From the NCBI GenBank assembly GCA_943329845.2, contig CALQFM020000003.1, positions 1-64,000 on the forward strand: a DNA stretch of 64,000 nucleotides. The letters are read 5' to 3'. Under the pieces are notes generated by a model. That model worked only from the letters and a program-made list of their open reading frames with translations, was not told the origin of the DNA and did no database searches. A program made the position numbers and the translations under genes. The DNA comes from Candidatus Kuenenia stuttgartensis (GTDB lineage Bacteria > Pseudomonadota > Alphaproteobacteria > SMXS01). Of the stretch, positions 1-64,000 are shown one piece after another. The first letter of the stretch is position 1; the number at the start of each line of letters is the position of its first letter.

Positions 1-40
1 ATAAAAGACCAAAAACCCGAAGAACTCAGGGAGACGACAG

Positions 41-766
41 ATGGCACGTGTTGCGCTGGTTACCGGCGGCACCCGCGGTATTGGCGAAGCGGTTTCGATC
101 GCGCTGAAGAACGCCGGCTACAAGGTCGCCGCGAACTACGCCGGCAACGATGAAGCCGCCGCGGAATTCAAGCAGCGGACCGGCATCTCGGTGTTCAAGT
201 GGAACGTGGGCGATTTCGACGCCTGCGCCGAAGGCATCAAGGCCGTCGAGGCCGAGCTGGGCCCGATCGACGTGCTGGTGAACAATGCCGGCGTCACCCG
301 CGACGCCATGCTGCACAAGATGTCTAAGCAGCAGTGGGACGATGTGCTCAACGTCGACCTGACCTCGGTGTTCAACATGTGCCGCCACCTGATCGACGGC
401 ATGCGCGAGCGCAATTTCGGCCGCATCATCAACATGACTTCGATCAACGGCCAGAAGGGCCAGATGGGCCAGACCAACTACTCCGCCGCCAAGGCCGGCA
501 TGATCGGGTTCACCAAGGCGCTGGCGCAGGAAACCGCCAAGAAGGGCATCACCGTCAACGTGATCGCGCCGGGCTACATCAACACCGAGATGGTCGCCGC
601 CGTGCCGGAGAAGGTGCTGGAAGGCATCATCGCGACGATCCCGGTCGGCCGCCTCGGCGAGCCCGAGGACATCGCCCGCGGCGTGGTCTACCTGGCGGCA
701 GACGACGCCGGCTTCATCACCGGCTCGACGCTCACCATCAACGGCGCCCAGTACATCGCCGGCTGA
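41..766 (+). CDS. phaB: acetoacetyl-CoA reductase / 3-oxoacyl-ACP reductase family SDR (PhaB-like)
   Basis: MARVALVTGGTRGIGEAVSIALKNAGY: Rossmann TGGxxGIG, NNAG, YSAAKAG active site; RBS-like gggag upstream. Confidence 0.85.
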   Translation: MARVALVTGGTRGIGEAVSIALKNAGYKVAANYAGNDEAAAEFKQRTGISVFKWNVGDFDACAEGIKAVEAELGPIDVLVNNAGVTRDAMLHKMSKQQWDDVLNVDLTSVFNMCRHLIDGMRERNFGRIINMTSINGQKGQMGQTNYSAAKAGMIGFTKALAQETAKKGITVNVIAPGYINTEMVAAVPEKVLEGIIATIPVGRLGEPEDIARGVVYLAADDAGFITGSTLTINGAQYIAG

Positions 767-783
767 TCTGGCTTTGATAGAAC

Positions 784-818
784 TCGGGAAAGGGCGGCTT
801 CGGCCGCCCTTTCTATTT
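784..818 (+). terminator. Rho-independent terminator after phaB-like gene
   Basis: aaagggcggcttcggccgccctttctatttt: GC stem AAAGGGCGG-cttcgg-CCGCCCTTT followed by a T-rich run. Confidence 0.8.
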
Positions 819-1124
819 TCGCCGCCCGGCCACTCTCGAACCGTCTATCGACTGTCGCGGGTGCATCACTCGTTGAATCACGGCGACGGTGCCGCGCATT
901 CTGTAGAAGACGATATGCTGCTTGGCGGGTTTGCTTCGTATGCCGGGTCGGAGTTCGCGGCGGTCCCTGCCCAGTAGCGGATTTTCAGCGATAGCGGCGA
1001 AGTGTTGGGAGAGGGACTGAAGATATCGATTTGCCTGATCGTGTCCCCAAGTTTCAGCAGTTTATTCGTAGATGTCTTGCAGATCGGCGGCTGCCGCCCG
1101 TGTAAGCCGATAAGATCGGCTCAC
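813..1124 (-). pseudogene. ParE-family toxin with an in-frame TAA at codon 21
   Basis: Minus-strand reading from GTG 1124: VSRSYRLTRAAAADLQDIYE*TAETWGHDQANRYLQSLSQHFAAIAENPLLGRDRRELRPGIRSKPAKQHIVFYRMRGTVAVIQRVMHPRQSIDGSRVAGRRK*; overlaps the antitoxin stop (GTGA); 104 codons in one frame apart from TAA at 1062-1064. Confidence 0.8.
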
Positions 1125-1384
1125 CTGCCTTCCATCTTTCTGCGGGTTTGCTCGGCAATCTGCATCACGGTGAGATCGCTATAACAACCAGCGTCATCGT
1201 CCGCGATACCGAGGTCAATTTCGCGCCGCAGCGCCTCAATATCCTCCTCGTAGGGCTCCTCCCGCTCTCGCATCTCGGGGAGCGCGGTAGCGACGACATC
1301 AAGTGCGCCGGCAAACTCGCCGGACTGGATTTTGACGTCGATGTAGCCCTGCAGATCGCGGGGCAGCTTGCTGAGATCGTTCAC
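1121..1384 (-). CDS. ParD-like type II antitoxin
   Basis: 87 aa, MNDLSKLPRDLQGYIDVKIQSGEFAGALDVVATAL...EEDIEALRREIDLGIADDDAG, ParD-like (IxxxVxSGxYxxxSEV pattern); directly upstream of and overlapping parE-like sequence. Confidence 0.75.
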   Translation of the reverse strand: MNDLSKLPRDLQGYIDVKIQSGEFAGALDVVATALPEMREREEPYEEDIEALRREIDLGIADDDAGCYSDLTVMQIAEQTRRKMEGR

Positions 1385-1427
1385 GGGGCGTCTCCTGTGC
1401 GTCTCACCTTACCACAGTCCTCAGGCC

Positions 1428-2192
1428 TCAGAAATTGTCCTTCCGCCGCCGTGTCTCGGCAAACACGTCGACCAGCGGCGCGCCGACCATGCCGAGCGTA
1501 CGCTGCAAATCCGGGCTGTCGGGGCGCAGGAACGGGTTGGTGGCGATCTCCTCGGCCAGGGTCGAGGGCACGGTGCGCTCGCCGCGGGCGCGCATGTCGT
1601 CGATCATCGACTTGCGGGCGGCCAGCGCGCCGTTGTCCGGCTCGACGGTGATGGCGAAGGCGGCGTTGGACTTGGTGTATTCGTGGGCGCAGTACACCTG
1701 GGTCGAGCCCGGCAGGGCGCGCAGCTTCGACAGCGACGTCCACATCTGCTGCGGCGTGCCCTCGAACAGCCGGCCGCAGCCCAGCGCGAACATGGTGTCG
1801 CCGCAGAACAGCGCGTCCGAGTCGCCGAACCAGTAGGCGATGTGGCCGCGCGTATGGCCCGGCACGTCGAACACTTTCGCGACGCTCTCGCCCAGCGCAT
1901 AGCTCTCGCCGTCGCCTACTTCCACGTCGATGCCGGGGATGCGGTCCCGGTCGGCGCGCGGGCCGACGATGGTGCAGCCGGTCGCCTGCTTCAGCGCCAT
2001 GTTGCCGCCGGTGTGATCGGTGTGGTGATGGGTGTTGAGGATGTGGGTCAGGGTCCAGCCCTTCTCCGCCAGCGCCTCCAGCACTTCCTCGTGGGTGGCC
2101 GGATCGACGACGGCCGTTTTCCCGGTCGCCACGTCGTGCGCCAGGTACACATAGTTGTCCGACAGGACGGGTATCTGATGTATTTCAAGCAT
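1428..2192 (-). CDS. gloB: hydroxyacylglutathione hydrolase (glyoxalase II)
   Basis: THHHTDHTGG metal-binding motif, GHTRGHIAYW, CGDTMFALGCGRLFEGTPQQMW. Confidence 0.92.
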   Translation of the reverse strand: MLEIHQIPVLSDNYVYLAHDVATGKTAVVDPATHEEVLEALAEKGWTLTHILNTHHHTDHTGGNMALKQATGCTIVGPRADRDRIPGIDVEVGDGESYALGESVAKVFDVPGHTRGHIAYWFGDSDALFCGDTMFALGCGRLFEGTPQQMWTSLSKLRALPGSTQVYCAHEYTKSNAAFAITVEPDNGALAARKSMIDDMRARGERTVPSTLAEEIATNPFLRPDSPDLQRTLGMVGAPLVDVFAETRRRKDNF

Positions 2193-2212
2193 GGGGCTAA
2201 CATAGCTCCGGC

Positions 2213-2932
2213 ATGGGGCATTTGGAAGGCGCGGCGGGCCACGTGTACCTCGACATCACCGAGCTTCAGGCGTTTTACACCAGTCCGCTGGGCCGCACGG
2301 CCCAGATGCTGATCCGCGCCCGGCTGGTCGAGGCATGGCCCGATCTCGGCGGCGGCGTCACTGTCGGCTTTGGCTACGCGGGTCCGCTGTTGCGCGGGCT
2401 GGAGGGAACACGGCCGCCGGTGCTGCTGATGCCGGCCGAGCAGGGCGTCGCCCGCTGGCCGCGCGGCCAGCCCAACCGGGCTGCGCTGGCCGACGGCGAC
2501 TACCTGCCGCTGGCCGATGCGTCGGTGGACCGTCTGGTGGTGTGCCACGCGCTCGAGCACGCCGAGAATACACGAAAGCTGCTGCGTGAATTCTGGCGGG
2601 TGCTCAGCCCGGAAGGCCGGATCATGGTGGTCGTGCCCCACCGGCGCAGCCCGTGGTCGTTCACCGAGCGCACGCCGTTCGGCCATGGCCGTCCCTATTC
2701 GGTGGGCCAGGTGGGCCGCCTGCTGAGCGACAGCCTGTTCGAGCCCGCCGGCTGGCGCGGCGCCCTCCACGCGCCGCCGGGACCCTTGAGCCTGCTTCGC
2801 TGGGCCGAGCGTCCGGGTGCTCAGCTGTGGCCGACGCTGGCCGGCGTGCTGCTGGTCGAGGCGGTGAAGGTGGTCGAGGCGCGCATCGACGGCGGCAAGC
2901 TTCGGCCTTCGTTGGCTTATGCCAGAGCTTAA
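2213..2932 (+). CDS. class I SAM-dependent methyltransferase, divergent from gloB
   Basis: VVCHALEHAENTRKLLREFWRVLSPEGRIMVVVPHR: Methyltransf_11-like motif. Confidence 0.8.
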   Translation: MGHLEGAAGHVYLDITELQAFYTSPLGRTAQMLIRARLVEAWPDLGGGVTVGFGYAGPLLRGLEGTRPPVLLMPAEQGVARWPRGQPNRAALADGDYLPLADASVDRLVVCHALEHAENTRKLLREFWRVLSPEGRIMVVVPHRRSPWSFTERTPFGHGRPYSVGQVGRLLSDSLFEPAGWRGALHAPPGPLSLLRWAERPGAQLWPTLAGVLLVEAVKVVEARIDGGKLRPSLAYARA

Positions 2933-3573
2933 ATCTTAAGAATTTCCGACAGCTGAGCCGGCCGCTCCAGCAGCCGCGTCACCCCCGCCGCTTCCAGCTC
3001 TTTCCGGCTGCCATAGCCCCACAGCACGCCGATGGGGGTGAGGCCGTGGGCGCGGGCGCCGATGGCGTCGTGCTCGCGGTCGCCGACCATCAGGGCTTTC
3101 GCCGGGTTCTCGCCGGTCTCGGACAGGGCGAAGCGGAGCAGGTCGGTCTTGCGCATGTTGGTGCCGTCCAGCTCCGAGCCGAAGATGCGGTCGAAATAGC
3201 CGGCCAGGTTGAAGTGGTCGAGGATGCGCTCGGCATAGACCCGCGCCTTGCTGGTCGCCACGTAGAGGCGCGGCCCGGCAACGCGCAGCGCCTTCAGCGC
3301 TTCCGGAACGCCGGGATAGACGCTGTTTTCGAACAGGCCGACGCGTCCATAGCGTTCGCGGTAATGCACCAGCATCCGCGCGCCGGCTTCCTCGCTGCCG
3401 GCGATCTTGCACAGGCTTTCCTGCATCGGAGGACCTATGCACCACGTCAGCTCGTCGGCATGCGACACCGGCAGGCCGAGCTTTTCCTGGGCGTGGCGGA
3501 TGCAGCCGGTGATGCCGGGCTTGGGGTCGGTCAGGGTGCCGTCCAGGTCGATGAAGACGGCGTCGATGCTCAT
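2929..3573 (-). CDS. HAD family hydrolase (phosphoglycolate phosphatase-like)
   Basis: MSIDAVFIDLDGTLTDPKPGI DxDGT motif; KALMVGDREHDAIGARAHG. Confidence 0.85.
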   Translation of the reverse strand: MSIDAVFIDLDGTLTDPKPGITGCIRHAQEKLGLPVSHADELTWCIGPPMQESLCKIAGSEEAGARMLVHYRERYGRVGLFENSVYPGVPEALKALRVAGPRLYVATSKARVYAERILDHFNLAGYFDRIFGSELDGTNMRKTDLLRFALSETGENPAKALMVGDREHDAIGARAHGLTPIGVLWGYGSRKELEAAGVTRLLERPAQLSEILKI

Positions 3574-4241
3574 CGGTAGACCGGCGCGCCCGAGTCGTCG
3601 CGCTCGCCATTGAACGCCAGCAGGAACAGCGCCTGCTCGGCCATCAGGTTGGCGCGGCGGGTCGAATGCACCCGGCGCGACCGCTTGCCGCCCGCATCCA
3701 CCGCGAGGAACCGCTCGATGGTGATGCCCAGGTCGTCGCACAGCTCGATGAAGTCGCGGATCGTGCACAGATGGATGTTGGGCGTGTTGTACCAGGGATA
3801 TTCCAGTGTCTCGGTGTCCGGCATGCGGCCCTTGAACAGCAGCTGCATCCGCACCCGCCAATAGCCGAAATTCGGGAACGACACGATGGCGCGCTTGCCG
3901 ATGCGCAGCATCTGCTCCAGCCCGGCGCGGGTGTCGCGCATGGCCTGCAGCGTCTGGCTCAGCACCGCGTAGTCGAACGCGCCGGTCGGATAGTCGACCA
4001 GGTCCCGGTCGGCGTCGCCCTGCACCACCGAAAGGCCGCGCGCCACGCAGGCGTTCACGCCCTCGCGTGTCAGCTCCATGCCGCGCGCGTCCACCCGCCG
4101 GTCGTGCACCAGGTGATAGAGCAGGTCGCCGTCGCCGCAGCCGATATCGAGCACCCGGCTGCCCGGCTCGATCATCCGGCCGATTTCCAGCAGGTCGACG
4201 CGGACGTCCCGCGCGCGGATATCGGCCTCGCGCGTTGCCAT
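3570..4241 (-). CDS. metW: methionine biosynthesis protein MetW
   Basis: RVLDIGCGDGDLLYHL; LSQTLQAMRDTRAGLEQMLRIGKRAIVSFPNFGYWRVR; overlaps the metX end. Confidence 0.92.
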   Translation of the reverse strand: MATREADIRARDVRVDLLEIGRMIEPGSRVLDIGCGDGDLLYHLVHDRRVDARGMELTREGVNACVARGLSVVQGDADRDLVDYPTGAFDYAVLSQTLQAMRDTRAGLEQMLRIGKRAIVSFPNFGYWRVRMQLLFKGRMPDTETLEYPWYNTPNIHLCTIRDFIELCDDLGITIERFLAVDAGGKRSRRVHSTRRANLMAEQALFLLAFNGERDDSGAPVYR

Positions 4242-5422
4242 CAGAGGCCCCGCTTCTCGGCCGCCGCGCCGATGAAGCCGCGCAGCACGTCGTAGAATTC
4301 GGGCACGTCGAGCAGGAAGGCGTCATGGCCCTTGTCGGTCTCGAACTCGACGAAGCTCACCGCGGCGGCAACGGCGTTGAGGGCGTGGACGATCGCCCGG
4401 CTCTCGGCCGTCGGATACAGCCAGTCGCTGGTGAACGAGGCGACGCAGAACCGGGCCTTGGTGCCCTTGAACGCGTTGGCCAGCAGCCCGCCATAGTCCG
4501 CCGCCAGGTCGAAATAATCCATGGCGCGGGTGATGTAGAGATACGAGTTGGCGTCGAACCGGTCGACGAAGGTGCTCCCTTGATGGCGCAGATAACTCTC
4601 TATCTGGAAATCCGCGTCAAAGCCGAAGGTGAGGGCTTCGCGGTTCTGCAGCTTGCGCCCGAACTTGGCGTGCAGCCCGGCCTCGGACAGATAGGTTATA
4701 TGCGCGGCCATGCGCGCCACCGACAGGCCGGCCTTGGGACCCGGCCCGCCGTAGTAGCTGCCGCCCCGCCATTCGGGGTCGGCCATGATCGCCTGGCGGC
4801 CGACCTCGTGGAACGCGATGTTCTGCGCCGAATGCCGTGCCGTCGTCGCGACCGGGATGGCCGAGAACACCCGCTCCGGATAGCGCGCCGCCCAGTCCAG
4901 CACCTGCATGCCGCCCATGGAGCCGCCGATGACGCAGAACAGGTCGGGAATGCCGAGCTGGTCGAGGAATGCGGCCTGCAGCCGCACCATGTCGCCAATG
5001 GTGATGACCGGGAAATCGATGCCCCATTCGCGGCCCGTCGACGGGTTGATCTCCTTCGGGCCGGTTGTGCCCAGGCAGCCGCCCAGCACGTTGGCGCAGA
5101 TCACGTAGAAGCGGTTGGTGTCGATAATCCTGCCGGGGCCGACGGCGCTTTCCCACCAGCCTTCCTTGCCGGTGATCGGGTGCGGATTGGCCACGTGCTG
5201 GTCCAGTGTCAGCGCGTGGCAGATCAGCACCGCGTTCGACTTGTTCGCGTTCAGCGTGCCGTAGGTCTGGTAGGCAACCGTCACCTCGGGCAGCTCGGCC
5301 CCGGAAACCAGCCGGAACGGCACAGCGTCGATCCGCATCACGCTGCCGCGCGGGTCGTCGTCCTGTCCGTGCTGTCGCCGCGCTTCCACATAGTTGGGGT
5401 GCGGCAGGGCAATCGAGTTCAT
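4241..5422 (-). CDS. metX: homoserine O-acetyltransferase
   Basis: [11 protein letters not shown]...[45 protein letters not shown]. Confidence 0.93.
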
Positions 5423-5573
5423 GGGTCTGGCGGCGCCTTGGTGTCTGGCCGGTTCACATAGGTCCGGACGGCGAACTAGCTAGGGTGCGGTGCTTCGGAG
5501 TGTCAATGTTTTCTTTGATTTTCGGGGGGGTGCCGACTAGTAATGGCGCTTCCGAAATCAGGGGCTCCCTGCC

Positions 5574-6344
5574 ATGTCCCAGCCGACGCTGGAACAGATA
5601 CGCGAGAAGATCGATGCGGTGGATGACCAGATCCACGCGCTGCTGATGGAACGCGCCAGGCTGGGCGAGCTGGTGGTCGCCGCCAAGAACGGCGCCGCGC
5701 CCGACGCGCCCCGGCTGCGGCCCGGCCGCGAGGCGCGCATCCTGCGCCGCCTGAAGGGCCAGCATCAGGGCAACATCCCGTTCCCGGTTGTCGCCCATAT
5801 GTGGCGCGAGATGATGACCGCGTTCCTCAACCGCCAGTCGCCCATCGAGGTCGCCGTCTGGGGCGGCCAGAACCGCATCGCGGTGTGGGATCTGGCGCGC
5901 GCCCATTTCGGCGTCAACACCCGCTTCACGCCGCAGCAGGACGCGGCCGGCGCGCTCGCGCACCTGGCGGCCACGCCCGGCGCCATCGGCGTCTTCGCGT
6001 TCGACCCCGAAGGGGAGTCGTGGTGGCGCAGCCTGACATCGTCCGAATGCATCGGGGCAGGCCTGCAGATCTTCGCGCGCCTGCCCTTTTTCGTTGAGAA
6101 CGGCATCACCGCCTTCGCCGTCGCCAACGCCCGCGAGGACAGCGGCGACGAAACCACCCTGGTGGTGCTGGATGGCGCCGGCGAGGGGATTCCGGGTGTG
6201 CTAGCGCGACATAGCGGCACGGCGCTGGTCGCCGTCCCGGGCTTTCTCCGGGCGGGCGATCCTGCGCTGGAAGCGGTCCGCGCCGCCTATGGCGCACGCA
6301 GCGCCGCCGTCATCGGCGGCTACGCCAACCCGATCAAAGGCTAA
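5574..6344 (+). CDS. chorismate mutase (P-protein N-terminal-like)
   Basis: LEQIREKIDAVDDQIHALLMERARLGELVVAAK AroQ helix. Confidence 0.85.
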   Translation: MSQPTLEQIREKIDAVDDQIHALLMERARLGELVVAAKNGAAPDAPRLRPGREARILRRLKGQHQGNIPFPVVAHMWREMMTAFLNRQSPIEVAVWGGQNRIAVWDLARAHFGVNTRFTPQQDAAGALAHLAATPGAIGVFAFDPEGESWWRSLTSSECIGAGLQIFARLPFFVENGITAFAVANAREDSGDETTLVVLDGAGEGIPGVLARHSGTALVAVPGFLRAGDPALEAVRAAYGARSAAVIGGYANPIKG

Positions 6345-6349
6345 ACATC

Positions 6350-7438
6350 ATGAACGGACCCGTTCCGCGCCCCGGCGTGCTCGCCATCGAGCCGTACCAG
6401 GGCGGCAAGTCCAAGGACACCAGCTACGTCGGCAAGATGTCGTCGAACGAGGCCGCGCTCGGCCCCAGCCCCAAGGCGCTGGAGGCTTACGCGAAGGCCG
6501 CCGCCGTCACCCACCGCTATCCCGACGGCGGCGCGCACCTGCTGCGCGAGGCCATCGCCCGCCGCCACGACGTCGAGATCGACCGCGTGGTCTGCGGCTG
6601 CGGCTCCGACGAGCTGCTCCAGCTGCTGTGCCGCGGCTATGCCGGCCCCGGCGACGAGGTGGTCTACAGCGAGCACGGCTTCCTGATCTATCCGATCGCC
6701 GCCACCGCCTGCGGCGCGACGCCGGTCGCGGCGAAGGACGATGGCTACACTGTCTCGGTCGACTCCATGCTGAAATGCATCGGCGACCGGACGAAGATCG
6801 TCTTCATCGCCAACCCGAACAATCCCACGGGCACCTACATCCCGCGCGCCGAGCTGGAGCGGCTGCATGCCGGCCTGCCCGAGCATGTGGTACTGGTGAT
6901 CGACGCCGCCTATGCCGAGTTCGTCACCGAGCTGGACTATGACAGCGGCCAGGAGCTGGCCTCCTGGGCGCCCAACGTGGTGATGACCCGCACCTTCTCG
7001 AAGATCTACGGCCTCGCCGCCCTGCGCGTCGGTTGGGCCTATGGCGCGCCCGCCATCATCGACGTGCTCAACCGGCTGCGCGGCCCGTTCAACGTGCCGA
7101 CCCCGGCGCAGGCCGCCGCCGTCGCCGCGCTCGAGGACCGCGAGTTCTTCGACAAGGCGCTCGCCCACAACACCCGCTGGCGCGACTGGCTGTTCCAGCG
7201 CCTCGGCGGTCTCGGCCTGCACGTGGTGCCCAGCGCCGGCAACTTCCTGCTGATCGATTTCGGCTCGGCGGCGGGCGCCCAGGCGGCCGATGAGTACCTG
7301 CGCGACAAGGGCTGGTACCTGCGCCGCATGGATTCCTATGGCTTCAAGGATCATCTGCGCCTGACCGTGGGCACCGAGAACGAGAACCGGGGCGTCACCG
7401 ACGTCCTCGCCGCGTTCATGGAGACCACGCGTGTTTGA
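6350..7438 (+). CDS. hisC: histidinol-phosphate / aromatic aminotransferase
   Basis: SSNEAALGPSPKALEAY; NPNNPTGTYIP; TRTFSKIYGLAALRVGW PLP motif. Confidence 0.9.
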   Translation: MNGPVPRPGVLAIEPYQGGKSKDTSYVGKMSSNEAALGPSPKALEAYAKAAAVTHRYPDGGAHLLREAIARRHDVEIDRVVCGCGSDELLQLLCRGYAGPGDEVVYSEHGFLIYPIAATACGATPVAAKDDGYTVSVDSMLKCIGDRTKIVFIANPNNPTGTYIPRAELERLHAGLPEHVVLVIDAAYAEFVTELDYDSGQELASWAPNVVMTRTFSKIYGLAALRVGWAYGAPAIIDVLNRLRGPFNVPTPAQAAAVAALEDREFFDKALAHNTRWRDWLFQRLGGLGLHVVPSAGNFLLIDFGSAAGAQAADEYLRDKGWYLRRMDSYGFKDHLRLTVGTENENRGVTDVLAAFMETTRV

Positions 7439-8342
7439 CCGGCTCTGCCTGATCGGCGTCGGTCTCATCGGTTCGTCGATCGCCCATCGGGCGCGCAGGG
7501 ACGGGCTGGCGAAGGAGATCGTCGCCACTGCCCGCAGCCAGGCGACCCGCGACACCGTCGCCCGGCTGAAGATCGCGGACAAGGTGTACGCGACCGCCGC
7601 CGAGGCGGTCGCGGGCGCCGACCTAGTCATCCTGTGCACGCCGCCCGGCGCGTTCGGCGCGGTGGCGAAGGAAATCGCGCCGCATCTCGCCCCTGGCGCC
7701 ATCCTCACCGATGTGGGCTCGGTCAAGCAGGCGGTGGTCGACGACGTCGGCCCGCATGTGCCGCCAGGCGTGCATTTCGTGCCCGGTCATCCGGTGGCGG
7801 GCACCGAGAATTCCGGTCCGGAATCCGGCTTTGCCGAGCTGTTCGAGGGCCGCTGGAGCATCCTCACGCCGCCGCAGGCGACCGATCCGGCCGCCACGGA
7901 CAAGCTGGCGGCGTTCTGGAAGGCGCTCGGCAGCAAGGTCGAGGTGATGGACGCCCGCCACCACGACCTGGTGCTCGCCATCACCAGCCATGTGCCGCAC
8001 CTGATCGCCTACAACATCGTCGGCACCGCCGCCGACCTGGAGGAGGTGACCCAGTCGGAAGTGATCAAGTTCTCCGCCGGCGGCTTCCGCGACTTCACCC
8101 GCATCGCCGCCTCGGACCCGACCATGTGGCGCGACATCTTCCTCGGCAACAAGGAAGCCGTGCTGGAGATGCTGGGAAGGTTCACCGAGGACCTGACCGC
8201 CCTGCAACGCGCCATCCGCTGGGGCGACGGCGACACGCTGTTCAACCTGTTCACCCGCACCCGGGCGATCCGCCGCGAAGTGATCGACGCGGGGCAGGAG
8301 ACACCGGCGGCGGATTTCGGGCGGCCGCACGGCAAGGGGTGA
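7431..8342 (+). CDS. tyrA: prephenate/arogenate dehydrogenase family protein
   Basis: FDRLCLIGVGLIGSSIAHRARRDGL; HPVAGTENSGPESGFAELFEGRW; overlaps hisC. Confidence 0.9.
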   Translation: MFDRLCLIGVGLIGSSIAHRARRDGLAKEIVATARSQATRDTVARLKIADKVYATAAEAVAGADLVILCTPPGAFGAVAKEIAPHLAPGAILTDVGSVKQAVVDDVGPHVPPGVHFVPGHPVAGTENSGPESGFAELFEGRWSILTPPQATDPAATDKLAAFWKALGSKVEVMDARHHDLVLAITSHVPHLIAYNIVGTAADLEEVTQSEVIKFSAGGFRDFTRIAASDPTMWRDIFLGNKEAVLEMLGRFTEDLTALQRAIRWGDGDTLFNLFTRTRAIRREVIDAGQETPAADFGRPHGKG

Positions 8343-8395
8343 GGTTGACAATTTTCTAATTCAGCCCCACATTAGGGGTTAAGTTAGGAGGTTGC

Positions 8396-9016
8396 ATGAA
8401 CCAGATGACCCAGTTCACGGCGGCGGAAGCTGCTTTCGTGTTGCGTGAGCCGGTGCGTGCCGTGAAGAAGGCGCTGGACACTGGCCCGGTTCGGCCGGTC
8501 CTGCGCCGTAAGGCCGGCACGCCGATCCGCACCATCGGCTGGGCCGACCTGTTCTACCTGTTCGCCGTCAAGGCGCTGCGAGACGAACTGACGCCGAAGG
8601 CGCGGGCGGAATTCTATGAGGCGCTGCAACAGGGCGGCCTGGCACTCGACGGTGAGGTCCGGATCGGTCGAATCCGTATCGCGGTCGCTGATCTTGTCCG
8701 CGAAGTCGACGAACGCACCACCGAACTGTCCCAACTGGCCGGCAAGGTAACCTTCCGCGACGATGGCGAGGCTGTGCTGAAGGGCTCCGACATCGAGGTC
8801 CACCGCATTGCAGCTTTGCTCGATGGCGGCCTGTCGGTGGCGGACGTGCAGGCCGATTATCCGTCGCTGGATCGCGATGCCGTCGAGGCGGCCAGAGCCT
8901 ATGCGGGCGTTCACCCTAAGCCCGGCCGTCCCTACCCCAAGACTACCGCTAAGCGCGCGCTGCGGGGCGCCGGCCTTGAGGCATTGGACGAGGTGATTGG
9001 CGACGGAGTTGAATGA
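8396..9016 (+). CDS. DUF433-domain protein, putative antitoxin of a VapC-type module
   Basis: C-terminal GSDIEVHRIAALLDGGLSVADVQADYPSLDRDAVEAARAYA is typical of DUF433; ATGA overlap with downstream PIN gene. Confidence 0.75.
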   Translation: MNQMTQFTAAEAAFVLREPVRAVKKALDTGPVRPVLRRKAGTPIRTIGWADLFYLFAVKALRDELTPKARAEFYEALQQGGLALDGEVRIGRIRIAVADLVREVDERTTELSQLAGKVTFRDDGEAVLKGSDIEVHRIAALLDGGLSVADVQADYPSLDRDAVEAARAYAGVHPKPGRPYPKTTAKRALRGAGLEALDEVIGDGVE

Positions 9017-9441
9017 AGTACCTGCTCGACACCAACGTGTTTCGCGAGTTGGGAAAATCCGAGCCGCATCGCAACGTGGCGGCGGGGCTGGCGGGCGTGG
9101 ATGATGCCGACCTGGCGATCAGCGCCCTCACGGTCCGCGAGACGGCCAGAGGCATCGCCCGGCTGATGGCGACAAAGCCAGAGGTGGCCGGTCTGATCAG
9201 GGCGCGGACCGAAGTCGTGTTCGACGCCTTCGCGGGCCGCATTCTCCCGGTGGACCGCGCCGTCGCGACCCTGTGGGGCGAGGCGCTGGCGGAGAGCGAA
9301 AAGCATTCGGATGATGCCGGGTTCGCTGCAACGGCTCGGGCCCGCGGCCTCGTGCTGGTCACGCGCAACACCGAACATTTCGCCCGGCGGAATGTGCCGC
9401 TCCTCAATCCCTATAAATCGCCACCAGAACGATTGCCCTGA
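9013..9441 (+). CDS. PIN-domain (VapC-like) toxin
   Basis: MKYLLDTNVFRELGK ... SALTVRETARGIARL ... DAGFAATARARGLVLVTRNTEHFAR acidic PIN motifs. Confidence 0.88.
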   Translation: MKYLLDTNVFRELGKSEPHRNVAAGLAGVDDADLAISALTVRETARGIARLMATKPEVAGLIRARTEVVFDAFAGRILPVDRAVATLWGEALAESEKHSDDAGFAATARARGLVLVTRNTEHFARRNVPLLNPYKSPPERLP

Positions 9442-9454
9442 GCGTCGCTCTCCT

Positions 9455-11380
9455 CTAACCGGTCGGCGACGCCTCAGCGATCGCCCGCGCCAACTCCTCC
9501 TGCGTGAACGGCTTGGCCAGTCTCGGCAGGCCCGCGCCGGTCCCCGGCGGCAACTCGGCGAATCCCGTGGCCAAAATGATCGGCATCGTCGGCCACCTGG
9601 CATTGACCATGGCGGCGAGCTGGGCGCCGGTCATCTTCGGCATGGCGTGGTCGGTCAGCACCAGGTCGACGCGCTTGTCGCGCAGGATATCGAGCGCCTC
9701 GGCGGCGGATTCGGCGGTCAGCACCGTGTGGCCCAGGTCGGTCAGCAGCGCGGCGGTGTTGTTGAGCACCAGCGGGTCGTCGTCGACGGCGAGGACCGAC
9801 AGGTGCCGCCGGTCGGCGACCGGCTCGGGCGCCGCTTCCCGCTCGGCGGCTGCTGCGCCGCGCTCGGCCACCGGGAACCACATCTCGGCGGTGGTGCCCT
9901 GGCCGATCCGGCTGTTCAGCAGCAGCCGCCCGCCCGACTGCTCGGCCAGGCCCTGCACCATCGACAGGCCCAGGCCGGTGCCCTTGCCGATGCCCTTGGT
10001 GGTGAAGAACGGGTCGGCGGCGCGGGCCAGCGTTTCGGCGTCCATGCCCTCGCCATTGTCGGCCACCGCGATCACCACGTAGCGGCCGGGTCTCAGTGGC
10101 CCGCCTGCCGTCACCACCTCCTCGTGGCCGGTGATGGTGATGGCGCCGCCCTGCGGCATGGCGTCGCGGGCGTTGACCGTCAGGTTGAGCAGCGCGGCCT
10201 CGAGCTGGTTGGCGTCGGTCAGCGCCAGGGAGAGCCGTTCGGGGAAACGGGTGTCGATGGTGAAGGTGGTGCCGAGCGAGCGCTGCAGCAGGTCGTTCAT
10301 GCCGGCGACCAGCGCCGCCACGTCGGTGGGCTGTGGGTCCAGGTCCTGGCGGCGGGCGAAGGCCAGCATGCGCTTGGTCAGCGAGGCGCCGCGCTGGGCG
10401 CCCTGCATGGCGTTGTCGAGCAGCGGCAGCAGCGCCGAATCCGCCGGCAGCCGTTTGCGCATCAGCTGCAGGCTTCCCAGCACCACCATCAGCAAATTGT
10501 TGAAGTCGTGGGCGATGCCGCCGGTGAGCTGGCCGATAGCCTCCAGCTTCTGCGCCTGGAACAGTTGCTCGCGCGCTTCCTCCAGCGCCCGCTGGGTCGC
10601 CTTGCGCTCGGTGACGTCGCGGGTGATCTTGGCGAAGCCGATCACCCGGCCGGTGGCGTCGCGGATCGGGTCGATCACCACGTTGGCCCAGAAGGTGGTG
10701 CCGTCCTTGCGCACCCGCAGCGCCTCCTTCTCGAACCGGCCCTCGCGTTCGGCGGTCTCGAGCGCCCGTTGCGGCATGCCGGCGGCGCGGTCCTCGTCGG
10801 TATAGAACCGTGAGAAATGGTGGCCGATGATCTCTTCGGGCCGGTACCCCTTGATGCGCTCGGCGCCGGCGTTCCAGTTGCTGACATGGCCGGTGGCGTC
10901 GAGCATGTAGATGGCGTAGTCGGACACGCCCTGCACCAGCAGCCGGAACTGCTGTTCGCTGGAGCGCAGGGTCTCCTCGGCCAGCTTGCGTTCGGTCAGG
11001 TCGCGGGTGATCTTGGCGAAGCCCAGCAGGTCGCCCGACGGCGCGCGGATCGGGTCGATCACCACATTGGCCCAGAACCGGCTGCCGTCCTTGCGGACGC
11101 GCCAGCCCTCGCCCTCGAACCGGCCTTCCCGCGCGGCGGTCTCCAGCGCGGCGGCCGGCTTGTCGGCCAGCCGGTCGGCATCGGTGTAGAAGCGGGAGAA
11201 GTGCTGGCCGATGATCTCGTCGGCCTCATACCCCTTGAAGCGCCGCGCGCCGGCGTTCCAGCTCGTCACGATGCCGTCGGGATCCAGCATATAGATGGCG
11301 TAGTCGGTGATCGCATCGACCATGAGCCGATAGCGGCTCTCGTCCGGCGACGGATCGGCGTGCGGTTCGGCACGTTTCAT
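9455..11380 (-). CDS. PAS-PAS hybrid sensor histidine kinase with C-terminal receiver
   Basis: Two tandem PAS modules, H-box GGIAHDFNNLLMVVLGSL, ATPase GTGLGLSMVQGL, receiver VLAVDDDPLVL...DLVLTDHAMP. Confidence 0.93.
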   Translation of the reverse strand: MKRAEPHADPSPDESRYRLMVDAITDYAIYMLDPDGIVTSWNAGARRFKGYEADEIIGQHFSRFYTDADRLADKPAAALETAAREGRFEGEGWRVRKDGSRFWANVVIDPIRAPSGDLLGFAKITRDLTERKLAEETLRSSEQQFRLLVQGVSDYAIYMLDATGHVSNWNAGAERIKGYRPEEIIGHHFSRFYTDEDRAAGMPQRALETAEREGRFEKEALRVRKDGTTFWANVVIDPIRDATGRVIGFAKITRDVTERKATQRALEEAREQLFQAQKLEAIGQLTGGIAHDFNNLLMVVLGSLQLMRKRLPADSALLPLLDNAMQGAQRGASLTKRMLAFARRQDLDPQPTDVAALVAGMNDLLQRSLGTTFTIDTRFPERLSLALTDANQLEAALLNLTVNARDAMPQGGAITITGHEEVVTAGGPLRPGRYVVIAVADNGEGMDAETLARAADPFFTTKGIGKGTGLGLSMVQGLAEQSGGRLLLNSRIGQGTTAEMWFPVAERGAAAAEREAAPEPVADRRHLSVLAVDDDPLVLNNTAALLTDLGHTVLTAESAAEALDILRDKRVDLVLTDHAMPKMTGAQLAAMVNARWPTMPIILATGFAELPPGTGAGLPRLAKPFTQEELARAIAEASPTG

Positions 11381-11584
11381 GAACGCCTCATTCCCGCCCG
11401 CATCTCCCCTGGCCCCTGTCTCCCAACCACCCAGAACGTTTCGACGGTCCATCTGTTCCGCGACAGCCGTTGAAATCCTGTCAGACGGCGAGCCTGAGCG
11501 GGAGAACCCCGAGCGGATCGATGTGACCGCAACTTTCCCGCCACTGGAGCGTTACAGGGCGACAACAACAAGAAGGAGAGGCAA

Positions 11585-11863
11585 ATGTCTCGCAATGTAC
11601 TGATAGGCTTGGCGGTCGCGGTCGTGGTTATCGTCGGCGTCCTCTTCGCAACCGGGTTCTGGAGCGCCAACGTGAAGGATTCGGGCAAGATGCCCGAGGT
11701 GAACATCTCCACCGAGCCGGGCCGCGCGCCGGACGTCGACCTGGATTCCAAGAAGGTCGAGATCGGCACCGAGGAGCGGACCGTCGAGGTTCCCAAGGTC
11801 GAAACCGAAGAAAAGGTCATCGACGTCCCGGTCGTCGGCGTGAGCGACGGCAAGAAGGACTAG
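11585..11863 (+). CDS. small single-pass membrane protein, acidic C-terminal tail, function unknown
   Basis: MSRNVLIGLAVAVVVIVGVLFATGFWSANV; RBS aaggagaggcaa upstream. Confidence 0.75.
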   Translation: MSRNVLIGLAVAVVVIVGVLFATGFWSANVKDSGKMPEVNISTEPGRAPDVDLDSKKVEIGTEERTVEVPKVETEEKVIDVPVVGVSDGKKD

Positions 11864-11888
11864 GCGCACCAGCGCATCAGCATAAAGG

Positions 11889-11919
11889 CGCCCGCGGGCC
11901 GATTGGCTCGCGGGCGTTT
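11889..11919 (+). terminator. Candidate Rho-independent terminator
   Basis: CGCCCGCGgGCC-gatt-GGCtCGCGGGCG followed by TTT. Confidence 0.6.
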
Positions 11920-11971
11920 CCATGTCCGCCGCCTGGCGTTAGCGCTGAAGCCGCCGCATCGCCCCGCGCGG

Positions 11972-13492
11972 TCAGCCCGCCAGCAATGGGAAACTGACGC
12001 CAATGGCCCAGGCGAACGCAACGGCGCTGGCGATGCCGCCCACCAGCGGATGGCCGGTTCGCCGCCCGGCCCAGCGGCTGAACAGGCCGTAGACGGTGAA
12101 GAACACCACGATCACCGGCACGATGATCGCCAGGAAGAACAGCCGCTCGAAATCCAGCGCCACCGCCAGCCCCAGCGACACCAGCAACGCGAGCTTCGAC
12201 ACCGCATAGGCGCCGCGCGCCGCGCCGGCGCCGCCGGTCATCCATTCGTCCGCGGTGAAATAGGCCAGCGTGCCAGCCAGCAGAGCCAGGAGCAGCGGCA
12301 GGCGCGCCGCTCCCGGCACGAACGACGCCGCATAGGTGTCGATCGGCCAGACCAGCGCGACGAAAACATAGAGGATGACCGCTGCCGCCGCCATGGCGAG
12401 CACGCGCCAGCGCACGGGCGGCGATGCCGAGGGCGGCGTGCGCCTGCGTATCCACGCCAGGCATGCGAATGTCAGGATGCCGTACAGCGCGAAGTGGCAT
12501 GCCAGATAGTCGGCCACCAGCACCGGCAGGAAATGCGTCGGCAGCACCCGCAGCAGCAATGGCGTGGCGATGGCGGGCAGCACCAGCGGCAGCCACAGGC
12601 GCCGCCAGCCCAGCGACGCACCAACGGGCGGGTCCGACACCACCGGCAGCAGCCGAAACAGCGGCCGCGCCAGCAGCACGCAGCCGGCCAGCAGCAGCAT
12701 GATCCATGGGCCGCGCCGGTCCAGCCACGGCGGGCCGGACCGCGTGGTGCCGAATGACGCGTCGAGCCAGGCGACGGCCTCGCGCAGGCTGTCGCGGCTG
12801 TACAGCACGCTGAGATGTTCGGTGCCGGGGCTGAAAGATGCCCGCCTGCCGGTTCCCGCGGCCGGATCGCCGTAGGTCACGCCTTCGCGCGGCGCCCGCA
12901 TCACCAGGCCCACCGCGCGCAACCCCTCGCGCCGCAGCGTTCCTTCCCAGCCGCCGGTGATCACCAGCAGGTTGCGGGGGCTGTCGCGCGTCACCGCCGG
13001 CGAGAACATGGACACGGCGATGGTGGCCGCCACGTCCGGCGTCTGGCGGGCGAAGCGCACGACGATGTCCGACGCCATGGAATGGCCCAGCACCGCAAGC
13101 CGACCGTCGCCCAGCCGGCGCGCGTATTCGGCGACGCGGGCCGTCTCGCCGACCAGCGTCCGCGTCGCGCCCGTCTCCTCGGTGATGCTGCCGGTCAGCG
13201 GCGCCGGGTTGCGGCCATGGCCCGCGAAGTCGAAGGTCACCGCGGTATAGCCGTTGCGGGCGACCGTCACCGCGAAGGCCTGCATCAGCTGCCGCGACCC
13301 GGCGAAACCATGCGCGATCACCACCACGGGCGTCTTCGGGCCGCCGGCGGCCCGGTAGACGGTGGCGGGGATGTGCCCGATCATCACCCGTTCGACTGCA
13401 AGTCCGTCGGTGGCCGCTCGAAGCTGCCAAAGCGATGCCGCGATGGCCGCCAGCGCCGCCACGGCCCAGATCCGGTTCAGGTATTTCGCCAT
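11972..13492 (-). CDS. alpha/beta hydrolase with C-terminal multi-TM region
   Basis: VVVIAHGFAGSRQLMQAF; LAVLGHSMASDIVVRFARQ nucleophile elbow; long hydrophobic C-terminal half. Confidence 0.8.
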   Translation of the reverse strand: MAKYLNRIWAVAALAAIAASLWQLRAATDGLAVERVMIGHIPATVYRAAGGPKTPVVVIAHGFAGSRQLMQAFAVTVARNGYTAVTFDFAGHGRNPAPLTGSITEETGATRTLVGETARVAEYARRLGDGRLAVLGHSMASDIVVRFARQTPDVAATIAVSMFSPAVTRDSPRNLLVITGGWEGTLRREGLRAVGLVMRAPREGVTYGDPAAGTGRRASFSPGTEHLSVLYSRDSLREAVAWLDASFGTTRSGPPWLDRRGPWIMLLLAGCVLLARPLFRLLPVVSDPPVGASLGWRRLWLPLVLPAIATPLLLRVLPTHFLPVLVADYLACHFALYGILTFACLAWIRRRTPPSASPPVRWRVLAMAAAAVILYVFVALVWPIDTYAASFVPGAARLPLLLALLAGTLAYFTADEWMTGGAGAARGAYAVSKLALLVSLGLAVALDFERLFFLAIIVPVIVVFFTVYGLFSRWAGRRTGHPLVGGIASAVAFAWAIGVSFPLLAG

Positions 13493-13607
13493 TGCGCGTG
13501 CTCCCCTGCGCCGCTGTACTTTCTACGTCTGCCAGCGCGCCCGGACCAATGGCTTGACGCGGTACCGGCATGGCGCGACGCTCTCGGCCTCGGGCGCGGG
13601 AGGGTGA

Positions 13608-14108
13608 ATGTCCTGGATCACGGACGAAATGCGCGGGATCGTCGGCAAGGTGATGCGCGAGGCGGTGTCCCATCCCATCGCGCTGTCCGACATCCGCAAA
13701 TGGGCCATGGCGGTGTACTGGCCGGAACCGCTGCCGCGCCAGTATTGGGACGAGGATTACGCCGCGCAATTCGGTGGCATCGTCGCGCCCGAGGACTTCA
13801 ACCCGTTCGCCTGGATGGCGGCCAAGCCGACGCCCGACGATCCGCCGGTCTCGATGAGCGCGTTCCGCGAGTCCGAGCTGGGGGTCGAGACGCCGGACTA
13901 CAAGGCGATCCTGCTGACCGAGATCCGCGCCCGGCACGGCGCGCCCATGCGCCCCGGCGACGTGATCCGCTGCGTCTGGAAGATCAGCGACTACATGGAA
14001 CGTGAAGGACGCATGGGCCTGATGCTGTACACAACCCTGTCCTAGGAGTTCACCAACCAGCGCGGTGAATGGGTGCGCACCCTCGCCTCCGTCTTCGCGA
14101 GGTACTGA
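13608..14108 (+). pseudogene. MaoC-like / FAS1-type dehydratase N-terminal domain gene with internal TAG at 14043-14045
   Basis: Open 13608-14045 (MSWITDEMRGIVGKVMREAVSHPIALSDIRKWAMAVYWPEPLPRQYWDEDYAAQFGGIVAPEDF...); same frame continues EFTNQRGEWVRTLASVFARY* to TGA 14106-14108, overlapping ATG of the next gene. Confidence 0.75.
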
Positions 14109-14524
14109 TGGGCGATCCCCGCACCCTCGCCGTCGGCGACGAGATACCAGCCTTCTCCCGCGAGGGCACGGTGCATCACTGGAACCGCTTCGCTGCGGTG
14201 AACTACGAGTTCGCCGGCCATCATTGGGACGACGACGTTGCGCGGCACGAGGGCTTTCCCGCGCCGTTCGCCATGGCGCCGCTGCTGCACGCCTACCTGC
14301 ATGCCATGCTGCGCCAGTGGGCGGGACCGTCGGCTCGGATCGCCGCCGTCGGCATCCGGCTGCGCAGCCCGTTCCTCAAGGGGTGCAGCATGACGGCCGG
14401 CGGCAGGATCACCGCCGTCCGGACGAAAGCGGGCGAGACGGTCGCCGAGCTGGAGCTCTGGATGGACGACGACACCGGCGCGCGACTGTCCACCGGGACC
14501 GCGACAGTGGCGTTTCCGTCATAA
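14108..14524 (+). CDS. MaoC family dehydratase
   Basis: MGDPRTLAVGDEIPAFSREGTVHHWNRFAAVNYEFAGHHWDDDVARHEGFPAPFAMAPLL. Confidence 0.78.
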   Translation: MGDPRTLAVGDEIPAFSREGTVHHWNRFAAVNYEFAGHHWDDDVARHEGFPAPFAMAPLLHAYLHAMLRQWAGPSARIAAVGIRLRSPFLKGCSMTAGGRITAVRTKAGETVAELELWMDDDTGARLSTGTATVAFPS

Positions 14525-14640
14525 GGTTCTGTTTCCCGCAAGTACCGCACCGGTTTTCTGCGGGGTTGCCGAAAAATCCGGTTTACCGCCGCGTCGAACA
14601 ATCCGATGCTGTGGCGGGGAACGAAATCGGGGAAAACGGG

Positions 14641-15897
14641 ATGCGTTGGTACCACGGGTGGAACATCCTTGCCGCGGCGATCGTCTTTCAGGCGCTGATG
14701 GTGGGGATCGTCTTCTACGGCTTCACGGTGTGGGGGACGCCGTGGCTGGAGGAATTCCATTCCAGTCACTTCATGCTGATGACGGCGAATGCCGGCGCGA
14801 CGCTCGCGACCGGCGTGCTGATGCTGTTCGCCGGCCGGATGATGGACCGTTACTCCATGCGGTGGATCATCATCGGCGGCACTGTCCTGCTGGCGCTGGG
14901 CATGGTGCTGGTCGCCCACGCCACGGCCATGTGGCAGATCATCGTGCTTTACACCACGCTGGTCGCCAGCGGCTACGCGTTCTCGACCACGCTGGCCGGG
15001 CAGGTGCTGGCGGTAAAGTGGTTCCCCGACCGGGTCGGCTTCGCGGTCGGCATCGCGGCGCTTGGGTCGTCGTTCGGCGGCATCATCATGCCGCCGCTGC
15101 TCGCCTGGATGCTGGTGCACCATGGCTGGCGCGACGCCAACATGATGCTGGCGGGGCTGGTCGTCCTGATCGTGGTTCCCATGGTCTGGCTCGTCGTCCG
15201 GTTCCCACGCGAAGGGGAGGCCCGTGTGGCCAAGCCCAGCGCGGACGCCCAGGCTGCCGCCGCGGCCGGCGTGCAGGAGGAACCGTGGGGCTTCGTCGAG
15301 GTGCTGCGCGAGCCCACCTTCTGGGTCATCGGCCTGGCGTTCCTCGGCACCACCCTGGCGTCGTATTCATTCCTGACCAGTGTCGGTCCCTATTCGCACG
15401 ACCTGCACATCGATCCGCAGCGCATGTCGCTGCTGATCCCGGTGCTGGCCGTCGCCGGCATCGGCGGCCGCCTGGTGCTGGGTTTTCTCGCGGACAAGGT
15501 CGACACGCGTTACCTGTACTGGGCCGCCACGGCGATCATCTGGGGTACGTTGCTGCTGACCCTCGGCCAGCCCAGCTACGCCGTGCTGATCGTGATCAGC
15601 GGCCTGATCGGCCTTGGCGCCGGTGGCCTGCTGCCGGTCTGCTGCGTGATGGTCGAGCACAAGTTCGGCGCCCGCTCGTTCAGCCGGGTGATGGGCATGG
15701 CGACGCCGTTCTTTTCGGTTTCGGCCGCCGCCGGCCCGGTGATCTCGGCGATCATCCGCGACCATACGGGCAACTATGTCGTGGCGTTCGGCATCTACCT
15801 GGCGGTGCTGCCGGTCGCGGCGGTGATCATGTTCTTCCTGCATAAGCGGCCCATGCAGCGGCGGACGCCGATGGCGATGCCGCTCGCCGCCGAATAG
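14641..15897 (+). CDS. MFS transporter
   Basis: MRWYHGWNILAAAIVFQALMVGIVFYGFTVWGTPW; 12-TM pattern, MFS loop motifs. Confidence 0.88.
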   Translation: MRWYHGWNILAAAIVFQALMVGIVFYGFTVWGTPWLEEFHSSHFMLMTANAGATLATGVLMLFAGRMMDRYSMRWIIIGGTVLLALGMVLVAHATAMWQIIVLYTTLVASGYAFSTTLAGQVLAVKWFPDRVGFAVGIAALGSSFGGIIMPPLLAWMLVHHGWRDANMMLAGLVVLIVVPMVWLVVRFPREGEARVAKPSADAQAAAAAGVQEEPWGFVEVLREPTFWVIGLAFLGTTLASYSFLTSVGPYSHDLHIDPQRMSLLIPVLAVAGIGGRLVLGFLADKVDTRYLYWAATAIIWGTLLLTLGQPSYAVLIVISGLIGLGAGGLLPVCCVMVEHKFGARSFSRVMGMATPFFSVSAAAGPVISAIIRDHTGNYVVAFGIYLAVLPVAAVIMFFLHKRPMQRRTPMAMPLAAE

Positions 15898-15898
15898 G

Positions 15899-17194
15899 TC
15901 AGGCCAGCTCGATCCCGTCCCGCTCCAGCTCCGCGCCGGTCGCCAGCCGCGACACGCTGCCGCGCGGCTGCGTGTACCAGCCGGGATCGTCACTGCCCAC
16001 GAGGTCGTCGCGTACCTTCAGGATGGCGAACATGCCGCCCATGGTGATCGCGTCGTGCGGTCCCACGACCGGCGCCATGGCGATGGTGTTTTCCGGCATC
16101 TCCATTCGCATGCCAGGCTCGCCCATGCCCGCCGTGCCCATGACCATGGCGTCAGGCACGGCCTTGCCGATGGCGGCCTGAAGCCTTTCCGCATCGGCGC
16201 CGATCATGTTGGGGAGGCCGTGGCCCATCTGGTTCATCAGATGGTGGGTCATGTGGCAGTGCAGCGCCCAGTCGCCGGGGTGGTCGGCGGTGAACTCGAT
16301 GGTGCGGGTGGAACCGGTCGGCACCAGCACGGTGGTCTCGGGCCATTGCCCGGCCGCCGGAATCGAACCGCCATCGGTCTCCGTCACCCTGAAGCTGTGG
16401 CCGTGCAGGTGGATCGGGTGATGGTCCATGGCGCTGAGATTGCCGATGCAGATGCGCACCCGGTCGCCGGTGCGCGCCAGCAGCGGCGGGGTGCCCGGAT
16501 AGCACAGCCCGTTCATGGTCAGCACGTTGAAGTCGGTCATCTCGTTCGGGTCGGGCCGCGTGGTGCCGGGCGTCACCTTCCAGGTGCTGAGCAGCAGGGC
16601 GTAGTCCCGGTCGACGGCTTTCGCCGCGCGCGGATGGACCACGATCAGACCCATCAGGCCCATGCCCATCTGGGTCATCTCGTCATGGTGCGGGTGGTAC
16701 ATGAAAGTGCCGTGCTGGCGGAACGTCCACTCATAGACAAATGTCTCGCCCGGCTTGATCGTGGGCTGGGTCAGGCCGCCGACGCCGTCCATGCCGTTGG
16801 GCAGGATGATGCCGTGCCAATGGATGGTGGTCGGCGCGGAGAGCCTGTTGGTGACGTAGACGCGAACCCGGTCGCCTTCTACCGCCTCGATGGTCGGTCC
16901 GTGCACCCGGCCGTTGTAGCCCCAGCACTGGCCGGTCAAACCGGGCGCGAAACTGTGGGTCACCGGCTCGGCGACGAGGTGAAAGATCTTTACGCCGCCC
17001 ACCGTGCGGAAGGCCAGCGTATCGCCGCCCGGCGTCGCCACCCGGCCGCGCACGGATTTCGCGGGCGTCGCGACCGGTGGCGCGGCGGGCGCGTGGTGCT
17101 CGTGCTGGGCCAGCGCTTCGCGCGACACCAGCACCCCGGCGGCCAGCGCCGCGCCGGAGAAGCCGAGAGCCTGCCTGCGGTTGATCCCGGACAT
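15899..17194 (-). CDS. Tat-exported multicopper oxidase
   Basis: Tat-like NRRQALGFSGAALAAG; TIHWHGI, HGTFMYHPHHDE, HPIHLHGHSF, HCHMTHHLMNQM copper ligands. Confidence 0.93.
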   Translation of the reverse strand: MSGINRRQALGFSGAALAAGVLVSREALAQHEHHAPAAPPVATPAKSVRGRVATPGGDTLAFRTVGGVKIFHLVAEPVTHSFAPGLTGQCWGYNGRVHGPTIEAVEGDRVRVYVTNRLSAPTTIHWHGIILPNGMDGVGGLTQPTIKPGETFVYEWTFRQHGTFMYHPHHDEMTQMGMGLMGLIVVHPRAAKAVDRDYALLLSTWKVTPGTTRPDPNEMTDFNVLTMNGLCYPGTPPLLARTGDRVRICIGNLSAMDHHPIHLHGHSFRVTETDGGSIPAAGQWPETTVLVPTGSTRTIEFTADHPGDWALHCHMTHHLMNQMGHGLPNMIGADAERLQAAIGKAVPDAMVMGTAGMGEPGMRMEMPENTIAMAPVVGPHDAITMGGMFAILKVRDDLVGSDDPGWYTQPRGSVSRLATGAELERDGIELA

Positions 17195-18570
17195 CAGCGA
17201 TCTCCCGCCGCTTCGGACACCACCGAAGACGGCGCGTCAGCCGTGCCGCCCTGTGCCAACAGCTCCGCGTTCGCGCGGGCCGTCCAGTAGGCGGCCAGCG
17301 CCGCCACATGCCGGCGCCCGGTTTCGAGGGATGCCGCGCGGGCGTCCAGCAGGTCGAAGATGCCGGTCTGCATGGCGTTGTAGTTCAGCGTCGCCTGCCT
17401 GAGCGCATCGCGGCCCGCCGGCAGCGCCTCGTCGCGGCTGGCGGCCGCGTCGGTGCGCGCCCGTTCCAGGTCGGCGCGTGCCGTCCGTGCCGCCGACAGG
17501 ACTCGTATCTGGGCGGCGGCGTGGCGGTCCTCGGCCTGGCGCACCAGCGCCCGCGCCCGGGCGGACCGGGCGCCGCCCAAGTCGAACAGCGGCAGCGGTA
17601 CGGCGATGCTGGGGCCGACTTCCCACGAGCCTTCGTTGCGTTCGGCCACGGCGCCAATCCCGCCATCGGCGATAGCCCGCCGGGCGAGGCCGTTGCGCTC
17701 GCCCAGGGCGACAAGGTCCTGTCGGGTTGCCGCGACGTCCAGGCTGGAGTCCAGCGCTCGGCGCTCCAGGTCGGCCAGCCCGTCATCCGCCGGCGGGTCG
17801 GGAATGGCATCATCCAGCCGCCAGCTGTCCTCGCGCACGCCCATGACGACGTTGAGCCGCTCCCGCGCGGCGATCCGGCCGCCTTCTGCCTTGGAGGCGG
17901 CGAGCCTTGCCCGCGCCAGCCGTTCGCCGGCCCTGGCGAGCCGTTCGCCGGTTATGTTGCCGGCGTCGTGCAGGATCTTCGCCACGTCCGCTTCGGCCCC
18001 GGCGACCGTCAGCGCCTCGCCGGCGAGCGCCGCGTCACGTGTCGCCGCCTGCACGGCGACGAACGCGTTGCGGGCCCGCGCCGCCAGCGCCAGTACCTCG
18101 CCGGTCACCCGCAGCCGCGTCGCCTCGGCCTCCGCGGCGGCGGCCCGGCCGCGTGCCGGCAGGAACAGCAGGTCGACAAACTCGAAGGCCACGCCAAAAT
18201 CCAGATTCACGCCGCCGCCTTCGGTCGGAAGCTTCATCGCCGCGTCGAGCACCGGATTGCGCGGCGTCGCCGCCCGCACCGCGTCGGCGGTGGCGATGCC
18301 AACCTGGGCGAAGGTGGCCTGCAGGTCGCGGTTGTTTAGAAGCGCGATTCTCGTCGCTGTCTCGGCGGTCAGCGTCTCCGCCAGCAGCGAGGCGGTCAGG
18401 TCGTCCGCCAACTGCCGCGACTCGCCGTCGCGCAGCCAGGCCACGTCATGGCCCGAGCGCGCCTTCACGTCTCGCGCCACCGGCCCGAAACCCTGGTCAG
18501 ACGGCATGGCGCAGCCCGCGAGCAGGCCGAGCAGGATGATGTGGAAAGGGGTGCGAATCATGGTGTTCAT
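17194..18570 (-). CDS. TolC/CusC-family outer-membrane efflux lipoprotein
   Basis: Lipobox IILLGLLAGC; LLNNRDLQATFAQVGIATADAVRAATPRNP; FDLLDAR; TGATG overlap with multicopper oxidase. Start codon between 18570 and 18600 uncertain. Confidence 0.85.
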   Translation of the reverse strand: MNTMIRTPFHIILLGLLAGCAMPSDQGFGPVARDVKARSGHDVAWLRDGESRQLADDLTASLLAETLTAETATRIALLNNRDLQATFAQVGIATADAVRAATPRNPVLDAAMKLPTEGGGVNLDFGVAFEFVDLLFLPARGRAAAAEAEATRLRVTGEVLALAARARNAFVAVQAATRDAALAGEALTVAGAEADVAKILHDAGNITGERLARAGERLARARLAASKAEGGRIAARERLNVVMGVREDSWRLDDAIPDPPADDGLADLERRALDSSLDVAATRQDLVALGERNGLARRAIADGGIGAVAERNEGSWEVGPSIAVPLPLFDLGGARSARARALVRQAEDRHAAAQIRVLSAARTARADLERARTDAAASRDEALPAGRDALRQATLNYNAMQTGIFDLLDARAASLETGRRHVAALAAYWTARANAELLAQGGTADAPSSVVSEAAGDR

Positions 18571-18608
18571 GGCGTCCACCATCACGGCGTTGATTGACAA
18601 GTGGTACT

Positions 18609-18625
18609 ATACCCCCGTAAGGTAT
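18609..18625. promoter_or_regulatory. Candidate CsoR operator
   Basis: ATACC-CCCGTAA-GGTAT inverted repeat between csoR-like gene and divergent TolC/MCO operon; overlaps a TTGACA-based promoter. Confidence 0.6.
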
Positions 18626-18905
18626 GTCAATGGCACACGCGACGCACCAGGACACCATCCCCCGGCTCAAGCGCATCGAAGGACAGGTGCGCGGCATCAT
18701 CCGCATGGTCGAGGAGGAGCGCTACTGCATGGACATCCTGGTCCAGTTGCAGGCAATCAAGGCGGCGCTCGGCAAGGTCGAGTCCGAGATGCTGAAGCAG
18801 CACGCCAGCCACTGCGTCGAGGACGCCATCCGCAGCGGCGACGCCGCCGAGCAGCGTCAGAAGTTCACCGAACTGGTGGACCTGATGGGCAAGTTCCGCG
18901 GCTGA
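18624..18905 (+). CDS. csoR: CsoR/RcnR-family metal-sensing repressor
   Basis: RLKRIEGQVRGIIRMVEEERYCMDILVQLQAIKAALGKVESEMLKQHASHCVEDA: Cys/His/Cys copper-site pattern. Confidence 0.88.
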   Translation: MSMAHATHQDTIPRLKRIEGQVRGIIRMVEEERYCMDILVQLQAIKAALGKVESEMLKQHASHCVEDAIRSGDAAEQRQKFTELVDLMGKFRG

Positions 18906-18921
18906 CTTCTGTCAGGCCGTC

Positions 18922-18941
18922 ATCCAGCCGCGGTGCTGGAT
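18922..18941. repeat. Palindromic intergenic element between convergent csoR and arsC
   Basis: ATCCAGC-cgcggt-GCTGGAT stem; resembles common REP-type GTCATCCAGC...GCTGGATCCAG repeats. Confidence 0.5.
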
Positions 18942-18951
18942 CCAGACCCGC

Positions 18952-19299
18952 TCAAAGGATTTCCAGCACCGATTCCGGCGGGCGGCCGATGCGGGCCTTG
19001 CCGCCCGCCAGCACGATGGGCCGCTCGATCAGCACTGGATTCTCCACCATGGCTTGGATGAGCTGCGCCCGGCTCAGCGCCGGGTTGTCGAGCGACAGCG
19101 CCTTGTAGGGCGGCTCCTGTCGGCGCATTGCCTCGCGGGGCTCCCTGCCGAGCTTCTCGAGGATGGCGTCCAGTTCGGCCGCCGAGGGCGGCGTCTTCAG
19201 ATACTCGATTACCTCGGGCTCGATGCCCTTCTCCTGCAACAGCGCGAGGGTTTCGCGCGACTTGGTGCAGCGCGGGTTGTGATAGATTGTGACTGTCAT
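18952..19299 (-). CDS. arsC: glutaredoxin-dependent arsenate reductase
   Basis: MTVTIYHNPRCTKSRETLALLQEKGIEPEVIEYLKTPPS; RPIVLAGGKARIGRPPE. Confidence 0.92.
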   Translation of the reverse strand: MTVTIYHNPRCTKSRETLALLQEKGIEPEVIEYLKTPPSAAELDAILEKLGREPREAMRRQEPPYKALSLDNPALSRAQLIQAMVENPVLIERPIVLAGGKARIGRPPESVLEIL

Positions 19300-19388
19300 C
19301 GCCGTGTTCCTGTTGTCCATGGTTTCTAAGACCATGCCGCGAGGACGAGTGCAAGCCGCGGCGCAAGTGATATCCAGGCTCTCAGTTA

Positions 19389-19416
19389 TTGACACTCATT
19401 CGCAGGACGCTATATA
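19389..19416 (+). promoter_or_regulatory. Candidate sigma70-type promoter for bfd
   Basis: TTGACA-N16-TATATA, 25 nt before the ATG of bfd. Confidence 0.55.
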
Positions 19417-19441
19417 CAATCCCTACTGGAGTGCGAATCGA

Positions 19442-19642
19442 ATGTACGTTTGCATCTGCAACGCCTTGCGCGAGAGCCAGATCCGGGAAGTGGCCGTGGA
19501 ACGCCCGGCCGCGTCCGCGAAAGAGATTTACGCCGTGCTCGGCGTCGATCCCGACTGCGGCACCTGCCTGCATTACGCGCAGGACGTGATCGATGCGGAA
19601 CGCGCCAAGCTCGCCGCTCCCGTGGAGCTCGTCTCCCTCTGA
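19442..19642 (+). CDS. bfd: bacterioferritin-associated ferredoxin
   Basis: MYVCICNALRESQIREVA ... DPDCGTCLHYA: CxC and CxxC [2Fe-2S] ligands. Confidence 0.9.
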   Translation: MYVCICNALRESQIREVAVERPAASAKEIYAVLGVDPDCGTCLHYAQDVIDAERAKLAAPVELVSL

Positions 19643-19739
19643 GCCGTCGTGCCGCGTTATTTTTTGACCGCGGCGAGCGACGGACCTATCCTGATTGCTG
19701 AACGTTCATCGTCGCAGGCCGGCGATTACAGGAGGTGTC

Positions 19740-20225
19740 ATGAAGGGCGACAAGCAGGTAATCCAGTTCCTCAATCTGGCCCTCAAGAACGAACTCACCG
19801 CCGTCAACCAGTACTTCCTGCATGCGCGGATGCTGAAGAACTGGGGCTTGAACAAGCTCGGCGACTACGAGTACGAAGAATCCATCGACGAGATGAAGCA
19901 TGCGGACAAGCTGATCAACCGCATCCTGTTTCTCGAAGGCCTGCCCAACCTGCAGGATCTGAACCGGCTGCGTATCGGCGAGAACGTGGCCGAGATTCTC
20001 AAGGCCGATCTCGACACCGAAATGGAGGCCTGCCCGCTCCTGCGCGACGCCATCGCCCATTGCGAGACCGTGCGTGACTACATCTCGCGCGAGTTGTTCG
20101 AGGACATTCTGGAATCGGAGGAGGAGCACATCGACTTCCTCGAAACCCAGCTCGACCTGATCGAGAAGGTCGGCATCCAGAACTACCTTCAGTCCCAGAT
20201 GGGCGGCGGCGACGAAGAGAGCTGA
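19740..20225 (+). CDS. bfr: bacterioferritin
   Basis: [36 protein letters not shown]; ferroxidase E...ExxH residues; RBS aggaggt. Confidence 0.95.
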
Positions 20226-20333
20226 GGGTTTTGTCTCACGCTCCCGCATCACCCCGGCGCGGAGCGCTCTCACTGACAATCAAGTCGCCAGGTCAGGAAC
20301 CTGCTCGCCGGCCCGTGACGGCTGAAGGTCGAG

Positions 20334-22316
20334 CTAAATCCCCCGTCCCTTGAACCAGTCTGGATCCTCTTCATCGGGGATTTCCGAACGGCCCCACAGG
20401 ATGCGGGCGACGATGTGCTCGGCGGCCTGGTCGGGGCTCATCGCGGTGGTGTCGATGACCACTTCCGGGTTCAGCGGCGGCTCATAGGGGCTGTCGATGC
20501 CGGTGAAGTTCTTGAGCTGGCCGGCGCGGGCCTTCTTGTAGAGGCCTTTCACGTCGCGCCTTTCAGCCTCGGCCAGCGGCGTGTCGACGAACACCTCGAT
20601 GAACTCGCCTGCCGGCAGCATGGAGCGCACCATGTCGCGCTCGGCGCGGAACGGGCTGATGAAGGCGGCGAGCACGATCAGGCCCGCGTCGGCCATCAGC
20701 TTGGCCACCTCGCCGACGCGGCGGACGTTCTCGACCCGGTCGGCGTCGGTGAAGCCCAGGTCCTTGTTGAGGCCGTGGCGGATGTTGTCGCCGTCGAGCA
20801 GGAAGGAGTGCTTGCCCAGCGCGAACAGCCGCTTCTCTACCAGGTTGGCGATGGTCGACTTGCCCGAACCCGACAGGCCGGTGAACCATAGCAGCCGCGG
20901 CCGCTGGCCCTTTTGTGCCGCGTGCGCCTCGCGGTCGATGTCGATCGCCTGCCAGTGCACGTTTTGCGCCCGGCGCAGCGAGAAGTTGACCAGCCCGGCG
21001 GCGACCGTGGCATTGGTCATCTTGTCGATCAGGATGAAGCCGCCCAGGTCGCGCGAGGTCTCGTAGGGCTCGAACACCAGCGGCCGGTCGGTCGACAGAT
21101 TGGCGATACCGATGGCATTGAGGCCCAGGGTCTTGGCCGCCAGGTGCTCCATGGTGTTGACGTTCACCTGGTACTTCGGCGGCTGGACCACGGCGGTGAC
21201 CATCTGGGTGCCCAGCTTCAGCCAGTAGGGCCGGCCGGGCAGCATCTCGTCGTCGGCCATCCAGATGATGGTGGTCTCGAACTGGTCGGCCACCTGCGGC
21301 GGCGCGCCGGCGGCGGCGATGACGTCGCCGCGCGAGCAATCGACCTCGTCGGCCAGGGTGATGGTGACCGACTGGCCGATGACGGCCAATGGCAGGTCGC
21401 CGTCGAAGGTGACGACCCGGGCGACGGTCGAGGAGCGGCCCGAGGGCAGGATGCGGACGGGATCGCCGGGCGACACGCTGCCCCCGGCGATGAGGCCCGA
21501 GAATCCGCGGAAATCCAGGTTGGGCCGGTTGACCCACTGCACCGGCATGCGGAAGGGGCCCGTCGATGCCGGATCGTCGCCGATCTCCACCGTTTCCAGG
21601 TGATCGAGCAGAACCGGGCCGGTGTACCAGGGCGTCGCATCGCTGCGGGTGGTGATGTTATCGCCCCGCAGGCCTGAGATCGGGATCGGGATGAAAGCGT
21701 CGATACCTATGCTCTCGGCGAAGGCGCGATAGTCGGCGACGATGCGGTCGAACGTCGCATGGTCGTAGTTCACCAGATCCATCTTGTTGATGGCCAGCAC
21801 CAGGTGACGGATGCCGATCAGCCGCGCGAGGTAGGAATGGCGACGCGTCTGGGTCAGCACGCCCTTGCGCGCGTCGATCAGGATGACGGCCAGGTCGGCG
21901 GTCGAGGCGCCGGTCACCATGTTGCGGGTGTATTGCTCATGGCCGGGCGTGTCGGCGACGATGAATTTCCTGCGGTCGGTCGAGAAGAACCGGTAGGCCA
22001 CGTCGATGGTGATGCCCTGTTCGCGCTCGGCGGCGAGCCCGTCGACCAGCAGTGCGAAGTCGATCTCGTCCCCCTGGGTGCCGACCCGCTTGCTGTCCGC
22101 CTCCAGCGCGGCGAGCTGGTCCTCGAAGATCATCTTCGAATCGTAGAGCAGCCGGCCGATCAGCGTCGACTTGCCGTCGTCGACGCTGCCGCAGGTGATG
22201 AAGCGAAGCAGGCTCTTGTGCTGGTGTTGCAGCAGGTAGGCGTCGATATCCTCGGCGATGAGGTCCTGCGCCTTGTAGGCGCTGGCCTTCGAGGCATCGG
22301 ACAGGGGCGTGGCCAT
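20334..22316 (-). CDS. cysNC: bifunctional sulfate adenylyltransferase subunit 1 / adenylylsulfate kinase
   Basis: [20 protein letters not shown] GTPase; [13 protein letters not shown]-terminal kinase [21 protein letters not shown]. Confidence 0.94.
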
Positions 22317-23260
22317 CAGAAATAGCCCTCCTGCTTCTTCTTCTCCATGGAGGCCGACTGGTCGTGATCGATGGCACGGCCCTGGCGCTCCGACGTCGTC
22401 GTCAGCAGCATCTCCTGGATCACTTCCGGCAGGGTCGCGGCCTCGCTGACCACGGCGCCGGTGAGCGGATAGCAGCCGAGCGTACGGAAGCGGATCGGCC
22501 GCAGCACCGGCTCCTCGCCCGGCTTCAGCGGGAACCGCTCGTCGTCCACCATCAGCAGCAGGCCGTCGCGCTCGACGGTCGGACGCATTTCCGAGAAGTA
22601 CAGCGGCACGATGGGGATGTTTTCCAGGTGGATGTACTGCCAGATATCCAGCTCGGTCCAGTTGGAGATCGGGAACACGCGGATGCTCTCGCCCTTGGCC
22701 TTGCGGGCGTTGTAGAGCCGCCACAGCTCGGGCCTCTGGTTTTTCGGGTCCCAGCGGTGATTGGCCGAGCGGAACGAGAAGATGCGCTCCTTGGCGCGGC
22801 TCTTCTCCTCGTCGCGGCGGGCGCCGCCGAAGGCCACGTCGAAGCCGTACAGGTCCAGTGCCTGCTTCAGGCCCTCGGTCTTCCACATGTCGGTATGCAG
22901 CGGGCCGTGGTCGAAGGGGTTGATGCCCTTCTCCTTGGCCTCCGGGTTCTGATGAACGATCAGCTCCATGCCGCTTTCGCGCGCCATGCGTTCGCGCATC
23001 TCGTACATCGCCTTGAACTTCCAGGTCGTGTCGACATGGAGCATGGGGAACGGCGGCGCCGAGGGATAGAACGCCTTGCGCGCCAGGTGCAGCATGCAGG
23101 CGCTGTCCTTGCCGACGGAATACAGCATCACCGGGTTCTCGGCCTCGGCGACCACCTCGCGGAAGATGTGGATGGATTCAGCTTCCAGCCGCTGGAGATG
23201 GGTCAGCCGCGCTGTGGAAATCTGTGCTTCGCTGCTGGTCGCCTTTGCCGTCGTGCTCAC
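22316..23260 (-). CDS. cysD: sulfate adenylyltransferase subunit 2
   Basis: [70 protein letters not shown] start inferred. Confidence 0.93.
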
Positions 23261-23449
23261 GCCTTGAAATCCCGTCGGTGCCCCTGTGCACGCCGCATAT
23301 AGACACATCGGCGCCCTCCGACAAGCGAACGGAGCCGACGCGCGGCAAAAATGGAGCGCTCCATGACAGCCGCGCGACACGAGGTCGGAACAGAGTGTGG
23401 AGGCAAGTTCGGCTTATCGGCCGATAGGAGGCGGGCCTCCCCTCCAACC

Positions 23450-24688
23450 CTAAGCCGCCTTGCCGCCGGTCGGGATCTGGTTGAACGGCAGGTCCTTGTC
23501 GACGCGGATGTCGCCCGGCATGCCGAGGACGCGCTCGGCGATGATGTTGCGCATGATCTCGTCGGTGCCGCCGGCGATGCGGCCGGCCGGCGAGCCCAGC
23601 AGCGTCCATGGATAGGCGGCGCGTTGCACCGCGAGGTTGGGATCCGCAATGACGCCGGCCATGTCCGCCAGATCCATGCCGTAAGACGCCATGTTCTGCT
23701 TCTGCGGACCCTGGATCAGCTTGGCGATGGAGGATTCCGGACCGGGCGTGTCGCCGCGCGACAGCGCCGACAGGGTACGGGCATTGACGTTGCGCACGCC
23801 GGCCTCGCGCACATACCAGTCGGCCAGCTTCTCGCGCACCGCCTGGTTGTTGATCAGCGGGCCGTCGTCGTCCTCGAGCGAACGTGCCAGCTCGAACAGA
23901 CCGTCCCAGCTCACGCCGCCGCCGGCCGCGCCGCCCGAGGCGCCCACCGCGAGACGCTCGTTCATCAGCAGGGTCATCGCGACGTTCCAGCCGTTGCCGA
24001 CCTCGCTGATGCGGTTCGAGTCAGGGATGCGCACGTCGGTCAGGTAGACCTCGTTGAAATGCGCGGCGCCGGAAATCTGCTTGATCGGCCGCGGCTCGAT
24101 GCCCGGCGTCTTCATGTCGACGATGAAGAAGGTCAGGCCCTTGTGCTTGGGCACGGTCGGATCGGTGCGGGTGACCAGGATCGCCCAGTCGGACTGGTGC
24201 GCGCCCGACGACCAGATCTTCTGGCCGTTGACCACCCACTCGTCGCCATCCTTCACCGCGCGGGTGCGCAGCGCCGCAAGGTCCGAGCCGCCCGCCGGCT
24301 CGGAGAACAGCTGGCACCAGATGACGTCGGCGCGGGCCATCGGCGGCAGGTGCGTCTTCTTCTGCTCCTCGGTGCCATGGACCATCAGCATGGGGCCGGT
24401 CATGCCCAGGCCAACCACCAGCATGGCGGCGGACGGCGGCGCGACCTTGGATTCCTCCTGCGACCAGATCACTGACTTGATCGGCGGAAGGCCCTGCCCC
24501 CCATATTCCTTCGGCCAGTTCAGGCACGCCCAGCCGGCGTCGTACTTGGTGCGCTGCCATTCCTTGCAGACTTCCTGCACATGGCCGGCGGCCATCCGCT
24601 CGCGCCAGCCCACGGGCGCGTTCTTGGCCAGCCAGGCGCGCACTTCGGCGCGGAACTCGGCTTCCTCGGGCGTGTCGTTGAAATCCAT
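23450..24688 (-). CDS. acyl-CoA dehydrogenase family protein
   Basis: MDFNDTPEEAEFRAEVRAWL; QLFSEPAGGSDLAALRTRAV; GGTDEIMRNIIAERVLGMP. Confidence 0.93.
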   Translation of the reverse strand: MDFNDTPEEAEFRAEVRAWLAKNAPVGWRERMAAGHVQEVCKEWQRTKYDAGWACLNWPKEYGGQGLPPIKSVIWSQEESKVAPPSAAMLVVGLGMTGPMLMVHGTEEQKKTHLPPMARADVIWCQLFSEPAGGSDLAALRTRAVKDGDEWVVNGQKIWSSGAHQSDWAILVTRTDPTVPKHKGLTFFIVDMKTPGIEPRPIKQISGAAHFNEVYLTDVRIPDSNRISEVGNGWNVAMTLLMNERLAVGASGGAAGGGVSWDGLFELARSLEDDDGPLINNQAVREKLADWYVREAGVRNVNARTLSALSRGDTPGPESSIAKLIQGPQKQNMASYGMDLADMAGVIADPNLAVQRAAYPWTLLGSPAGRIAGGTDEIMRNIIAERVLGMPGDIRVDKDLPFNQIPTGGKAA

Positions 24689-24826
24689 GGTCCCGTTCCT
24701 TTTCGTCCATCGGCGAATGACAGCCAGCGTTATACGCGCTTGCTGGCGTCTGGTTCTGTCGGGGCGAAACGCTAGCACGCCCGGCGCGGAGGATGCAGTT
24801 GAAAAAAGCGTGCGTGAAGGCAGCCT

Positions 24827-25759
24827 TCAGCGGCCGTCGCGCACGGCGACGGCCGTATCGGCGAAATCGGTGAACAGGCCATCGATGCCGAGGGCGAGGA
24901 ATGCGCGCAGCTCGGCCCTGATATCGGCGAAACCCTCGCCGACCTTGTCGTCACGGAATGTGTAGGGATGCACCATCAGCCCCAGCATGTGGGCCTGCGT
25001 CACATAGCCGGTATCCTTCCCCTGCGCGTCGATCAGCATCGCCTTGTAGGGTCCGACGCCATCGGCGAAGGCGGCGGCGTCGCCGAGCATGACGGTCTCG
25101 CGGCCGTCCTCCACGCCAACCAGTACGATCAGCGGAATGCGGGTCTTGTTCCGCAGGCTCCGCAGGAAGTCGGGATCGAAGGACTGGATGAACACCGGCA
25201 AGCCGCCCGGCCCGAAACCATATTGCCCCAGCGCGTTGAGCAGAGGCGCGGTGAAATTGTGGTCCAGGGCGGCCAGCGCGGCCGGATCCTTGGCTTCCGG
25301 ATAGACGCCGACCTTGCCGTCGCGGGCCAGCTCCAGGATCTCCTCGAAGCGCGGGATCAGGAACTTGCCGTCGTCCGTCTTGCTGCGCCCCGGGAAGGCC
25401 TGGCGCGCCCGCAGGGTGCGCAATTCGGCGAAGGTGAAGTCCTCGGCGTACCAGTCGGGCTCGGCCTTGCCGGCCTTCACCGTCTTCCGGGCGGCGAACT
25501 CCGGGTGGTCGGCCACGTCGGTCGAATCGCTCAGCCAGCGATCGTGCCGCGCGACCAGGATCCCGTCCGACGTGAACACCAGGTCTGGCTCGATGAAGTC
25601 GGCGCCCATGTCGATGGCCTTCTCATAGGCCTCGATGGTGTGCTCGGGCAGGTAGCCGCTGGCGCCGCGATGGGCGATGACGACGGGCTTGGCGCCGGCC
25701 AAGGCGGGAAGCGGCGCCATCGAGAGACATAAGAGAAGGACGGCAAGCAGCTTCATCAC
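24827..25759 (-). CDS. glpQ: glycerophosphodiester phosphodiesterase (paralog 1)
   Basis: VVIAHRGASGYLPEHTIEAYEKAIDMGADFIEPDL; signal peptide. Confidence 0.93.
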   Translation of the reverse strand: MMKLLAVLLLCLSMAPLPALAGAKPVVIAHRGASGYLPEHTIEAYEKAIDMGADFIEPDLVFTSDGILVARHDRWLSDSTDVADHPEFAARKTVKAGKAEPDWYAEDFTFAELRTLRARQAFPGRSKTDDGKFLIPRFEEILELARDGKVGVYPEAKDPAALAALDHNFTAPLLNALGQYGFGPGGLPVFIQSFDPDFLRSLRNKTRIPLIVLVGVEDGRETVMLGDAAAFADGVGPYKAMLIDAQGKDTGYVTQAHMLGLMVHPYTFRDDKVGEGFADIRAELRAFLALGIDGLFTDFADTAVAVRDGR

Positions 25760-25807
25760 GGTTTCCTCGGTTCGCGCGCACGGTAGGGCGCGATGATGTC
25801 CGTACCG

Positions 25808-26734
25808 TTACAGACTTCGGACGAACTCGTCGCGGACGGTGAGCGCCGTGTCGGCGAAATCCGAGAACCCGCCGTCGATGCCCGCGGCGAAATAGGCGAG
25901 CATCTCCTCCCGCACATTCTCGAAGCCGGGACCGACGGCATCGTCACGGAACGTCCAGGGATGCACCTGCATGCCAAGCGCGTGGGCCTGCTCGATGATC
26001 CCCGTCGACCGCCTGGTGACCGGATCGAGCAGCAGGGATTTCTGCGGGCCGATCGCCGCCGCCACGGTAGCGGCCTGCTCCAGCGCGACGTGAGGCACGC
26101 CGCTTCCGCCATCCACCAGAAGCTGGGTGAGCCGGATGCCGGTCAGCGGCCGGATGCGCCGCAGGAACGCGTGATCGAAGGACTGGATGTAGAGATTGTC
26201 GCGGTCCGGGCCGTAGCCGTGATTGGCCAGCGCCTTCAGCAGCGGCGGGATGAAGTCCAGGCCCATCGCCAGCAGGTCGTCCGGATGCTTGATCTCGGGG
26301 TGGAAGCCGATGGTCGCGCCCCGCCGCGCCTCGCCGTCGTACAGCAATTGCAACAGCTCCTCGAAGGTCAGGATGGGATAGCGGCCATCCATGTCCTTCG
26401 ACCGGCCGGGAAAGGGCTGACGTGCGCGCAGCGTCCGGATTTCGGCGAGGGTGAAGTCCTCCACGTACCAGTCCGGCTCGGCCTTGCCAGGCTTCACCAC
26501 GCGCCGGCTGGCGAATTCGGGATGGTCGGCCACGTCGGTCGTCGTGCCGAGGTATCGGTCGTGCCGCACCACCAGTCTTGCGTCGCTTGTCATGACCAGG
26601 TCGGGCTCGACGGCATCGGCGCCCATGTCGAGCGCCATGGTATAGGCAGCGCTGGTATGCTCGGGCGCATAGCCGCTGGCGCCGCGATGGGCGATGACGA
26701 TGGGCTTGCGCCCGGTCAGGGTCTTGAGCTTCAT
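25808..26734 (-). CDS. glpQ: glycerophosphodiester phosphodiesterase (paralog 2)
   Basis: IVIAHRGASGYAPEHTSAAYTMALDMGADAVEPDL; tandem with the preceding GlpQ; no obvious signal peptide. Confidence 0.92.
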   Translation of the reverse strand: MKLKTLTGRKPIVIAHRGASGYAPEHTSAAYTMALDMGADAVEPDLVMTSDARLVVRHDRYLGTTTDVADHPEFASRRVVKPGKAEPDWYVEDFTLAEIRTLRARQPFPGRSKDMDGRYPILTFEELLQLLYDGEARRGATIGFHPEIKHPDDLLAMGLDFIPPLLKALANHGYGPDRDNLYIQSFDHAFLRRIRPLTGIRLTQLLVDGGSGVPHVALEQAATVAAAIGPQKSLLLDPVTRRSTGIIEQAHALGMQVHPWTFRDDAVGPGFENVREEMLAYFAAGIDGGFSDFADTALTVRDEFVRSL

Positions 26735-26832
26735 GGGGTTCCCGTCACGGTTCGCCGGGAAAGGTAGCGGCGAACGGTGTTTATGCCCATATCCTTGTCC
26801 GTAACGATCGATTAGATGCCCGGGAGGCAGAT

Positions 26833-27474
26833 TTGAGAACCCTCGTCGCCGCTGGCGTAACCAACATCGCCCTGCTGTCCTGCGCGGTCCTGACCTCCAG
26901 TGTCTTGGCTGCCGAGCCGGTGAAGATGTATCCGTTCGAGAAGGCGACGCTCACCTATGCGGTCACCGGCGCCCAGCAGGGCACCCAGACCATCTACATC
27001 AAGGATTACGGCCGAATCACCGCCCAGCACTACGAGGCGACCGTGCCGGCGGAACAGGGTGCCCAGCAGATCAACGTGTCGACCTTCACCGACCCGCAAT
27101 GGATCTACACCTACGATTTCGCGGCCAAGCAGGGCACGCGGGCGCCCAACGAGCAGGCCGCCGCCGCGGCGAGCGCCAAGAGCGGCCTCGACTTCTTCGA
27201 GAAGATGACCCTTGCGCAGGGCGGAAAACGCGCCGGTAAGGACAATTTCAACGGCACGCCCTGCACCGTCTGGGACTTGGGCGGCAACACCGGCACCAAG
27301 CTGTGCATCGATGACCGCATGGTCATGCAGTACATGCGCACCAGCACCGACATGATGCAGGGAAACATCGAATTGCAGAGCGCGACTGTCGGTACGGTCG
27401 ACGAGGAGCGTTTCCAGCGCCCTGATGCCGCCTACCAGGACGTCGACATGTCGCAGGGGCCGCCACGGAAGTAG
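26833..27474 (+). CDS. predicted exported protein of unknown function
   Basis: TTG start; signal peptide MRTLVAAGVTNIALLSCAVLTSSVLAAEP; coding-like composition. Confidence 0.7.
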   Translation: MRTLVAAGVTNIALLSCAVLTSSVLAAEPVKMYPFEKATLTYAVTGAQQGTQTIYIKDYGRITAQHYEATVPAEQGAQQINVSTFTDPQWIYTYDFAAKQGTRAPNEQAAAAASAKSGLDFFEKMTLAQGGKRAGKDNFNGTPCTVWDLGGNTGTKLCIDDRMVMQYMRTSTDMMQGNIELQSATVGTVDEERFQRPDAAYQDVDMSQGPPRK

Positions 27475-27485
27475 CGGTTGGGACT

Positions 27486-27504
27486 GGCGGAAACCCGCCG
27501 TTTT
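27486..27504 (+). terminator. Candidate terminator
   Basis: GGCGG-aaacc-CGCC stem followed by GTTTT. Confidence 0.55.
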
Positions 27505-27566
27505 CGCGACTCATTCGCAGCTGGGTGGAAAATTCACCCGAATTCTTGACAAGATCGCTCCGATTT

Positions 27567-27584
27567 AGTCAAACGCCGTTGACT
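27567..27584. promoter_or_regulatory. Palindrome upstream of suf regulator
   Basis: AGTCAA-acgccg-TTGACT perfect inverted repeat, ~100 bp before the regulator start. Confidence 0.5.
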
Positions 27585-27611
27585 CATGGGGCGGCTTACC
27601 CCATCTGATGC

Positions 27612-27636
27612 ATACCGTACCAAATCGGTGCGGTAT
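27612..27636. promoter_or_regulatory. Candidate autoregulatory operator or 5'UTR hairpin of the suf operon
   Basis: ATACCGTACC-aaatc-GGTGCGGTAT inverted repeat, 9 of 10 paired positions, 30 bp before the regulator ATG. Confidence 0.55.
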
Positions 27637-27666
27637 CTTCGGCGTTATCGAACGGGGACCTCATCC

Positions 27667-28140
27667 ATGATCCGCCTGACGCGGCTGGCAGATTACGCGG
27701 TGCTGCTGATGACCCATCTGGGTCATGAGTTCGCGCGCAATCCCGACCGCATCCACAACGCGGGCGGGCTGTCGGCCGAAACCCACATTCCCATGCCGAC
27801 GGTGAGCAAGCTGCTGGGCGTGATGTCGCGCGGCAGTCTGCTGACGTCCCATCGCGGACAGGCTGGCGGCTATACGCTGGCACGCTCGCCAGCGGCGATC
27901 TCGGTCGCCGATATCGTCGGCGCGGTCGACGGGCCCATCGCCCTCACCGACTGCCTGACCGACACCAGCGACTGCGGCATCGAATCGCTCTGCGGCGTGC
28001 GCACCAGCTGGCAGAAGATCAACAAGGCCGTCGCCGGCGCACTCGGCGGGATCAGCCTTGCCGAGTTGTGCGCCGACCAGCTCGCCATGTTCCCGCCGCG
28101 CGTCCCGGCGCCGCGCGGAACCATCGCAGACGTGCAGTAA
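27667..28140 (+). CDS. Rrf2-family SUF system Fe-S regulator
   Basis: MIRLTRLADYAVLLMTHL; CLTDTSDCGIESLCGVRTSWQKIN cysteine cluster; heads suf operon. Confidence 0.88.
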   Translation: MIRLTRLADYAVLLMTHLGHEFARNPDRIHNAGGLSAETHIPMPTVSKLLGVMSRGSLLTSHRGQAGGYTLARSPAAISVADIVGAVDGPIALTDCLTDTSDCGIESLCGVRTSWQKINKAVAGALGGISLAELCADQLAMFPPRVPAPRGTIADVQ

Positions 28141-28155
28141 GGAAGCCTGAACCCC

Positions 28156-29625
<1,470 letters not shown>

Positions 29626-29650
29626 GGCGCTGAAGGAAACGGAACAGACA

Positions 29651-30400
29651 ATGCTGGAAATCAAGAACCTGCACGCGGCCGTCGACGGCAAGGAAATCCT
29701 GAAGGGCATCGACCTGACGGTGAAGGCGGGCGAAGTGCACGCGATCATGGGGCCGAACGGCTCCGGCAAGTCGACGCTCGCCTATGTGCTGGCCGGCCGC
29801 GCCGGCTATGAGGTGACCGAGGGCTCCGTGTCCTATGACGGCAAGGACCTGCTGGCTATGTCGGCCGACGAGCGCGCCCGCGACGGCGTGTTCCTGGGCT
29901 TCCAGTATCCTGTCGAGCTGCCCGGGGTGAACGGCATGACGTTCCTGCGCACCGCCGCCAACGCCGTGCGTCGGCACCGCGGCCTGCCCGAGCTGGACGG
30001 CATCGATTTCCTCAAGCTGCTGCGCCAGAAGGCGTCGCTGCTGGAGATGGACGATTCGCTGCTGAAGCGCGCCGTGAACGTCGGCTTCTCCGGCGGCGAG
30101 AAGAAGCGCAACGAGATCGCCCAGATGGCCGTGCTCGACCCGCACCTGATGGTGCTGGACGAGACCGATTCCGGGCTCGACATCGACGCGCTGAAGATCG
30201 TCTCGAAGGGCATCAACGCCCTGCGCGGCCCGGACAAGGCGACCGTGCTGGTCACCCATTACCAGCGGCTGCTGTCCTATGTGGAGCCGGATGTCGTGCA
30301 CATCCTGGCGCGCGGCAGGATCGTCGCCTCGGGCGGCAAGGAGCTGGCGCTGGAGCTGGAGCGCGACGGCTACATCAACTACGTGCCGGAGGCGGCGTAG
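29651..30400 (+). CDS. sufC: Fe-S cluster assembly ATPase SufC
   Basis: MLEIKNLHAAVDGKEILKGIDL; GPNGSGKSTLAYVLAG; FSGGEKKRNEI; DETDSGLDIDALK. Confidence 0.97.
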   Translation: MLEIKNLHAAVDGKEILKGIDLTVKAGEVHAIMGPNGSGKSTLAYVLAGRAGYEVTEGSVSYDGKDLLAMSADERARDGVFLGFQYPVELPGVNGMTFLRTAANAVRRHRGLPELDGIDFLKLLRQKASLLEMDDSLLKRAVNVGFSGGEKKRNEIAQMAVLDPHLMVLDETDSGLDIDALKIVSKGINALRGPDKATVLVTHYQRLLSYVEPDVVHILARGRIVASGGKELALELERDGYINYVPEAA

Positions 30401-30403
30401 GCC

Positions 30404-31677
30404 ATGACCGTGGTTCCCTACGCCGAACAGTTCGAGCGGCTGAAGCCGGCGCTTCCCGGCGCGACGATCCTGCGCGAGCAGGCGTTCGCCCGCTATGCGG
30501 CGCATGGGTTCCCGGGCGTGAAGCGCGAGGCGTGGCGCCACACGAAGCTGTCGCCGATCAGCGGCGTGGCGCTTGAGCCGGCCGCCGAATCGAGCGTGTC
30601 GCCCGCCGACATCGCCGCGCACCTGATCCCCGACGCGCTGACCCTGGTGTTCGTCAATGGCCGCATGGACCGTGCGCTGTCCAACATCGACCAGGCGCCC
30701 AAAGGCGTGACCATCGAGAGCCTGGCCGACGTGCTGGCGCGGGGCGACGACCTGTCGCCGTGGCTGGTACAGGCGGCGGGCGACAGCCCGGACGACGCGC
30801 TGGTGTCGCTGAACACGGCGCTGATGAATGACGGCGCGGTGATCCGCGTCGCCGACGGCGTCCATGTGGAAGCGCCGATCCATCTGCTGTTCTTCGCCAA
30901 GCGCGAAGGCATGAACCAGGTGCGCAACGTCATCGTCGCCGGCAAGGGCGCGACCGTCACCGTCGCCGAGGGCTATTTCGGCGGCAAGGACGCCTACTGG
31001 ACCAATGTGGTGAACCAGTTCTTCCTGGCCGAAGGCGCCAGCATCGAGCATGCGCGGCAGCAGAACGAGGGCCTCGCGGCCTATCACATCGGCTCGAACC
31101 GCGTGCGGCTCGCCGCCGACGCGCGCTTCAACAGCGTCGCCGTCATGCTGGGCGGCGCGGTCGCCCGCAACGAGACACAGGTGCTGGTCGCCGGCGAGCG
31201 CGCCGAGTGCCGGCTGGCCGGCGTGTCGCTGGGCCGCGGCAAGCAGCTTCAGGACAGCGTCACCCTGCTCGACCACGCGGTGCCGAACGGCATCAGCGAC
31301 CAGGTGTTCAAGGCGGTGCTCGACGACCAGTCCCACGCGGTCTACCAGGGCAAGGTGATCGTGCGCCCGAACGCGCAGAAGACCGATGCGCGGCAGGCCA
31401 ACCACAACATCCTGCTGGCCCGCTCGGCCGAGGCGAGCAGCAAGCCCGAGCTGGAAATCTTCGCCGACGACGTGAAGTGCGCCCACGGCGCCACGGTCGG
31501 CGAGCTGGACAAGAACATGCTGTTCTACATGCAGGCGCGCGGCCTCGATCCGAAGACGGCGCGGGCGCTGCTGGTCGAGGGCTTCGTGCTGGAGGTGCTG
31601 GAGCGCATCGCCTCGCCCGAGATCCGCGACATGTTCCGCACCGATATCGGCGGCTGGCTGCATGGAAGGGCGTTGTC

Positions 31678-31681
<4 letters not shown>
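30404..31681 (+). CDS. sufD: Fe-S cluster assembly protein SufD
   Basis: DDVKCAHGATVGELDKNMLFYMQARGLDPKTARALLVEGF. Confidence 0.95.
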
Positions 31682-32927
<1,246 letters not shown>

Positions 32928-32928
<1 letters not shown>

Positions 32929-33383
32929 TGAACGACCTGCGCGAGCTCTATCAGGAAGTGATCCTGGACCACGGCCGCAAGCCGCGGAACTTCGGCGCGC
33001 TACCCGACGCCAACCGCGAGGCGCACGGCCACAACCCGCTGTGCGGCGACAAGCTGGACGTGCGGCTGCTGGTCAAGGACGGGATCGTCGAGGACGTGAA
33101 GTTCGAAGGCGCCGGCTGCGCCATCTCGGTGGCGAGCGCCTCGCTGATGACCGAGGCCCTGAAGGGCAGGACCGAGGCCGAGGCCAACGCCCTGTTCGAG
33201 AAATTTCACGCCCTGATCACGGGCGAGGCGGACGTGACCCTCGACCAACTCGAGGAACTGGACAAGCTGGCGGTATTCTCCGGCGTGCGTGACTATCCCT
33301 TGCGGGTGAAATGCGCGACGCTGGGTTGGCACACGATGCATGCCGCGCTCGAAAACAACGGCGAAACGGTGGTGACGGAATGA
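32928..33383 (+). CDS. sufU: SUF system NifU-like scaffold
   Basis: LYQEVILDHGRKPRNFG; HNPLCGDKLDVRLLV; GAGCAISVASASLMTEALKG. Confidence 0.93.
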
Positions 33384-33739
33384 GCGAGACCTTCCTGAAC
33401 GAATTCCTCGACGGCCCGGCCGAGGCCGCCCCGGACAATGCGCTCCGCGACCAGATCGTCGACAAGCTGAAGACGATCTACGATCCGGAGATTCCTGTTA
33501 ACATTTACGAACTCGGGCTTATCTATGGTCTGGACGTATCGCCCGAGAACGACGTCAAGGTCACCATGACCCTGACGACGCCCATGTGCCCCGTCGCCGA
33601 ATCCATGCCCGGCGAGGTGGAGAGCAAGGTGCGCGAGGTCGACGGCGTGAACGAGGTCGAGGTCGAGCTGGTATGGGAACCTGCCTGGGACATGGGCAAG
33701 CTTTCCGAGGCAGCCAAGCTCGAACTGGGCATGTTGTAG
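33380..33739 (+). CDS. sufT: SUF system assembly protein SufT (DUF59/MIP18 family)
   Basis: LKTIYDPEIPVNIYELGLIYGLDV; TTPMCPVAESMP. Confidence 0.9.
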   Translation: MSETFLNEFLDGPAEAAPDNALRDQIVDKLKTIYDPEIPVNIYELGLIYGLDVSPENDVKVTMTLTTPMCPVAESMPGEVESKVREVDGVNEVEVELVWEPAWDMGKLSEAAKLELGML

Positions 33740-33749
33740 GAGACGGACG

Positions 33750-34082
33750 ATGGCAGCAGGTATCATCACCTTGACCGACCGCGCGGTGGACCGCGTGAAG
33801 ACGCTCATGTCCAAGCGCCCGGACGCGGCGGGCCTGCGCGTGTGGATCAAGGAAGCTGGCTGTTCGGGCTTGAGCTACAAGGTGGACTTCACCGACGAGG
33901 CCAAGCCTGGCGACGACGTGGTCGTGACCGAGGGTGGCAAGGTATACGTCGATCCCAAGGCGGTGATGTACATCCTCGGCTCGGAGATGGATTACCAGGA
34001 AGACAAGTTCTTCTCCGGCTTCCTGTTCATGAACCCCAACGAAAAAGGTCGCTGCGGCTGCGGCGAGAGTTTCACGGTCTGA
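33750..34082 (+). CDS. sufA: A-type Fe-S carrier (HesB/IscA/SufA)
   Basis: LRVWIKEAGCSGLSYKVDFTDEAK; GRCGCGESFTV C-terminus. Confidence 0.95.
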   Translation: MAAGIITLTDRAVDRVKTLMSKRPDAAGLRVWIKEAGCSGLSYKVDFTDEAKPGDDVVVTEGGKVYVDPKAVMYILGSEMDYQEDKFFSGFLFMNPNEKGRCGCGESFTV

Positions 34083-34116
34083 CGCAAGGTTCGGTTCGGC
34101 CTTCAATCCCCACTAT

Positions 34117-34266
34117 CGTCATTCCCGCGCACGCGGGAACCCAGTCGGGGCCGTCACGTGGCCCCTCAACCTGCTCGGTCACGAAGACGCCTCTTTCGTT
34201 GTAGAAGGCTGGCCGCAGTCAACCAGCCTTACGAAGAGCTGGGTTCCCGCGTGCGCGGGAATGACG
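34117..34266. repeat. 150-bp element with 28-bp terminal inverted repeats (MITE/BIME-like)
   Basis: CGTCATTCCCGCGCACGCGGGAACCCAG at 34117-34144, exact reverse complement at 34239-34266; each arm is itself a hairpin (TTCCCGCGcaCGCGGGAA); internal stems GGGGCC/GGCCCC and AAGGCTGG/CCAGCCTT. Confidence 0.85.
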
Positions 34267-34293
34267 ACGATGGGGAACATTTGAGCAAATCTC

Positions 34294-34890
34294 ATGTCCC
34301 TCGACGTTTTTCTCGCGCTCCTCCTCTTCGCGTTTGTGTCCTCGATCACGCCCGGCCCCAACAACCTGATGCTGTTGGCTTCCGGGGTGAATTTCGGCTT
34401 CCTGCGGACCATCCCGCACATGCTGGGGATCGGCGTCGGCTTCCTGATCCTGCTGCTGGCGGTCGGCTTCGGGCTGGGCGCGCTGCTGACGGCCTATCCG
34501 CCGATTCACACCGTGCTGAAGGTGGCAGGCGGCGCCTACCTGTTGTACCTGGCGTGGAAGATCGCCACCTCGCGCACCATGGGCAAGGCCGGCGAGGCCG
34601 GCGCCAGGCCAATGACCTTCCTGCAGGCCGCCGCGTTCCAATGGGTCAGCGTCAAGGCGTGGGTCATGGCGGTCACCGCCATGTCGCTCTACACCAGCGC
34701 CGAGCGGCCGTTCCTGTCGGTCATCCTCGTCGCCACCGCCTTCGCGCTGGTCAACCTGCCGAGCGTGTCAACCTGGGCCGGCTTCGGCACCGCCATGCGC
34801 GGCTTCCTGTCCGATCCGGTGCGACTGAAATGGTTCAACATCGCAACGGGCGCGGCGCTGGCGCTGAGCGTGGTGCCGATGGTGACCTGA
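34294..34890 (+). CDS. LysE/RhtB family translocator
   Basis: SSITPGPNNLMLLASGVNFGFLRTIPHMLGIGVGF. Confidence 0.93.
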   Translation: MSLDVFLALLLFAFVSSITPGPNNLMLLASGVNFGFLRTIPHMLGIGVGFLILLLAVGFGLGALLTAYPPIHTVLKVAGGAYLLYLAWKIATSRTMGKAGEAGARPMTFLQAAAFQWVSVKAWVMAVTAMSLYTSAERPFLSVILVATAFALVNLPSVSTWAGFGTAMRGFLSDPVRLKWFNIATGAALALSVVPMVT

Positions 34891-34907
34891 GTGACTGGGC
34901 CGCGATC

Positions 34908-35768
34908 CTATCCTTGCATCCGCGCGCGGATCTTCGCCATGAGAGACCGCGCGTCGAATTCCTCGTCGCCTTCGTAGCGCGGTGCGTATTTGGCGTAGGC
35001 CGCGCTGATTTCCTCATAGCGGTCGGTGATGCGCTTCATGTTGTAGGCGTGGGACACGACGTAGAACTCACCCGCCTGCAACTGTGGGAAGGCGATGCCG
35101 GTATAGCGGTCGGTGTCCATGGTGAGGCCCTTGCCGAACGGGTCGGTCATCTCCGAAGAGACAAACCCCGGCAGCACGAACGATACCTCGATGAAATCCG
35201 GCACTTCCTCGCGCATCGCATCGGTCATGGCATGGAGCGCATGCTTCGACGCCTCGTAGGTGCCGGCCATGAAGACGAAATTGGCGAGGCTGTTTTCCGA
35301 ACCGACGTTGTAGATGGCGGCCGGCGTGCCCTGTTCGATGAAACGCTTGCCGAAGACGTGGCAGCAATACCAGACGCCGAAATAGTTGGTCCGCATGACG
35401 CGTTCCACGTCTTCCGGCGCGGTGGCGATGATCGGCGTGGGCATCTGGGCAATGCCCGCATTGTTCATGATGACGTCGGCGCGGCCCCAGCTTTCCCAGG
35501 CGAAATCGGCGAGCGCCTCGACCTGGGACAGCTCCGACACGTCGCACGCCGTGCCGACCGCCTGGTAGCCCATGCCCCTGAGCGCCTCGACCGCCTCATC
35601 GACCTTGCTCTTGCGGCGGCCCGCGATCACCAGCTTCGCGCCATCGTCGCCGAAGCGCTTGGCGAAGGAGAAACCAATCCCGGTTGCACCGCCGGTGATG
35701 ACGACGACCTTGTCCCGATAGCTTTTCACCGCGCCTATTCTTTCTTGTTCGTGGTTAAATTTTGACAT
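34908..35768 (-). CDS. SDR family oxidoreductase
   Basis: VVVITGGATGIGFSFAKRFGDDGAKLVIAGRRKSK; NNAGIA; start position uncertain. Confidence 0.88.
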   Translation of the reverse strand: MSKFNHEQERIGAVKSYRDKVVVITGGATGIGFSFAKRFGDDGAKLVIAGRRKSKVDEAVEALRGMGYQAVGTACDVSELSQVEALADFAWESWGRADVIMNNAGIAQMPTPIIATAPEDVERVMRTNYFGVWYCCHVFGKRFIEQGTPAAIYNVGSENSLANFVFMAGTYEASKHALHAMTDAMREEVPDFIEVSFVLPGFVSSEMTDPFGKGLTMDTDRYTGIAFPQLQAGEFYVVSHAYNMKRITDRYEEISAAYAKYAPRYEGDEEFDARSLMAKIRARMQG

Positions 35769-35963
35769 GCCCACTTTATGAACAACCACGCCTGAAACAA
35801 GCGGTTCCGGCGTGTGACCTCGCGATTCCGCCCTCCTGAGCATGAACCTGCCCAGCGTATCCAGCTGGGCCGTGTTGGCCTGTTGCGGCACAAAACGCCG
35901 GCGGGCAGTTGATCCAAATCACTGCGACCGGACGGCGCGGGCTTTAAAAGCAGACGAACAGCG

Positions 35964-36864
35964 ATGGAGCCGCGCATGTCCGACAGTTGGCAGGTGCTCA
36001 AACCGGGCCGGGGGTATGTTCCGCTGAACTCCGGGCCTGGTCCGGATCTGTCTTCCGTAGTCGCCGTCGCCCTCGAACACGCCGCTGCGCTTGGCTTCTC
36101 CGAGGACGACAGGATGGAGAAGATCGCTATCCGCGGTCTCGATTTCTTCTATGGCGCCCAGCAGGCGTTGTTCGGCATCGACATGCCGATCTACGACCAT
36201 GCGGTCACCGCGCTGATGGGGCCCTCGGGCTGCGGCAAGTCGACACTGCTGCGCGTGCTCAACCGCATCTATCAGGTGTACCCGGGCCAGCGGGCCACGG
36301 GAGAAGTCATCATGGACGGGCGCAACATCCTCGACCGGGCGCTGGACGTGAACGTGCTCAGGATGCGGGTCGGCATGGTGTTCCAGAAGCCGTCGCCGCT
36401 GCCCATGTCGATCTACGAGAACGTTGCGTTCGGCCTCCGGCTCATGGGCGCGCTGTCGCAGGCTGAACAGGACGTGCAGGTCGAACGTGCGCTGCACCGC
36501 GCCGGTCTGTGGGAGGAAGTGAAGGACGTGCTGCGCAAGGACGGCAACTCGCTGTCGCGGCCAGCAGCAACGGCTGTGCATCGCCCGCGCCATCGCCGGC
36601 GATCCGGACGTGCTGCTCATGGACGAGCCGTGCTCCTCGCTCGATCCGCTGTCGACCATGCGGATCGAGAACCTGATGGACGAATTGCGGTACGACTACT
36701 GCATCGTCATCGTCACCCACAATCTGCAACAGGCCGCGCGGGTGTCCCACTACACGGGCTTCATGTACCTCGGCAAGCTGATCGAATTCGGCACCACCGC
36801 CGATCTGTTCACCCATCCGAAGGAGAAGCAGACCGACGCGTTCATAACCGGGCGGTTCGGCTGA
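35964..36864 (+). pseudogene. pstB: PstB-like phosphate ABC transporter ATPase with frameshift in the LSGGQ signature
   Basis: Walker [38 protein letters not shown] in one frame; [39 protein letters not shown] continues in another from ~36559 (ctgtcgcggccag where ctgtcgGGcggccag is expected). Possible internal start at 36114. Confidence 0.8.
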
Positions 36865-36889
36865 GCGGACGCCAGGGAGCCAGCCGTCG

Positions 36890-37468
36890 TCAATAGCCGG
36901 CCATCCAGTCCTTCTGCTTCTCGGCCACCTCCCGCACCGTGATCCAGCGCAGGCGCTCCTCCTCGGCGTCGTCCAGGGCGCGGTGGTGATGGGGACGGCG
37001 TTCCTGCATGGAGGCCATCACCATGACGGTCTCGACGGCGGTGGGCAGCTCCTCGCCCGGGTCGCGCGGCGCGGTGGCGAGGTCGATGCCCAGCGTTTCG
37101 GCGACCGCTTCGGCCTGGGCCACCTCGGTATCGCGCAGGCTGAGGAACTCGCGCGGGAAGCCGCCGGCCTCCAGTAGATCGGACAGCCATTTGCCGTCCC
37201 ACTCGGGCGAACTGGCATAGAGGTCGTTGCCGGAGAGCGCCGCGACCGCGCGCCTTGCGACGGCATCTACCGGCTCGCCCCTCGCCAGGAGCGTGGCGCG
37301 CTTGATGCCGTGGGCTTGCTCGGCGGACTCGGTCCAGGCGGTCCAGCCGGGCGCGGGCTGGATCAGATGGCTTTCCGCGCCGCTGCCGTCCTCGAACACC
37401 CAGGCGATCTCGATGGGGTAGCTGTCGCCGGTCAGGCCGGACGCCTCGATATCCATGAACACGCGCAT
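36890..37468 (-). CDS. 3'-5' exonuclease-like (RNase H fold / DEDD-type)
   Basis: [28 protein letters not shown]. Confidence 0.7.
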
Positions 37469-37540
37469 GCGGCCGGACCCCGATTGGATGCCAAATGGTA
37501 TGTAGTCTGAACATCAGGGTACCGGGACATTCCCGCCGGA

Positions 37541-40015
37541 TCAATCGCCGAGCGTCTCGATTTCGCGCTCCAGTTCCGCGATCAGGTCCGCGCTGGCGGC
37601 AAGGTGCGGCTTTTCCGCTGCCAGGATGATGCGGAACGCCCGCTGCTTCAGCGCCAGCGTGTCGATGTCGCCGCCGGTGCCGTCGACCCGCGCGGCGTCC
37701 ACGACGATGTCGATCAGCCGGTCGACGCCGTGCAGGCGGCCCCACAGATAGTCGTTCTCGCGGTGGGCGCGCTTGAAGAAGGCGCCGAAATTGCCCAGCT
37801 TCACGCCCTTCAGGAAATCCTCCGGGCTGCCCTGCCGGATGGCGTTGCAATCCTGCGGGCTGAGCCGGGCGACGCGGATCTCCTCGTAGCTCCCGGTCGC
37901 ATCCCAGACACCAGCTGAAAACGTCACCATGTCCCAGAACGAAAAGCCCAGATAGTGGATCAGCAGGTCGCGGCGGATCATGCCGGCCGCTCCCGTCTGC
38001 TCGATGCCCGACAGGATTTCGTCGGACCGCCGGTTCATCGATTCCAGGTCGATGTCGCGGGCGATGCCGCCGACGATGGCGTCGATCGCCGCTAGGTTGT
38101 CCCGCGCGAATGCCGCGCCGCCACCTCCAGCTGATTTCTGGCCGTCGAACCGGGCGGTGGACAACACCGGGCCGAACACGTCGCGCGTCCGGCCGGCCGC
38201 CTCCAGGCTGACCGCCGCGGTACCGTCACGGGCGCGGAGCGCGTCCAGCACCTCGTAGAAGCGGCCCTTCAGGTGGTCGAGCCGCTGGGAATTGAGGTCC
38301 GGCAGCCCGGGCTGGCCCAGCCGTCCGTAGAGCGCGTTCAGCGCCTGGATGACGAAGCGGATGCGGCGGCTGCGGAACTCCAGATCGAAGCTGCGCAGCA
38401 CCCTGATCCACGACGGCGCGCCGTGACCGATCACCGGAGCGTCCGGCGCAAGGTGGCCGGCCGGCAATACGCCGCGAGCGGCGGCCCAGGCGTCGAGCGC
38501 GTCCTTGATGAAGCCCGCCTGGGCGGTGCCGGGCTCGTCACCGCAGAGCAGGGTGACGATCTTGGCGGCCTGGTCGACGGCGGCCTGCAGCTTGAGGCGC
38601 AGATAGCCCTTGTAGGCGAAGCCGGCCTGCAGGGCGGCCTCGGTATTGCACAAGGCGCGCCATTGGGCGATCTGCTCGCCGGTCAGCCGGCGCCGGTCCA
38701 GACTGCCGCGCGTCACTTTCTCGACTGCGGCGGCGATATCGGGGCGCACCGCCTCGATGATCTCGCGGGTATACCGGGTGCGCCGGTTCAGCTCCTGCAC
38801 CCAGTCCAGGTCGTCGGCGATGGGCTCGTTGCGCGGGATGTCGGACAGCGCCGCCTTCAGGGTGCGCAGCACGCCGGGCGGCTTGCCGGTGGGCGGCGGC
38901 GGTTTGTCGGCCGGGCTGGGATTGATGTAGACCAGCCGCCGGTCGACCCGGCGATAGGCCGGCTGGCGGCCGATGGCGTCGATGGCGGGCGCGAACGGCT
39001 TGTTGTTGAGCACGCTGCCGTCGAGGAACGAGGTTTTCTCCGGGTCCGTGCCGGATTGCAGGTAGGGCCGGAAATTGCCGCGCAGGAACCGCTGCTTGGC
39101 GGTCCACTTCCGGCCGCGCTTTTCCAGCACCCGGTCGACCTCGCCGAGCTGGGCCGGCGGGAACGCGGCCGGAAAGCTGGCGGTGGCCCGCGCCGCGAAG
39201 GCGAGCGCCGGGATGCAGGCCAGGTCGAAATCGGTCTCCACCTGGCCGTCGGCCCAACGGCGGTAGCGGAAATGCAGCCGGTGGCGGTGCTCGCGCTCCT
39301 CGATCAGCGGCGGATCGTAGAGCGGGATCGACCGCGCGTAGCCGAAGAAGTCGGTGAGGGTGACGAACATGTCGAGCTTGAGGCCGGTCGGCATCAGCGA
39401 GTCGATAGCGCTTTTCGGCGTGCCCATGGACTCCATGGCGGTGATCAGGCTGTCGACCAGGCGCTCGCCGTCGAAGGGTGGACGCAGACGGACGAGCTGC
39501 ATCATGCGGCGCAGCTTGCCGGTGACCTCGTCGTCGAGTTCGATGTCCCTGAACCGGTCGCCGGCCACCCAGCGCACCAGCGGCCAGAACAGCCGGTCGC
39601 TCCAGGCGGTGGTCCTGCCTTCGGTGATCAGCGCCTCGACATCGGCGCCCGCCAGCCACATCTCGCGCAGCACGTCGAACGGCAGGTCGTGGGCGAGCGC
39701 GCGGGCAAGCAGCACGCTGTTGATGCCGCCCGCGCTGGCGCCGGCGATGACATCGACGATCACCCGCAGGTCGAGCCCGGCGCCGATCTCGCGCAGCAGG
39801 TCGAAATAGACCTCCTCGGTGTCGGTTTCCCGCTCGGGCGCCGGCGGCAGGTCGGAGAACCGCCGCCCGCGCTTCTGGTTGGCGTCATGGACCGAGTGAT
39901 AGAGCTTCGACGCCCGCGCCAGCTTGAGGATCTCCTTGGCGATGCCGTGCATGTACACGGCCAGCGAGATGCCGCCGCTGCACACGATCGCCAGCCGGAG
40001 CTCTTTCTCCTGCAT
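37541..40015 (-). CDS. patatin-like phospholipase family protein (large, DUF3376-type)
   Basis: LRLAIVCSGGISLAVYMHGI oxyanion motif; DVIAGASAGGINSVLLARAL GxSxG; FLDGSVLNNKPF catalytic DG. Confidence 0.9.
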   Translation of the reverse strand: MQEKELRLAIVCSGGISLAVYMHGIAKEILKLARASKLYHSVHDANQKRGRRFSDLPPAPERETDTEEVYFDLLREIGAGLDLRVIVDVIAGASAGGINSVLLARALAHDLPFDVLREMWLAGADVEALITEGRTTAWSDRLFWPLVRWVAGDRFRDIELDDEVTGKLRRMMQLVRLRPPFDGERLVDSLITAMESMGTPKSAIDSLMPTGLKLDMFVTLTDFFGYARSIPLYDPPLIEEREHRHRLHFRYRRWADGQVETDFDLACIPALAFAARATASFPAAFPPAQLGEVDRVLEKRGRKWTAKQRFLRGNFRPYLQSGTDPEKTSFLDGSVLNNKPFAPAIDAIGRQPAYRRVDRRLVYINPSPADKPPPPTGKPPGVLRTLKAALSDIPRNEPIADDLDWVQELNRRTRYTREIIEAVRPDIAAAVEKVTRGSLDRRRLTGEQIAQWRALCNTEAALQAGFAYKGYLRLKLQAAVDQAAKIVTLLCGDEPGTAQAGFIKDALDAWAAARGVLPAGHLAPDAPVIGHGAPSWIRVLRSFDLEFRSRRIRFVIQALNALYGRLGQPGLPDLNSQRLDHLKGRFYEVLDALRARDGTAAVSLEAAGRTRDVFGPVLSTARFDGQKSAGGGGAAFARDNLAAIDAIVGGIARDIDLESMNRRSDEILSGIEQTGAAGMIRRDLLIHYLGFSFWDMVTFSAGVWDATGSYEEIRVARLSPQDCNAIRQGSPEDFLKGVKLGNFGAFFKRAHRENDYLWGRLHGVDRLIDIVVDAARVDGTGGDIDTLALKQRAFRIILAAEKPHLAASADLIAELEREIETLGD

Positions 40016-40180
40016 CAGCTTTGGTCCGCGAGATCGATGGTCGTCACGTCTCTCCCCTTCGGCGCGCGCGCATCTGGCCACGCCGGGTGCGGGAAATCAA
40101 CGCATGGGAGAGTGGAAGGTGCCTCGGTACCCGAAGGCGGCGCCCGACGCATCCCTGTTCGGGCGAGGCCGCGGCCTTGC

Positions 40181-40690
40181 TCAGACCAGCGCCTTGGGGC
40201 TGTCGAAGGCGACCAGGTCGCCGGCCTTCGCCTTGGCCCAGCTGGCAATATCGAACTCGATGACGGCCAGCGCCGCGGTGGGGAATTTGTCCTCGATCTC
40301 GTCGCGCCGGCCGGCCGGATCGCCGGCCGAGAGTTTGAGGGCCGCGAGCTGCATGCCGGGATTATGGCCGATCACCAGCAGGGTCGCGATCTCGTCAGGC
40401 GCGCCGCGCACCATTTCCATGATGGTCTTGGGGTCGGCGAGGTAGAGCTCGGCGCGAAACTCCAGCGGTACGTCGGCGTGCAACGCGGTCAGCACGCGCT
40501 GCGCCGTCTCGCGGGTGCGGACGGCGGGCGACGAGAGGATCAGGTCTGGCGTCAGGCCGCGCTGGCGCAGATAGGCGCCCATCAGGGCGGCGGCGCGCTG
40601 GCCGCGGTCGTTGAGCGGCCGTTCGTTGTCCGGCTGGTCAGGGTTGTTCCAGTCGGACTTGCCGTGACGAAGCAGCAACAGACGCTTCAA
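40181..40690 (-). CDS. sixA: SixA-like histidine phosphatase
   Basis: MKRLLLLRHGKSDWNNPDQPDNERPLNDRG; LVIGHNPGM. Confidence 0.9.
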   Translation of the reverse strand: MKRLLLLRHGKSDWNNPDQPDNERPLNDRGQRAAALMGAYLRQRGLTPDLILSSPAVRTRETAQRVLTALHADVPLEFRAELYLADPKTIMEMVRGAPDEIATLLVIGHNPGMQLAALKLSAGDPAGRRDEIEDKFPTAALAVIEFDIASWAKAKAGDLVAFDSPKALV

Positions 40691-40735
40691 GGGAGTTCTC
40701 CTCTCGATTCACGGCGCACCCTACAGCGTGACCGT

Positions 40736-40760
40736 GTCGTTCCCGTGAACGCGGGATCAA
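40736..40760. repeat. Solitary degenerate copy of the TTCCCGC..GCGGGAA palindrome
   Basis: GTCGTTCCCGTGAACGCGGGATCAA; similar to arms of the 34117-34266 element. Confidence 0.5.
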
Positions 40761-40779
40761 CCGGACCTCGGGAAGGGCG

Positions 40780-41202
40780 TCAGGCGGGCAGGCTGCGGTT
40801 CAACGCAACGACGGCGCGGTCGATCGCCGCGGCGGTAAGCCGTTCGATACCCATGTCGTCCCGCATCATCTCGAGCAGCCGCGATTCCTCCTGGTCAACC
40901 TTGCCGTCGCTCGCGGCCGTGTTCGACGCAAGGGCATAGGCGGTATCGCGCACGCTGTGGGGCAATGCGGCATACACAAGCCCCAGCACGGTCTCGAGCC
41001 CGTCCTTTTCCCGCAGCATGGTGTTGCAGGCGCGTACCGTGGCCACCAGCCAGGATCGGTCATAGCCCTTGAACGCAGGCAGGTCGGCGACGCTGTGGGA
41101 CATGGCGCCGATCTCTTCATCCGCCATCCGGGAGTCAGCGGACGCGACGACGACCATCAGGTAGACAAGCGCCGCATGGGGCGTAAGAACAGATTCTTTC
41201 AA
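40780..41202 (-). CDS. TerB-like domain protein
   Basis: ALVYLMVVVASADSRMADEEIGAMSHSVADLPAFKG...ASDGKVDQEESRLLEMMRDDMGI; TTG start inferred. Confidence 0.7.
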   Translation of the reverse strand: MKESVLTPHAALVYLMVVVASADSRMADEEIGAMSHSVADLPAFKGYDRSWLVATVRACNTMLREKDGLETVLGLVYAALPHSVRDTAYALASNTAASDGKVDQEESRLLEMMRDDMGIERLTAAAIDRAVVALNRSLPA

Positions 41203-41267
41203 GGTAACAAGTCCTAGAGTTGGCCTCAGACCATCCAAAATAGAAACCTGCGGCCTGCTCTTCAATG

Positions 41268-44042
41268 CTAATCGGACAATGCCTGGTTTGCGGTGACGCC
41301 CGCGCTCAGAAAGGCCGCAGTGATCCCGACCGCCTCGGCCAGGCCGACGCGGGCCACCTCCACGTCCTCGGGAAAGGCGCCGAGCAGGCGGCTCGGCATG
41401 GCGCTGTCGAGCATGACGAACACGCCCCGGTCGCCGGCGCGGCGGATCAGCCGGCCGAACGCCTGCTTCAGCCGCAGCCGGGTCAGCATGTCGTCGTAGC
41501 GGTTGCCGCCGAACGCGTCGCGCCGGGCGCGGTGCAGGATGGACGGGCGCGGCCACGGCACCCGGTCGAACACGATCAGGCGCAGCGCGTCGCCCGGCAC
41601 GTCGACGCCGTCGCGGATGGCGTCGGTCCCCAGCAGGCAGGAGTTTTCTTCGGCGCGGAAGATGTCGACCAGGGTGCCCGGATCGAATGCATCGACGTGC
41701 TGGGCGTAAAGGCCGATGCCCTGGCGGGCAAGCGGCGCGGCGATCCGGCCATGGACGTCGCGCAGCCGGTTGATGGCGGTGAACAGGCCTAGCCCGCCGC
41801 CGCCCGCCGCCTCGAACAGCGCCCGGTAGGCGCCCGCCACCTGCTGCGCGTCGGTGCGCTTGACGTCGCGGACCACCAGCACTTTCGACTGGGCACCGTA
41901 ATCGAACGGCGATTTGTGGCTCGAGCGTTTCGCCGGCAGCACCAGGTGGTTGAAGCCGGTACGCAGCTCGGCGTTGCGCCAGCCGTCCTGGTCGGCGCCG
42001 TCCGCGCCGGCGTCGTCACGCAAGGTGGCCGAGGTGACGACGACGCCGTGGGCGGGGGCCAGCACCACGTCGGCGAACGGCTTGGTCGGATCGATCCAGT
42101 GCCGGTGCAGGCCCACGTCGTATTCGCGCTGGCCGCCACGCTCGACAGAGAACCAGTCGACGAAGCCTTCGGCCGTGCCCTTCTCCAGGTCCCGCAGCAT
42201 GGCGCGCCAAGGCAGGATCATGGCGTCGACCCGCCGCGTGATGCCGCCGCGCGCCGCCTCCAGCCGCGTGCGCTCGGCGCTCTCCAGTTCCTCGGATTCG
42301 TCTGCCAGCCGGTTGCCGATGACACGGGCGAGCTGCTGCATGGGCACGGTCAGCTCGGCCAGCGCCTGCTCCAGCGCGCCCGCCGCGGCGCGCAGCCCGT
42401 CGGACAGCGTGTGCGTCGCCGCCTCCAGCGTATAGGGATCGTCCGGCCGTTGGGCGCGGGCATAGACATGGGTTCGGACGGCAGCGAGGAACTGCTCGGC
42501 GGCGCCTTGCGCGGCGGCGCTGGCGATGCGGCCGAGCCAGCCCTCGCCGGGCAACGCGGCTGCCGCGCGGATCGCCTCGCGCATCAGCGTCTCGGATTCC
42601 GGGTGCAGGGCCAGCAGGTCGCCGATGCGCGCCTCGATGCCGCGCGCCCGGCCGCGCCTGCCGCCTTCCGGGCCGCGCACCCAGCGCCGCAATTCCACCG
42701 CCTCCAGCCCCGAGAGATGGGCCGAGAACGCGCTGTCCGCGGCGTCGAACAAGTGATGGCCCTCGTCGAACACGTAGCGGGTCGGCTTGTCCTCCTCCGG
42801 GCCGTAGAGCGCGGCGCGGATCATCACCAGGGCGTGGTTGGCGATCACCAGGTCGGCGCCCTTGGCCTTGCGCGAGGAATGCTCGATGAAGCAGGTGCGC
42901 CAGTGCGGGCAGGCCGCATAGACGCATTCGCCGCGCCGGTCGGTGAGACCCGACGCCCGGCCCGCGCCGATCCGCTGCAGCAGCCAGGCGGGCAGGTCGC
43001 CGCCCACCATGTCGCCGTCGCGGCTGTAGCGCGCCCAGCGCACCACCAGCGCCAGCCGGACCAGGTTCTCCGGCGTCATCTGGGCGCGGCCGACCGCCTC
43101 CTCCAGGTTGAGCAGGCACAGATAGTTCTCGCGGCCCTTGCGCACCACGACCTTGCGCGCCTTGACGCGGCGGTCGGGGAACAGCCGGTCCAGCTCCTGG
43201 TCGAGCTGCCGCTGCAGGTTCTTGGTATAGGTCGACAGCCAGACCGCGCCGTGGTTGCGCTCGGCCCACAGGCTCGATGGCGCGATATATCCCAGCGTCT
43301 TGCCGATGCCGGTGCCCGCCTCGGCGATCACCGCGTTCGGCGCCGAGACGATCTCGCGTGGTTCGAAGGCGGCGGTGACCATGTCCGCATAGTCCCGCTG
43401 GCTGGCCCGGTCCTCGGCGCCCTGGCCCAGCAGCGCGGTCAGCCGGTCCTGCACCTCGCCCGAGCCCACTGGAAAATCGTCGGGCGGCGGGCGCGGCGCC
43501 ATGTCCTCCCATTGCGGCAGCCGGCGCCAGACGTCGAGGCCGCTGCCGGCGTCCTCGCCCGATGCAGGTGCGCCCAGCGCGGCGGTGACCCAGGCGCCCC
43601 ACGTCCAGCCTGCCTTCGCCATGGTGCGAGCGAGGCGCTGCGCCTCGGGCCGGTCCGGGTAACGCGGGTCGGCGAGCAGGGCCAGCAGCAGCTTGGCGGC
43701 CTGGTGGAGGATGGCCGCCTGGTCTTCCAGGCTGCCCGACGGCAGCGCCAGCCCCAGCGCGGCGGCGATCCCGCCCGGCGTCGGCAGACAGAACTTGGCG
43801 GGGCAGGCGAAGGCATAGAGGTCGAGCACGTCGAGCACCCGGGCGAGCGGCTCTGTCTCCAGCCGGGCGCTGACCGCCGGTTCGTGGCAGACCAGCATCA
43901 TGCCGCGCGCCGCCCGGACCGCGGCCTCGCCAAGGCCCAGCGTCTCCACCTCGCCATCGACCGTCACGATCACGGCGTCTCGGAAGCCGACCGCGAGGGC
44001 GGGCATATCGGGTAACGCGATTGTGGGTGCGGAAGTGGACAT
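41268..44042 (-). CDS. ATP-dependent DNA helicase, DinG family
   Basis: VIAEAGTGIGKTLGYIAPSSLWA; C-x-C Fe-S cysteines; VFDEGHHLF DEGH box; QAFGRLIRRAGDRGVFVMLDSAM. Confidence 0.92.
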   Translation of the reverse strand: MSTSAPTIALPDMPALAVGFRDAVIVTVDGEVETLGLGEAAVRAARGMMLVCHEPAVSARLETEPLARVLDVLDLYAFACPAKFCLPTPGGIAAALGLALPSGSLEDQAAILHQAAKLLLALLADPRYPDRPEAQRLARTMAKAGWTWGAWVTAALGAPASGEDAGSGLDVWRRLPQWEDMAPRPPPDDFPVGSGEVQDRLTALLGQGAEDRASQRDYADMVTAAFEPREIVSAPNAVIAEAGTGIGKTLGYIAPSSLWAERNHGAVWLSTYTKNLQRQLDQELDRLFPDRRVKARKVVVRKGRENYLCLLNLEEAVGRAQMTPENLVRLALVVRWARYSRDGDMVGGDLPAWLLQRIGAGRASGLTDRRGECVYAACPHWRTCFIEHSSRKAKGADLVIANHALVMIRAALYGPEEDKPTRYVFDEGHHLFDAADSAFSAHLSGLEAVELRRWVRGPEGGRRGRARGIEARIGDLLALHPESETLMREAIRAAAALPGEGWLGRIASAAAQGAAEQFLAAVRTHVYARAQRPDDPYTLEAATHTLSDGLRAAAGALEQALAELTVPMQQLARVIGNRLADESEELESAERTRLEAARGGITRRVDAMILPWRAMLRDLEKGTAEGFVDWFSVERGGQREYDVGLHRHWIDPTKPFADVVLAPAHGVVVTSATLRDDAGADGADQDGWRNAELRTGFNHLVLPAKRSSHKSPFDYGAQSKVLVVRDVKRTDAQQVAGAYRALFEAAGGGGLGLFTAINRLRDVHGRIAAPLARQGIGLYAQHVDAFDPGTLVDIFRAEENSCLLGTDAIRDGVDVPGDALRLIVFDRVPWPRPSILHRARRDAFGGNRYDDMLTRLRLKQAFGRLIRRAGDRGVFVMLDSAMPSRLLGAFPEDVEVARVGLAEAVGITAAFLSAGVTANQALSD

Positions 44043-44198
44043 CGCGACCAATATTAGGAGAGACCCGGCGGCCTGTCATGCGCCGCCCGAACAAAACAGG
44101 ACCGCATGTCGGCCATGACCCTGCCGGAAGCCGCAGAAACATTGACGCTTCCCCGCCTTGGCCCTACTTTCCGCCGACTTCCAGTCCCGGGAACACCC

Positions 44199-45779
44199 AT
44201 GTCCGAGTTTCGAGAGATCGCCCTGAACAGCAACGCCTGGCCTTTCCAGGAAGCGCGCAAGCTGGTCGATCGGTTCGAGAAGACGGGCGTGAAGCCGGAC
44301 GCGGTGATCTTCGAGACCGGCTACGGCCCGTCGGGCCTGCCCCATATCGGCACCTTCGGCGAGGTGGCGCGCACGACCATGGTGCGCCACGCGTTCGAAA
44401 CCATGTCGGACATCCCGACGCGGCTGATCGCGTTCTCGGACGACATGGACGGTCTGCGCAAGGTGCCGGACAACATTCCCAACAGGGAAGCCATGGTGCC
44501 CCATCTGGGCAAGCCGCTGACCCAGGTGCCCGACCCGTTCGGCACCCATGACAGCTTCGGCGCCCACAACAACGCCCGGCTGCGCGCCTTCCTCGACGAA
44601 TTCGGCTTCGAGTACGAGTTCATGAGTTCGACCGCCTGCTACAAGTCCGGCCGGTTCGACGCGACCCTGCTCGACGTGCTGCGCCACTATGACGCGGTCA
44701 TCAACGTGATCCTGCCGACGCTCGGGCCGGAGCGCCGCGCCACCTACAGCCCTTTCCTGCCGGTGTGCCCGCGCAGCGGCCAGGTGCTGCAGGTGCCGAT
44801 CATCGACCGCGATGTCGCCGCCGGCACCATTACCTACGAGGACAATGGCGAGCGGGTCACCGTCCCGGTCACCGGCGGCCATTGCAAGCTGCAGTGGAAG
44901 GCCGACTGGGCCATGCGCTGGGTGGCGCTGGGCGTGCATTACGAGATGGCTGGCAAGGATCTGATCGATTCGGTCAAGCTGTCGAGCCGCATCTGTCAGG
45001 CGCTGGGCGGTACGCCGCCCGAGGGCTTCAACTACGAGCTGTTCCTCGACGAAAACGGCGAGAAGATCTCCAAGTCGCGCGGCAACGGCCTGACCATCGA
45101 GGAGTGGCTCCGCTATGCGCCGGCCGAGAGCCTGTCGCTCTACATGTTCCAGTCGCCGCGCAAGGCCAAGCGGCTGTATTTCGACGTGATACCCAAGGCG
45201 GTCGATGAATACATCACCTTCCTCGACGCCTATCACCGGCAGTCGGCGCCCGAGGAGAAGCTCGCCAACCCCGTCTGGCACATCCATGGCGGCAATCCGC
45301 CGGTAGAGGACGTGCCCGTGACCTTCGGGCTGCTGCTCAACCTGGTGAGCGCCAGCAATTCCGAGGATCCGGCGATCCTGTGGGGCTTCATCAGCGGCTA
45401 CGCGCCAGGTGCCAACCCCGCGACCCATAAGCTGCTCGACCGGCTGGTGCGTTTCGCGGTGGCCTACTACGACGACTTCGTGAAGCCCAACAAGCGGTTC
45501 CGCCAGCCCGATGACCGCGAGCGCGCGGCGCTGGCCGACATGGCGGCGGCGCTGAACGGACTGGCGGCCGACGCCACCGCCGAGGACATCCAGAACGAGG
45601 TCTATGCCGTGGGCAAGGCGCACGGCTTCGAGCCGCTGCGCGACTGGTTCAAGGCACTCTACGAGACGCTGCTGGGCCAGAGCCAGGGCCCGCGCATGGG
45701 ATCTTTCTTCGCGCTATACGGTTTGGACAACAGCCGGGCATTGCTGGCGGACGCGTTGGCAGGCAAGCTCGCCGCCTGA
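44199..45779 (+). CDS. lysS: class I lysyl-tRNA synthetase
   Basis: [25 protein letters not shown] motif; [23 protein letters not shown]-like. Confidence 0.95.
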
Positions 45780-45827
45780 ATGGTCCAGATCAGGTCATCC
45801 GGTATACAAGGGTACGAGCCCCCATCG

Positions 45828-47129
45828 ATGGAGCAGGGATTGCTGAAAGCCTTTTTCGTTGCCGCCGCAGCCATCGGCCTGATGGCCCTGTCTCCCACCG
45901 GAGAATGGCGCAAGGGCGATCCCGCCGTCGACAAGTGCATGTCGGAGTACGCGGCCATCGACGCCGCCGTGCAGCAGGCCGGCACCACCGATACGGAATA
46001 TGCCCGCATCGATGGTTTCCCCTATTTCCGGCTGAACCGGTTCCTGGCCAGCTACGATTTCACCACCCTGAACCCCGCCCAGCGTACCGAATGGATCGAC
46101 CATCTGGTGCAGGCCGACAAGGACGAGCGCGCCATCGAGATCGGCAACCTGCCGGCCACCAAGCGCGGCGAACTGTATGGCAAGCTCGAGCGTGATCCGG
46201 TGACGATGACCAAGGCCTGCGCCGACGCCGTCCGCGCCTTCGACCACCAGAAGCCCGACGCCCACAAGGCGCTGCCGCCGCGCGCCGTGGTGGAAGGTTC
46301 CGACGCCGCGCCGGCCAGGTCGGCCACGCGTACCCCCGAGCAGCTTGCCGCGCTGACCGCCGCAGCGGCGCCGCCGTCCAAGGGCACCACGGTGTTCGAG
46401 CCCATGGGCACCAAGCCCATGTCCGCCTACACCGTGAAGCTGCTGGTCGACCAGTCGCGCTCCAAGGAGCTGAAGATCCCCGAGCCCAAGGAAGAAGCGG
46501 CCGAGCGCCTGATCGGCAGCTTCGCGCCCATGGTCCGTGTCACCGGCGAGCCGGACGAGTCCATGGTCATTCCGGTCTGGAAGGACGGCAAGATCGCCAG
46601 TGAGTACAACGCCGCCGTGGCCTACGCCCGGTTCTCGCAGGCCAGGTGGAAGGGCGAGCCGGTCCTGCAGATCAGCTATTTCATCTGGTTCAAGGCGCAG
46701 CCGCTCGACGGTCTGATCTGGCGTGTCACGCTGGGCGCCGACGGCAAGCCGCTGGCCTACGACACGGTCCACACCGACGGCAGCAACTACCTGCTGCTGC
46801 TGGACGGCGGCCTGAAGGCCGCGGGCGCCGCCATGCTGCCCGAGGTTCCGGACGGCAGCCGCCTGGTGCTGAGCATCGACGGCGCGACTCACGACATCAG
46901 GCATGTCGGCGCGTGGGATGGCGTGACCCGCGACAACTACCTGCTGGTTGAATACAACCGGCTGCGTCGGATGTACCACCACGATGGCGAAACCCGCAGC
47001 CTGTTCGACGCCAGCGGCACCAGCGGCACGGGTCCGAACGCGCCGCGCCAGTGGGCGCACCACAAGCTGGACAACGGCCTCTATTTCGATGCGCCGGACC
47101 TGCTGCAGAAGCTGACAGCGGCGAAGTAG
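45828..47129 (+). CDS. conserved-looking exported/envelope protein, function unknown
   Basis: N-terminal hydrophobic segment MEQGLLKAFFVAAAAIGLMAL; long coding-like ORF; no recognised domain. Start uncertain. Confidence 0.7.
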   Translation: MEQGLLKAFFVAAAAIGLMALSPTGEWRKGDPAVDKCMSEYAAIDAAVQQAGTTDTEYARIDGFPYFRLNRFLASYDFTTLNPAQRTEWIDHLVQADKDERAIEIGNLPATKRGELYGKLERDPVTMTKACADAVRAFDHQKPDAHKALPPRAVVEGSDAAPARSATRTPEQLAALTAAAAPPSKGTTVFEPMGTKPMSAYTVKLLVDQSRSKELKIPEPKEEAAERLIGSFAPMVRVTGEPDESMVIPVWKDGKIASEYNAAVAYARFSQARWKGEPVLQISYFIWFKAQPLDGLIWRVTLGADGKPLAYDTVHTDGSNYLLLLDGGLKAAGAAMLPEVPDGSRLVLSIDGATHDIRHVGAWDGVTRDNYLLVEYNRLRRMYHHDGETRSLFDASGTSGTGPNAPRQWAHHKLDNGLYFDAPDLLQKLTAAK

Positions 47130-47200
47130 GTCGGTTCCCCGGCAGGGCTTCGCAAAACGCACTACCGCCTCGCCCGTCATTCCGATAGCGTGCCCGCGAC

Positions 47201-47557
47201 ATGAACCGACTGGTTTACAAGATCTGTCCGGGTGCCGAATGGGCGCATGCCGTCGGCAGCGGAAGCTATGCCGGATCGGCCGTCGACAGGGCGGACGGGT
47301 TCATCCATTTCTCCACCGCGGGACAGACCCGGGAAACCGCCGCGAAGCATTTCGCCGGCCAGCGCGACCTGGTGCTGGTGCAGGTCGACACCGCGCGCCT
47401 GCCGCGGGAGGCGTTGAAATGGGAGCCGTCACGCGGCGGCGCCCTGTTCCCGCACCTCTACGCGCCGCTGCCCGTGTCCGCCGCGCTGCGCGTCGATCCG
47501 CTGCCGTGGCGCGACGGCGACGGCCACCTGTTCCCGGAAAGCCTGGAAGATGCGTGA
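47201..47557 (+). CDS. DUF952 domain protein
   Basis: VYKICPGAEWAHA...YAGSAVDRADGFIHFSTAGQTRETAAKHFAGQRDLVLVQVD. Confidence 0.88.
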   Translation: MNRLVYKICPGAEWAHAVGSGSYAGSAVDRADGFIHFSTAGQTRETAAKHFAGQRDLVLVQVDTARLPREALKWEPSRGGALFPHLYAPLPVSAALRVDPLPWRDGDGHLFPESLEDA

Positions 47558-48617
47558 TCCCTACCGGCTGATCCGCCCGACCCTGATGGCGCTGGACGCC
47601 GAGAAGGCGCACCGGCTGACCCTGCGGCTGCTGAAGTCGCCGCTCGCCGGTCTGCTGGGCAAGGACACGGCCGAGACACCCGAGCTGGAAACCAGCTTCC
47701 TTGGCATCCGCCTGCCCAACCCGATCGGCCTCGCCGCGGGCTTCGACAAGAACGCCGAGGTGCCCGACGCCATGCTGAAGCTGGGTTTCGGCTTTGTCGA
47801 GGTGGGAACGGTGACGCCGCGCCCGCAGATGGGCAACCCGGAGCCGCGCATTTTCCGGCTGGTCCAGGACGAGGCAGTGATCAACCGCATCGGCTTCGCC
47901 AACGAGGGCGCCGACATGGTGACCCGCCGCCTGTCGGAGCGCCGGGCCGCGTCGCGCATGGGCAAGATCGGCATCAACATCGGCGCCAACAAGGACTCCG
48001 ACGACTGGATTGGCGACTACGTCAACGGGCTGCAGCGATTTTCCGGCCTGGGCGACTACTACACCATCAACATCTCGTCGCCCAACACGCCCGGCCTGCG
48101 GGCGCTGCAGACCCGCGATTCGCTAAAGCCCCTGCTCGACGCGCTGATCGCCACCCGCGAGCAGATGAGCCGGGTGCGCAAGCCACCGCTGCTGGTCAAG
48201 CTGGCGCCCGACCTGACCCTGCCGCAATGCGAGGACATCGCCGCGCTGGCGCTGGAGCACGACATCGACGGGCTGATCATCGGCAACACCACCATCGGCC
48301 GGCCCAACACCCTGCAAAGCCCGCTGAAAGGCGAGACCGGCGGCCTGTCCGGCGCGCCGCTGAGGGAGCTGGCGCTGGAGAACATGAAAACCATGTTCCG
48401 CCTGACCGGCGGCAGGATTCCGCTGGTCGGCGTCGGCGGCATCGCCTCGGGACAGGATGCCTACGACCGCATCCGCGCCGGCGCTTCCGTCGTGCAGCTG
48501 TACACCGCGCTGGTCTACGAAGGGCCAGGCCTGGTGAAGCGGATCAAGGAAGAGCTGAGCGCGCTGGTGAAGCGGGATGGGCTCGGCAATGTCAGCGAGG
48601 CGGTGGGGAAGGGTTAG
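47550..48617 (+). CDS. pyrD: quinone-dependent dihydroorotate dehydrogenase
   Basis: AAGFDKNAEVPDAMLKLGFGFVEVGTVTPRPQMGNPEPRIFRL; NISSPNTPGLR. Confidence 0.96.
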   Translation: MRDPYRLIRPTLMALDAEKAHRLTLRLLKSPLAGLLGKDTAETPELETSFLGIRLPNPIGLAAGFDKNAEVPDAMLKLGFGFVEVGTVTPRPQMGNPEPRIFRLVQDEAVINRIGFANEGADMVTRRLSERRAASRMGKIGINIGANKDSDDWIGDYVNGLQRFSGLGDYYTINISSPNTPGLRALQTRDSLKPLLDALIATREQMSRVRKPPLLVKLAPDLTLPQCEDIAALALEHDIDGLIIGNTTIGRPNTLQSPLKGETGGLSGAPLRELALENMKTMFRLTGGRIPLVGVGGIASGQDAYDRIRAGASVVQLYTALVYEGPGLVKRIKEELSALVKRDGLGNVSEAVGKG

Positions 48618-48680
48618 CCCCCGAATCCTGACTGCCATCTCCCATGGCCACGCAGCGTAGCCGCGACGGCTGGGCAGGTG

Positions 48681-49661
48681 CTAACCCCAAAGCGCCGGAT
48701 CGGGCGGATACATCATGCCGTTCCCGTAGTGGATCGCGTGCTCCCGGTCCTTCGCCAGCAGCCACGCCCCGTCGAGATCGGTCCAGGACGCGTCCTGCGC
48801 CACCAGCATGGCCGGGGCCATTGCGAGCGACGTCCCCAGCATGCATCCGACCATCAGCTTCAGGCCGCGCGCGCGGGCGGCGTCCGCCGTTGCCAGCGCC
48901 TCGGTCAGGCCGCCGGCCTTGTCGAGCTTGATGTTGACCGCCTGGTACTTGCCGACAAGGTCGTCGAGGCTGTCGCGGTCGTGCAGGCTTTCGTCGGCGC
49001 ACAGCGGCACCGGGCTGGAATACCCGCGCAGATCCTCGTCCCTGCCGGCGGGCAGCGGCTGCTCGATCAGGTCGACCCTTAGCAGGGCGAAACGCGGCGC
49101 CAGGTAGTCGAGCTTCTCGATGGTCAGCGCCTCGTTGGCATCGACGATCAGCCGCGCCCCCTGCGCGGCGGCGCTCACCGCGCGGATGCGCGTCAGGTCA
49201 TGCTCGTCGCCGGCCAGCTTGATTTTCAGCAACGGCCGGTCGGCGACCGCCTCGGCCGCGGTCAGCAGGTTCTCCGGCGTATCGATGCTGAGGGTGAAGG
49301 CAGTGACCAGCGGCGCTGGCTGGTTCTTTCCCGCAAGCTTCCAGACCGGTGTGTTCGTGCTTTTCGCTTCCAGATCCCACAGGGCGCAATCGAGGGCGTT
49401 GCGGGCGGCGCCATGGGGCAGCAGTGCCTGCGCCGCCGCGCGGCCGATGCCAGATTCCACGGCGCTGCGCACGGCTTCGAGTTGCGCCGTCACACTCCCG
49501 GCGCTCTCGCCGTAGCGCACGTTGGGGCCGCATTCGCCACGGCCAATCACCCCGTCCTGCTCCAGTTCGACGACGACCACGTCGGTCTCCGTCGCGGAGC
49601 GGCGCGAGATGCGGAAGACGCCGGCGACCGGCCATCGTTCGGTACGGATTCGGTAGATCAT
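48681..49661 (-). CDS. enolase-superfamily dipeptide epimerase-like protein
   Basis: GRGECGPNVRYGES; LIVDANEALTIEKL; PVPLCADESLHDRDSL; VNIKLDKAGGLTEAL. Confidence 0.88.
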   Translation of the reverse strand: MIYRIRTERWPVAGVFRISRRSATETDVVVVELEQDGVIGRGECGPNVRYGESAGSVTAQLEAVRSAVESGIGRAAAQALLPHGAARNALDCALWDLEAKSTNTPVWKLAGKNQPAPLVTAFTLSIDTPENLLTAAEAVADRPLLKIKLAGDEHDLTRIRAVSAAAQGARLIVDANEALTIEKLDYLAPRFALLRVDLIEQPLPAGRDEDLRGYSSPVPLCADESLHDRDSLDDLVGKYQAVNIKLDKAGGLTEALATADAARARGLKLMVGCMLGTSLAMAPAMLVAQDASWTDLDGAWLLAKDREHAIHYGNGMMYPPDPALWG

Positions 49662-49722
49662 TGCTGGAAGTTACCGGGTGGACACGACATGATACGCCCG
49701 ACCATAAACGGGAGTCCCTTGG

Positions 49723-50538
49723 ATGTCACAAGAAGCCACCGCAACCAAGACCGAACCGGAAGTCCTGCTGGATATCCGGGACCATATCGCGACCATCACG
49801 CTCAACGCGCCGCAGCGGATGAACACCATTTCCGGCCCCATGCTCGACCTGCTGGCCAGGACCCTGGTCGAGGTGGACGCCAACTCGGACGTGCGCGTGG
49901 TGGTGCTGACCGGCGCCGGCCGCGCGTTCTGCGCCGGCCTCGACCTGGGCGGCGCCAAGCAGGGCTCGACCGGCATGTCCGGTGCGTCCACGTCCAGCAC
50001 CATCAGCATCCGCGACACGCCGCCGACCGTGCTGCACAACATGGACACGCCGGTGATCTGCGCCCTCAACGGCGGCGCGGCCGGCTACGGCATGGACCTG
50101 GCCATGGGCTGCGACATCCGCGTCATGGGCGAGGGCGGCAAGCTGGCCGCCGCGTTCACCAAGCGCGGCCTGCTGCCGGAATCGGGCGGCACCTGGATCC
50201 TGCCGCGCCTGCTCGGCTGGGCCAAGGCCGCCGAGCTGGTGTTCACCGGCCGCACCCTGGGCGCCGCCGACTGCCTGGAGCTGGGCCTGGTCAACAAGGT
50301 GGTAGCCGACGCCGAGGTGCAGTCCGCCGCCCGAGCCCTCGCCGAGGAGATCGCCGCCAACGCCCCGCTCGCCGTGCGCGCCGCCAAGCGGATGATGCGC
50401 ATGGGCCTGAAGGAGCCGTTCGACGAGCACGTCCACCACGTCTTCCTGCAGCTCCTGCCGCTGCTGAAGACCGAGGATTTCGGCGAAGGCATCAAGGCCT
50501 TCCTGGAAAAGCGCGCGCCGGTTTTCAAGGGCAAGTAG
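49723..50538 (+). CDS. enoyl-CoA hydratase/isomerase family protein
   Basis: VVVLTGAGRAFCAGLDLGGAKQG; ALNGGAAGYGMDLAMGCDIRVM. Confidence 0.92.
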   Translation: MSQEATATKTEPEVLLDIRDHIATITLNAPQRMNTISGPMLDLLARTLVEVDANSDVRVVVLTGAGRAFCAGLDLGGAKQGSTGMSGASTSSTISIRDTPPTVLHNMDTPVICALNGGAAGYGMDLAMGCDIRVMGEGGKLAAAFTKRGLLPESGGTWILPRLLGWAKAAELVFTGRTLGAADCLELGLVNKVVADAEVQSAARALAEEIAANAPLAVRAAKRMMRMGLKEPFDEHVHHVFLQLLPLLKTEDFGEGIKAFLEKRAPVFKGK

Positions 50539-50564
50539 GGGTGGTTTTTGGCTTCGGGCAACGT

Positions 50565-50654
50565 CCCTCACCCTGCCCTCTCCCAATGGGAGAGGGTTCT
50601 CGGTGGAGCGCGCGGTCAGTTCCCTCTCCCACTGGGAGAGGGTTAGGGTGAGGG
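50565..50654. repeat. Intergenic palindromic repeat unit pair
   Basis: CCCTCACCCTgCCCTCTCCCAaTGGGAGAGGG...CCCTCTCCCAcTGGGAGAGGGttAGGGTGAGGG: two hairpins nested in an outer CCCTCACCCT/AGGGTGAGGG inverted repeat. Confidence 0.85.
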
Positions 50655-50675
50655 GCGTTCTTTCCGCCCCTCCAG

Positions 50676-51692
50676 CTAAACCGTGAACGGCAACCTCAGC
50701 CCCGGCCGCGGCCAGTCGATGGCGATCAGCTGCCCCAAACCCGACAGCGTCACATAGGCCGTCTTCATGTCCGGGCCGCCGAACGCCACGTTGGTGGCGA
50801 GGAAATCCGTGTTGATCGGCGTGTGCTCGATGGTCTGGCCGTCGGGCGTGATGCGGGTCAGGCCGCCCTTCACCGGCGTGGCGATGACGATGCTGCCGTC
50901 TTCCTCGATGGCCAGCGAATCCCAGTAAGTGTTGCCGCCGGGGGAGGCCACGGTGCGTCCCTGGAAAAGCCCCGCCGCCTTCGCCACCTCGCCTTCACCG
51001 ACGATATCGAAGGCGAGCAGGTGGGCGCTCATGGACTCGGCCGCGTAGACCGTCTTGCCGTCGGGCGAGATGCCGCAGCCGTTCGGCGTCAGCAGTCCGA
51101 ACACCGCCTCCTTGACCAGCGATCCGTCGGGCTTGCCGTAGTAGAGGCCGCCGCGGTCCTGGTCGCGCGACCGGCCCTGGCCCAGATCGGTGAACCAGAA
51201 GCCGCCATTGCGGTCGAACATCAGGTCGTTCGGTCCAGTCAGCTTGTGGCCGTTCACGGTATCGTAGAGCCGCGAGACCTTGCCGGTCTTCAGGTCGACC
51301 CGGTCGATGGAGCCGCCCCTGTAGTTGTTGGCCTGGTGGCCGGGCAGCACTAGGCCGCTGGGCAGGGTGTGGAACTCGAAGCCGCCATTGTTGGTGACGT
51401 AGCAGGCGCCGTCCGGGCCGATGGCCGCGCCATTGGGGCCGCCCGGCACCTCGGCCACCACCTCGACGGTGCCGTCCGGCCAGCACTTGGCCAGCGCCTG
51501 GCCCTGGATCTCGGTGACCAGCACGCTGCCATCATTCATCACCACCGGGCCTTCGGGGAAGCGCAGGCCTTCCGCGATCACCCGGTAGTTGACGGCGGGG
51601 ACGACTGTCGTCGGCGGCGTGTAGACCGGTGTCGCCCTGCAGGCGTCGATCAGGCTTTGCGCGGCAGGCGCGCGTTTTTCCCGGGTACCCAT
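50676..51692 (-). CDS. SMP-30/gluconolactonase family protein (paralog 1)
   Basis: ITEGLRFPEGPVV-type motif (VIAEGLRFPEGPVVMNDGSVLVTEIQG); FDRNGGFWFTDLGQG. Confidence 0.9.
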   Translation of the reverse strand: MGTREKRAPAAQSLIDACRATPVYTPPTTVVPAVNYRVIAEGLRFPEGPVVMNDGSVLVTEIQGQALAKCWPDGTVEVVAEVPGGPNGAAIGPDGACYVTNNGGFEFHTLPSGLVLPGHQANNYRGGSIDRVDLKTGKVSRLYDTVNGHKLTGPNDLMFDRNGGFWFTDLGQGRSRDQDRGGLYYGKPDGSLVKEAVFGLLTPNGCGISPDGKTVYAAESMSAHLLAFDIVGEGEVAKAAGLFQGRTVASPGGNTYWDSLAIEEDGSIVIATPVKGGLTRITPDGQTIEHTPINTDFLATNVAFGGPDMKTAYVTLSGLGQLIAIDWPRPGLRLPFTV

Positions 51693-51712
51693 GGTGTTTC
51701 CCTCTCTGTGAA

Positions 51713-52723
51713 TCAGGCGGTGTAAGGCAGCTTCAGGCCGGGTCGCGGCCAGTCGATGGCGATCAGCCGGCCGGCGCCGGTCAGGGTGACGTAGGCGGTC
51801 TTCATGTCCGGTCCGCCGAAGGCCACGTTGGTGGTGAGGAAGTCGTCGAGCGGCGTGTGTTCGATGGTCCTGCCGTCCGGCGTGATCCGCATCAGGCCGC
51901 CGCGCTGCGGGCAGGCGATGACGACGCTGCCGTCGGCCTCGATGGCGAGTGAATCCCAGAAGGTGTTGCCGCCGGGCGCGGCGATCAGGTGGCCGGGCAG
52001 GAAGCCGCCCTGCTTGCTGACCGTGCCCTCGCCGGTGATGTCGAAACCGTAGAGCCGGCCGGTCGGGAACTCGGCGACGTAGACCCGCTTGCCGTCGGGC
52101 GACACCCCGCAGCCATTCGGCCCGATCAGCGGGAACACCGCCTCGGTCACGAACGAGCCGTCGGCCCGGCCGTAGCACAGCGAGCCACGGTCGGTATGCC
52201 GGCCCACGGTCTTGCCCAAGTCGGTGAACCAGAAGCCGCCGTTGCGGTCGAACATCAGGTCGTTGGGCGCGCTCAGCCTGTTGCCGCCGGCGCTGTCATA
52301 AAGGGTGGTCACCTTGCCGGTCTTCAGGTCGACCCGGTCGATCGATCCGCCGGTGTAGCCGTTCTTCGGCGAGGCGGGCATCGTCAGGCCCATGGGCGTC
52401 CTGACCCATTCGAAGCCGCCATTGTTGGCGACGTAGCAGGCGCCGTCCGGTCCGATGGCGGCGCCGTTCGGTCCGCCGGGGACTTCGGCCACCACTTCCA
52501 CCGTGCCGTCCATGTAGCAGCGGCTGAGCGTCTGGCGCTCCATCTCGACCAGGATGACGCTGCCGTCGTCCATGACCACCGGACCTTCGGGAAACCGCAG
52601 GCCTTCGGTGATGACGCGGATGTTGACGGGCGGCACCGTACGCACCGCCGGGGTGTCGACGGGGGTGGCGCCGACCTGGGCGATGGTGGACGCAGGCAGC
52701 GGCGTAGGCTTCGACCGGCTCAT
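51713..52723 (-). CDS. SMP-30/gluconolactonase family protein (paralog 2)
   Basis: VITEGLRFPEGPVVMDDGSVILVEMERQTLSRC; FDRNGGFWFTDLGKT; closely similar to the adjacent gene. Confidence 0.9.
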   Translation of the reverse strand: MSRSKPTPLPASTIAQVGATPVDTPAVRTVPPVNIRVITEGLRFPEGPVVMDDGSVILVEMERQTLSRCYMDGTVEVVAEVPGGPNGAAIGPDGACYVANNGGFEWVRTPMGLTMPASPKNGYTGGSIDRVDLKTGKVTTLYDSAGGNRLSAPNDLMFDRNGGFWFTDLGKTVGRHTDRGSLCYGRADGSFVTEAVFPLIGPNGCGVSPDGKRVYVAEFPTGRLYGFDITGEGTVSKQGGFLPGHLIAAPGGNTFWDSLAIEADGSVVIACPQRGGLMRITPDGRTIEHTPLDDFLTTNVAFGGPDMKTAYVTLTGAGRLIAIDWPRPGLKLPYTA

Positions 52724-52960
52724 GACGGTTCCCCGTTTGCTTTCCCGGGGGGGAGCCTAGCAGAACGGAACGGGCGTTTCAGCAACCGTGACGAATTTCA
52801 GATCAACCTGGATGCCGGCGAATCCTCCTCGATGGAGCATGATCATTCCAACGCGCACGCGCACGCAGCAGACGTGGTCTGGCGCGCGGGTCACGGCTAG
52901 CCACCAGCGCTGGAGCGGCTTAATGATTGTTCCAAACCGATTTCTGGAAAGAGTTTCGGC

Positions 52961-53389
52961 ATGTTCGTGGGACAACTCGCTCTTGTGCTGGCCGCTGCTT
53001 TCGCGGGAGCCGCGTTCTATATCAACATCGCTGAACAACCCGCGCGATTGAGCCTCGATGACAGGAGCCTGTTGAAGGAATGGAAGCCGAGCTACGCTGC
53101 CGGCTTCGCCATGCAAGGCAGCCTCGCGGTCCTGTCGGGGGTGCTTGGGCTGGTCGAGGCCTGGATGACTCAGGATTGGTCCTGGGTCGTGGGAGCGGTG
53201 CTCATTGTCGCCAACTGGCCCTATACCGTTCTTCGCATGATGCCGACGAACAACAAGCTGAAGGCGATTGCCGAGACTGAAGCCGGACCAACGTCGCGTT
53301 CCATGATCGAGGCGTGGGGACGGCTCCATGCGGTCCGCACCTCACTCGGCATCACCGCCACGCTCGCCTACCTTTGGGCGCTGAACTGA
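52961..53389 (+). CDS. DUF1772-like small membrane protein
   Basis: [56 protein letters not shown]. Confidence 0.8.
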
Positions 53390-53517
53390 ACGCTCCGTTT
53401 TCCCAAGCGTCGCCTTGGCATGCGCAATCGCCCGCGCAGGGCCGAACGCGGGAACAGAGCTGAATCAGAACCCGGCTCTGGGCAGCGGGACATCCGACGG
53501 AGCTTTTCAGCAGACCG

Positions 53518-54285
53518 CTAGAGCCCGCCGGCAACGGTGATTATCTCGCCGGTCACCCAGGCTGCGGCGGGCGAGGCCAGGAAGACCGCTGCGCCGCAGA
53601 TGTCCTGTTCCTTGCCCATGCGCTTCATCGGGATCTTGATCATGTCGACGAGGCCCGGAAGCTGCTCCTCGGTCAGCTTGAGCGCCTCCATGAACACCTC
53701 GGTCGGGATCGGGCCGGGCGAGATGGCGTTGACCCTGATCTTCGGCGCCAGCTCGGTCGCCAGCGTCTTGGTCAGGCTGTTCACGCCGGCCTTTGCCGCG
53801 CCGTAGGGACCGTTCATCGGCGCCGGCTTGGCCGCGGCGATGGACGAGATGTTGATGATCGCGCTGCCTTCCGGCATGCGCTTGGCCGCCGCGACGCTGC
53901 CAGCCCAGACCGCCTTGAGGTTCAGGCCCAGCTGGTAGTCCCACTGGTATTCCGGCAGGTCCATGAAGGTGCGCATGGTGCGGTCGTCGGCGCCGCCGGC
54001 GTTGTTGACCCAGATGGTCAATTTGCCGAGTTGCTTCACGGTTTCCTCGGCCAGATTGTCGATGGCCGCCATGTCCATCATGTCGGTGGTGATCGCCGCC
54101 GACCTGCGGCCAAGCGCCCTGATCTCGTCGGCCACCGCCTCGATCTCGGCCGTGCGCCGCGCCGCCACCGCCACGTCGGCGCCCGCCTCGGCCAGCGCCA
54201 GCGCGATCGCGCGGCCGATGCCGCGGCCCGCGCCGGTTACCACCGCCACCTGGCTGTCCAGGCGGAACTGATCCATGATGCTCAT
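53518..54285 (-). CDS. SDR family oxidoreductase
   Basis: VAVVTGAGRGIGRAIALALAEAGADVAVAARR; NNAGGAD; YGAAKAGVNSL. Confidence 0.92.
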   Translation of the reverse strand: MSIMDQFRLDSQVAVVTGAGRGIGRAIALALAEAGADVAVAARRTAEIEAVADEIRALGRRSAAITTDMMDMAAIDNLAEETVKQLGKLTIWVNNAGGADDRTMRTFMDLPEYQWDYQLGLNLKAVWAGSVAAAKRMPEGSAIINISSIAAAKPAPMNGPYGAAKAGVNSLTKTLATELAPKIRVNAISPGPIPTEVFMEALKLTEEQLPGLVDMIKIPMKRMGKEQDICGAAVFLASPAAAWVTGEIITVAGGL

Positions 54286-54457
54286 CGAATTCTCCCCGTT
54301 GTCAAAGCAGGTCCGTTCATGGCCGATAAGGTGTGCCATGTCCAGATGCCAAAAGCGCGTGTGACTTTAAATCTCGAATTCAGCAAAATGTTTGGATTGC
54401 AGTTAGCCTTGTCTATCCTTGCGACGAATGCGTTCGCTGAACTTGATGAGAGTTTCT

Positions 54458-55204
54458 ATGGTCGTAAAAGTAGCAATCGTTCAGTTCGAAAAGTCAGATT
54501 TTGAGAGTATGCCGCCTGTTGAGCGGGATTTCCTCATCATGTGTGGTCATATTTCCAACGAAATATTAATATTAGGTAAAACCATTATGGCATCTCAAAA
54601 TTTTCCAACTGAGAAGATTGCTCTTAGGATAGCTTTGGCCCAATCAGTATTTTTTGCACGCTTGCTTGCTGGAAAGCTTTATGAAGCGTGGGGTGCTCTA
54701 GATGCGCGATATTTTTCCACTCAGCTCTCTAAAAAATATGATGGCGTAATGGAGAAAGACGCTGAGATAGCTCTAGAAGGGTTGAGAAAGTATTTCGGAA
54801 AATCCACGAATGCAATTAAATTGATAAGAAATTCATACTCGTCTCACTATACAAAGGAGGATCTTCAGAGAGGTCTGGATGCGATATCCGAACCTGATGA
54901 GCTGTCTATGTATCTGTCGCAATGCAACGTTAACAGTTTTTATTACATGTCAGATATCATACTAAATCGCGTGATGTTCGATAAATTTTATAGAAGCGAT
55001 TTATCCACTGCTTTTAATAAAATGTACAAGGAAATAGTACAGGTGCAAGGCTGGATGATAGAATTTATGTCTCATGCTATAATGACAGTATCGGAAAAAT
55101 ACATCGATATATCCGAGGGCCGAGTCATGAAAGGCGAAAATAATTATTCGTCGTGTCCGAAGCCGGATGATCTTCGGATGCCAATTTTTATTGATATTTC
55201 CTAG
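54458..55204 (+). CDS. orphan helical protein with HEPN-like RN-x4-H motif in an AT-rich islet
   Basis: AT-rich ORF in a GC-rich window; LIRNSYSSHYTKEDLQRGLD with motif codons at 54827-54847; alternative start 54419. Confidence 0.65.
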   Translation: MVVKVAIVQFEKSDFESMPPVERDFLIMCGHISNEILILGKTIMASQNFPTEKIALRIALAQSVFFARLLAGKLYEAWGALDARYFSTQLSKKYDGVMEKDAEIALEGLRKYFGKSTNAIKLIRNSYSSHYTKEDLQRGLDAISEPDELSMYLSQCNVNSFYYMSDIILNRVMFDKFYRSDLSTAFNKMYKEIVQVQGWMIEFMSHAIMTVSEKYIDISEGRVMKGENNYSSCPKPDDLRMPIFIDIS

Positions 55205-55240
55205 GTTTGCTTGCCTTTAACCGTGGCTAGAAATCTGTTG

Positions 55241-55271
55241 CCAACTCGATACCGGTTCCGTACCGAGTTGG
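55241..55271 (+). terminator. Hairpin downstream of the AT-rich orphan gene
   Basis: CCAACTCG-ataccggttccgtac-CGAGTTGG; no clear poly-T, so terminator assignment is tentative. Confidence 0.4.
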
Positions 55272-55303
55272 CGCAGTCGCTGCTTAACCGTGAATGAAGG
55301 AGT

Positions 55304-56563
55304 CTACTTCTTCGGCGTGAACTCGATATGCAGTTCCTTCAGCGCGCGCAGCGCGAAGGTCGGCCCATGCTTGAAGTCGTTCTTGCCCTCGGCGAACTGG
55401 ATATGGTCGAACTTGTCGACCATGGCCTTGAAGCCCCAGTAAAGCTCGCGGCGGGCCAGCGGCGCGCCCAGGCAGTGGTGGACGCCCGAGCCGAACGCCA
55501 TGTGGCTGCCGGCGTTCTTGCGGTCCAGGTCCAGCTTCTCCGGATTGTCGAAATGCCGTTCGTCCCGGTTGGCCGAGGCGTAGCGGGTGTTGATCATGGC
55601 GCCCTTGGGGATGTGCACGCCGTGGATCTCGATGTCCCTGGCGGCGACCCGGAACAGGCTCTGCACCGGGCTTTCGAGCCGCAGCACCTCCTCGACGAAG
55701 GTGCGCAGGTCCTTCTCGACGCCCTGCTTCAGGCGCGCCCACACATCCGGGTTCTGGATCGCCAGCATCATGCCGGCCGACAGCGCGTTGGTGGAGGTCT
55801 CCGAGCCGCCGACGAAGGTGTCGGCCATCATCTCGGCATGCAGCTCGTTGTCATTGAGGGTGCGGCCCCATTCGGGGATCACGGTGTTGACCAGATCGGA
55901 CAGCAGCGTGTCGTTGGGCTCCTTGCGCAGCTTCTCGAAGATCGGCTGGAAATAGTGCTGGGCCTCGATCTCCATTTCGACCGACCAGCGTTCCTCTTCC
56001 TCGCTCAGCATCATGCCGAGGCGCTGCACCCAGGCGTCGGTCCAGGCCTTGATCCGCCAGATGTCCTCTTCCTTGGCGCCCATCTGCTTGCCGATGATGA
56101 TCAGCGGCAGCGGCACGGCGAACTGGTGGACCCACTCGCAGTGGCCGTCCTTGATGAAGGCGTCGATCAGCTTGTAGGCGGTTTGCTCGACCGCCGGATC
56201 GACTTCCTTGATCTTGCCGGCGCGGAAGGCGTTGTCGAACATGGCGCGCATCTGCTTGTGGTTCGGGTCGTCGCGGCCGGCCAGGGTCGGCTCGGGCACC
56301 CAGCCCTTCTCCTCGTAGAGCTTGCGCATGCGCTGGGTGCGCTCGGGGACGAGGGTCGCCTTGGGGCGCTGGTTGCTGAAGCTCTCGGTGTCGAGCAGCA
56401 CCTTGCGCAGGTCGTCATAGCGGGTGATGAAATAGAAACCGGTCACGCCATCCTTCCACACCGGCGCTTCGTCGCGCAGGGTACGATAGGCGTCATATGG
56501 GCATTCCTGCAGGTCCGGTTCGAAGAAGTTGAACTCGGGCGTCTTGGCGGCGGTGGTGCTCAT
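55304..56563 (-). CDS. cytochrome P450
   Basis: HMAFGSGVHHCLGAPLARREL heme-binding motif; ETSTNALSAGM I-helix; EEVLRLESP ExxR. Confidence 0.95.
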   Translation of the reverse strand: MSTTAAKTPEFNFFEPDLQECPYDAYRTLRDEAPVWKDGVTGFYFITRYDDLRKVLLDTESFSNQRPKATLVPERTQRMRKLYEEKGWVPEPTLAGRDDPNHKQMRAMFDNAFRAGKIKEVDPAVEQTAYKLIDAFIKDGHCEWVHQFAVPLPLIIIGKQMGAKEEDIWRIKAWTDAWVQRLGMMLSEEEERWSVEMEIEAQHYFQPIFEKLRKEPNDTLLSDLVNTVIPEWGRTLNDNELHAEMMADTFVGGSETSTNALSAGMMLAIQNPDVWARLKQGVEKDLRTFVEEVLRLESPVQSLFRVAARDIEIHGVHIPKGAMINTRYASANRDERHFDNPEKLDLDRKNAGSHMAFGSGVHHCLGAPLARRELYWGFKAMVDKFDHIQFAEGKNDFKHGPTFALRALKELHIEFTPKK

Positions 56564-56674
56564 CGGTGCTCCCCAAAGTCATCTGCGCTTGTTTGTACAA
56601 CCGCCAGGGCGCGGCGGTAAAGCGCCCTGAAGGATGAAGCGCGAATTCAGCGTTCATGATCGCTGCGTTATGCA

Positions 56675-56695
56675 TTAATATACGTAGTATACTAA
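56675..56695. promoter_or_regulatory. Candidate MarR operator
   Basis: TTAATATAC-gta-GTATACTAA imperfect palindrome (8/9) in the P450/marR divergent region. Confidence 0.6.
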
Positions 56696-56720
56696 TTACG
56701 CAGGCTATATTTAACGTCGT

Positions 56721-57191
56721 ATGGCAAATGAGGATCTCGACCGCACCTTCGGGTTTCTGGTGCACGACATCGGCAGGCTCATGCGGCGCGAGTTCGAGCG
56801 CCGCGTGCGCGACACGGGCTTTACCCGCAACCAGTGGCGCGTGCTCGCCCATCTCCGCCGGGTCGACGGCATCAACCAGAGCCAGCTCGCCGACCGCATG
56901 GACGTGGAGCCGATCGCGCTGGTGCGGCTGCTCGACAAGCTCGAGGCGGCGGGTTACGTGCAGCGCCGGCAGGATCCGCAGGACCGCCGCGCCTACCTCC
57001 TCTACCTCACCGAAGAGGCCGGACCGCTGATCGAGCGGCTCGAGGCCATTTCGGTCGAGTTGCGCCAGGTGATGCTCGGCGATCTGAGCGCCGCCGAGCG
57101 CGACACCCTCATCGACATGCTGATGCGGATCAAATCCAAGATGACCAACAAGACGACCAAGAAACTTATGGAGGTCGCGGCCCATGAATAA
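56721..57191 (+). CDS. MarR family transcriptional regulator
   Basis: FTRNQWRVLAHLRRVDGINQSQLADRMDVEPIALVRLLDKLEAAGYVQRRQDPQDRRAYLLYLT. Confidence 0.95.
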   Translation: MANEDLDRTFGFLVHDIGRLMRREFERRVRDTGFTRNQWRVLAHLRRVDGINQSQLADRMDVEPIALVRLLDKLEAAGYVQRRQDPQDRRAYLLYLTEEAGPLIERLEAISVELRQVMLGDLSAAERDTLIDMLMRIKSKMTNKTTKKLMEVAAHE

Positions 57192-58299
57192 GGTGACGCG
57201 CATCGATGGGGCGGAAGCCTCGCCTGTCGACACAATCCGGCCCAGGCGGTCGTGGAAGGCGCGCGGCCGGGAATTTTTGCGCGTCGGCCTGCTGGTGCTG
57301 CTCGGCATCGCGGTGCTGATCGGCCTCGTCATCTACCTGATGTCCGGTCGCTACGAGAGTACCGACAACGCCTATGTGCAGGCCAACAAGGCCTATATCA
57401 GCGCCCAGGTGCAAGGGCGCGCCGTCGAGGTCATGGCACGCACCAACCAGACCGTAAAGGCCGGCGACGTGCTGTTCCGCCTCGACGACGCCTCCTACCG
57501 GATCGCGCTCGCCAAGGCCGAGGCCGACGTGGAAACCACCCGGAACGACCTGGGCTCGCTGAACGCCTCTGTCGGCGAGAAAAGCGCGGCGGTTGGCACC
57601 GCCCGCGCCAACCTGTCCTACGCCCAGAAGGAATATGACCGGCAGAAGGAGCTCGTCGCCCGCGGCGTCGTCTCCAAGGTCAAATTCGACCAGGCCGAGC
57701 ACGACCTGTCCGTCGCCCGCCAGAAGGTGGCAGAGGCACAGCAGGATCTGGCGGCGACCACGGCGAAGCTGGGCAAGGAGATCGGTCCGGCAGTCGACCA
57801 GAATCCGGAAGTGCGCCACGCCATGGCCGTGCGCGACCAGGCCAGGCTCGACCTGGACCACACGGTGGTGCGCGCGCCGGAGGACAGCATTGTCGCCTCG
57901 GTCGACGTGCAGCTCGGCGAGCAGGTGACGCCCGACAAGCCCGTGGTCAGCCTGGTGTCGAAGAAATCACTGTGGATCACCGCCAATTTCAAGGAAACCC
58001 AGCTCACCAACGTGCATCCGGGCCAGACGGCGACCATCACCGTCGACATCTATCCGGGCCGCGAGTGGCACGCGACGGTGGGCAGCCTCAGCCCCGCAAC
58101 GGGCGCCGAGTTCTCGCTGATCCCCCCGCAGAACGCCTCGGGCAACTGGGTGAAGGTGGTCCAGCGCGTGCCGGTCCGGCTCTATCTGCAGGATTACAAG
58201 GGCGATGTGCCGCTGCCGGCCGGGCTCAGCGCCCAGGTCAAGGTGGACACTGGCCACCGCAGCGGGCTGGCGCGGTTGATCGAGAGCGTGTTCGGCTAG
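57184..58299 (+). CDS. HlyD/EmrA-family membrane fusion protein
   Basis: YESTDNAYVQANKAYISAQVQGRAVEVMARTNQTVKAGDVLFRLDDASY; LDHTVVRAPEDSIVASV. Confidence 0.93.
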   Translation: MNKVTRIDGAEASPVDTIRPRRSWKARGREFLRVGLLVLLGIAVLIGLVIYLMSGRYESTDNAYVQANKAYISAQVQGRAVEVMARTNQTVKAGDVLFRLDDASYRIALAKAEADVETTRNDLGSLNASVGEKSAAVGTARANLSYAQKEYDRQKELVARGVVSKVKFDQAEHDLSVARQKVAEAQQDLAATTAKLGKEIGPAVDQNPEVRHAMAVRDQARLDLDHTVVRAPEDSIVASVDVQLGEQVTPDKPVVSLVSKKSLWITANFKETQLTNVHPGQTATITVDIYPGREWHATVGSLSPATGAEFSLIPPQNASGNWVKVVQRVPVRLYLQDYKGDVPLPAGLSAQVKVDTGHRSGLARLIESVFG

Positions 58300-58303
58300 G
58301 CCG

Positions 58304-59842
58304 GTGAGCACTCCAGCGCATACGCCGATGCCCTATCGCGGCATCGTCTCGGTGTCGGCCATGATGGCGACCACCATGCAGGCCATCGACGGCACCATCG
58401 CCAACGTGGCGCTGCCGCACATGCAGGCGAGCCTGTCGGCGACGCCGGACCAGATCGCCTGGGTGCTGACGTCCTACATCATCGCCTCGGCGGTGATGAT
58501 TCCACTGACCGGCGTGCTCACCTTCCGCTACGGCCGGAAGAAGCTCTACCTGCTGTCCATCGCCGGCTTCACCATCGCCTCGGCACTGTGCGGCATCGCC
58601 ACCTCGCTCGACGAGATGCTGGCGTTCCGGCTGCTGCAGGGCGTGATGGGCGCGGCGCTGGTGCCGCTGTCCCAGTCGCTGATGCTCGATTCCTATCCGG
58701 ACCACGAGCGCGGCAAGGCCATGGCGGTCTGGGGCGTCGGCGTCATGGTCGGACCGATCCTGGGCCCGACCCTCGGCGGCTGGCTGACCGAATCCTACAA
58801 CTGGCGCTGGATTTTCTACATCAACGTGCCGTTCGGCATCGCCGCCTTCCTGGGCCTGGCGCTGTTCTCGGGCGATACCGTCATTGACCGCAGCCGCAAG
58901 TTCGCCGGGTACGGCTACGCCATGCTGGCGCTCGCCATCCTGGCGTTCCAGCTGATGCTGGACCGCGGCGAGCGCGCCGACTGGTTCGAATCCGACGAGA
59001 TCGTCATGTGGGCGGCGCTGGCCTTCATCGGCCTGTTCCTGTTCATCCACCACATGGTGTTCTCCGAGCATCCGTTCATCAACCGGGAGGTGCTGAAGGA
59101 CCGGAATTTCGTTGCCGGTTCGGTGTTCTATTTCTCGGTCGCCATGGTGCTCTACACGTCGATGGCGATGGTGCCGGTGATGCTGCAGAACCTGATGCAT
59201 TATCCGGTGCTCACCACCGGCTTCCTGATCGCGCCGCGCGGCTTCGGCATGATGCTGGGCATGACGATGGTGGGGCGGCTGGCCCAGCGCGGCTACAGCG
59301 CGCGCACGTTCATCGTCATTGGCCTGCTGCTGATGGTCTATACGCTGTGGGAGATGTCCCGCTTCAATCTGTACACCAGCTCGGCCGAGTTCATCTGGAT
59401 CGGCATCGTGCAAGGCGTCGGCATCGGCATGACCTTCGTGTCGCTGAACCTGATCTCCTACGCGACGCTCGAAACGCGGCTGCGCACCGAAGCGGCGTCG
59501 TTCGCCAACACCATGCGCAGCTTCGGCTCGAGCATGGGCATCGCGGTGGTGTTCGCGTTCCAGACGCGCGCGGCCGAGATCAACCATGCGACGCTTGCCG
59601 AGCACTATACCCTGGCCAACAAGTCGTTCGAGATGATGCGGCCCGACATCTGGGACCTGGGCACAACAGCGGGCCGCGCGGCGCTGGACGCCGAGCTGGG
59701 CCGGCAGGCGGCGATGATGGCATTCACCACGGACTTCCAGCTGGTGATGGTCGCCACGATCTGCATCTTCCCGCTGCTGCTGCTGGTGAAGATGCCGAAG
59801 AACTTGATGAAGCCGCCAACCGAGGCCGCGGCCCACGAGTAG
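58304..59842 (+). CDS. DHA2 family (EmrB-like) MFS efflux permease
   Basis: TTMQAIDGTIANVALPHMQASLSATPDQIAWVLTSYIIASAVMIPLTG; GTG start plausible at 58304. Confidence 0.94.
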   Translation: MSTPAHTPMPYRGIVSVSAMMATTMQAIDGTIANVALPHMQASLSATPDQIAWVLTSYIIASAVMIPLTGVLTFRYGRKKLYLLSIAGFTIASALCGIATSLDEMLAFRLLQGVMGAALVPLSQSLMLDSYPDHERGKAMAVWGVGVMVGPILGPTLGGWLTESYNWRWIFYINVPFGIAAFLGLALFSGDTVIDRSRKFAGYGYAMLALAILAFQLMLDRGERADWFESDEIVMWAALAFIGLFLFIHHMVFSEHPFINREVLKDRNFVAGSVFYFSVAMVLYTSMAMVPVMLQNLMHYPVLTTGFLIAPRGFGMMLGMTMVGRLAQRGYSARTFIVIGLLLMVYTLWEMSRFNLYTSSAEFIWIGIVQGVGIGMTFVSLNLISYATLETRLRTEAASFANTMRSFGSSMGIAVVFAFQTRAAEINHATLAEHYTLANKSFEMMRPDIWDLGTTAGRAALDAELGRQAAMMAFTTDFQLVMVATICIFPLLLLVKMPKNLMKPPTEAAAHE

Positions 59843-59851
59843 GGTGCTCGG

Positions 59852-60931
59852 CTACTTCTTCTTTTTCTTCCCAGCCTTCTTCGGCACATGCACCGTGCCC
59901 TTGCCGATGATCCACGGCAGGTCGAGGAAGGTTTTTACCCCCGAGGGCGCGTCGCAGACATAGGGCACCGCGTTCACCGCGTGCATGGCGGTGCCCTGCA
60001 GGCCGTCGCCAATCCATTGAGCGCCAAAGTTGACATGCATGCGCGGCTCCCCCTCGATGGTCACCGAGTGGTCGCCGGTGGGCCATTCGGGCGCGACGCT
60101 CTCGTGGATGCGCCAGACCGTCTCGTGGACGATCACGTCGGTGCCGCCGGCGACGCCAGCCCAGGTCCAGTGCTGGCCGGCGACCGTGCCCTTCCTGACC
60201 GTGCCCGATGCGGTTTCCAGGTCGGCCCTGGCAAGCTCGCGCACGGTGTTCTCCCTGATGTCGTCCAGCTTCACACCGAGCGCGTCGGCGATCATCTGGA
60301 TGTTCTCGCGGAACAGGCCGGACAGCCAGAACGAATAGCGCTCGGCATCCTGCTTGAACTGGGCCGGGGTCTTGGAAAAGCCCATCATGTCGAACATGAT
60401 CTCGGGCGACGGATAGTGCTGGAAGTTCGATATCTCGCGCACATAGATCTGGTCGACCCGTTTCGACAGCGCCGTCATGGTCATCGGCAGAAGGTCGCCC
60501 AGCCAGCCGGGGTTCAGGCCGGTGGAATGAAAGGTCGAGCCGCCCTTGCGGCAGGCTTCCTCCAACCGCCTGTTCAGCTTCGTCCCGTAGATTTTCGGGT
60601 ACATGTAGCCGACGGTGGTGATGACGTTCTTGCCCGAGGCGAGCAGCCGGCAGAACAGGTCGATGTCGGCCATGGGATCGGCGCCATAGACCAGCGACGG
60701 CAGCGAGGTGTGCAGCACCACGTCGGCGTCCATGGCGACGATCTTCTCGATATCGTTGGTCGCCTTGACGCCCAGCTTGCCGATGCCGGCGATCTCGCCC
60801 GCGTCCTGCCCAGCCTTGGCGGCCGAGAACACGTACATGCCAGCCAGCTTCATGTCGGCCCGCTCGGCGACGGCGCGCACGGCGTGCTTGCCGACATTGC
60901 CGCTCGACCACTGGATGACTTTATAGGTCAT
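59852..60931 (-). CDS. dihydrodipicolinate reductase-like NAD(P)-binding protein
   Basis: YKVIQWSSGNVGKHAVRAVAERADMKLAGMYVFSAAKAGQDAGEIAG. Confidence 0.85.
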   Translation of the reverse strand: MTYKVIQWSSGNVGKHAVRAVAERADMKLAGMYVFSAAKAGQDAGEIAGIGKLGVKATNDIEKIVAMDADVVLHTSLPSLVYGADPMADIDLFCRLLASGKNVITTVGYMYPKIYGTKLNRRLEEACRKGGSTFHSTGLNPGWLGDLLPMTMTALSKRVDQIYVREISNFQHYPSPEIMFDMMGFSKTPAQFKQDAERYSFWLSGLFRENIQMIADALGVKLDDIRENTVRELARADLETASGTVRKGTVAGQHWTWAGVAGGTDVIVHETVWRIHESVAPEWPTGDHSVTIEGEPRMHVNFGAQWIGDGLQGTAMHAVNAVPYVCDAPSGVKTFLDLPWIIGKGTVHVPKKAGKKKKK

Positions 60932-61017
60932 GGAAGCCTCCCCGCTACGGTTCCGATGCGGCGACGATAGCCGCGGAGCAGGCGCATGCCTAGGTGGATG
61001 TTACCGGCCAGCAATGC

Positions 61018-62013
61018 TCAGGGGCGGTTCTGCGTTACCGCTTCTGCCAAGCTCCGGTTGACGGCGCGGACGCCGTCCATCACCGCCTGCTTGAAGATGT
61101 CCCGGTTGACCACGTACTGGTGCGCCGAAATCTCGTAGACCTTGCTCGGGATCGCCCAGGCCGGCGTGTTCGGGTTGGTCCACAGTGATCCGACGACGGC
61201 CTCGTACTCGGCCTTGTTGCCGTAGCGCGTGGTCTCGACGAATTCGCCGGCCTGGCCGATGCCCACCTTGTCCTTCAGCAGCATGTTGGCGCCCTCGCCG
61301 GCGATGCGGATCTTGGCGTGGAACATGTGGTGCTTGGTAAGCTGCGGCACCACGTAGAGTCCCGGCTTCATGCTGATGTTGGCGCTGCTCGAATAGACCT
61401 TGAAGCCGGACCCCGACATTTCCGAGAAGTCGATCACCACCGTGGGAATGACGATGACGGCCTTGGTGTCGACCGATATCTGGTTCAGCGCCCGCCAGTT
61501 ACCCAGCGCCATGGGCGACTGGTCGCTGATCGGCGCGTCGTAGTGGCCGTTGATCAGCGGCCGGTCGCGCGGCGTCACCACATAGAACAGCCGGGCGTCG
61601 GCGAACGGGCTCTTTTCGAAGGGAACGGGCGTGGTCTTCAGCTCGCTCCACCCCTTGCTGGCCTGGATTTCCGCCAGCGGCACGATCGGCCGGCCGGTCG
61701 CGGCGACCTGGGCGAGCACGTCGGCCAGCGCCTGGTCTGCGATGTCGCGCAGATCGTCCAGCGACACGCCCGCCAAGGTCGCGCTCATCTCCAGCGAGAC
61801 GTTGCCGCTGTCGCCCATGGCGCGCATGCCGTTGCGCACCACGAACACCATCCGGTAGGTCGGCACCGCGATGCGGTCGGTCCGGGTCAGCAGCTTGATG
61901 CCGCCCTTGTCAAAGGAATCGGACGTCAGCTGCTCCGGCGTGATCTCCTTCGCGGCCGCGCCCGTCGCGATCAGCGCCGCCAGCAGTAGCGCGCCCATAC
62001 CCATCAGTTTCAT
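61018..62013 (-). CDS. predicted exported protein of unknown function
   Basis: Signal peptide MKLMGMGALLLAALIATGAAA; long coding-like ORF. Confidence 0.75.
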   Translation of the reverse strand: MKLMGMGALLLAALIATGAAAKEITPEQLTSDSFDKGGIKLLTRTDRIAVPTYRMVFVVRNGMRAMGDSGNVSLEMSATLAGVSLDDLRDIADQALADVLAQVAATGRPIVPLAEIQASKGWSELKTTPVPFEKSPFADARLFYVVTPRDRPLINGHYDAPISDQSPMALGNWRALNQISVDTKAVIVIPTVVIDFSEMSGSGFKVYSSSANISMKPGLYVVPQLTKHHMFHAKIRIAGEGANMLLKDKVGIGQAGEFVETTRYGNKAEYEAVVGSLWTNPNTPAWAIPSKVYEISAHQYVVNRDIFKQAVMDGVRAVNRSLAEAVTQNRP

Positions 62014-62193
62014 GAATGCCCCCATCGAAACGACCGGATTAAAGCCTGCCCGTGCGATCGATAATTGTCCACACGGTTGGTATTTCGTTACCCGGTAGCC
62101 GATCGGGATCACCGGATCGTTTCTTGTCGTTGAACCGCGGACCGGAACATGCCATTCCGGGTGCCGGGAACACTGCATGCAAGGGGAAGATCG

Positions 62194-62619
62194 ATGGCCG
62201 ATACCGCGCAATATGTCGCCGACCGCATGGCGCTGATGGATGTGATGCTGAAATACGCCAAGGGCTGCGACAACCGCGACCTTGCGCTCTACCGTTCGTG
62301 CTTCGCCGACGACGCGGTGATCACCGGCTTCGGCGACGTCACCTACAACAGCGGCGATGCCTGGACCGCCTATGTGGTCGAGGCGCTGGGCCGCTTCGGG
62401 CCGACCCAGCACATGCTGGGCCCGCAGCTCGCCACCATCGACGGCGACACCGCCGAGTGCCGCACCGACGTGCAGGCCACCCATTATCTCAAGGACCAGG
62501 CCAGCACCACGCTAACGCTCTGGGCCACTTACGAGACCCAGATGAAGCGCATCAACGGGGAATGGAAGATCGCCCGTCACCACCTGGTGCCCCGTGGGAC
62601 GCGGGTTCAGTCGGATTGA
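62194..62619 (+). CDS. SnoaL/NTF2-like domain protein
   Basis: VADRMALMDVMLKYAKGCDNRDLALYRSCFADDAVITGFGD. Confidence 0.85.
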   Translation: MADTAQYVADRMALMDVMLKYAKGCDNRDLALYRSCFADDAVITGFGDVTYNSGDAWTAYVVEALGRFGPTQHMLGPQLATIDGDTAECRTDVQATHYLKDQASTTLTLWATYETQMKRINGEWKIARHHLVPRGTRVQSD

Positions 62620-62623
62620 GGAC

Positions 62624-64000
62624 TTACCCCACCCGCGTATCCATCCCCGCCCAGTAGGGCTCGCGCAGCTCGCGCTTGAGCAGCTTGCCGATGGTGCTGC
62701 GGGGCAGGTCGTCGCGCAGCTCGACCTTGTGGAGGCGCTGCAGCTTGCCAAGGCGCTGGTTGGCCCAGGCGCGGATTTCCTCGCCGGTGGCGGTCGAGCC
62801 CGGTTTCAGGACGACCATGCCGAGCGGGCTTTCGCCCCATTCCTCGCTGGGAATGGAGATGACGGCGGCGTCGTCCACCTCCGGATGCTTCAGCAGCTCG
62901 GCCTCAAGGTCGGCGGCGTAGATGTTGAAGCCGCCGGAGATGATCATGTCCTTGGCGCGGTCGAGCAGGATGATGAAGCCGTCCTCGTCCATCTTGCCCA
63001 TGTCGCCGCTGCGTTGCCACAGCCTGCCCTCGGGGTCGATCCAGCGGCTCTCCGTGGTCTTGTCCGGCTTGTTGTAGTAGCCGGTCATCATGTAGCCCGA
63101 CCAGCCGATCAGCTCGCCGATCTCGCCGCGCGGCACCTCGTTCATGTTTTCGTCGACGACGCGGATCTCGCTGCCCTCGCGCGCAAAGCCCACGGTGTGC
63201 ACCTTGTCGGGATGTTCATGGGCGTTGAGGAAGCAGCCGACGCCGCCCTCGGTCATGCCGTAAACCTCGGTGAAGCCGCCCGGCCAGGCGGTGATCAGCC
63301 AGGTCTTGAATTTGGGGCGGAGCGGGGCCGAGGTGCAGAACTTCCACACGAAGCTGGACAGGTCGTACTTGCCGAAGTCCGGGTGGTCGTGCAGCCGGTG
63401 ATACTGCACCGGCACCTGCATGGTGTGGGTCGCGCGCTCCTTCTCGGCGAGGCGGAGGTAGTTCTCGGTGTCCGAGCGCGGCAGCAGGATGGTCGTGCCG
63501 CCCCAGGCCAGCGCTGGCAGCAGCGCGAACAGCGTGGTGTTGGAATAGAGCGGCGTCGAGACGATCAGCCGCGTGTCCGGCCCGTAGCCGAACGCGTCGC
63601 GCGTCGCCCAGTAGGAAATACGGGTGCGGTGGTCGTGCAGGATGCCTTTCGGCACGCCCGTGGTGCCCGACGAATAGATGATGTTGAAGTCGTCCAGGTT
63701 GTCGATCGTCACGCCCGGGTTGGTCTCGGGATACTGGGCGATCCAGTCCTGGAAGCCGGTCCAGCGATCGTCGGCGAAGTCATAGGCGATGCGGCCGCCG
63801 GGCACGATGGTGGAAAGCCGCGCGTCGATCTGGCCGACCAGGTCCATGGTCTTCTTCGACACGAACAGCACCTTCGAGCCGCTGTCGGCGATCATCGCCT
63901 CGAGACTCTCGGCGCTCGCCATGCCGGACAGCGGTACGGCGCAGCCGCCGGCGCGGATGATGCCCCAGAAGGTGAAGAAGTACTCGGCCGAGGTGTCGGC
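62624..64000 (-). CDS. AMP-binding acyl-CoA synthetase (5' end beyond window)
   Basis: IIYSSGTTGVPKGILHDH; VYGMTEGGVG; GWSGYMMTGYYNKPDKT; DRAKDMIISGGFNIYAADLE; the frame stays open through 64000. Confidence 0.93.
   Translation of the reverse strand, partial: ADTSAEYFFTFWGIIRAGGCAVPLSGMASAESLEAMIADSGSKVLFVSKKTMDLVGQIDARLSTIVPGGRIAYDFADDRWTGFQDWIAQYPETNPGVTIDNLDDFNIIYSSGTTGVPKGILHDHRTRISYWATRDAFGYGPDTRLIVSTPLYSNTTLFALLPALAWGGTTILLPRSDTENYLRLAEKERATHTMQVPVQYHRLHDHPDFGKYDLSSFVWKFCTSAPLRPKFKTWLITAWPGGFTEVYGMTEGGVGCFLNAHEHPDKVHTVGFAREGSEIRVVDENMNEVPRGEIGELIGWSGYMMTGYYNKPDKTTESRWIDPEGRLWQRSGDMGKMDEDGFIILLDRAKDMIISGGFNIYAADLEAELLKHPEVDDAAVISIPSEEWGESPLGMVVLKPGSTATGEEIRAWANQRLGKLQRLHKVELRDDLPRSTIGKLLKRELREPYWAGMDTRVG

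Follow-up and report, generated by a model that had tools for sequence, protein, structure and literature searches.

HEPN RNases are characterised by an Rx4-6H motif with a polar residue (N, D or H) directly after the Arg. In their published layout, the Arg sits at the end of a helix and the His in the loop that follows (Anantharaman et al. 2013, PMC3710099), and a conserved acidic residue, often within an Ex3[KR] context, is contributed by helix-2 (PMC3710099). Among the systems described so far, we find solitary proteins such as AbiU2 (PF18734), the active HEPN family of Bxe_C0808, which is encoded in an operon with AbiU2 (PMC3710099, Table 1), the HepT component of MNT-HEPN pairs, which is accompanied by a nucleotidyltransferase antitoxin, and an integron-cassette HEPN protein with a deposited structure (PDB 3jrt). 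For integron-cassette HEPN proteins, a role in stress or dormancy was proposed by Anantharaman et al. (PMC3710099).

The window analysed here – the whole 64,000-nucleotide stretch of DNA, in whose numbering all bare positions are given – contains a single gene that invites comparison with these systems. Its predicted product, a HEPN-like protein of 248 aa from an uncatalogued family, is encoded on the + strand at 54458..55204, as judged from the list of open reading frames and the alignment of relatives. It carries the motif R124-N-S-Y-S-S-H130 (Rx5H, with Asn next after the Arg; 54827..54847, + strand), exactly the R-N-x4-H that the sequence-only reading had picked out within LIRNSYSSHY. Like the window protein, AbiU2 is solitary, about 240 aa long and helical, with a motif of the R-polar-x4-H type, although several AbiU2 members have other motif spacing or residues. 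With MNT-HEPN/HepT it shares the R-N-x4-H motif and the Asn after the Arg, but it is larger, has a C-terminal helical extension, lacks a nucleotidyltransferase antitoxin and gives no profile match.

The gene lies in an AT-rich islet between two GC-rich genes for an SDR oxidoreductase and a cytochrome P450, and both the composition and the codon usage bear out this initial description. In sliding windows, GC content is 0.35–0.41 across approximately 54350–55250, compared with 0.65–0.69 before and 0.62–0.66 after it, and the islet is the lowest-GC segment of the window (minimum 0.40 versus a median of 0.667). The ORF itself has a GC content of 0.387 (39%, versus about 64–69% in its surroundings) and a GC3 of 0.398, against 0.885–0.938 in nine neighbouring genes. 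As had been noted, this one ORF fills the islet, starting at 54419 (TTG) or 54458 (ATG) and ending at 55204; the N-termini of the aligned relatives favour the ATG.

Alignment of the junction with four genomes of the same genus (G001, G004, G002 and G005) defines the islet as a 934-bp insertion at 54369..55302. The left flank, the SDR gene (53518..54306, − strand), is native, with an orthologue beside the P450 gene in all four of these genomes. So is the P450 gene on the right (55304..56563, − strand), which has a close relative, 86–96% identical, in 6/6 same-genus genomes; the insertion lies directly past its stop codon. In the four genomes, the SDR gene follows the P450 gene after only about 64–75 bp, leaving an empty junction, GACTTT^(T)CTACTTC, in which the right end of the insertion can be placed to within 1 bp. 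Elsewhere in the window, on the − strand at 50676–52723, there are two tandem paralogous SMP-30/gluconolactonase-like genes.

The gene itself occurs in none of the same-genus (n = 6) or same-family (n = 3) genomes and is absent from the other 190 of the 191 related genomes searched. As four same-genus genomes have the empty site and the remaining relatives lack the gene, we conclude that it was gained horizontally. That a foreign gene was acquired is near certain, and the islet is best explained as a recent insertion with this one complete gene. The acquisition proposed by the sequence-only reading is thus strongly supported by the four empty sites, the absence elsewhere, the foreign composition and an integron-cassette member within the family. 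It would take extraordinary circumstances for the gene to be ancestral to the host instead, lost from the relatives and brought to its low GC by local drift: a deletion would leave an identical empty junction, and nothing speaks directly for it, but the gene is missing from the six same-genus genomes, the three same-family genomes and the rest of the 191 relatives, its GC3 is 0.40 rather than about 0.9, and its closest relatives by identity are found in Auribacterota and another proteobacterial class. Only many independent losses could rescue host ancestry, which these observations contradict.

Transposon-like ends were considered and rejected, as the target-site duplication is at most 1 bp and there are no terminal inverted repeats; nor does the insert contain a transposase or, within 54369–55302, an attC-like pair behind the ORF. 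It carries one gene only, with no MNT antitoxin or other small partner gene, in line with what had been suspected. Behind the ORF, at 55240..55272, an imperfect hairpin (GCCAACTCGATACCGGTTCCGTACCGAGTTGGC) with the arms GCCAACTCG...CGAGTTGGC is indeed present as described, and on either strand it is more stable than dinucleotide-shuffled sequences (z −4.0 for + and −5.3 for −). It is not a canonical terminator – a T tract is absent and no intrinsic terminator is called – and, occurring as a single copy in the genome, it is not a dispersed repeat either. On reading the sequence, a 9-bp direct repeat, TTAACCGTG, is seen to flank the hairpin inside the insert (55217–55225 and 55284–55292, together spanning 55217..55292).

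Searched as a single sequence, the 248-aa protein found no match in Pfam, NCBIfam, PADLOC, PDB, phage records or viral contigs; viral contigs scanned with the family alignments gave no match, and no family member was found in phage records. Nor were the relatives described below recognised by any of the family libraries. Around 19 relatives were nonetheless collected by tblastn on plasmids, whole-genome profile searches and one motif-based scan. They are scattered over Alphaproteobacteria, Gammaproteobacteria, another proteobacterial class and Auribacterota, and those compared at full length are 19–31% identical to the window protein, the highest identity (31%) belonging to the relative from Auribacterota. 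By path, the nearest row is that of G641, from another proteobacterial class, in a tree whose branching near the window protein is largely unresolved. The family is rare and patchy: leaving out the window's own genome, it occurs in 2/385 genomes of the class, 2/399 of the phylum and 7/76 in the order of G363. It is uncatalogued in the sense of being missing from Pfam, NCBIfam and PADLOC, and may possibly be the same as the little-described one of Bxe_C0808, for which Table 1 of PMC3710099 gives an operon with AbiU2, as seen in G641; the libraries searched yielded no model for Bxe_C0808.

The Arg and His of the motif had been named before any relative was known, so their conservation was a real test, and one that they passed. 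Because the loci from the motif-based scan had been fetched by the motif itself and were therefore biased, conservation was redone on ten relatives found without it (two rows, P0005 and L094, are orthologues). Only N34, E76, R124 and H130 are invariant among these ten, with H31, G72, K111, I123 and N125 near-invariant; R124 and H130 are also invariant in 14/14 rows of the larger alignment. The chance of two named columns both falling among 4 invariant ones of 248 is about 2 in 10,000, bearing in mind that the rows are not fully independent. The Rx4-6H spacing is conserved through the family, and the residue directly after the Arg is polar, being Asn in nearly all relatives and Ser in one. The second long helix (53–86) of the model contains the invariant E76 (codon at 54683..54685, + strand), a predicted active-site residue that corresponds to the acidic residue of helix-2, though its Ex3[KR] context is absent. 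The motif, with R124 and H130 invariant in the relatives spanning it, is in turn predicted to be catalytic.

AlphaFold models of the window protein (pLDDT 79.7) and of a relative from Bradyrhizobium CER78 (80.4) are both all-helical, in keeping with the mostly helical protein anticipated by the sequence-only reading. In the window model, helix 119–124 ends at R124 and H130 falls within the stretch 128–132; in the model of the Bradyrhizobium relative (L014), R123 lies inside helix 118–127 and H129 after the helix. In both, the placement of the two residues relative to helix and loop agrees with the published HEPN layout. Yet Foldseek searches against PDB (two models) and BFVD (one model) returned no significant HEPN match, the top hits being unrelated helical bundles, and the cassette-borne 3jrt was returned by neither sequence nor fold. 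Helical bundles are poor Foldseek targets.

None of 14 family members matched any HEPN profile, and none scored above the cut-off of the AbiU2 Pfam model PF18734. With hhalign, AbiU2 gave a weak score of 20.8 (P 0.04) with the motifs in register, against 10.9 for a reversed decoy, while DUF4145 gave nothing; in a control, AbiU2 against DUF4145 gave nothing either, and as two curated HEPN families thus failed to recognise each other, the test lacks power. The lack of a Foldseek match and the weak profile score are the reasons why we call the protein HEPN-like rather than file it as a proven member, although membership of the HEPN fold is probable. Motif conservation and helix/loop placement speak for the HEPN-like effector proposed at the outset, to which the Foldseek and profile searches have so far lent no support. 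One could conclude from the absence of a significant match to any HEPN structure or profile that this is an all-helical protein of another fold and function, such as RNA binding or sensing, in which E76, R124 and H130 form a different site and the HEPN likeness is coincidental. We consider this improbable, as the HEPN description is matched by the residues that never vary and the spacing between them, by the polar residue that follows the Arg and by the helix positions, and both searches were of a kind in which HEPN proteins may be missed: curated families failed the same profile test, and the fold is a difficult target for Foldseek. Overall, the protein is likely to be a HEPN-type RNase.

What such an RNase might do is suggested by the surroundings of its relatives. 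In G641 (L054:2397-4028), an AbiU2 HEPN gene (PF18734, 42 bits) is followed 127 bp downstream by a family member; between the two families there is the weak profile similarity given above. The pair sits between genes that read, as ORFs, like serC and a ribonuclease D-like gene, and may form a two-gene HEPN island amid apparent housekeeping genes. In Bradyrhizobium, the family gene lies directly behind a DUF2235/Tle1-like gene and, on one plasmid, adjoins qatA/B/C. In G805 (L101:6518-11284), a defence-like island comprises a Drt8-like fragment, the family member, a PLD/RE_NgoFVII gene and then a DUF2779/Cas4-like gene. Several relatives stand alone among ordinary or metabolic genes; no MNT gene was found next to the relatives examined, and no conserved partner gene beside them.

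Some Bradyrhizobium copies appear to have decayed. Two plasmid copies (L002:5962-6525 and L003:5962-6531) are cut after about residue 157, and their new C-terminus is similar to the C-terminal tails of AAA/SbcC-like proteins from plasmids; given the cut and the replaced C-terminus, they look recombined and probably broken. In Bradyrhizobium iriomotense (L013:7697-8591), an apparent deletion took most of the DUF2235 gene together with the N-terminus of the family gene, fusing the remnants.

By analogy with the AbiU2, Qat and Drt8-like/PLD/Cas4-like neighbourhoods, a defence role is reasonably probable, and it is through these neighbourhoods of relatives only that the suggestion of a defence or abortive-infection gene is supported. 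Other relatives travel in a different company. Directly behind the Teredinibacter waterburyi gene there is an attC-like site whose ends are perfectly complementary (L010:821-889), and similar attC-like ends recur on the contig, including at L010:1240-1353; this sequence pattern marks that relative as a gene cassette of an integron. The Auribacterota relative belongs to what is probably an integron cassette array (L009:1240-4150), where small orphan genes, one of them containing DUF4145, alternate with almost identical spacers, each about 60 bases long and with CTAACGTTAGGC at its end. Here the family resembles the cassette-borne 3jrt, though the window copy has no attC.

These two cassette contexts, the PIN-domain toxin gene some 0.4 kb away from the L015 relative and the dormancy proposal for cassette HEPN proteins (Anantharaman et al., PMC3710099) would all suit an RNase of the stress or plasmid/cassette-stabilising type, toxin-like or dormancy-inducing, that slows growth under stress and aids persistence of its element. 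This seems to us rather unlikely, since the insert lacks an antitoxin-like partner, the relatives have no conserved one, and the Bradyrhizobium, G641 and G805 contexts favour defence. We lean, with moderate confidence, towards a stand-alone, abortive-infection-like RNase of HEPN type that was acquired horizontally.

In such an RNase, the active site would consist of R124, H130, N125 and probably also E76, and would most likely be a composite one between the two subunits of a dimer. The enzyme would be held inactive until infection or stress and would then cleave host or phage RNA in a metal-independent manner – a chemistry taken from characterised HEPN enzymes (PMC3710099) – thereby halting growth before phage release. 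Such an arrest has been put forward for solitary HEPN proteins of the Abi type, AbiU2 among them. More tentatively still, the relatives may represent an undescribed family of stand-alone HEPN RNases that crosses phyla by way of cassettes, plasmids and single-gene insertions, and that may act against phages alone or, in certain lineages, in partnership with a DUF2235/Tle1-like hydrolase or AbiU2.

An uncatalogued family would thus be added to the HEPN-like effectors, one that current defence-gene predictors would miss, and because it arrived here as a single-gene insertion with known empty sites, the function gained by the host may be tested between near-isogenic genomes.
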